DNA of 28,249 nucleotides from a virus. This document shows, in pieces, positions 1 to 28,249 of this stretch; positions within the stretch are counted from its first letter, which is position 1; every line of letters begins with the position of its first letter. The translations under genes and the position numbers were made by a program. Under the pieces are notes generated by a model that saw only the letters and a program-made list of their open reading frames with translations, was not told the DNA's origin and did no database searches. Where the stretch lies: IMG/VR virus record IMGVR_UViG_3300019762_000021, positions 1 through 28,249 of that record; one strand, written 5' to 3'.

Positions 1-159
1 ATGTGCATAGTAGTTTAGGGTCTGTTTTTGGGTTGAAGTTATTAGTGGTTATCATTTTGGTTTAGTCATGGTGTTTAGTTAATGTTACTTGTGCTTATGT
101 TTATCTACGCTGCGGCGGTCACAATCCTTGTGGCCGCATGTGCATAGTAGTTTAGGGTC
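1..159. repeat. 22-bp direct repeat pair flanking a hairpin
   Basis: A 22-bp sequence beginning ATGTGCATAGTAG occurs identically at 1-22 and 138-159. Between the copies lies a 10-bp stem (115-124 with 128-137, one G-U pair, 3-nt loop). I see no gene in 1-176. The block lies downstream of the last gene of the late operon. It could be part of an attachment site, a regulatory repeat, or the mark of a contig end. The repeat itself is certain; its role is unknown. Confidence 0.6.
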
Positions 160-176
160 AATTACTGTATTGCCAC

Positions 177-353
177 CTACTTTGTATTACTAGGATACAG
201 ACTTTCACTATTATTTGGTTTTTTGTTATTTTTTATAATCTGTTCGTTCATATTCAAAATAAGCTGAGCCACTTCTCCATATGGCCTATGAATAAGTGCA
301 TTACTGATTATCTGAAGCTCGTTCTCATTTAGTAAAATATTATGCTCTTCCAT
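177..353 (-). CDS. 58-aa protein at the end of the late operon
   Basis: ATG at 353 is preceded by a strong Shine-Dalgarno (GGGAAGGAA) lying in the 9-nt gap after the tailspike stop. The frame runs 58 codons to TAG at 177. The protein begins MEEHNILLNENELQ and its core, NALIHRPYGEVAQLILNM, looks helical and soluble. From memory, short proteins with a similar N[AL]L..RPY.EV..LI pattern occur in other tailed phages without a known function. Its position after the tailspike means it is co-transcribed with the late genes. The tail of the protein is Asn/Lys-rich and probably disordered. The gene is well supported; its function is unknown. Confidence 0.7.
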   Translation of the reverse strand: MEEHNILLNENELQIISNALIHRPYGEVAQLILNMNEQIIKNNKKPNNSESLYPSNTK

Positions 354-362
354 TTCCTTCCC

Positions 363-2219
363 TTAACTAACTACTGCTAATTTTCTAATTGCACCAGTTT
401 CATCTTTAATAGTTATATAACCAGTTACCGTTTCTGCCACTAAATCACTATGCGCACCAAATCTAACATTCCCTGTACCTTTTGGCACCAACCTTAAATC
501 TATATCTGCGTCAAGGCCTATTGTAGAAATAGATGGGGCAGCGCCTGTTGCTGATGAGAATAGATTAAACCCGTTTACCGAATTTGAATCAGAACCTAAT
601 CTATGGGTTTCGCTCGACCCATTGTAAAATGAAACACCATTATTTGTGTGTCGCATCTGGACTGAGTCAGGGTCTGTAGCATTAGAGAATATTGAAAACA
701 CCTTATTGCCAGCACCGTTATACCAATTTAAAGCATGGCTCCCGCCAATCCCTTCGCTTGACATAGATATAACCTCGCCATTTGTTAGGCCATCCTTCGC
801 AACAACTATACCTGAATTCCAAGTATTATCATTGCTAAGTATAGCCATTACCGCAGTGCTAGGGTTTGCAGAAGAACCTCCAAATGGGGAATCACCACCA
901 CCAGCAGCCCATATACCGTAATCTCCTACTGGGCCGCCTGTGGCTAACGTATTAGGGGTGCAAACTGTATTTTGCCCTTTATTTTTACTAGCTATTTCAA
1001 TAGCGTTGCATTTTGAAGATGGCTCTTCCCTCTGCATCTCAAAGATGGCTCCCCAGCCCCTAGCGTTTGTAGAGTCTACAACTATGGAAGCGCCTAACCC
1101 TATAATGCTCCCGTTTGCATTGGATGACCGCAGTCCAACGGAATAACCATAGTTAGGTGACTTCTTATTAGGTGAATTAGTTATAACCACATGCGAGTTT
1201 ATTGCTAAGTACCCTGCATAGTCGGTATTATTAAACCAAGACGAACCTCCATCGTTAGATAACGAATCACCAGCAAAAGCTTCAGCCGCCTCGCCTATGA
1301 AGACCCTGTCGGACAGTCTCCAGATATTACAGCCGTCCGGCTCCTCGGTTGCTCTATTTCTTATTAACTCTAAATTACCACTATCAAATATGCCGGCCCA
1401 TGGTGAAGAAGGGTCAACTAGCACTGCGCTGTTGTTTAGTTGTGTAGTTGCGCTAAAACTATAACTTACCTCTGGCTTAGGTATATAGCCTAGACGTCCT
1501 TTTGAGTCCAATAAATCAAAAGCCGACTTATCATCCGAAACTCCATCCCCTATAGCGCCTTCATCATTAACACTAATGATCTCCCCAAACCTATCAGCCA
1601 GACTTCTAGGCGTAGTTGTGCCTGTAGCAGTAACCAATAACCCATTAGGATTAGATGGGAAGTAATTAACCCACGCGCTGCCATTCCATGTAAAAAACAC
1701 ATCAGATACGGTGTTGAAGTAAATAGAGCCTTCATTCGGCGGATTGCCTAAGTCATCCACGCTTGGGTCGGATGAATAAGAGCCAAAATAGCGATTAGTG
1801 AAGTCAGTATATAAAGCCTCAGTTAAATCCTTTGCCGCTATTGCGTTAGAGGCCGCTGATTCTGCTTGCGCTGCGGCTGCTTGCGCTGTTGCTGCTGCAT
1901 TGGCGTCTGAAAGGTCGTACTCTGGAATATAGGAAAGCTGCTTTTTATTAGCGCCTAAAATAACAATAGAGTAAACGGTATTCTCTGGCCCGTATAAGAT
2001 ACCAGTATCGGATTGATCAAAGACACCATCAGAGCTAACACCTTGAGGGTTTTCTGCCTGCTGCGTTAAAGCTGCATCCAAGTAAACCGCTTTAAGTGTA
2101 GACGGGTTATCAGGGTCAGGTTTAACATTAGGCTGACCAAATATAACAGAGCCGCCCGATACGATTTTACCGCCTGCTATGATAGGGTAGTTAATTGGGG
2201 CTTTAATTTGATTAGCCAT
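363..2219 (-). CDS. Tailspike / receptor-binding protein with P22-type head-binding domain
   Basis: This 618-aa protein is the probable adsorption protein. Residues 1 to about 105 resemble the head-binding domain of P22 gp9 (IIAGGKIVSGGSVIFGQ, then PDNPSTLKAVYLD, and a Y[ST]I.. ILGANKKQLSYIPEYD end). An Ala-rich helical linker follows, then SIYFNTVSDVFFTWNGSAWV, a short module common in phage fibres. Around residue 220 the pattern GAIGDGVSDDKSAFD marks the start of a pectate-lyase-like beta-helix, as in many tailspikes. The C-terminal half is Gly/Ser/Asn-rich and ends with a beta-rich LVPKGTGNVRF segment seen in many fibre proteins. Whether it hydrolyses surface polysaccharide cannot be told from the sequence. 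It is the second-last gene of the late operon, matching gp9's late position in P22. Confidence 0.85.
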   Translation of the reverse strand: MANQIKAPINYPIIAGGKIVSGGSVIFGQPNVKPDPDNPSTLKAVYLDAALTQQAENPQGVSSDGVFDQSDTGILYGPENTVYSIVILGANKKQLSYIPEYDLSDANAAATAQAAAAQAESAASNAIAAKDLTEALYTDFTNRYFGSYSSDPSVDDLGNPPNEGSIYFNTVSDVFFTWNGSAWVNYFPSNPNGLLVTATGTTTPRSLADRFGEIISVNDEGAIGDGVSDDKSAFDLLDSKGRLGYIPKPEVSYSFSATTQLNNSAVLVDPSSPWAGIFDSGNLELIRNRATEEPDGCNIWRLSDRVFIGEAAEAFAGDSLSNDGGSSWFNNTDYAGYLAINSHVVITNSPNKKSPNYGYSVGLRSSNANGSIIGLGASIVVDSTNARGWGAIFEMQREEPSSKCNAIEIASKNKGQNTVCTPNTLATGGPVGDYGIWAAGGGDSPFGGSSANPSTAVMAILSNDNTWNSGIVVAKDGLTNGEVISMSSEGIGGSHALNWYNGAGNKVFSIFSNATDPDSVQMRHTNNGVSFYNGSSETHRLGSDSNSVNGFNLFSSATGAAPSISTIGLDADIDLRLVPKGTGNVRFGAHSDLVAETVTGYITIKDETGAIRKLAVVS

Positions 2220-2265
2220 TATAGGTACCTTATGGAAATGTTTATTTTATATTCAGTATTATACA

Positions 2266-4164
2266 TTATTCTGCTTCGGGCTGAGCGATCAATAGCGTCC
2301 TCATTACCTCGGAAGCGTTCTGCAATGCCGCATCGTAAGCCTTAGAGCCTTTAGGGCTGTTTTTAAGTTGTAAAAGTGCCCTTTTAACTGGCCCTGACTC
2401 ATAGGCTCTTGCAAATCCGCCAATCGTTAAGCCCCCACCAAGTGTTGATGCTAAGTCTGTGAATGCAGCATAACCACCAAGCGGGCCAAGAAGCATTTGA
2501 CCTGTAGGCGTAACGACTTTTGCGTCTTGCGCTCTTCTTGTTGCGTTGAGAAGCTCAATCAAGCCTTCAATCTGTTTTTTCTCAGCACCTTTAAACATTA
2601 CATTGTATTGCGTTTGATACTTGCCAAGCTCGCTTGCTAGCGTATTTGGGGTAAGCCCATTAACACGCTTACTAGCATCCTCTATTGCTTTTGAGATAAC
2701 AGTAGAACGCGCCGCCTCTCTGCCTTTCTGGTCTAGGCTTTGATATAGGTTTTTGATTTCGCTTGGCTTTTTACTAAATATCATCTGCCCAGCCTGCTCA
2801 GGTGTAATATCGCCTTTCTGTAAGATGTTTTTAATTTTAGTATTTTTAATTCTGTTTGCTTCACTAGCGTAAATGGATTTTGCAGACTTGAATCGTGCTA
2901 GCGCATCGTCTCCAAGATTATTTTTAATTGCCGAATCCATATCATTAGTCATCGACTTATAAATTCGATCAATTGCCGCTTGGGAGCGATTAGGCATGAC
3001 CTGTCTATCACCTTTCACTTGCTCTCTAAAATCAGAACGAAGAGTATCAAGCGTTTCAAACGTCTGTCCCTCTTCTAAGGCATCTCTGTACCTTTGAAGC
3101 TGCGCAACTGTTGTATCATCAGGCACACGTCCTTTTGCTGTTAATGCTGCGATCTCATTATCAATAGCCATAATTGAATTATTTGGAGTTATCTCACCAA
3201 ATTCAGCCATGTCCTTTTGGATTTTTCCAAGTCTAGCGCCCGCTGCCTGCTTAACTCTATTTGTTTGATTTTTTAAGCCTTGAACGACTTCTTCATATCT
3301 AGGCGTGTATTGACTGGCAAAGCTCTCCACAAATTCCTCCCTAGCCGCCTGCTGAGAGGCTCGCTTGCCGCCCGTACCAGCAAAAGGTATAACTTCGCCT
3401 GTAGACTGAGCAAGCCTCCCAGATAAAGTATCTGGCTTAACTACATCTGTAGTCATCAATGGAATTCCGGTTTCTTTTGATGCAGCCTCTAGCGCCTCGT
3501 CTGCTCCAGATAGCTTGCCTCTAGCGGCTCTGATCCCACCAGTAACAATATCTTCTGTAACCTTACCAACACCACCAAGAGCAGCATCAATAGCGACTTG
3601 CTGCGGATCAAATCCTGCGCCAGTTTGAGCGGCACCAGCCTCTATTGCTGCACTTGTTGCACCAGCACCTAAAACCGATCCAGCAAAAGTCTTAGCTCTA
3701 CCAGCAGGAGTCATAGCAGAAGCGCCAAATAATCCACGCGCAATATCTTGAGGGCTTATGCCTGTTTTATTTAAGGCATACTGCCCAGATGGCAAATTGA
3801 TTACAGTATTGCCTTTTTCATCTTCTTCAAACTTAATAGCATCACCGTACTGTTCCAGTAAGCTCTCTTTGATCCTATTATTGTCGCCAGTAGCAAGAAG
3901 GGCATAGGAAGCCTTAAAAGCAGGCACGCTAAGCTCATTTAGCTCTGGAGCTTCGCCTATCTCTGGCAAGGTATCAGCAAAACCCCTCTCATTATCACTA
4001 AAGCCTGAGAATTTACCCCCGCTAACTGGGGAGCGCATTTCTACGCTTTCTTTAGTGATAGGCTCTTCAGGATCACTAATAATAAATCCTTCTGGCAGAG
4101 TACTAGAAGCATCCTGTTCGCCTTCAATTATAAATCCCTCTGGTAGTTCTATTGAGCCTGCCAT
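2266..4164 (-). CDS. Internal virion / DNA ejection protein (P22 gp16 position)
   Basis: A 632-aa protein whose N-terminus carries two copies of LPEGFII (about residues 7 and 23), a short repeat seen at the start of many podovirus internal proteins. The segment INLPSGQYALNKTGISPQDIARG and the Ala/Gly-rich helix around residues 155-200 resemble putative membrane-active regions of ejection proteins. The rest is strongly helical and charged, with coiled-coil stretches. It overlaps the preceding gene by 16 nt and is third in a row of helical proteins, matching P22 7-20-16. In P22 these proteins leave the capsid with the DNA and help form a conduit through the cell envelope. Assignment rests on gene order plus protein character; exact orthology to gp16 rather than gp20 is uncertain. 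Confidence 0.65.
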   Translation of the reverse strand: MAGSIELPEGFIIEGEQDASSTLPEGFIISDPEEPITKESVEMRSPVSGGKFSGFSDNERGFADTLPEIGEAPELNELSVPAFKASYALLATGDNNRIKESLLEQYGDAIKFEEDEKGNTVINLPSGQYALNKTGISPQDIARGLFGASAMTPAGRAKTFAGSVLGAGATSAAIEAGAAQTGAGFDPQQVAIDAALGGVGKVTEDIVTGGIRAARGKLSGADEALEAASKETGIPLMTTDVVKPDTLSGRLAQSTGEVIPFAGTGGKRASQQAAREEFVESFASQYTPRYEEVVQGLKNQTNRVKQAAGARLGKIQKDMAEFGEITPNNSIMAIDNEIAALTAKGRVPDDTTVAQLQRYRDALEEGQTFETLDTLRSDFREQVKGDRQVMPNRSQAAIDRIYKSMTNDMDSAIKNNLGDDALARFKSAKSIYASEANRIKNTKIKNILQKGDITPEQAGQMIFSKKPSEIKNLYQSLDQKGREAARSTVISKAIEDASKRVNGLTPNTLASELGKYQTQYNVMFKGAEKKQIEGLIELLNATRRAQDAKVVTPTGQMLLGPLGGYAAFTDLASTLGGGLTIGGFARAYESGPVKRALLQLKNSPKGSKAYDAALQNASEVMRTLLIAQPEAE

Positions 4165-5105
4165 TGTCCACCTCTAAAGATTAATTTCTGACCTGTTTGT
4201 GGATTAGTCGCAATTTGGCCTTCCTTGTATTTAGGCGATTCTTGCTCTTTATTATCCTCACCTCCAGTTAGTGCGCCTTCTATTTTTGAAGCAATATCAG
4301 TAAGGCGCTTCTGCACCGCTTTCTGACTTCCAAGAATACCGTTATCAGTTAGGTTTAACCCTGATGACACATTTGTTAAAAAGCCAATATCTCTATCGGT
4401 AAGAACGCCAGACATTAATTTTAAGTTATCAACCGTTAATAGTGATTGAAGCCTGCTAGCTTTATTAATTAAGTCTTGAGACTCTGGATTAACAGTGCCA
4501 ACCCTAGGCGCTATTGTTCCTGTAATGCTTCCAAGGTTAGGACTTTCAGCGATTTCCCTTGCTAGTGTAGCTGCCTCGTTAGCCATCATCACTGAGCTTT
4601 CTTTTTTGGATTCAGCCTCATCGGTCTTTTGGGATTCTTGCTTAATCTTCTCTTCTTGAAGCCTTAACCTATTCATTAGCTCTTGTCGCTTGAGTTCATT
4701 AGTCTCTTGATCTAATGCTTGGCGTGTTAAGTTTGCCTGATATTCAAGCTCTCTTAATTGAAGCTTTCTATTTTCAACACTCGACCTGCTTCCTAGCTGC
4801 TCAGCCTCACCTTGTGTCTTCTTAGTTTGCATGAACTTAGAAACAAATTCAGGTGAAGCCTCGTAAGCCTTTAAAAAGAACTGGTCTTGTTGATCTGGGT
4901 TTTCAACGGCTTGCTTTAAGTAGTTAGCCGCCGCTGCTTCTCCAGACTTTGCCGCAGCCGCTTGATCTCTGCGCTCTTTCATTGCTTGGCCTTGCTGATA
5001 GCCTTGGAAGCCACCTTGAACTAATTGACCAAGCTGCGCTAATGGGCTATTTGCGCGCTGCATTTGCCCTAGACGTGCTATTTCTGATGCTGTTGGAAAT
5101 GCCAT
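4149..5105 (-). CDS. Ejection protein (P22 gp20 position)
   Basis: A 318-aa, mostly helical protein. The N-terminus (SPLAQLGQLVQGGFQGYQQGQ) has the Gln/Gly-rich look of phage ejection proteins. Residues about 105-175 form a long charged coiled coil. The C-terminus ends in GQIATNPQTGQKLIFRGGQW, a short module often found at the end of phage internal proteins. It lies between the gp7-like and gp16-like genes and overlaps the latter by 16 nt. The P22 counterpart is carried in the virion and ejected with DNA. Function is inferred from context and composition; no catalytic motif is visible. Confidence 0.65.
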   Translation of the reverse strand: MAFPTASEIARLGQMQRANSPLAQLGQLVQGGFQGYQQGQAMKERRDQAAAAKSGEAAAANYLKQAVENPDQQDQFFLKAYEASPEFVSKFMQTKKTQGEAEQLGSRSSVENRKLQLRELEYQANLTRQALDQETNELKRQELMNRLRLQEEKIKQESQKTDEAESKKESSVMMANEAATLAREIAESPNLGSITGTIAPRVGTVNPESQDLINKASRLQSLLTVDNLKLMSGVLTDRDIGFLTNVSSGLNLTDNGILGSQKAVQKRLTDIASKIEGALTGGEDNKEQESPKYKEGQIATNPQTGQKLIFRGGQWQAQ

Positions 5106-5114
5106 AAATCCCCC

Positions 5115-5813
5115 TTAAGAAGCGCCGTAAATCATTGCGCCAGTTTGAATAAATGGCGCTAAATCAGCCATTAAGCCACCTTGACCTATACTAGCACGAC
5201 CAATGCCAAGCTGAGCAAGATTGCTTAAGCCTGATTGCATCCCTTGGTTTAATTGGCCTTGTGCTTGCAACTGCGTGCCGAATGTACCTAGACCAAGGTT
5301 GGTGCCTGTTGTTAGGTTTCCTAGTACTTGGTTGTAAGCTTGACCGCCTAGCTGATTGCCCATTTGAAGGGTTTGACGCGCAAGTCTATCCTGAGTGCCA
5401 CTAGCACCTAAACTACCAGTTGCTGCTGCTGATTGAAGTAATTGATTGCTGGCCTGCTCTTGCAGTTGCTGGTATTCACTGCCTTGTAGGTAGTCAGAAA
5501 TAAAACTTTGTCTAGCTTCTGGGCTTAGCATTTCTTGCAATTGAGGAAGAAAGGACTCACCAGCTTCACGATAAGGCCTTAAGCCCTCTGTAATATCGCC
5601 GTACTGCTCTTTCATAAACTCTAATTGGTTTAATTGAGCCTGCTCTTGCTGTGCAATCTGATCTTTTAAGGCTTTCTCTTCATCCTCGCCTGTAAGCTCA
5701 CCCCAAGCATCAGAAACAGGGTCTTTCTGTAGCTCATAAATACCGCCCGTGGCTATATTAAGTAGACCCTCTTCTGTTGTTGGGTCAAAGTCGCTTAAGC
5801 TAATGCCGCCCAT
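5115..5813 (-). CDS. Ejection protein, P22 gp7-like
   Basis: A 232-aa protein starting at ATG 5813 with SD GAGGA seven bases upstream, overlapping the end of the gp14-like gene by 14 nt. Its centre reads PYREAGESFLPQLQEML, then DYLQGSEYQQLQEQASNQLL and a GASGTQDRLARQ stretch. This pattern is typical of the gp7-like DNA transfer protein family of short-tailed phages. The C-terminal third is Gln/Gly/Leu-rich and low in complexity. In P22, gp7 is one of three proteins injected ahead of the genome. Family membership is fairly secure; nothing is unusual in length. Confidence 0.75.
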   Translation of the reverse strand: MGGISLSDFDPTTEEGLLNIATGGIYELQKDPVSDAWGELTGEDEEKALKDQIAQQEQAQLNQLEFMKEQYGDITEGLRPYREAGESFLPQLQEMLSPEARQSFISDYLQGSEYQQLQEQASNQLLQSAAATGSLGASGTQDRLARQTLQMGNQLGGQAYNQVLGNLTTGTNLGLGTFGTQLQAQGQLNQGMQSGLSNLAQLGIGRASIGQGGLMADLAPFIQTGAMIYGAS

Positions 5814-6279
5814 AATTATTCCTCGTTAATCCTATAATGTAGGTGTTATACCACTTACCATTCTTTAAAAAGGCTTCTTGTTTTTCACCTTCAACAATAA
5901 AGCCGATATTTTGTACAAATTTTAACATGCTTTTATATAAAACGGGTATTTCAGATTCTAGTCTGTTTATGCTTGGCTCGTTAAATAGATTACCTATAAC
6001 CTTTCTAGCAAACACTGGCGCATATCCCCTAAAAGCTTTGTTTATATTTATATGAATATCAATAATGTGCTTCTTTGCTTTTGCTAAATGAATAAACCCT
6101 GATAATTCATCGCCAACATAACACCCAATATAAGAATAAGTTAAAGGCAATGGGTTGTTATTTAAATCAACGTAATCCTGAAATACCCTGCGCTTTAATT
6201 CATCGGTCATACAATAAAAAGCATTTTCTCTGCTGATTGCTCTAAGGGATATTTGTTGCTGGGTCGAATGTTGTGCCAT
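5800..6279 (-). CDS. GNAT-fold protein in the P22 gp14 position
   Basis: The likely start is ATG 6279 (159 aa); an upstream TTG at 6312 keeps the frame but overlaps the previous gene more deeply and adds nothing family-like. The start of the fold reads ISLRAISRENAFYCMTDELKRRVF, the usual opening of phage N-acetyltransferase-like proteins. It is followed by IGCYVGDELSGFIHL, a HIIDIHININKAFRGYAPVFARK segment like the acetyl-CoA-binding strand/loop/helix, and a C-terminal KNGKWYNTYIIGLTR. P22 gp14 and relatives in this position are head-assembly-associated proteins. Whether it acetylates anything is unknown. It overlaps its downstream neighbour by 14 nt. Confidence 0.65.
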   Translation of the reverse strand: MAQHSTQQQISLRAISRENAFYCMTDELKRRVFQDYVDLNNNPLPLTYSYIGCYVGDELSGFIHLAKAKKHIIDIHININKAFRGYAPVFARKVIGNLFNEPSINRLESEIPVLYKSMLKFVQNIGFIVEGEKQEAFLKNGKWYNTYIIGLTRNNYGRH

Positions 6280-6547
6280 CGTATAGCCTGCGCCATTTAT
6301 CCGCGCCACCAATTACAGTGGCTTCATAAGTTCCAGATGATAAAAACAAAAGCCCTAGTTTTTCTGGTGGTAGTGGTGGGAATGTCGCATTACCACCAAC
6401 CTCTTTACAGTCTTTTTGTAAGTAAAAACTTGGGGTTTGCAGGTTATCTTCTTGAAGAGAGCTGACAAACAAAAAGCCCCTTGTATTACCCTTGAATATT
6501 TGTGAAAGCTCTTCTGTTGAAAGGCTATTTTTGCTTAAGTTCTGCAT
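6242..6547 (-). CDS. 101-aa protein between gp10-like and gp14-like genes
   Basis: The ATG at 6547 overlaps the gp10-like stop as TAATG, so translation is probably coupled. The protein has a short helical N-terminus (STEELSQIFKG), then beta-rich segments, a PPLPPEKLG proline turn, and ends WRRLYDGTTFDPATNIP. P22 encodes its tail needle gp26 at this position, but this protein is far shorter than gp26 (233 aa) and shows no heptad repeats. It is therefore unlikely to be a classical needle. It may be a small tail or plug component. The gene is well supported; its function is not recognised. Confidence 0.6.
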   Translation of the reverse strand: MQNLSKNSLSTEELSQIFKGNTRGFLFVSSLQEDNLQTPSFYLQKDCKEVGGNATFPPLPPEKLGLLFLSSGTYEATVIGGADKWRRLYDGTTFDPATNIP

Positions 6548-8130
6548 TAGTATCCGCCCTTCTCAGTTCTAGCTAGCAACTTAATTATCCGTGTAGGGTA
6601 CGGATTCATAACCCTTAACTTAACGGTGAAAGATTGATCAACATAGCCAAAGCTAAAAAATCGAGTCTTTTTCTTATAGCTTCCTGATTTACCCGTACCA
6701 AGTGAACGCTCTTGCTCAAAAGTAACACCGTAATCATAAGACACTGAAAGCATTATCTGAGGGTCTGCCCATAACGGGTCTGGCTCACTAAAATCTATCT
6801 CTACAATAGGCTGAAGCTCTGGAACTATCATCCTGTCATTTAGCGCATTAAATGGAGAGGTGACAACTTCACGGTTTACTAGATTGCCAAGCTCAAGCCC
6901 GCTATATCTATTAACCTCTGATATATTGGTGTCATAACCCCCAAGCCCATTTTCAACCCATGTATCGGATATAAAGACCGGCCCCTCTGGGGTTAGTCCA
7001 TAGCCTATACAGTCCCAATTTTCACGGCCATATGTTTTTCTCTCATGCCATAGATTACTTGACTCAGTGAAGCATAGGCATACCTTTGGAGAATTAAAAA
7101 CAATAACATCCTGATCGCTGTCGTTCATTTTGAACACAGGTATATAGTCTGGCCACTTTGGGTTTTTACCGTTGTCTGTGTCGCCGTATGTGTCGTAAAG
7201 GTTGTTTTTACTTAACTGGAACTCCATAGCAGGGTTGCTTATCTTTTGAAATGAGCCGCCATTTATTCTATATAGTCCGTAATTATTGGTCGCCGTCTTG
7301 CCTATAAAGAATATCCCGCTACCAGTAGATACTTTTGATTCAGGCTGGTATAGGCCGACATCAATAGAGCCAATTAAAGCATAAGGTATATCAGTATTAT
7401 CCGTAACCCTGTACATATAGGTTTTAGTTTCGCCAAATACATAAAGGATATTTGAAAAAACTTCTATCCCTTTTATTAATCCAGTATTGCCATCTGGAGC
7501 AATAAAATCTAAAGGGTCGGCAACTGGGGAAGTCAATGATGAATAATAGACCTTTGGGCTTGATGGGTCGTAATTGCAATATAAGAATCTACCGCCAAGA
7601 AAGGCTACGTCAACTATAGGCTTTGCGGACAAGGTGGGTGAGTGCAAATTCCAGTTAAAGGCATTGCCCTGAGAATACTGGATATAATAATTATTAGAGA
7701 CTGATGCTGTGTCTCTTCTTCCATAGCCAACTATTACAATAGTATTCGGGCTTACGGCTATCCGAACTCTCTCACCGTCTGGCTGAATTGTATCTGCGTC
7801 ATACTTTAGCAGCTTGCTAACATTCATGGCACCTTCTGAGCCAGCAGCAACAACCATCTGATCTTTTACAAATATAGTGCTTGGCACATTTGATACAGTC
7901 CATTGTACGGCGTTGCTTTTAACTGGCTTGGCGGGATTAATGTTAGTTCCAGCAGGAACACCAACATTGCTATCAATGTTCTTGCCTTTCTCGCGGCCGA
8001 CTGTTGGCATTAGTGACAGAGTAGAGAGCGACCCATTATCACTAACAACAGGGATGAAATTCACACATCTACGATTAGAAAGCTTTTGACTTTCTGAATC
8101 ATAAGATCCGTTTAATGGTAGTTCTTGCAT
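6547..8130 (-). CDS. Packaged-DNA stabilisation protein, P22 gp10-like
   Basis: A 527-aa protein with the family's opening: MQELPLNGSYDSES, then a CVNFIPVVSDNG segment and LMPTVGRE, as in gp10-like tail hub proteins. The body is beta-propeller-like, alternating Gly/aromatic strands (for example VYYSSLTSPVADPLDF and VEVFSNILYVFGETKTYMYR-type segments). In P22, gp10 forms a hexameric hub under the portal/gp4 ring and retains packaged DNA; P22 gp10 is 472 aa, so this one is slightly longer. It is followed by a TAATG-coupled gene and preceded by a 131-bp gap with no convincing gene. Confidence 0.75.
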   Translation of the reverse strand: MQELPLNGSYDSESQKLSNRRCVNFIPVVSDNGSLSTLSLMPTVGREKGKNIDSNVGVPAGTNINPAKPVKSNAVQWTVSNVPSTIFVKDQMVVAAGSEGAMNVSKLLKYDADTIQPDGERVRIAVSPNTIVIVGYGRRDTASVSNNYYIQYSQGNAFNWNLHSPTLSAKPIVDVAFLGGRFLYCNYDPSSPKVYYSSLTSPVADPLDFIAPDGNTGLIKGIEVFSNILYVFGETKTYMYRVTDNTDIPYALIGSIDVGLYQPESKVSTGSGIFFIGKTATNNYGLYRINGGSFQKISNPAMEFQLSKNNLYDTYGDTDNGKNPKWPDYIPVFKMNDSDQDVIVFNSPKVCLCFTESSNLWHERKTYGRENWDCIGYGLTPEGPVFISDTWVENGLGGYDTNISEVNRYSGLELGNLVNREVVTSPFNALNDRMIVPELQPIVEIDFSEPDPLWADPQIMLSVSYDYGVTFEQERSLGTGKSGSYKKKTRFFSFGYVDQSFTVKLRVMNPYPTRIIKLLARTEKGGY

Positions 8131-8261
8131 AATTCAAACTTATGATTGTTTTGCATATCATAACACCTGTTTATGTTTGCTCAAAATTAAAGCTAAAAAC
8201 AGAACGAACAGCGCAAGCAGCGCGATGGCTGTCTATTCTAGAGCGCGGAGTAGGTTGGCTA

Positions 8262-9479
8262 TTAGTACCATCGGCCTGTTGCTTGTATATAAACGTCCCT
8301 AGTGTCAGATGAGTTCATAACAACAGTCAAACTAACATTACTGGTTCCATTTGGCTGCAATCCTATCTTTTCAAGCCCAGATCCTGCCGCACCAGTAGAG
8401 GCACCCCATGATGCATTTGGCGAAAAGTCAGCGGAGACAAATGATTTTGATATGCCGATAGAGATGGTAGTTCCTCCAACTGGCCATAGCTGGCCGTATG
8501 TTCTTGTGCAATTTTGTCCGCCATTTGCTTTTCTTATCCACTCCCCCGCTGTATTACTTCCACTAATATCACTAGCAATCAACATATCGGTGCCGTCAAA
8601 GTAAAACAAAATTGGCTGCTTGTTGTAGGTTTCTGTTAAATCACTTGCAACTAATGCGCTCCCATTAATCCACTTAATAACGTAAGTCGAGCCATTGTAG
8701 TTAATATCCGGCGTAGTCGTAGTGTTTGCAGATCCGCTAGGCAGTTTGAAACTAACGTACATGCCAGCCTGTAATGACCTAAATCCAGTGCCAACTGGGG
8801 AGAACGTATAGACATCTCCTGAAAACGAAGCCGTACCACACACTGCTGAGCTTAGGTTCTCATTGGCGGGAATCTCTGTAGCCCCAGTCCCAATTACTAC
8901 ATCTTGAGCTGGTATTCTGTCAATAGTTGGCTGATCTATTTGAATTAAAGCCGCAAGCTTAGTCCTCTCTGCTAAGGTAAAAACCTTCTCTGAAGCTGTC
9001 TCAACCATGCTTCCCATAGAAAAAGCATCACCACTAACGCTTGTCGGGTCATATACAGCCTTTAACATATCCCCAGTTGATGTATTACCAGTATTAACCC
9101 ACGCTACACCATCGTAAAACCAAACACTATCCGTATCATCCTGAATAATATAAAAGCCGCTTGCTGGCGCTGTTATAACTGCATCTCTAGCGATTGAATC
9201 AGCAAAGAAGCCTTTAAAGCTGTCTGTTATATTGCCAAGCTTGTTTTTTTCTGCGGTCGTATAATCCTCAGTTGATAGCTGCTTTAACCCATCAGAATCA
9301 ACCTTTTGACTGATGTTATTTAGTATTGCGGTAGTAAAAGCTTCTTCTGTGGCATCCAGTATGACTTTGTTGGCATGTGTATGCCTTGCAGCTGTATTAG
9401 CATTAAGATTACCCTCCTGTGATGGGGTTAATCCAGCTCCGCCGCCTGCGGTTGGTCGTATCGGTCTAGGCCCTGACAT
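8262..9479 (-). CDS. Fibre-like structural protein with repeated trimerisation motifs
   Basis: A 405-aa protein with a Gly/Pro-rich start, then HTHANKVILDATEEAFT and a repeated LSTEDYTTAEKNKLGNI / FTLAERTKLAALI motif. From memory, such AEK.KL repeats occur in trimeric phage fibres and neck or tail appendages. A VAWVNTGN module around residue 130 is of the type used to connect fibre segments. The C-terminal 180 residues are beta-rich and Ser/Thr/Asn-rich, suggesting a jelly-roll-like tip. It sits between gp4-like and gp10-like genes, a position with no gene in P22. It is probably a tail appendage; receptor binding is inference. Confidence 0.6.
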   Translation of the reverse strand: MSGPRPIRPTAGGGAGLTPSQEGNLNANTAARHTHANKVILDATEEAFTTAILNNISQKVDSDGLKQLSTEDYTTAEKNKLGNITDSFKGFFADSIARDAVITAPASGFYIIQDDTDSVWFYDGVAWVNTGNTSTGDMLKAVYDPTSVSGDAFSMGSMVETASEKVFTLAERTKLAALIQIDQPTIDRIPAQDVVIGTGATEIPANENLSSAVCGTASFSGDVYTFSPVGTGFRSLQAGMYVSFKLPSGSANTTTTPDINYNGSTYVIKWINGSALVASDLTETYNKQPILFYFDGTDMLIASDISGSNTAGEWIRKANGGQNCTRTYGQLWPVGGTTISIGISKSFVSADFSPNASWGASTGAAGSGLEKIGLQPNGTSNVSLTVVMNSSDTRDVYIQATGRWY

Positions 9480-9480
9480 A

Positions 9481-9804
9481 TTAAGAAGCCTCTAAGTCAG
9501 TTATTATTATTCTTCCGCTACCAGTTGAGCCACTAACAACAAATCTATACGCATCACTATGAAATTCAAACATAGGCGTAACAATTGCTGTTAGATCAAT
9601 TGGTGAGTCTGGTATTTCTTCATAAGCATCTGAGCCTTTACCCTTGCAGAATATCTGCAAACTTCCTGCTGATAAAGATGACCCGCTAGCTAGCTTAATC
9701 GACATTTGATGACCAAAGCCAGTATTTAACTGGCCTATTTGACTTACATCACTTGAGCCTGTGTTATAAGTCCCATCCTGAATGGGTATTGAGTAGCTAG
9801 CCAT
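9481..9804 (-). CDS. 107-aa beta-rich structural-block protein
   Basis: A small soluble protein with Gly/Ser-rich strands (IPIQDGTYNTGSSDVSQIG, MSIKLASGSSLSAGSLQIF, YRFVVSGSTGSGRIIITDL). The pattern suggests a single beta-sandwich domain. It lies between two fibre-like genes with 1-4 nt spacing, so it is surely co-translated with them. Similar small beta-sandwich proteins serve as decoration, adaptor or fibre-associated proteins in other phages, but I do not recognise a specific family. No signal peptide or membrane segment is visible. Confidence 0.6.
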   Translation of the reverse strand: MASYSIPIQDGTYNTGSSDVSQIGQLNTGFGHQMSIKLASGSSLSAGSLQIFCKGKGSDAYEEIPDSPIDLTAIVTPMFEFHSDAYRFVVSGSTGSGRIIITDLEAS

Positions 9805-9808
9805 AATA

Positions 9809-11260
9809 TCACCTCTCTGTTATTTCGTAGAATGATTCAAGCTGAACGGTTACATCTGCTGTGCCTGAATTATTCGCCACTTGGATTTTAATATAGTCAT
9901 TTTGATCTAACTGAACGCTCTTGATTACATTAAAGAACGCTACGTCTGTACCGCCTGTTAGGTTTAGCACTGGCTTCTGCTGCGCTACTACATCAACAAA
10001 GCCAGATGCAGAGTCATCCCATTTTACCACCTTTAAGCTGATTAGATTGTCAGCAGTCCCAGCAACGCTAAAGAATAGATTTACTTTATAGTTAATTGGG
10101 TTTGTGCCTAGATGCCTAAGCTGCCCGCTTGCTGGTGCATCAAAGTGTTGCAGCTCCGAGGCTGTAAACGTTCCAAGCACATCATAATAGGTATTGATTG
10201 CAGCAATAGGGGTTAGGGTTGCGGTCGTTACTTTAGTGCTACCACCTACATAGGTATTATCTACGCCTACATTGTTTCGCCAATCACATTCTAATTCTCC
10301 TGCGGTAAGGTTTGGAGTTGGGCCTACATTGGCAGCGCCTGTTACAATCGCGCCTTGAATTTGAATAGTTGAAGGTAGTACAAAGTTAGAGCCTGCAAAA
10401 TCACAAAGCGAGCAATCAGGTGGTAAATCTGCGTTAATATCGGTTAAGAATCGACTAGCCATCTGAAAGCCAGTGCCAGCTTTAAATAATGTGCCTACCA
10501 TAGCGTTATCTAGGCCGCGAACAATGCTCGTGGTGATTCGATAGCCACCAAGCCAAGTGCCAGCAAGTGTTAATTCTGGAGTGCCGCCAAATCGACCAGT
10601 GCCACCCTCAAGCCCTTGCCTATAATTTTCGATAGTGCCTAGGCTTGTGCAGTTATTGTAATTAATCCGCTCAAACTCGAAAGCGTGAGTAGAGTCTGAG
10701 TCAATAATGTCATAAACCTTAGAGTTAGCACCATTTACTTGTATAAAGTAATCCTGCCCTAAGAAGTTACCACTACCACCAGCTGGACTTACAAACATCG
10801 TGTAATTGTCAGCACTTGAATATAGGCCTGATACATCAAAAGAATATCCCGCTAAATTCAAACCACCAGCAGGGACAGTAATTGACGTCGTACCCATATC
10901 AATAGATCCGTCAATGATATAAACAACACTGCTACTTAATGCTCCCGTCAAGTCTGACTTATCGCGTACATACTTAATCGATGTTAATGCCTGATTGGTT
11001 GGCAACTTAGAAACATCAAGCACCATCTGGCCATTTGAGATACTAGCAAAATTAATATTGTCGTTAGAGATATTTAATAAAGTGATAGGAGTGGAAGGGT
11101 CTAAATTAATTTGACCGGAAACCCCGCCCTTTGTAAGGCCAAGCTTAAAATCAGAAAAGCTTATATTTCTAGTAACTTTATCTTTGTTTGTAATGGGAAT
11201 TAACGCGGTATCATCAATTGTATCTTGAGTTGTTAGTCCGCCAAGCCTAATACCTGTCAT
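9809..11260 (-). CDS. 483-aa beta-structured virion protein (fibre or appendage)
   Basis: The ATG at 11260 overlaps the gp4-like stop as ATGA. The N-terminus (LGGLTTQDTIDDTALIPITN..VTRNISFSDF) resembles the attachment region of fibre proteins in which a short motif precedes a beta-helix. The middle (residues about 95-330) has repeated Gly/Asn turns and short strands compatible with a right-handed beta-helix. The last 140 residues look like a separate beta-sandwich. P22 has no gene here. The most economical reading is an extra tail appendage or head-decoration trimer. No enzymatic motif is visible. Confidence 0.55.
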   Translation of the reverse strand: MTGIRLGGLTTQDTIDDTALIPITNKDKVTRNISFSDFKLGLTKGGVSGQINLDPSTPITLLNISNDNINFASISNGQMVLDVSKLPTNQALTSIKYVRDKSDLTGALSSSVVYIIDGSIDMGTTSITVPAGGLNLAGYSFDVSGLYSSADNYTMFVSPAGGSGNFLGQDYFIQVNGANSKVYDIIDSDSTHAFEFERINYNNCTSLGTIENYRQGLEGGTGRFGGTPELTLAGTWLGGYRITTSIVRGLDNAMVGTLFKAGTGFQMASRFLTDINADLPPDCSLCDFAGSNFVLPSTIQIQGAIVTGAANVGPTPNLTAGELECDWRNNVGVDNTYVGGSTKVTTATLTPIAAINTYYDVLGTFTASELQHFDAPASGQLRHLGTNPINYKVNLFFSVAGTADNLISLKVVKWDDSASGFVDVVAQQKPVLNLTGGTDVAFFNVIKSVQLDQNDYIKIQVANNSGTADVTVQLESFYEITER

Positions 11261-11727
11261 GCTTCGTCACCAATATCAGCCAATAAAGGCGTATCCTGAT
11301 TGTTAGTTAAAACCGTGTCGCCCTGTGACTGAAAAGCTGGCTGCTCATAATAAATGTTATTCCCTTGGCCAAGTGGCATATAAGGATTGGCAGCCATTGA
11401 AGGTGGTGCAATTGGTATTAGGTTTTTATAAGCGTTAGATGCTCGAGCCATCATTGATTGATCAATTGGAAGTTTGAGCACCATACCTAATTGGCAGGCA
11501 AGATTGAGAATAACCGCTTGACGTGAGTAATCTGGGATGCCTGATTCATCACTAGGACTAGCTGTTTCATCGGTATGAGTATACCCAAGAATAACGCCAT
11601 CCTGCTCCCAAGAAAGCATCATTTCATCTAGGTTATCAATGGCGCGTACAATCATATCTGATTCGTAGTTACCGCCAATTCCTAAGCTATCCAGAGCGCG
11701 CTCTGCAATCCTGCCTTTGGTTGCCAT
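11257..11727 (-). CDS. Head completion / tail adaptor protein, P22 gp4-like
   Basis: A 156-aa helical protein. MATKGRIAERALDSLGI, DNLDEMMLSWEQDGVILGY and the later AVILNLACQLGMVLKLPID align in kind and order with P22 gp4 (166 aa), which binds the portal and makes the platform for gp10. P22 gp4 has been reported to carry peptidoglycan-hydrolysing activity; I cannot confirm that activity from this sequence. The C-terminal 40 residues are Pro/Gln-rich, probably flexible. The stop overlaps the next gene's ATG (ATGA). Confidence in the family is good. Confidence 0.75.
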   Translation of the reverse strand: MATKGRIAERALDSLGIGGNYESDMIVRAIDNLDEMMLSWEQDGVILGYTHTDETASPSDESGIPDYSRQAVILNLACQLGMVLKLPIDQSMMARASNAYKNLIPIAPPSMAANPYMPLGQGNNIYYEQPAFQSQGDTVLTNNQDTPLLADIGDEA

Positions 11728-11729
11728 TC

Positions 11730-12029
11730 TTATTCCTGACCTTCTTTCGATTCTAGGTCTGCAAGTTGCTGTTCTAATCGCTCAATGCTAGAACGGCCAG
11801 CCGGCTTGCCACCTAATGCTTTGATTTTATCACGTAAATCACGCTCATATTCACCGCCATCTACGCCATAATCTGATTCATCTAGTTGAATAGCTTTGGC
11901 ATTCTCTAATGAGGTATACCAACCATCTTCTAGGAATTTAACACGGTCTGAAGGATTGATTGCCTTAATAGTGTATTCAAAACCATCCGAATCTTTCCAA
12001 CCACCGCCTTGTTTAAATACGTGTAACAT
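11730..12029 (-). CDS. 99-aa protein with C-terminal HeH/LEM-like helices
   Basis: The N-terminal half (MLHVFKQGGGWKDSDGFEYTIKAI) is a small beta segment with aromatic and Gly turns. The C-terminal half, LRDKIKALGGKPAGRSSIER followed by LEQQLADLE, has the helix-extension-helix shape of HeH/LEM-like domains found in several phage structural-block proteins. It is the first gene after the coat terminator and is 2 nt from the gp4-like gene. A role as head-tail joining accessory or DNA-binding factor is possible; neither is shown. The gene itself is well supported by position and phase. Confidence 0.6.
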   Translation of the reverse strand: MLHVFKQGGGWKDSDGFEYTIKAINPSDRVKFLEDGWYTSLENAKAIQLDESDYGVDGGEYERDLRDKIKALGGKPAGRSSIERLEQQLADLESKEGQE

Positions 12030-12048
12030 ATTAACCCCTTAATAGTTT

Positions 12049-12073
12049 AAAAAAAGGGGGCCGTTAAGCCCCC
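12049..12073 (-). terminator. Intrinsic terminator after the coat gene
   Basis: On the minus strand GGGGGC-TTAACG-GCCCCC forms a perfect 6-bp GC stem followed directly by seven T. It starts 7 nt after the coat stop. It would let only part of the transcription pass into the tail genes, a common way for phages to make more coat than tail protein. Confidence 0.9.
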
Positions 12074-12079
12074 GCAAGA

Positions 12080-13324
12080 TTAGACTTGTACGTCTAAGAT
12101 AACGCCGACTTGCTCAGGATGAACAACCGCAATATCAAAGTAGATAACAGTCTTAATGTTTAGTGCTTCTGCATGAGGGTCCCACCACATAGTCATACGC
12201 ATTGGAATGCCATTGTCAGTCACACCGTTGAAGGTATTAACGCCGCCAGCTTCAGCCGCAACAGGTAAAATCCCCGGCACTATAAACGTAGACTCAGGGG
12301 TGTAGAACAATGATGCAGCGTTATTTGCAATGTTAATGATAGTCACAGCAACACCAGTGGCAGCTTGAGCCGTACAGTTTGCATAAGGGCCATCAATAAC
12401 AATAGCAGGCGAAATAACAGGGGCAGCATCTACAGCATTTACTACTGTGAATGTTTGAAGCTCGCCTGTGTCAGTTTTAGACTCAGGGTTAAGAGCATTA
12501 ACACCAGCAATAGTGAACTTAGTACCAGCAGGCATGTTCGCAGCAGTTGCACCAGTGATAGCTAGAGTCATTTGGCGGTTATCCAAATAGAACTCATTAG
12601 ACGCATCATAGGTTGAAACTGTGTGCGATTGGTCGCCGTTAATGGTTAAGCCCGTAGTGCCGTTTGCAGCTAGGTTATTGATGTACTCTGCGCGCATAGT
12701 CTCAAACGTGGAAAGTGGCGGAACTTTGGCACGAGTAAGAGCATCGCTGACCATTACATCACGAGAGGCAGGTTGCAGATCTTTTTGCACTTTATTGTAA
12801 TGCGGGATAGATAGGCATAACTTCTTGTCATAACGACCTAGGCCAGCGTTTAACATCTTACTTTCAGCCAAGATAGCATCATCGTAAGAGAAGTCACCAG
12901 TTAGAGATAGGGTCATGTTTGCGCGGTTACGCATAGTCTCATATGCTGCGGTATCTACTGCAATAGCAATATCTTTGGCCATACCTTTTTTAGCACGCTC
13001 TAAACGCATTGGGTCGCGCAGATCTTTAGTGCCGATGCGGGTAAAGATGTGCTTAGCTTTATTGCGGCGTACAGGGATGTTGCGATCAACAATATCCTGC
13101 TCATTACCAGCAGTTGAGGCAAAGCCATCCGTTACAGTAAAGCGCGTTTCTTGTGGAATCCATACGGTATCAGCACCGTTAGAGTCAGAAGTACGGCCTT
13201 TGTCTGCGTCCATATCCATATCGTAAGTATCTAACGACTTAGATAGTGACAAGTTAAGCGAGGTTGTTTCGGCTGTTTCCTCAAAGAGGGTAGCCATTTT
13301 ATCTTTAGAAAATGAATTAGCCAT
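12080..13324 (-). CDS. Major capsid (coat) protein, P22 gp5-like
   Basis: A 414-aa protein of the P22 coat family (gp5 is 430 aa). It starts MANSFSKDKMATLFEETAET and continues with WIPQETRFTVTDGFAS, DRNIPVRRNKAKHIFTR and RDPMRLERAKKGMAKDIA, in the order expected for the family. Residues about 222-335 are beta-rich and could be the inserted I-domain of P22-type coats. AAG GAA SD lies upstream of ATG 13324. It is directly downstream of the scaffold gene and directly upstream of a strong terminator. It builds the icosahedral shell around the scaffold and portal. Confidence 0.88.
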   Translation of the reverse strand: MANSFSKDKMATLFEETAETTSLNLSLSKSLDTYDMDMDADKGRTSDSNGADTVWIPQETRFTVTDGFASTAGNEQDIVDRNIPVRRNKAKHIFTRIGTKDLRDPMRLERAKKGMAKDIAIAVDTAAYETMRNRANMTLSLTGDFSYDDAILAESKMLNAGLGRYDKKLCLSIPHYNKVQKDLQPASRDVMVSDALTRAKVPPLSTFETMRAEYINNLAANGTTGLTINGDQSHTVSTYDASNEFYLDNRQMTLAITGATAANMPAGTKFTIAGVNALNPESKTDTGELQTFTVVNAVDAAPVISPAIVIDGPYANCTAQAATGVAVTIINIANNAASLFYTPESTFIVPGILPVAAEAGGVNTFNGVTDNGIPMRMTMWWDPHAEALNIKTVIYFDIAVVHPEQVGVILDVQV

Positions 13325-13336
13325 GTTGGTTATTCC

Positions 13337-14263
13337 TTATGAGCTTTTAAGTTTTTTCTTAGCATCAGCGACCTTCTTAAAGTTCGCCACACTGGAATCT
13401 TTTGCATAGGCTTCACGGGCTTTTTCAAGCTCACGGGCCGCCGCACTTACCGAACCAGTACTGCTAAGAGTGGGTTCTGGTTTTGTTTCAATCTTTGCGG
13501 GTTGACGAACCTTAACTTTACTAGCTGCTTTTTTAAGAATTGCCGCGATTTCCATCTGGTTTTTAGCTGCTTCAAGCTCAGCCTTGACCTTTGGAAGTTT
13601 ATTAACAGCATACATTGCTTTTGCGTAATCAATATCCATAGCATGGGTTAATGCGATCACGCCCGCCTTAATGGTTTTGCCATTAGGGAACTTGGACTCT
13701 AACCACTGATCAACTTCTGCTTCCGCTTCATCGTAGTCGGGTAGGTGCTTGCGCAACTCTAAACGACTCTTATCAGCGTGGAACTCCTGATCATCACTAA
13801 GCTGTATTTGCTGCTCTTGTTGCTTAGGTGCTGGCTTAAGGCCTGACATCTTCTCTTCATATTGGCTCAACGCATCTGCGTAATCTTGAGCATCAATAAA
13901 ATCAGAAGGGTTTGGCTTCTTACCTACACTAGCTTCAAAAGCTAACTTCTCAGCGCGCTCTAAACGCTCTTCTAGTTCCGCCTGCTTTCGCTGGGCTTCT
14001 TCTAGCTCTGCATTCTTACGCTTGCGCTTCTCGCGTTCTTCTTTCCAAGCAGCCCGCATTTGGGCTTCTGTCATTTCACCGCTTTTAGGCTCTTCTTGCT
14101 GGTCGCCTTCATCTTCAATATAAACCGTTGGCTGATCTGTGCTTTCCGCTTCCTCGGCCTGTGGTGTTGCCTCAGTTGCTTCCAGTTCCTCTGATTCAGT
14201 CACCACAACTTCATCAGGTTGAACGCTTTCAATTTCTACTTCAGACATATTTCCAGAATCCAT
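13337..14263 (-). CDS. Scaffolding protein, P22 gp8-like
   Basis: A 308-aa protein close to P22 gp8 in length (303 aa). The first 70 residues are very acidic; residues about 70-115 are a long charged coiled coil. The end, ARELEKAREAYAKDSSVANF followed by a Lys-rich helix, matches the basic helix-turn-helix by which P22 scaffold binds coat. It directs procapsid assembly and then exits. SD GGAG is 7 nt before ATG 14263. It is the first gene downstream of the opposite-strand cassette and has its own candidate promoter, so scaffold and coat need not depend on read-through from the portal gene. Confidence 0.75.
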   Translation of the reverse strand: MDSGNMSEVEIESVQPDEVVVTESEELEATEATPQAEEAESTDQPTVYIEDEGDQQEEPKSGEMTEAQMRAAWKEEREKRKRKNAELEEAQRKQAELEERLERAEKLAFEASVGKKPNPSDFIDAQDYADALSQYEEKMSGLKPAPKQQEQQIQLSDDQEFHADKSRLELRKHLPDYDEAEAEVDQWLESKFPNGKTIKAGVIALTHAMDIDYAKAMYAVNKLPKVKAELEAAKNQMEIAAILKKAASKVKVRQPAKIETKPEPTLSSTGSVSAAARELEKAREAYAKDSSVANFKKVADAKKKLKSS

Positions 14264-14329
14264 ATTATTCTCCGCTCATATGGTCAACGTATACGCTGCA
14301 TTTATGGGCGCAGCGGTTCCCATTCATGT

Positions 14330-14357
14330 ATTTTATAGGATTGGCCAAAACTTACAA
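14330..14357 (-). promoter_or_regulatory. Candidate promoter for scaffold/coat genes
   Basis: Reading the minus strand, TTGTAA (14357-14352) and TAAAAT (14335-14330) are separated by 16 bp, a fair match to a sigma70 promoter (4/6 and 5/6). The -35 hexamer lies inside the 17-bp operator-like copy at 14341-14357, so a protein bound there would control it. Prediction only. Confidence 0.4.
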
Positions 14358-14387
14358 GCATCAGCGAATTTTGGTAGTTTTTGCCAA
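14341..14387. promoter_or_regulatory. Operator-like pair in the divergent scaffold/cassette region
   Basis: A degenerate copy (TTGGCCAAAACTTACAA, 14341-14357) and a perfect inverted copy (TTGGTAGTTTTTGCCAA, 14371-14387) of the dispersed 17-bp motif start exactly 30 bp apart. On the plus strand TTGGTA (14371-14376) and TATAAA (14393-14398) with a 16-bp spacer could be the cassette promoter, again overlapping the motif. The rest of the 180-bp divergent gap shows nothing else. Confidence 0.7.
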
Positions 14388-14443
14388 TGATTTATAAATT
14401 CTAGGTGTTAGAGTAGGAGTTAAATTAACAAAGGAGAGAAAAA

Positions 14444-14734
14444 ATGAATAACGCAGATACGCCAGCGATGCCTCAAGATTACACTACGTGGTGCGAGGGG
14501 ATTGGGAATTGCCCGACCGAAGGAGCAGGATTAACCAAACGCGAGCAATTCTGCTTGCAAATGGGCGTGCCAGAAACAGGTGATCCAGAGCTAGACGATA
14601 TTATTCGCAAGGGCAATAAGCAGAAGTTTGCAGCCATGGCTTTGCAGGGATTGCTTGCCAGCGGGCATTTGCAGCATGTGGTTGAAGGATCAGGAACTTA
14701 TTCTGAGTTGCTGCAAGAGGAGCTAAACAAATAA
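14444..14734 (+). CDS. MNNADTPAMP-family small phage protein, cassette gene 1
   Basis: A 96-aa protein with SD AAGGAGAGA upstream. It begins MNNADTPAMP, then has GAGLTKREQFCLQM, KFAAMALQGLLASG and an ELLQEELNK end. The protein at 21621-21842 shares the same four blocks, and the first 30 coding bases are identical, so the two are paralogues. This copy carries an inserted middle (VPETGDPELDDIIRKGNKQ) absent from the other. The family is common in phage early regions; its function is not known to me. Here it opens a plus-strand cassette lodged in the late operon. Confidence 0.75.
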   Translation: MNNADTPAMPQDYTTWCEGIGNCPTEGAGLTKREQFCLQMGVPETGDPELDDIIRKGNKQKFAAMALQGLLASGHLQHVVEGSGTYSELLQEELNK

Positions 14735-14771
14735 GCGCTTAATTAACACACCATAAACGAGAGGAGTCAGT

Positions 14772-14933
14772 ATGCGAGAATCAATAAAAGAGCTTAATAA
14801 GCAGCTCATAAAACTAGAGAAGCAAATAGACCGCGCAGAAGATAAAGGCGGTGAATGCATCACCATGACAATTGAAGAGGCTGACAACTTGCTAAGGAAG
14901 ATGCTAGCTGTTGTGCATGATGAAATTGAATAA
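14772..14933 (+). CDS. 53-aa coiled-coil protein, cassette gene 2
   Basis: ATG 14772 is preceded by GAGAGGAG at a proper distance. The frame encodes 53 residues: MRESIKELNKQLIKLEKQI, a Gly-rich turn (EDKGGEC), then TIEEADNLLRKMLAVVHDEIE. Both halves are amphipathic helices, so a helical hairpin or small coiled coil is likely. The leader ATAAACGAGAGGAG recurs before the next gene (14753-14766 and 14930-14943), suggesting the cassette grew by adding gene-plus-SD modules. No family recognised. Confidence 0.6.
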   Translation: MRESIKELNKQLIKLEKQIDRAEDKGGECITMTIEEADNLLRKMLAVVHDEIE

Positions 14934-14951
14934 ACGAGAGGAGAGGAAGGG

Positions 14952-15182
14952 ATGGAAACGGTAGAAGCAAATCTAAACATCGAATTGAATGTGACATGCC
15001 CTCATTGTGATGATTATTTTGATCTTTTTGATTTTGATAATGGAAGATTAAATGACGATGGTTATTTGATGAAAAGCGCTTGCCCTGATGGCCATTGGTC
15101 TGATGAGCATGATAAGTTCAGCGAGTCCGTAAAATGCCCGTCATGCAAGGAAAATATAAACATTAAAGGGATAGCTTGGTAA
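14952..15182 (+). CDS. 76-aa protein with two CxxC zinc knuckles, cassette gene 3
   Basis: It has a strong purine-rich SD (GAGGAGAGGAAGGG). CPHC at about residues 17-20 and CPSC at about 63-66 bracket an acidic region (FDLFDFDNGRLNDDGYL) and a CPDGHW motif. Four to five Cys plus His suggest a zinc-ribbon fold in a small cytoplasmic protein. Such proteins may bind nucleic acid or partners; nothing more specific can be read. It is followed by a 71-bp gap with an 8-bp perfect inverted repeat. Confidence 0.6.
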   Translation: METVEANLNIELNVTCPHCDDYFDLFDFDNGRLNDDGYLMKSACPDGHWSDEHDKFSESVKCPSCKENINIKGIAW

Positions 15183-15202
15183 GCACTCATAGACTACCAC
15201 GC

Positions 15203-15223
15203 GCCATTCACAGCATGAATGGC
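15203..15223 (+). repeat. Perfect 8-bp inverted repeat upstream of cassette gene 4
   Basis: GCCATTCA-CAGCA-TGAATGGC. The left arm also contains CATTCAC (15205-15211), which can pair with GTGAATG (15246-15252) over the Shine-Dalgarno of the next gene, so two exclusive RNA folds are possible. There is no T-run, so it is not a standard terminator. Confidence 0.5.
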
Positions 15224-15253
15224 TAAACTTACACACATAGATTTGGTGAATGT

Positions 15254-15433
15254 ATGAAATATAAATATAAAGTTTTATTGATTGATATGCCTGAGTATTA
15301 CCATGGAAATTGTGAATGCTTCGCCGAGTTCACAGACGTAGAAGAAGCATTCAAACTAAAAGAAAGGCTAGACGCTGAAAACACAAATGATGATTTTTCT
15401 TATTTAGTAGAAATGACCAAGGAAACCAAATGA
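15254..15433 (+). CDS. 59-aa protein, cassette gene 4
   Basis: ATG 15254 has SD GGTGA five bases upstream and the stop overlaps the next start as ATGA, which supports both genes. The protein starts with a strand (MKYKYKVLLIDM), has CECFAEFTDVEEAFKLKERL and ends acidic. The CxAEF-then-helix block resembles CIAEFDGYAKAAAVANRL in the 52-aa protein at 23097-23255, so the two may be distant relatives. No known function. It is too short to classify further. Confidence 0.6.
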   Translation: MKYKYKVLLIDMPEYYHGNCECFAEFTDVEEAFKLKERLDAENTNDDFSYLVEMTKETK

Positions 15434-15702
15434 CCAACCTAGCAAACGACATTATTACCAGCAAGATAATTGAGGCTCAAAATTTAATTGATAACCATGC
15501 CTACAAGCCAGAAGGCATTAAAATTCAATGCTTCGGATATGAGCCTTTTAAGTGTGAATATATGATCTCCGCACGATCTGATTTTGGGTTTTTTACATTA
15601 AAAGTAAATGGTATCTGCATTAAGAAAAATAACATCAAGCACTTAATAACAAAGATAAAACACAAAATGGATAACCTTAAAAGCGATGAACAAGGGGCTT
15701 AA
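15430..15702 (+). CDS. 90-aa protein, cassette gene 5
   Basis: It starts within the previous stop (ATGA) and ends tail-to-tail against the portal gene, with stop codons overlapping in opposite strands. The protein has an N-terminal helix (DIITSKIIEAQNLIDNH), a central beta region (KIQCFGYEPFKCEYMISARS, then FGFFTLKVNGICI), and a Lys-rich C-terminal helix. This alpha-beta-beta-alpha layout is compact and soluble. I do not recognise the family. It closes the plus-strand cassette. Confidence 0.6.
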   Translation: MTNLANDIITSKIIEAQNLIDNHAYKPEGIKIQCFGYEPFKCEYMISARSDFGFFTLKVNGICIKKNNIKHLITKIKHKMDNLKSDEQGA

Positions 15703-15708
15703 CGCCCC
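15694..15708. terminator. Short bidirectional hairpin at convergent gene ends
   Basis: GGGGC-TTAAC-GCCCC. Both stop codons (plus TAA 15700-15702, minus TAA 15701-15699) lie in the 5-nt loop. No T-run follows on either strand, so termination would be weak. The sequence echoes the coat terminator's GGGGGC-TTAACG-GCCCCC. Confidence 0.45.
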
Positions 15709-17795
15709 ATCATTGCATTACTAACCTTTAGCTGCTGATCTATTAGCTCACCCTGAGTCTTAACCTGCGTATTCTCAATGGATACACCAGCCTTAGCAGC
15801 ATCAATCTTAACCTTCTCGCGGTCAGTCATAGCTTTGAATTCATCAATGCGGATCTTCTGCGCGTCATTAACTTCATTCTGAATGGCAGCTTGACCTTCC
15901 ATTATACGGGCTTGTGCTTCTGCTTGAGCTAGCATGGCTTGAGGGTTTTGCTGATTCTGCTGAGCTGCTTGCATTTGCTGCATGGTACGTTGTGCGAATT
16001 GGCGCTCTTCATCGTTTTTAAGATCAGGGTCAATGCCCTCCATCATCATAATCTTAATTTCATTAAAACGTGCCATCTTGCGAGCTGCTGCCATACCTTC
16101 GCCAGTAGTTGACTGAATAGCAGACATAAGCACAATCTGCCCTTGAGGGGTGCTTGTATCAGTGTATTGAAGCAATTCTTTAGCGCCTGCCAAGTCTGCT
16201 TCTTTCTGCGATTTGTGAGACTCGCCAACTTTAACAGTAACATCATACTTACCACGGGCAGCGTTCTTGTAAGGCCCAAAACCTTCATCAGTAACAGCAT
16301 ATTCTAAAGTCTTAACCTGACTATATGAGCCATCTGGCCCTTGAATACGCAAAGTCTTTGAGCCTGAGAAGTAAACCATTTGAGCTGCTGGAATCCATAC
16401 TTTACACAATGCTTTAATGGTTTGAACTGCATTCTGGAATAAAGGCTGGAACGCATCGTCTTGACGCTCATTAATCTGCTGGATGGCTGCGGCTGCTGTA
16501 TTGCTTGGCAGCGTGCTTTGACCTTTAGCGGATTGCTCATCCATATTCTGCTGCAGGTATTGAAGGCCACTAGCTAAACCTGAGCCTATCTGCGGCGGCA
16601 TATGCTTACCAATAGGGCCAACATGTGTGATATTCCCGTTAGCATCTCTGATAGGGTCAGAAAGCAGGTAAGCTGGATTGTCTAAATCTTTGTTCGCATG
16701 GAATGGCGCATGTCGATTGATCTGCTCTGGCGTATATTCTGGAATCTCTTTCTGGCTCTGCGCCATAATCTCCATAAGAGCACCAAAGCCCATGTTTTCA
16801 AAACGCTGACTATCACGCTGACGGCACACTTCACCACAATAGTACTCAATGCCATTAATAACCGTGTGGTAGCCGTACTGGGGAACAATGGGGATAGACT
16901 TAAACGGTGTCTTAGTTGGTTTAATTAAGAATTTATCACCTGAGATCAAAGCGTACTCAACAAATTTAACCTTGCGTTGTGATTGCTCATATTCAAATGC
17001 TTCACGTAGTTCTGATAATTCATCACGTTTAACGCTATTACCAAGCTGGTCTTTAATGCCGTCACCAGTAGTGATAATCAGATCAATGCCTTCTTCTGTG
17101 AATTTGTACTCAGTTAGGGTTTTTTCAATCACCTCGTAATAGTGAGCAACGTAAACATCCTTTGTGCTATCGGTCTTCCAATCAAATAGACCACTATCAG
17201 TTGCATCAGGGAATGAAGAAAAATCTACACCGTATGCCTCTTCCGTTTCTTTGCGATTAACTCGCACAAGGTGCCATACCTGTTTAGCGTCCTGTTTATC
17301 CTTACGAATAGCTCCGGCACTAAATACAACCGAACTAGGCGCTGAGTAGATAGGCTCAATACATAAATACTGATTCTCTGGCTTAGGGTCTTCTTCGTCT
17401 TCATACTTGGCAACCAACTTAACAGCGCCAAAACCACCAAAGAACGCTTCATCTGCTGCATTGTTTAGTGCCTCAATACCATCTGACATATTGAAATCAT
17501 TGCGCCAGCGACCTTGTAATAAGTCTGCGTCTTCATCCGTTGCAATATCACTGGCACTGGCAATGCGCGCATTCATTTCCATGCGCTGATACTGGCCAAG
17601 CAAGCGGTTTATATTCTTGAATAGCTTATTGTTTTCTGGCTTAGGCTTATTGGCAAATTGCTCTGCATCGCTACCAGCCCACTGAGCACCAGCAATCTTG
17701 GCAAACTGATTATCCTTAAGGCACTGCTCATTGACATCATTGCTTGAGCCTAGCGCCTCTCTAAAATCTATTAAGATTTCTTGTGTGTCTTTCAT
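15699..17795 (-). CDS. Portal protein, P22 gp1-like
   Basis: A 698-aa portal of the P22 family (gp1 is 725 aa). Recognisable family blocks are LLGQYQRMEMNARIA, ALNNAADEAFFGGFGAVKL, YLCIEPIYSAPSSVVFSAG and the IPIVPQYGYHTVINGIEYYC region. The last 100 residues are Gln/Ala-rich and helical, matching the C-terminal helical barrel of P22-type portals. The dodecameric portal is the DNA entry/exit channel and nucleates the procapsid. SD GGTGA precedes ATG 17795, 4 nt after the large terminase stop. Its downstream partner (scaffold) is displaced 1.4 kb by the opposite-strand cassette. Confidence 0.88.
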   Translation of the reverse strand: MKDTQEILIDFREALGSSNDVNEQCLKDNQFAKIAGAQWAGSDAEQFANKPKPENNKLFKNINRLLGQYQRMEMNARIASASDIATDEDADLLQGRWRNDFNMSDGIEALNNAADEAFFGGFGAVKLVAKYEDEEDPKPENQYLCIEPIYSAPSSVVFSAGAIRKDKQDAKQVWHLVRVNRKETEEAYGVDFSSFPDATDSGLFDWKTDSTKDVYVAHYYEVIEKTLTEYKFTEEGIDLIITTGDGIKDQLGNSVKRDELSELREAFEYEQSQRKVKFVEYALISGDKFLIKPTKTPFKSIPIVPQYGYHTVINGIEYYCGEVCRQRDSQRFENMGFGALMEIMAQSQKEIPEYTPEQINRHAPFHANKDLDNPAYLLSDPIRDANGNITHVGPIGKHMPPQIGSGLASGLQYLQQNMDEQSAKGQSTLPSNTAAAAIQQINERQDDAFQPLFQNAVQTIKALCKVWIPAAQMVYFSGSKTLRIQGPDGSYSQVKTLEYAVTDEGFGPYKNAARGKYDVTVKVGESHKSQKEADLAGAKELLQYTDTSTPQGQIVLMSAIQSTTGEGMAAARKMARFNEIKIMMMEGIDPDLKNDEERQFAQRTMQQMQAAQQNQQNPQAMLAQAEAQARIMEGQAAIQNEVNDAQKIRIDEFKAMTDREKVKIDAAKAGVSIENTQVKTQGELIDQQLKVSNAMMGR

Positions 17796-17799
17796 TTGT

Positions 17800-19404
17800 T
17801 CACCAATGATTCCTAGAGCCTATATGTAGGTGGCTTATATCCTGTATCACAGTCTGTTTTATATGAATTCTTTCAGACATCATAACACAGTCGGAAAGGT
17901 TAGGACTTGACAACTTAAACTTAGTACGCATTGTATCCTTTGTATAAAGTTCAAACAAGCCAGAGCCGTTAGGCTTAATTGGGATTCGACAAAGCTCTGA
18001 TCTGAGCTTACCTAAGTGTTTTATCTCTGAGCTAAAGCTTATTAGTAATTCAGGGTCGCATAACTCACCATGCACAATAGCTCGATAAGTTAAATATACA
18101 CGATCTCTAAGTGACGCATAGCACTGCCCGCGTAGATTCCTAAATACTTCCTTATTGGTTTTTTGCTTCTGGACATTCTCACCAATAGCGGGGGCATAGA
18201 TGGCATCGCCCATATCAGGAGTCACAGCACCATTAAACTGATAAACATCAATCTTAGTGCCATCTAGGTTAGTATTAGCTTGTCGCTTAAGTCCAGCCCC
18301 CATGCCGCCAACATCATACTCGAACTGGTCTGCGTTATTATTGACAGCGTAGTCGGTCGCCCAATCCATACCCTCATTTACGTCTAAGTCTTCACGCTCT
18401 TCAACCTGAATAATCACATTGCCATGACGCATTGATAAAGCTTTAGGGTCTGGGCCAAGGTCTGACGGGTCGTGTGTAACCTTCTTAATGCCTCTAGGTT
18501 TAAACCCTAGTTTTTCATGGGCATCTATACACGCATCAAACCATTCAGACATAATAAGCCCGTTAGGTATTGAGTCATTAAACTGGCCCATCCAGATATG
18601 ATCATATAAGGCCCTAGGCAGATTATCATGGTCCCACTTTCTTTCTTGATCTAGGTCTTCTGGAAACCATGGATTATCCGTGTAATTCATATCTATAACT
18701 AAATGAAGGTCGTCTTCATAGATGCCATCACGGTCTAAAGCTTCCCTGAAAGGTGTAATAAATCGCTTGGAAAATGGGTCTTCACTTGATGCTGGGTTGG
18801 CAGTGAATATCATCGAGCCACCTGCTTCACGCATTGTAGGCGTTAGTAGCTTAAGGCTATTCTCTGATGTTGCTTGTGCTTCTTCCGTCCAAAATCGTTT
18901 AAACCCATCCATTGACTTCATAGAGTCAGGATTACGAGCTAAGCCTTTGAATTTAGCCTCAGCTCCATTGCTAGATTTAACCGCGGTATTTGTGAAAGTA
19001 AAGCCATCCAAGCCAATCTTTCTAATCTGATTAGCTAATAGGCTTTGTACTGAGTCATCAATAGAGTTTTGGAATTCACGAAAGCAGGCAGTTTTAATGC
19101 CGCGGTCATGCATATCAACTACGCATATCTGGCCAACTGTCTGAGATTTACCAGAACCACGACCACCGATAATAATTATAAATCGCTTAGGACGTGTTAA
19201 GACAGGCTCAAGTTTAATAGGAATTGTAGCCAGAGGCTTGTCGTCAGTCTCAACCCATTCTCCATTCTTATACTTAATAGTCCTAACAAGCTTAGGGCCT
19301 GTTTCAGTAGGCTCGTATAGCCCGAATGGTGTTGATAGGCCGCTACCCGTTGAGGTAACTATAATTGACTCTAATTGATCAAGCTTCTTTAGAATTGCGT
19401 TCAT
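17800..19404 (-). CDS. terL: Terminase large subunit
   Basis: A 534-aa packaging motor. The Walker A box GGRGSGKS is at about residues 80-87 after a hydrophobic strand (RFIIIIG), and the Walker B-like FKRFWTEEA at about 168-176 supplies the catalytic Glu. FTANPASSEDPF is the usual coupling segment. The C-terminal nuclease half contains THDPSDLG and YDVGGMGAG, which fit RNase-H-like metal-binding strands. It cuts concatemeric DNA and pumps it into the procapsid through the portal. It overlaps the small subunit gene by 26 nt, with SD AAGG before ATG 19404. Confidence 0.92.
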   Translation of the reverse strand: MNAILKKLDQLESIIVTSTGSGLSTPFGLYEPTETGPKLVRTIKYKNGEWVETDDKPLATIPIKLEPVLTRPKRFIIIIGGRGSGKSQTVGQICVVDMHDRGIKTACFREFQNSIDDSVQSLLANQIRKIGLDGFTFTNTAVKSSNGAEAKFKGLARNPDSMKSMDGFKRFWTEEAQATSENSLKLLTPTMREAGGSMIFTANPASSEDPFSKRFITPFREALDRDGIYEDDLHLVIDMNYTDNPWFPEDLDQERKWDHDNLPRALYDHIWMGQFNDSIPNGLIMSEWFDACIDAHEKLGFKPRGIKKVTHDPSDLGPDPKALSMRHGNVIIQVEEREDLDVNEGMDWATDYAVNNNADQFEYDVGGMGAGLKRQANTNLDGTKIDVYQFNGAVTPDMGDAIYAPAIGENVQKQKTNKEVFRNLRGQCYASLRDRVYLTYRAIVHGELCDPELLISFSSEIKHLGKLRSELCRIPIKPNGSGLFELYTKDTMRTKFKLSSPNLSDCVMMSERIHIKQTVIQDISHLHIGSRNHW

Positions 19405-19852
19405 CTAATGCCTTTTCAATTGCCTCTAGTCGATTCTTAATCACCGTGATTTCATCAATCTTAAGCATCTTAGATATTGAGTCGATAAACATGTTGGCAA
19501 CATCAGGCGAGATTAAGCCTTTACTGGCTGCCTCTAATACCTGTGCGGCTTGCTTATCTGGCGTGGCAGTAGAATCAAACTCGAACTCAACTCGCTCCAT
19601 TGTTGGCTTAACACTGGACCAGCCTTTATCTGCCAGAACCTTAAGCATCTGGCCTGAGTCTTTATCGTCAATGTTAAAAGCTCGTTTAGCTATATGTGAA
19701 AAGAAAGCATTCTCTGCTTGTTCGCGCGTAGGCTCTCCATGCAATCCAATGAGGTCTTTTACAGACTCACTCTTTATTGCATCAAGTATCTTATTCTTAG
19801 TGCTTCTGCCTCTGCGTTTTTCTGGCTGCCTATCTTCTGTAAACTCTGGCAT
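19379..19852 (-). CDS. terS: Terminase small subunit (start revised)
   Basis: Placed directly before and overlapping the large subunit. Preferred start is ATG 19852 (157 aa). The frame stays open to a TTG at 19900, but that codon lies inside a terminator hairpin, so it is unlikely to be used. The N-terminus is basic (RQPEKRRGRSTKNKILDAI), consistent with DNA recognition; the middle is helical; the C-terminal ISKMLKIDEITVIKNRLEAI forms an oligomerising coiled coil. It would recognise the pac site. Identity rests mainly on position and character. The SD before 19852 is weak. Confidence 0.75.
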   Translation of the reverse strand: MPEFTEDRQPEKRRGRSTKNKILDAIKSESVKDLIGLHGEPTREQAENAFFSHIAKRAFNIDDKDSGQMLKVLADKGWSSVKPTMERVEFEFDSTATPDKQAAQVLEAASKGLISPDVANMFIDSISKMLKIDEITVIKNRLEAIEKALDERNSKEA

Positions 19853-19887
19853 TCTCGTATCTCGCTCGTTTTTGCTTTTAAAACCCC

Positions 19888-19910
19888 AAAAAAAAGACAA
19901 TCAAGTCTTT
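19888..19910 (-). terminator. Intrinsic terminator between lysis-like genes and terminase
   Basis: On the minus strand AAAGAC-TTGATT-GTCTTT is followed by TTTTT (eight T in total). The stem is only 6 bp and AU-rich, but the U tract is strong. A longer inverted repeat (GCCTCAG/CTGAGGC, 19916-19922 with 19947-19953) precedes it. It could be read through by an antitermination system. Confidence 0.6.
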
Positions 19911-19967
19911 AGGTTGCCTCAGTATTGCACAGGGGTTTTATATAGCCTGAGGCGCACTATAAACCGT

Positions 19968-20174
19968 TTATTTATTACGTTGAGTTAAATTCTTATAAAT
20001 CAATACGGCACTTAAGATACAGCCTAAAATAGTACCAATTAAGCCGAATATGTTTTGAAGGTTCTCAATAGTACTTGAACCAGCACTAACCCCCACTGTA
20101 GCGCTTGCAATAAACGCTTGAGTCTTAGGGTTATTTAAAACTGGTTCGATCACCTGTTCTTTTATACCGTCCAT
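19968..20174 (-). CDS. Holin-like 68-aa membrane protein
   Basis: The N-terminus (MDGIKEQVIEPVLNNPKTQA) is followed by a weakly hydrophobic segment (residues 20-32), a clear membrane helix (about 42-60, IFGLIGTILGCILSAVLIY) and a basic tail (KNLTQRNK). Size, topology and position just upstream of the terminase genes fit a small holin, which would permeabilise the inner membrane at lysis. No endolysin is visible beside it. SD AGGGG precedes ATG 20174. A different small membrane role is possible. Confidence 0.6.
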   Translation of the reverse strand: MDGIKEQVIEPVLNNPKTQAFIASATVGVSAGSSTIENLQNIFGLIGTILGCILSAVLIYKNLTQRNK

Positions 20175-20179
20175 AGATA

Positions 20180-20650
20180 TTAGCCCCTACTACCCAAGCC
20201 GCGCTTATTATCATTATCATGCCTATTATAATAGCGGCCATCAATTCCATCTTCTTTATCGCCATTGGTGTGGATTAATAACCGCGCAGCTTCTATAACT
20301 GCAAGTAATAAACACATCCAATTATACATCATTGGGTGCATATAGGCATACCAAATAAAGTACCCTATAAAATTGACGATAACAAAGGCTAGAGAGATAG
20401 ATTGAAGATGAACAACAAGCTGGGAGCGCTTCTCGTTTGGCTTCACAAATTGAAGTAAGGCTATACTCATTGAGCTAAACGCCATAGCTGAGCCGTAATA
20501 CACAGCCCCAGTGGTCGAATCAAACCAATAATAATGAGCAATAGTTGGGACGATTACACATATTGTACAAAGTAATCTGTGCCATTGCTGGCCAGTAAAA
20601 GACAGCATAACAGCGATTAAAAGAAGTATAGGGGATACTATGCTAAGCAT
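20180..20650 (-). CDS. 156-aa multi-pass membrane protein
   Basis: Start at ATG 20650 is favoured because it overlaps the stop of the 35-aa peptide gene (ATGCTTAG), implying coupled translation; a TTG at 20692 would lie inside that gene. There are four or five hydrophobic segments (about 3-19, 26-42, 48-68, 84-102, 107-125), rich in Ile, Met and aromatic residues. The C-terminus is a charged tail (NGDKEDGIDGRYYNRHDND). It is 5 nt from the holin-like gene. It may be a second holin or an antiholin, or a superinfection-related membrane protein. No family recognised. Confidence 0.6.
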   Translation of the reverse strand: MLSIVSPILLLIAVMLSFTGQQWHRLLCTICVIVPTIAHYYWFDSTTGAVYYGSAMAFSSMSIALLQFVKPNEKRSQLVVHLQSISLAFVIVNFIGYFIWYAYMHPMMYNWMCLLLAVIEAARLLIHTNGDKEDGIDGRYYNRHDNDNKRGLGSRG

Positions 20651-20750
20651 AACTAGGTTTCCGTTGCTTTCCGTTGCCACCTGCACCAGCAATCTTTTTG
20701 CCTTTTGCTGGCTTCTTAACTACTTTTTTCTTTGATTTATTGGATTTCAT
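20643..20750 (-). CDS. 35-aa lysine-rich basic peptide
   Basis: ATG 20750 has a good SD (AAGGA, 8 nt upstream). The peptide starts MKSNKSKKKVVKKPAKGKK and then IAGAGGNGKQRKPSYA; 11 of 35 residues are Lys and there are almost no acidic residues. The stop overlaps the start of the membrane protein gene downstream. Such a peptide could bind nucleic acid or acidic membranes. Placement inside a cluster of membrane-protein genes is suggestive, but nothing shows a lysis role. Real gene likely; function unknown. Confidence 0.55.
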   Translation of the reverse strand: MKSNKSKKKVVKKPAKGKKIAGAGGNGKQRKPSYA

Positions 20751-20818
20751 ATCATCATCCTTAATTAATTATTGCATTTTAGCAGATACTGAATTAAGCG
20801 CAATTTTACCTTTTGGCG

Positions 20819-20992
20819 CTACACCCATATTAATATTAACAGCGCAATAAAGGAAACAGTAAGCGATAATACAAGTATTCCAGTAACTGTAAATGATATC
20901 CACTTTGGGACTTCTTCATATTCAAATATTGTCATTAAGAGAACTGACATTAAAGCAAGCAGCGCACTTGTATAGAATATATTCTCTATCAT
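20819..20992 (-). CDS. 57-aa two-helix membrane protein
   Basis: Starts at ATG 20992 within the stop of the upstream gene (ATGA), with AAGGAGCTGAGAA as SD. Residues 8-23 and 32-56 are membrane helices joined by an acidic loop (EYEEVPK). The protein ends at the second helix with no tail (LLILIWV). The helical hairpin is compatible with a class II holin or another small membrane factor. It heads the run of membrane genes that ends in the holin-like protein. No homologous family recognised. Confidence 0.6.
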   Translation of the reverse strand: MIENIFYTSALLALMSVLLMTIFEYEEVPKWISFTVTGILVLSLTVSFIALLILIWV

Positions 20993-21624
20993 TTCTCAGC
21001 TCCTTTTGCAGCAGCCTCACCCATCAATCCAGCATAAGCCGCCATATCTTCAAAGTTATCCAACTTAAACTCACCCTGACTTGTTCGCACTAGCTTCAAG
21101 ATATTCATAAAAGCCCAGCCTTGCTCTTCTGTTAGTTCTAACCCATAAAGTACATTAAACATATCAACGGTTTTACCTATTGAACGCTCACCATGTGGGT
21201 TATCGTAGGTGACTGCTCGGTCTTGCATATGGCCTAAGCCTGCTTCTAGTATTCTTTCTGCTGTTACCTTGCTGCGTTCTTTGCCAAACCCCATGGACTC
21301 AGCCTTTTTGAATACGTCCTCAGCCATTTGGCTTATTGATTTTTCTTCTAGCACCAGCCGCGCGCCTATCTTGTCCGAATTCGCGCGGGTTATTTCGGAC
21401 AACTCTGGCCTATTATGGCCGTGTTCGTAGGGGTTTTGTTCACATTTGATAAGATTCCAAAACTCACCACCTTGAGGGGTATAACGCCAAATAAACCCAA
21501 AGGTATATTTTTCTTCATGTTTGTAGAGTTCACAATCCAATACCCGCTGGAGCTCATGATCAGCATAGGCCTCGCCTATTACGGCAGCTACTTGTTGGTG
21601 GCACGTTAAGTCTGTGGGTTTCAT
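20989..21624 (-). CDS. Phage accessory protein with DUF6378-like C-terminus
   Basis: A 211-aa protein. The N-terminal third has EKYTFGFIWRYTPQGGEFWN and NPYEHGHNRPELSEI-type segments common in phage accessory proteins. Residues about 135-205 read DRAVTYDNPHGERSIGKTVD, MFNVLYGLELTEEQGWAFM, a KLVRTSQGEFKLDNFED stretch and MAAYAGLMGEAA. This is the signature of the uncharacterised domain I know as DUF6378. The function is unknown; it is probably a soluble cytoplasmic early protein. Start and stop both overlap neighbours as ATGA, so it is firmly part of the operon. Confidence 0.7.
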   Translation of the reverse strand: MKPTDLTCHQQVAAVIGEAYADHELQRVLDCELYKHEEKYTFGFIWRYTPQGGEFWNLIKCEQNPYEHGHNRPELSEITRANSDKIGARLVLEEKSISQMAEDVFKKAESMGFGKERSKVTAERILEAGLGHMQDRAVTYDNPHGERSIGKTVDMFNVLYGLELTEEQGWAFMNILKLVRTSQGEFKLDNFEDMAAYAGLMGEAAAKGAEK

Positions 21625-21842
21625 TTGCTTAACTCCTTTAATAGCGCGTCGGCTATAGCTACTGATTCGCTAGCTACAAGCGCGCGAGTACCATTTGAAA
21701 GCAAGCCCTGCATTGCCATAGCTGCGAAGTGTTCTCGCTTTGTTAAACCAGCGCTACTGATTGGTGAGCCATACAAATTGCCTTTATCGTCCCTTAGTAT
21801 CAAATCATCACAAGGCATCGCTGGCGTATCTGCGTTATTCAT
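21621..21842 (-). CDS. MNNADTPAMP-family small phage protein
   Basis: A 73-aa protein with blocks MNNADTPAMP, GLTKREHFAAMAMQGLL and ADALLKELSK. It is a paralogue of the first plus-strand cassette gene; the first 30 coding bases are identical and the SD (AAGGAGAGAG) is alike. The middle (CDDLILRDDKGNLYGSPISS) differs completely. It overlaps both neighbours as ATGA. The family is widespread in phage early operons with no function known to me. Recent duplication or recombination between the copies is the likely origin of the identical 5' ends. Confidence 0.75.
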   Translation of the reverse strand: MNNADTPAMPCDDLILRDDKGNLYGSPISSAGLTKREHFAAMAMQGLLSNGTRALVASESVAIADALLKELSK

Positions 21843-22033
21843 TTACTCTCTCCTTCTATTGTGTAGTCGCCTGACTTAATGGCATTCATTATTTCGCTGA
21901 TTGCAGCTGACCCTCCATCAAATTTTAGACAATTACTCCAATCCTGATCTTTAATGATTATTGGTATTGTTTTTTTTATTGAGTCTAGCTGCTCATTTAG
22001 GTCATTCAGAAGCTTGTCTCAATCTAATATCAT
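21839..22033 (-). pseudogene. Small ORF interrupted by TGA at codon 5
   Basis: ATG 22033 has a fine SD (AAGGAGAGAAAG) and overlaps the previous stop as ATGA. Codons 1-4 are MILD, codon 5 is TGA (22021-22019), and the same frame then stays open for 59 more codons to a stop that overlaps the next ATG, again as ATGA. The downstream protein (DKLLNDLNEQLDSIKKTIPI, later GGSAAISEIMNAIKSGDYTI) looks normal. There is no internal ATG before codon 48. The signals at both ends argue that this was a gene; either it carries a nonsense mutation, or the base is a sequencing error, or the stop is read through. Confidence 0.6.
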
Positions 22034-22200
22034 TCTTTCTCTCCTTTGGCTTTGGCGATGGCTGCATGGCAAGCCCTTACAGCTACATGACCTAATAAGT
22101 ATCCACTAGCTATCATACTGGTAATACACTCCTCCAAAGCCTCAAGCATATCCGGCGCGGCTTGCTTCATGGCTTCTAGCTGTTCTTTTGTGTATTTCAT
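22030..22200 (-). CDS. 56-aa small phage protein
   Basis: ATG 22200 is preceded by GAGGGTGAAAG, and the stop overlaps the next start as ATGA. The protein begins MKYTKEQLEAMKQAAPDMLE, has a Cys/Ile-rich middle and ends RACHAAIAKAKGEKE. The APDMLEAL...AIAKAKGE pattern is familiar from many small early phage proteins of unknown role. It is soluble and mostly helical. The gene is well supported by its signals; function unknown. Confidence 0.65.
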   Translation of the reverse strand: MKYTKEQLEAMKQAAPDMLEALEECITSMIASGYLLGHVAVRACHAAIAKAKGEKE

Positions 22201-22203
22201 CTT

Positions 22204-22431
22204 TCACCCTCTATTAACTTTATATAAATACTCACTAATCCTGTTGCGCTCTTCTAGTGCTAGTTTAAGCACATCTGCACTACCTTCTTTACTGCAAATC
22301 TTAATTATCTTTTCTAGTTGGCGTAGAGTCTTAACCATTTCAGACTCTATTTCGTTTAGCCTTAATGCCTGCATATTCATTAGCTTATTATGGCATTGGC
22401 GTATTTTTTCTGGGTAGACTTCTGGTGCCAT
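22204..22431 (-). CDS. 75-aa helical coiled-coil protein
   Basis: The chosen start, ATG 22431, overlaps the upstream stop as TAATG; a TTG two codons earlier is less likely. The protein starts MAPEVYPEKIRQCHNKLMN and continues with a long helix (LNEIESEMVKTLRQLEKII), then a second helix (VLKLALEERNRISEYLY). Leu/Ile heptad spacing suggests a coiled-coil dimer. It is part of the operon driven from near the operator copy at 22775. No family recognised. Confidence 0.6.
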   Translation of the reverse strand: MAPEVYPEKIRQCHNKLMNMQALRLNEIESEMVKTLRQLEKIIKICSKEGSADVLKLALEERNRISEYLYKVNRG

Positions 22432-22724
22432 TACCAACCCCCATTCACTTCAATATTAGAGTCTTCCTGCAGCTCTCTTAAGTGATCTTCAATGTACGCT
22501 GACATAATTTGTCTATCTGCATGAATAGTGTGCAAATTCTTATCACCCATGCTTACCGATGTAATGAACACCTCACCAGTTAATTGATCGCCTACCTGTT
22601 TATAATCAAATCCAACTTCAACAACCTCCTCACTATCGCCTAAGTTGTTGTTTTTCCACATATCGTATGGCAGTTCATTTGCAGTGGTTGTAATGTGATC
22701 TTCAAATACTTCTAAAATTTCCAT
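22431..22724 (-). CDS. 97-aa acidic protein (start revised)
   Basis: The start at ATG 22724 follows AGGGGG at 5-nt spacing. The longer frame from TTG 22781 would translate through the operator-like motif and lacks an SD. The protein is acidic, with EILEVFEDHITTTANELPYD, a beta hairpin (FDYKQVGDQLTGEVFITSVS) and a C-terminal helix (SAYIEDHLRELQEDSN). It is soluble, with no motif I recognise. It is the first gene after the operator copy at 22775-22791, so it probably opens an operon running to 20989 or beyond. Confidence 0.6.
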   Translation of the reverse strand: MEILEVFEDHITTTANELPYDMWKNNNLGDSEEVVEVGFDYKQVGDQLTGEVFITSVSMGDKNLHTIHADRQIMSAYIEDHLRELQEDSNIEVNGGW

Positions 22725-22774
22725 AAATCCCCCTAAGTGATGGCTTATTATTGCATTGGCGTGGCGTGGTGTAA

Positions 22775-22791
22775 TTGGCAAAAACTACCAA
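22775..22791. promoter_or_regulatory. Perfect copy of the 17-bp operator-like motif
   Basis: TTGGCAAAAACTACCAA, about 50 bp upstream of the start at 22724. It lies between a strong hairpin (22810-22832) and the SD, where an operon promoter is expected, though I see no convincing -10 box. Confidence 0.7.
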
Positions 22792-22809
22792 AATCAATAA
22801 CACTTTAAT

Positions 22810-22832
22810 TACAGGGACGCGAGCGCCCTGTA
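22810..22832. terminator. Hairpin between the zinc-protein gene and the next operon
   Basis: TACAGGG pairs with CCCTGTA, with inner CG pairs (about 9 bp in total). It lies 9 nt beyond the stop at 22841. There is no U tract in the minus direction (AATTAAAG follows), so it may be a weak terminator or an mRNA end-stabiliser. Confidence 0.4.
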
Positions 22833-22840
22833 TTGTGTTG

Positions 22841-23029
22841 TCATATCGGCTCGAATACATAACGCTTTTCCTCTGGGCACCATCTGCATTTCTCGCAGCG
22901 ATGTTTTCCGTTAGGACACTTGCACACGCGGCTTCTGCCACACTTCTCACAACCGTTTTTAGGGTTCTCGTAATCCCCTAACTCCCAGTTTTTTTGGAAT
23001 TCATCATATTCCCTATCATCGTAATCCAT
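22841..23029 (-). CDS. 62-aa Cys-rich zinc-binding protein
   Basis: ATG 23029 follows TCGGGGGGAAT; a GTG further upstream (23080) has no SD. The first half is acidic (MDYDDREYDEFQKNWELGDY). The second half packs eight Cys: CEKC, CKC, CEKC and WC, in NGCEKCGRSRVCKCPNGKH then RCEKCRWCPEEKR. Two zinc ions are probably bound. Small treble-clef-like proteins of this type occur in phage early regions. Function unknown. Confidence 0.6.
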   Translation of the reverse strand: MDYDDREYDEFQKNWELGDYENPKNGCEKCGRSRVCKCPNGKHRCEKCRWCPEEKRYVFEPI

Positions 23030-23096
23030 ATTCCCCCCGATATAACAATTCACTTTAGTCAGATGCTCGCTATGGCTCACACAGCTAAGCTCTGGG

Positions 23097-23255
23097 TTAT
23101 GCGTCTTTATTTAGCCTATTAGCCACAGCTGCTGCTTTTGCGTATCCATCAAACTCAGCAATGCACCGGCTAAAAATACCAACCCCATATCTCAACTCAA
23201 TAATTGGTGCAAAATCGATATCACTATAAGTTTTAATAACAAAAAATTTAAACAT
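23097..23255 (-). CDS. 52-aa small phage protein
   Basis: ATG 23255 has SD GAAGGAAG five bases upstream. It is a small alpha-beta protein: strand MFKFFVIKTY, then LRYGVGIFSRCIAEFDGYAK and a helix AAAVANRLNKDA. The final block, in which a strand is followed by an Ala-rich helix ending in N-R-L-N, is common to many short phage proteins of unknown function. It resembles the cassette protein at 15254 (C.AEF then a helix ending RL). Confidence 0.6.
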   Translation of the reverse strand: MFKFFVIKTYSDIDFAPIIELRYGVGIFSRCIAEFDGYAKAAAVANRLNKDA

Positions 23256-23322
23256 AATTCTTCCTTCTATCTAGTTCGCCATATAGCACTAAGGTTAAAA
23301 ACCGCCTCAGATACTCACGCAT
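23248..23322 (-). CDS. Possible 24-aa peptide after a perfect Shine-Dalgarno
   Basis: AGGAGGTGAT (23351-23342) is a 10-base perfect complement of the 16S rRNA 3' end. No ATG follows at normal distance; the first in the open frame is ATG 23322, 19 nt away, giving MREYLRRFLTLVLYGELDRR and four more residues, ending inside the next gene's start. The frame is also open upstream of that ATG (IAVPVNH), so a non-standard start nearer the SD is conceivable. The peptide looks like a real helical phage protein, but the start is unresolved. Confidence 0.35.
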   Translation of the reverse strand: MREYLRRFLTLVLYGELDRRKNYV

Positions 23323-23365
23323 GTGATTGACGGGTACTGCTATCACCTCCTATGAGTGGATGATT

Positions 23366-23560
23366 CTACTGGCGCTCTAAGTAAGCAGCACATGCAGCCG
23401 CAACTTGTGATCCCGCCTCATACTTAGGAATTACCACCTGCACTGGCTCTGCCTGTTTCATTTCTTCTTTGAACTTCTCATTGCTTACATAAAAGAATGA
23501 ACCAAGTGCAAAAACAATTGAAAACGCCCCTATAAAAGCCTTTCCTTGAGCCTTATCCAT
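23366..23560 (-). CDS. 64-aa single-pass membrane protein
   Basis: ATG 23560 has SD GGGAGAG and overlaps the upstream gene by 8 nt. A basic N-terminus (MDKAQGKA) is followed by one membrane helix (about 8-26, FIGAFSIVFALGSFFYVS) and a mixed-charge tail (EKFKEEMKQAEPVQVVIPKY). The N-in topology predicted by the basic start would place the tail in the periplasm. An i-spanin-like role is thinkable, but the tail is short. No family recognised. Confidence 0.55.
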   Translation of the reverse strand: MDKAQGKAFIGAFSIVFALGSFFYVSNEKFKEEMKQAEPVQVVIPKYEAGSQVAAACAAYLERQ

Positions 23561-23777
23561 GTGCAACTCTCCCTAACTGTACCAGCTCAGCTTCAAGCTT
23601 TTCAATTTCGGCTTTTTGAATATCGTTCTGATACTCTAGAGCCTGAATATTCTCTTCTATCGTGAATAGGTTCTGATTAATATCTTTTAAAGCTTCCAAT
23701 GCTAATGCAGACAACTTCAACTCATTATCTTGAGCTACATTTAAAGCTTGGCGGATTAGTTCAATCTTATCGTGCAT
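23553..23777 (-). CDS. 74-aa coiled-coil protein (start revised)
   Basis: AAAGGAG stands 8 nt before ATG 23777; ATG 23783 is too close to it, and the longer frame from TTG 23849 merely translates the operator motif. The protein is almost entirely helical, with an N-terminal helix (HDKIELIRQALNVAQDNELK) and a C-terminal coiled coil (IEENIQALEYQNDIQKAEIE, then KLEAELVQLG). It is the first gene after the operator pair at 23833-23881, so it probably starts an operon. Function unknown. Confidence 0.6.
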   Translation of the reverse strand: MHDKIELIRQALNVAQDNELKLSALALEALKDINQNLFTIEENIQALEYQNDIQKAEIEKLEAELVQLGRVAHG

Positions 23778-23832
23778 TGTCATTTCTCCTTTAAGTGAGA
23801 TTTTATTATTATTTAATATTGGCAGTCTTGCA

Positions 23833-23881
23833 TTGGCAAAAACTACCAATATCCACTTAAATCATTGGCAAAAAGTTACAA
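23833..23881. promoter_or_regulatory. Operator-like pair upstream of 23777
   Basis: A perfect copy (23833-23849) and a degenerate one (TTGGCAAAAAGTTACAA, 23865-23881) start 32 bp apart in the same orientation. A half-like TTGGCAGTCTTGC at 23819 may be a further weak site. The degenerate copy abuts the ninG-like stop at 23883. Confidence 0.65.
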
Positions 23882-23882
23882 A

Positions 23883-24302
23883 CTACTGCCAGCTCTCAAA
23901 ATCAATATATCCGGTTTGGCCAGTGTCACGCTTTTTCTCAATAATCTTTAGCTGCTCGCGGTAGTGCTTGGCGATGTCTTTTTCTTCTAATTTCGAGACC
24001 TTAACCTTTGAATCACGTTTTTCACGTAATATCTGAATAACCCCCTCTCCTATCTCGCCTTCTAGCCATTGGCCGGAGTCGGCAGGATTACCACCAAACC
24101 ATTGATGACAACCAAAGCAAAGAGGTAGTGCGTTTTCCTTACACCAGCGAATAGTACGATGTCGCCTCGAGAAGTTGTGCGAGCAATGCAAGCCTGAGCT
24201 TGATTTATCATGCTGAACACCGCACTTGTAGCATGTATAAGCATTTGCCGCCCTTACACACTTACTAAACGCCTGATCTGCTGGATTTACTTTAATTCCC
24301 AT
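23883..24302 (-). CDS. ninG: NinG/Rap-like zinc-binding recombination protein
   Basis: A 139-aa protein with CYKC (about 24-27), GLHCSH (38-42), a basic RRHRTIRW stretch and LCFGCH (61-66). Two CxxC knuckles around a His-containing core resemble lambda NinG/Rap, which targets Holliday-junction and other branched DNA and assists phage recombination. It is shorter than lambda NinG (about 200 aa). It starts directly after the rha stop and sits one gene from ninB, which supports the assignment. A related HNH-like nuclease remains possible. The C-terminal half is a charged helix. Confidence 0.65.
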   Translation of the reverse strand: MGIKVNPADQAFSKCVRAANAYTCYKCGVQHDKSSSGLHCSHNFSRRHRTIRWCKENALPLCFGCHQWFGGNPADSGQWLEGEIGEGVIQILREKRDSKVKVSKLEEKDIAKHYREQLKIIEKKRDTGQTGYIDFESWQ

Positions 24303-24791
24303 CTAAAACCCCAGCTGCAATTGTGCTTTATCTATTAATATAACCAGTTCTTCTGTGGCCTCTTTTTTTCTTGATCTTATTTCACTTCCTGTTTTCCCCC
24401 AAGCACTACCAGCTGCCGCTAAGTCATCAAGCTGACCGGAAAGGCGATTGATTGAATCCATCAAGCTATTATCTACTAGCTCATTTTTTATGTACTCTTC
24501 CATTTTATCGTATGAGGCAATATAAGCCTCCTTATATTCCGCTGCTTTATATCCTGTAAATCCCATGCAAAGAAATATAAAGCCATTTTTTGTCATATCG
24601 AAACAGTCGAATTTTTTGTTTTGAGGGCTGGTGTATGTGGAAAGCTCAAAGTTGAGCGATCTAAAACTATCTGAACATTTTAAGTTTTTAATGTCCCTGA
24701 TAACATTTTTATGGGGTTTGTTAAATTTCTCAGCTATTTCTTTCGATGAAACGGTAGGCTTTCCGTTTTTAATTGATACTAGGGCTTGCAT
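24303..24791 (-). CDS. rha: Rha-family phage regulatory protein
   Basis: A 162-aa protein. Residues 1-95 are the Rha domain: ALVSIKNGKPTVSSKEIAEK, then NKPHKNVIRDIKNL, FELSTYTSPQNKKFDCFDMT and KNGFIFLCMGFTGYKAAEYK. This winged-helix-like module occurs in phage regulators and antirepressors, and Rha was described as affecting growth of phi80-like phages in particular host backgrounds. The C-terminal part is helical (SLMDSINRLSGQLDDLAAAG) and probably oligomerises. It has its own strong promoter and an SD inside a 12-bp inverted repeat, so it is uncoupled from the surrounding early transcript. Confidence 0.85.
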   Translation of the reverse strand: MQALVSIKNGKPTVSSKEIAEKFNKPHKNVIRDIKNLKCSDSFRSLNFELSTYTSPQNKKFDCFDMTKNGFIFLCMGFTGYKAAEYKEAYIASYDKMEEYIKNELVDNSLMDSINRLSGQLDDLAAAGSAWGKTGSEIRSRKKEATEELVILIDKAQLQLGF

Positions 24792-24796
24792 AATAA

Positions 24797-24837
24797 CTCC
24801 TATTTAGAATAATCAATTATACCACTCTAAATAGGAG
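24797..24837 (-). repeat. Perfect 12-bp inverted repeat overlapping the rha Shine-Dalgarno
   Basis: CTCCTATTTAGA (24797-24808) and TCTAAATAGGAG (24826-24837) are exact reverse complements 17 bp apart. In minus-strand RNA the downstream arm holds the AGGAG Shine-Dalgarno of rha, 6 nt before its ATG. The spacer contains the promoter -10 box. It could act as a DNA operator, an RNA hairpin, or both. Confidence 0.85.
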
Positions 24838-24844
24838 CTATCAA
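24816..24844 (-). promoter_or_regulatory. Near-consensus sigma70 promoter of rha
   Basis: On the minus strand: TTGATA (24844-24839), 17-bp spacer, TATAAT (24821-24816) with an extended TGG just before it. This is the best promoter in the window. The expected start site is 24809-24810, just before the second repeat arm. Confidence 0.85.
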
Positions 24845-24847
24845 ATA

Positions 24848-25249
24848 TTATCCTGTAGGCCACTGAACTGATATGCCAAACTTATCGGACATATATCTAT
24901 TTAAAGTCTCGTAGATCAAAGGATAATCAACTGTCTTAACCTTTGCTGTGCTTTCTTGGCCTGTGACAACCTTTTGCATCGGCTTCCATAGGTATTCTTT
25001 AGCCATAGGCATAGACCAAGGAATATCAACCTCATGCTTTAATGTGCGCTTCATATCTAAGCCCGCATCGTTTAAAGCGTTAGCTAGATTGGTTAGAAAC
25101 ATATGCAAAGCTGCATTCTGCTTTAACGTTCTAGCTTTACCTTTGGCTTTAATATCAAGCTCTAGGTATTTACATTGATCAAAGTCTTTCTTTAGCTGAT
25201 CTATAGCTTCATTAAGGCTTTGCTGGCTGTTAATTATCATTATTGCCAT
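24848..25249 (-). CDS. ninB: NinB (lambda Orf-like) recombination mediator
   Basis: A 133-aa protein with the NinB pattern: KARTLKQNAALHMFLTNLAN, LNDAGLDMKRTLKHEVDIPW, KEYLWKPMQKVVTGQESTAK and an aromatic C-terminus. Lambda Orf/NinB binds SSB and single-stranded DNA and helps load annealing proteins, so its presence downstream of erf and ssb is coherent. Two starts are possible: ATG 25249, or ATG 25240, which forms TAATG with the stop of the upstream 50-aa gene and shortens the protein by three residues. Neither has a good SD. Confidence 0.85.
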   Translation of the reverse strand: MAIMIINSQQSLNEAIDQLKKDFDQCKYLELDIKAKGKARTLKQNAALHMFLTNLANALNDAGLDMKRTLKHEVDIPWSMPMAKEYLWKPMQKVVTGQESTAKVKTVDYPLIYETLNRYMSDKFGISVQWPTG

Positions 25250-25392
25250 ATTCTAATAAATGTTAATAAAGTATAACAAGCTAGCGCCGCTAGAATAATC
25301 AAGCTAAATATTTCGGCACCACCAATACACCAAGAAGCTATTAGGGATATAAAAAATACCAGCATTACTGTGTTTTGTAGTTTTATAATCAT
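25240..25392 (-). CDS. 50-aa two-helix membrane protein
   Basis: ATG 25392 is preceded by AGGTG at 4-nt spacing. The protein is hydrophobic throughout: helix 1 about residues 9-23 (VMLVFFISLIASWCI), a short GGAE turn, helix 2 about 28-46 (IFSLIILAALACYTLLTF), then RIWQ. The stop overlaps ninB's ATG. A small membrane protein among recombination genes is odd; it may be a host-interaction or exclusion factor. No family recognised. Confidence 0.5.
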   Translation of the reverse strand: MIIKLQNTVMLVFFISLIASWCIGGAEIFSLIILAALACYTLLTFIRIWQ

Positions 25393-25406
25393 AAGTCACC
25401 TACATC

Positions 25407-25509
25407 CCCCTTTCGGGGCGTGTTATTTAAATGCACGATTCTGTACCTTTAAAACTTAATCACAGGGATTAAACTATATTCCGTGTTATTAGGCGCTAAT
25501 TAAAGCGCC
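25407..25509 (-). promoter_or_regulatory. Three inverted repeats between ssb and ninB operon
   Basis: The 126-bp gap holds GGCGCT-AATTAA-AGCGCC (25492-25509), a palindrome TTAATC-ACAGG-GATTAA (25456-25472), and CCCC-GAAA-GGGG read on the minus strand (25418-25407, a GNRA tetraloop). A TATAGT (25481-25476) could be a -10 box whose start falls in the palindrome, which would then be an operator. There is no U tract, so the first hairpin is a doubtful terminator. Confidence 0.4.
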
Positions 25510-25518
25510 GTGTGCTGG

Positions 25519-26052
25519 TTAGAATGGTGGGTCGTTAGGGTTCGGCATTTGATTAATGCCTCCCTGAGCCTGTGCATATCCGTTGTTTTGAGGCTGGCCA
25601 TACGCTGGTGCTTGTTGTGGCGCGTATTGTGGCTGTTGTTGCATTGGTTGCTGTGGTGCCATTTGCGGTGCCTGTTGTGGTTGTGCGTATTGTTGTGGTT
25701 GCTGGCCACCATCTGGTTTGCTATCAAGCATGGTCATTTCATGCGCTACAATCTTTGTCGTATATCGCTTAATGCCGTCTTTTTCGTATTCATCGGTTTT
25801 AAGCTTGCCCTCAAAATAAGCCTTTGAGCCTTTCTTAAGATACTCGCCTACAATCTCAGCAAGCTTGCCAAATAACTCAACACGGTGCCATTCTGTGCGG
25901 TCTACCTGCTGGCCTGTGTTTTTATCTTTGTACCCTTCATCTGTTGCAATACTTACACTGCAAACTGCATTTCCATTTGGCAAATATCGCATTTCTGGGT
26001 CGCGGCCAAGCGTGCCTATAAGCATCACTTTATTAATTGAACCTTTAGCCAT
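25519..26052 (-). CDS. ssb: Single-stranded DNA-binding protein
   Basis: A 177-aa SSB. The OB fold spans about residues 4-107: [55 protein letters not shown], then a [11 protein letters not shown] strand. A Gln/Pro/Ala-rich linker (about 115-165) leads to the end NPNDPPF, a variant of the usual acidic ...DIPF tip used to recruit partners. The start is fixed at ATG 26052 by TAATG overlap with the 27-aa ORF; an in-frame extension to 26175 is not SSB-like. It protects single strands for Erf and NinB and for replication. Confidence 0.93.
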
Positions 26053-26135
26053 TATAAAATACCTTCTTTCTTTAGTTGGTTTATTGTTTGAGCTGCCATT
26101 TGTGCTAGCAGCTCTTTTACTTCTTCTTGCGTCAT
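26052..26135 (-). CDS. 27-aa coupled microprotein
   Basis: It starts at ATG 26135 inside the preceding stop (TAATG) and stops inside the ssb start (TAATG). The peptide, [20 protein letters not shown] then LKKEGIL, is one amphipathic helix. The ssb SD (AAGAAGG) lies within its last codons. It may be a real peptide or mainly a translational bridge that delivers ribosomes to ssb. No family recognised. Confidence 0.5.
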
Positions 26136-26842
26136 TAGTAATTGATTTTAGTGTGTTTAATTGAGCCTTTTGCAATCAGTGTTACAGCAGTCTTTGCATC
26201 GTCTTCCGATAACCCGCCGCCAATAAAGCCCTGCATAGCTTCATTATTTACTGTCTTTTTGTGCTCAAGGTCGGCCTCGCGCATTGCTCGTTCATACTCC
26301 GCCGTAGCTTCATCTTGAATGCGTTTTTGTTCTGCTTCAATTAGTGCCTGTTTTGCCGCATCCTCTGCTATCTGTTTTTCACGCTCAATCTGAGCCTGCT
26401 TTTCTGCTTCTCGCTGTGCTTCGCGCTCTTTTGCCTCTAAATCCCATAGTCGATTTAACTGCAAGCCTTCTTCATGGTCCTTTTCAAGCTGGATTGCAGC
26501 CTCTTTCTCTTCTTCTAGGCGCTTTTTCTCAGCTAGTATTTTTGCTCGCTTCTCGTTGTGCTGATCAATTAGCAGTGTAAACGGCTTATTAGCTTCCTCT
26601 AGGCGTTCACGGATATGCTTTGCCTCGGCTTCAACCTTGGCTTTATAGCGTTTTGATTTATCAATACGGGCGCGGTCAAGCGTCTTAAGCAGGCTGTTAA
26701 TTACAGCAGCATGGTCTTTAACATACTTACGCTGCTCTTTTTCATCCATATCAACATATAAGCCATCATACTTCTTAGACTCTTCCTCTATTTTAGAAAG
26801 AGCCTCTTCTGTGGTTATGTTGCTAAATAATGTTACATTCAT
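26135..26842 (-). CDS. 235-aa coiled-coil protein downstream of erf
   Basis: Starts as ATGA overlap with erf (26839-26842). Residues about 60-200 are a long, highly charged coiled coil rich in Glu, Lys, Ala and Arg (for example [20 protein letters not shown]). The N-terminus ([20 protein letters not shown]) and the compact C-terminus ([20 protein letters not shown] then VTLIAKGSI) match a family often found beside phage annealing proteins (DUF1351-like arrangement). It is a likely recombination partner, but no catalytic motif is visible. TolA-like hits would reflect composition only. Confidence 0.6.
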
Positions 26843-27360
26843 TTTAAGTTCCCCTGTATAAAGTTACGGTAGTTAATATCTTGAATATCTTCTGGCTTTG
26901 CACTTCCAGCCTTGATAGATGAAATCCAAGCCATTGCAGTTTCATCAAGCTGATAAGCCACCTTTTTTGCAGTTACTGTGGCAGAGTTACCGTCATCATC
27001 TTCACTAGGTATTCCAGCAATCGCCTGCAATGCATATCGGCGCGCATAAGTGATAGCAGAGCCAGCAGCTTGCGGGTCTTGCTTTGTCATTGGCAATAAC
27101 AACTTACTAGAGATCCACTGTCCACTTGAGTGCATCAAGATAGTCTCAACACCTACAAGCTTTTCCTCATAAATAGGAAACTGTGAATAACTTAAACCAT
27201 TGTCAGCAAAAGGCTGCTTAACCGCTTTAACCACTGATGATAGGTCGGCATAAGAACTCTTAAAAAATGGGTTTTTAGAGTCTTTTGTAGCACCGCTCAT
27301 TTGGTCTTGAGCCTTGCATAGTGCAGAGGCCAAGTCATTGATTTGCTCGCTCTTTTCCAT
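26839..27360 (-). CDS. erf: Erf-family single-strand annealing protein
   Basis: A 173-aa protein of the ERF superfamily. The diagnostic core is KNPFFKSSYADLSSVVKAVK (about 29-48), then FADNGLSYSQFP, and GSAITYARRYALQAIAGI (about 100-117) followed by the acidic EDDDGN. These proteins form rings that anneal complementary single strands for phage recombination and genome circularisation. It is shorter than P22 Erf (204 aa), chiefly at the C-terminus. It forms TAATG with the upstream gene and ATGA with the downstream gene, so it is translationally linked to both. Confidence 0.9.
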   Translation of the reverse strand: MEKSEQINDLASALCKAQDQMSGATKDSKNPFFKSSYADLSSVVKAVKQPFADNGLSYSQFPIYEEKLVGVETILMHSSGQWISSKLLLPMTKQDPQAAGSAITYARRYALQAIAGIPSEDDDGNSATVTAKKVAYQLDETAMAWISSIKAGSAKPEDIQDINYRNFIQGNLK

Positions 27361-27503
27361 TAGTTGACCCCTGTGTGAGATAAGGCTTGCTCTAACTCAT
27401 ACTGGCAAGCATAGCCGCGGTCATAATCCTCACCTTTACCAGCCTCATGCGGCTTGCCGTCTTGGCAATCCTTCTGGCCTTGTAAAAACAACTCTGCATT
27501 CAT
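27360..27503 (-). CDS. 47-aa protein, weakly RMF-like (start revised)
   Basis: The preferred start is ATG 27503 (AAAGGCGA upstream); the frame from 27566 would begin in the operator motif. The protein reads MNAELFLQGQKDCQDGKPHE, then AGKGEDYDRGYACQYELEQA. The pattern G..DC.DGKP...GE.Y.RGY..QYE recalls small proteins with a ribosome-modulation-factor-like helical hairpin that occur in phages. The similarity is impressionistic. The stop overlaps erf's ATG as TAATG. Confidence 0.55.
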   Translation of the reverse strand: MNAELFLQGQKDCQDGKPHEAGKGEDYDRGYACQYELEQALSHTGVN

Positions 27504-27559
27504 ATCAATCGCCTTTGTTAAGTTGAGTGCCAAGTATAAAGCACTGATATTCTTTGTAA

Positions 27560-27606
27560 TTGGCAAGAACTACCAAATTTAGATTAGTTTTGGTAGTTTC
27601 TGCCAA
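27560..27606. promoter_or_regulatory. Operator-like inverted pair upstream of the erf operon
   Basis: TTGGCAAGAACTACCAA (27560-27576) and TTGGTAGTTTCTGCCAA (27590-27606) each differ from the consensus by one base. They are inverted and start 30 bp apart, as at 14341/14371. On the minus strand TTGGCA (27606-27601), 17 bp, TCTAAA (27583-27578) is a candidate promoter within the pair, and TATACT lies further downstream (27537-27532 area). Confidence 0.7.
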
Positions 27607-27611
27607 TAACA

Positions 27612-28202
27612 TTACTCTCTACAGCCCACTATAATTCCAGTTACACCGTCTTTCTTAAAGATAAGCATTTCATCATGCTTGAAACACTCTAGCCCATCGC
27701 CATGAATTAACTTTGCATACTTTGCCTGTATTATCACATCGCATAACTTGAGCCTGATATGCTTATCTTTTTGAACCTCACCAGAACCGTTACACTCTTC
27801 ACACAAGTCACCTCCAATAGAAATAATTTGACCATCGCCATCGCATGACTTGCACTCATCACAATAACAATTGTAGTCATTACAAAGCTCTACCTCGCCA
27901 TCTCCGTCACATTCCTCACAAATTGAACGCGTACATTTACCAGTACCTTCACACACCCTGCATTTTCTCATCTCAATAACTGGCAGATCGAATGAAACAG
28001 GCTTAAATTTGGAATGGTCAATATTCATCATTTCACGAACACGCTGCTTCATTTCACTAGGCGCGTCATCTGTTCCAATTTCATTTTGATGTCTCCAAGC
28101 AAGGATATGGCCGTTTGAGCAGCAGATGTTTCCATCAATATAAAACGGCTCATTAAGGTAAGTCCGAATATCACCTACACCACAAAAATCTAATACGTTC
28201 AT
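27612..28202 (-). CDS. Phage protein with four DnaJ-type zinc repeats
   Basis: A 196-aa protein. The N-terminal 75 residues (FCGVGDIRTYLNEPFYIDGN, then CCSNGHILAW) resemble phage proteins whose small alpha/beta domain precedes a zinc region. Residues 81-141 hold four CxxCxGxG-like repeats: CRVCEGTG (81), CEECDGDG (95), CKSCDGDG (117) and CEECNGSG (134), as in the DnaJ cysteine-rich domain, which binds two zinc ions. No J domain is present, so it is not a co-chaperone of the usual kind. The C-terminal 50 residues form another small domain. SD AAAAGGTG precedes ATG 28202. Confidence 0.7.
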   Translation of the reverse strand: MNVLDFCGVGDIRTYLNEPFYIDGNICCSNGHILAWRHQNEIGTDDAPSEMKQRVREMMNIDHSKFKPVSFDLPVIEMRKCRVCEGTGKCTRSICEECDGDGEVELCNDYNCYCDECKSCDGDGQIISIGGDLCEECNGSGEVQKDKHIRLKLCDVIIQAKYAKLIHGDGLECFKHDEMLIFKKDGVTGIIVGCRE

Positions 28203-28219
28203 ATTTCACCTTTTTAGTT

Positions 28220-28236
28220 TTGGTACTTTTTGCCAA
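28220..28236. promoter_or_regulatory. Operator-like 17-bp motif at right edge
   Basis: TTGGTACTTTTTGCCAA, one mismatch from the consensus. It ends 17 nt before the ATG at 28202, so it would lie in the leader or over the promoter of the DnaJ-like gene. The flank ACCAAAACTAA on the minus strand is shared with the copy at 27590. Confidence 0.65.
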
Positions 28237-28249
28237 TCGCCCTTTGTAC

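Follow-up and report, generated by a model that had tools for sequence, protein, structure and literature searches.

A phage rha promoter set within a hairpin that may lock the rha start codon in read-through RNA

The rha locus of IMG/VR record IMGVR_UViG_3300019762_000021 raises the question of how a regulator gene with its own promoter is controlled when it lies directly behind another gene on the same strand. The window analyzed here is the whole stretch of DNA, positions 1-28,249 of that record (28,249 nt), which also encodes a P22-type portal protein and a large terminase. The rha product is a member of the Phage_pRha family (PF09669; 96.9 bits against a gathering cut-off of 29.9), and the gene is flanked by ninB and ninG in a same-strand row, with erf and ssb farther upstream (Table 1). 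The stop codon of ninB (24850-24848) is 3 nt upstream of the -35 element of the rha promoter, and a terminator scan called no terminator between ninB and this promoter. Because ninB ends so close to the -35 element and on the same strand, read-through transcription into rha is expected; the gene order suggests that it would be early.

Table 1. Coordinates of the genes, promoter elements, stem, and operator-like half-sites in the window
Feature	Position	Strand	Basis
rha, 162 aa, short-type Rha regulator	24303..24791	(-)	Pfam PF09669 1e-27; PHROG 518 2.6e-41
ninB/orf-like gene	24848..25249	(-)	PHROG 72 and 7283; Pfam NinB below cut-off
ninG/rap-like endonuclease gene, immediately after the rha stop codon	23883..24302	(-)	PHROG 5034 4.6e-21
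-35 hexamer TTGATA of the rha promoter	24839..24844	(-)	Promoter scan; matrix from 28 other rha leaders
Extended -10 TGGTATAAT	24816..24824	(-)	Promoter scan; rha-leader matrix
Predicted transcription start of the rha promoter	24809..24810	(-)	Inferred, ~7 nt past the -10
Stem 5' arm, only in read-through RNA (perfect core 24826-24837)	24821..24843	(-)	RNA fold; inverted repeat
Stem loop	24814..24820	(-)	RNA fold
Stem 3' arm with SD 24797-24801 and A of AUG (perfect core 24797-24808)	24791..24813	(-)	RNA fold; opening cost
Operator half-site 1, TC at -15/-14 from the -10	24835..24836	(-)	Conserved columns, 29 rha leaders; second dyad centre -10.5
Operator half-site 2, GA at -6/-5	24826..24827	(-)	G 17/29, A 23/29; dyad centre +4
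Operator half-site 3, TC at +13/+14	24807..24808	(-)	T 21/29, C 22/29; binomial 2e-11 for C

A preliminary description of this DNA had reported a perfect 12-bp inverted repeat with the rha Shine-Dalgarno sequence (SD) in its downstream arm, and the repeat is present as reported. Its arms are 17 nt apart, the SD (AGGAG) lies inside the downstream arm, and the AUG (24791-24789) adjoins it. No other inverted repeat in the window has perfect 12-bp arms separated by 3-40 nt, and dinucleotide shuffles give an expectation of 0.125. Since 10% of the shuffles of the window contain at least one such repeat, its mere presence is only slightly out of the ordinary; its unusual aspect is its placement. The window contains no second copy of the upstream arm at 0 mismatches, and matches with up to 3 mismatches occur at chance level. 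An exact search of viral contigs gave one further match to this arm, in L014, which was rejected as an unrelated chance match.

The rha promoter consists of TTGATA, a 17-nt spacer, and TATAAT (24821-24816), with a TG one base upstream of the latter that makes it an extended -10, and 11 of 12 hexamer positions match the consensus. When a promoter matrix was derived from 28 rha leaders, with the window left out, this site scored 28.6 bits and the second-best place in the window scored 9.6. The leaders were collected from viral contigs, genome contigs, and phage records. Most belong to genes for short Rha proteins (about 155-168 aa) and a few to genes for proteins of about 230 aa. Genes of this group are preceded by a promoter of their own; its -10 is extended in most cases, and its predicted start tends to lie 18-31 nt upstream of the AUG. 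By this comparison with homologous leaders, the predicted rha promoter is a real one. The near-consensus promoter noted earlier is retained, with small corrections to its layout: the -35 had been placed ahead of the upstream arm and the -10 in the loop, whereas most of the -35 and the first base of the -10 are inside the extended stem described below. Similarly, the start had been placed just before the downstream arm; the predicted site does precede the perfect part of that arm but is within the extended 3' arm.

In RNA that reads through from upstream, the repeat is part of a predicted stem of 23 contiguous pairs closed by a 7-nt loop (-27.4 kcal/mol, z -8.4), about five of which are G-U pairs, and this stem takes in the rha SD as well as the first base of the AUG. 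For RNA that starts at 24809, folding predicts no more structure than chance (z 0.02). Opening the rha start region costs 21.6-22.2 kcal/mol in the long RNA compared with 4.5 in the short RNA, so folding of the two leaders bears out the earlier proposal that long RNA would fold over the start and short RNA would be free. Among the 29 gene starts of the window, rha has the strongest upstream masking (z 7.1; next 2.7). Its upstream segment masks the start with a z of 6.5 relative to dinucleotide shuffles of that segment, and it does so more than any of 28 homologue segments swapped into its place.

Such a stem could also be a signal for processing or termination, that is, an RNase III site or an intrinsic terminator, and not a translation lock. 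RNase III can act on stems of 23 continuous pairs, and this one is long enough. On the other side, the stem is not followed by a U-run, it is not called in the terminator scan, and there are no Rfam family matches anywhere in the window. We consider this explanation highly improbable.

A different possibility is that the ninB stop codon, just upstream of the stem, allows translational coupling, in which ribosomes ending ninB would open the stem and rha translation from the long RNA would follow that of ninB. The opening cost would be at most 7.7 kcal/mol for a ribosome covering at least 18 nt, counted from the first base of the stop codon, but with cover of about 12-15 nt it stays at 13-17 kcal/mol, compared with 4.5 for the short RNA. 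Ribosome cover past the first base of a stop codon is usually about 12-15 nt. In addition, the upstream gene in L175, a relative with a masked rha start, is too far away for coupling because it ends about 60 nt before the -35. Coupling is thus possible but not favored, and we give it a very low probability.

Start masking was computed for 29 non-identical promoter-bearing rha leaders by comparing the opening cost with that of 300 dinucleotide shuffles of the upstream segment and with that of swapped segments. The window was represented in this test by L015, a near-identical relative with the same leader. Eight of the 29 leaders specifically mask the rha start (p 0.003-0.027), and the other 21 scatter around zero. 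The masking z values are 6.5 for the window, 6.3 for L175, 3.6 for L277, 3.1 for L032, 3.0 for L008, 2.8 for L017, 2.7 for L016, and 2.6 for L360; when compared with swapped segments, seven of these eight rank first and L016 ranks second. Since 21 of the leaders are without such masking, the lock is not a family-wide property. The excess of masked leaders has a binomial probability of 6e-5 at the 0.05 level (4e-4 without the window and 0.009 without the window's whole clade), and it is not significant when masking is counted as three origins among the 24 tips outside that clade (p 0.12). In a control set of non-rha genes with similar promoters from the same loci, from which row L001, the window's own rha, was removed by hand, one of 36 starts is masked (Fisher 0.005, or 0.010 without the window).

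The nearest two relatives that have rha, L175 and L016, share 61% and 56% protein identity with the window. In each, both arms (AUCCUAUGA/UCAUAGGAU in L175 and UAUCUCUUAUGA/UCAUAGGAGGUA in L016) differ from those of the window, but pairing across the SD is retained. Relatives thus support the proposed contrast between long and short RNA independently of the folding. The very close relative L002 gives no covariation because its leader is identical to that of the window. One clade (100/98 support) unites the window with L016 and L175, and another (89/80) unites L277, L017, and L008; L032 and L360 each stand alone. On the protein tree, the masking trait requires four changes, three of them forced by supported branches. 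The masking arms of L277, L017, L008, L032, and L360 are unrelated to those of the window's clade. Those of L277 are CUCCUGUUA/UAACAGGAG; those of L032 are AAACCUCAU.AUAG/CUAU.AUGAGGUUU, with the -10 inside an arm; and the stem of L017 masks the start codon, not the SD. Several relatives of this rha gene therefore seem to use the lock with unrelated hairpin sequences.

Outside the rha genes, an unrelated 255-aa hypothetical gene at L004:2695-2794 has a start codon that is paired with sequence 5' of its predicted start site (z 6.1).

When the 29 rha leaders were aligned on the -10, three sets of columns (TC, GA, and TC) were conserved beyond the promoter consensus. In a dyad scan over all centres, +4 ranks first (46% complementary) and -10.5 second (41%), with a median of 30%. 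These columns support a candidate operator over the promoter, made of three alternating operator-like half-sites that span the -35, the -10, and the start. A matrix scan of the window found no further operator sites near the score of the rha promoter. Two loci have other arrangements of repeats in this region. At L275:1440-1485, a near-perfect palindrome of ~40 bp is centred on the rha -10 and stops short of the SD. At L021:2440-2500, three GAGGT/ACCTC copies cover the promoter, the start site, and the SD, which makes pairing of the SD possible within the short RNA, and an intrinsic terminator is just upstream.

The suggestion that the repeat itself may be a repressor operator leads to a reading in which only DNA matters: a repressor site (CTCcTATTTaGAG) would occur on either side of the -10, once in each orientation, and the RNA stem would be a by-product. 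The half-sites are indeed conserved across leaders, the repeat of the window is built on the conserved GA-N17-TC dyad, and the long palindrome over the -10 of L275 stops before the SD. However, this dyad takes in no more of the repeat than its innermost pairs; in the same register, the outer 10 pairs are complementary at 10/10 in the window compared with 37% across the other 28 leaders. The operator and the hairpin thus overlap yet are distinct features, because these outer pairs are not part of the conserved dyad. The masking stems of L032, L277, and L017 also differ from the dyad in register and centre, and several of the 23 stem pairs of the window are G-U, which count in RNA but not in a DNA dyad. 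From these results, we regard an operator acting alone as unlikely, and the operator proposal is supported for the conserved half-sites, to which most of the repeat does not belong.

Rha itself would be our guess for the likeliest protein to bind this operator, and putative Rha autorepression is likewise a guess that draws on gene order and on the conservation of sites beside rha. The model of full-length Rha has a pLDDT of 83 and that of its N-terminal domain a pLDDT of 91. In the PDB, no confident relative was found by a Rha-profile sequence search or by fold comparison with the full-length or N-terminal model; for the N-terminal domain, the best match was the RacA DNA-binding domain at Z 4.5, and the best Foldseek E was 0.11. 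Weak structural matches of the Rha models include winged-helix regulators, and a winged-helix reading of the domain is only a guess because none of the PDB relatives is confident.

If the stem acts on read-through RNA, the genes upstream of masked and unmasked leaders are of interest. A same-strand upstream gene without a terminator precedes six of the eight masked leaders and four of the 21 unmasked ones (Fisher 0.009, or 0.020 without the window), according to gene and terminator calls for the 29 leaders that were our own and were made post hoc, with the data already seen. Four leaders have a same-strand gene that ends no more than 5 nt from the -35, and masking is found in all of them, compared with 4 of the 25 others (p 0.003, or 0.011 without the window). 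Unmasked leaders are often preceded by a terminator or by an opposite-strand gene. There are exceptions on both sides: four unmasked leaders (L275, L326, L345, and L178) appear exposed to read-through, and masking occurs in L008 despite a terminator and in L032 despite an opposite-strand neighbour. Under phylogenetic control, 1.3 pairs speak for the association and 0.1 against it. With only about 1.3 informative pairs, the data are suggestive of masking being commoner where a same-strand gene without a terminator precedes the promoter.

The ninB gene of L006 is 98% identical to that of the window, but L006 is without rha, its leader, and the hairpin, and the ninB stop codon directly precedes another gene. 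This indicates that the leader and the rha gene travel together. At L006:519-1276, a 119-aa HNH-like ORF and a 133-aa ORF replace rha and the ninG-like gene after ninB; because L006 carries other ORFs there, the segment downstream of ninB is exchangeable. A general rule can be offered tentatively, as one possibility: wherever they land in a phage genome, short-type rha cassettes may gain a guard against read-through, be it a terminator, opposite orientation, or a stem that masks the start and surrounds the operator-controlled promoter, and the stems may re-evolve new arms for each SD or start codon.

Several known systems resemble this arrangement. Phage T4 conceals the SD or start codon of e, soc, 49, and I-TevI in RNA begun upstream, and internal late promoters give free RNA; in gene e masking cuts synthesis about 100-fold (PMC3014915). 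The comparison with T4 lysozyme gene e made in the preliminary description is right in its logic, as long RNA in T4 folds, and that of rha is predicted to fold, over the start region and RNA from the internal promoter does not; a difference is that the timing of the late promoter is established in T4. I-TevI is a closer parallel than gene e, since an operator overlaps its promoter as well. The I-TevI protein is its own repressor, and I-TevII, I-TevIII, segB, and Aeh1 mobE have a hairpin arrangement like that of I-TevI (PMC2988022). I-TevI and, by prediction, rha share an SD within a stem on read-through RNA, RNA from their own promoter that is without the 5' arm, and operator or operator-like sites on the promoter. 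They differ in that T4 late promoters drive endonuclease genes, whereas here a sigma70-type extended -10 promoter drives a Rha regulator whose autorepression is putative.

In IS10/Tn10 and IS50, the start is hidden in read-through RNA, which contains the two arms of a repeat, but not in the element's own RNA. The rha locus would be alike in both respects, but those systems concern transposase genes and element ends, whereas rha is in a phage gene cassette without known ends.

Control at the RNA level upstream of rha-family genes is also exerted by C4 (RF01695), which differs in being an antisense RNA. C4 was detected in 11 of 11 long-Rha loci tested (one barely at the Rfam threshold), in none of nine short-Rha-group loci tested, and not in the window. 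The long-Rha loci with C4, mostly with isrK upstream, are L023, L033, L055, L058, L102, L107, L110, L117, L133, L147, and L165; L033 additionally matches DicF.

Taken together, we think it probable that rha has a repressor-controlled promoter combined with a translational lock on read-through mRNA, of the T4 gene e or I-TevI type. Transcripts that enter from upstream through ninB would carry both arms and fold into the 23-bp stem. Provided that this stem is formed in vivo and keeps ribosomes out, little or no rha would be translated from read-through RNA because its SD and start codon are concealed. Transcripts from the rha promoter would have their 5' end between the arms; with the 5' arm absent, they would be translated. 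Given the three-half-site operator on this promoter and the lock on read-through RNA, rha would be made only when its own promoter is free.

The principle of this lock is already known from phage T4, and rha would be an additional case; a T4-type lock for rha genes was not described in the literature that we searched. What the locus would add is a compact, sigma70-driven version of the T4-type read-through lock, paired with a conserved operator, for phage regulators of a family that can be carried as exchangeable cassettes. Earlier work cited in PMC4936722 reported phi80/P22 rha to be harmful to phage growth without IHF, which fits a need for tight control of rha. Our findings suggest how a regulator gene that could be harmful to phage growth at the wrong time may sit in another operon and yet not be made from that operon's message.
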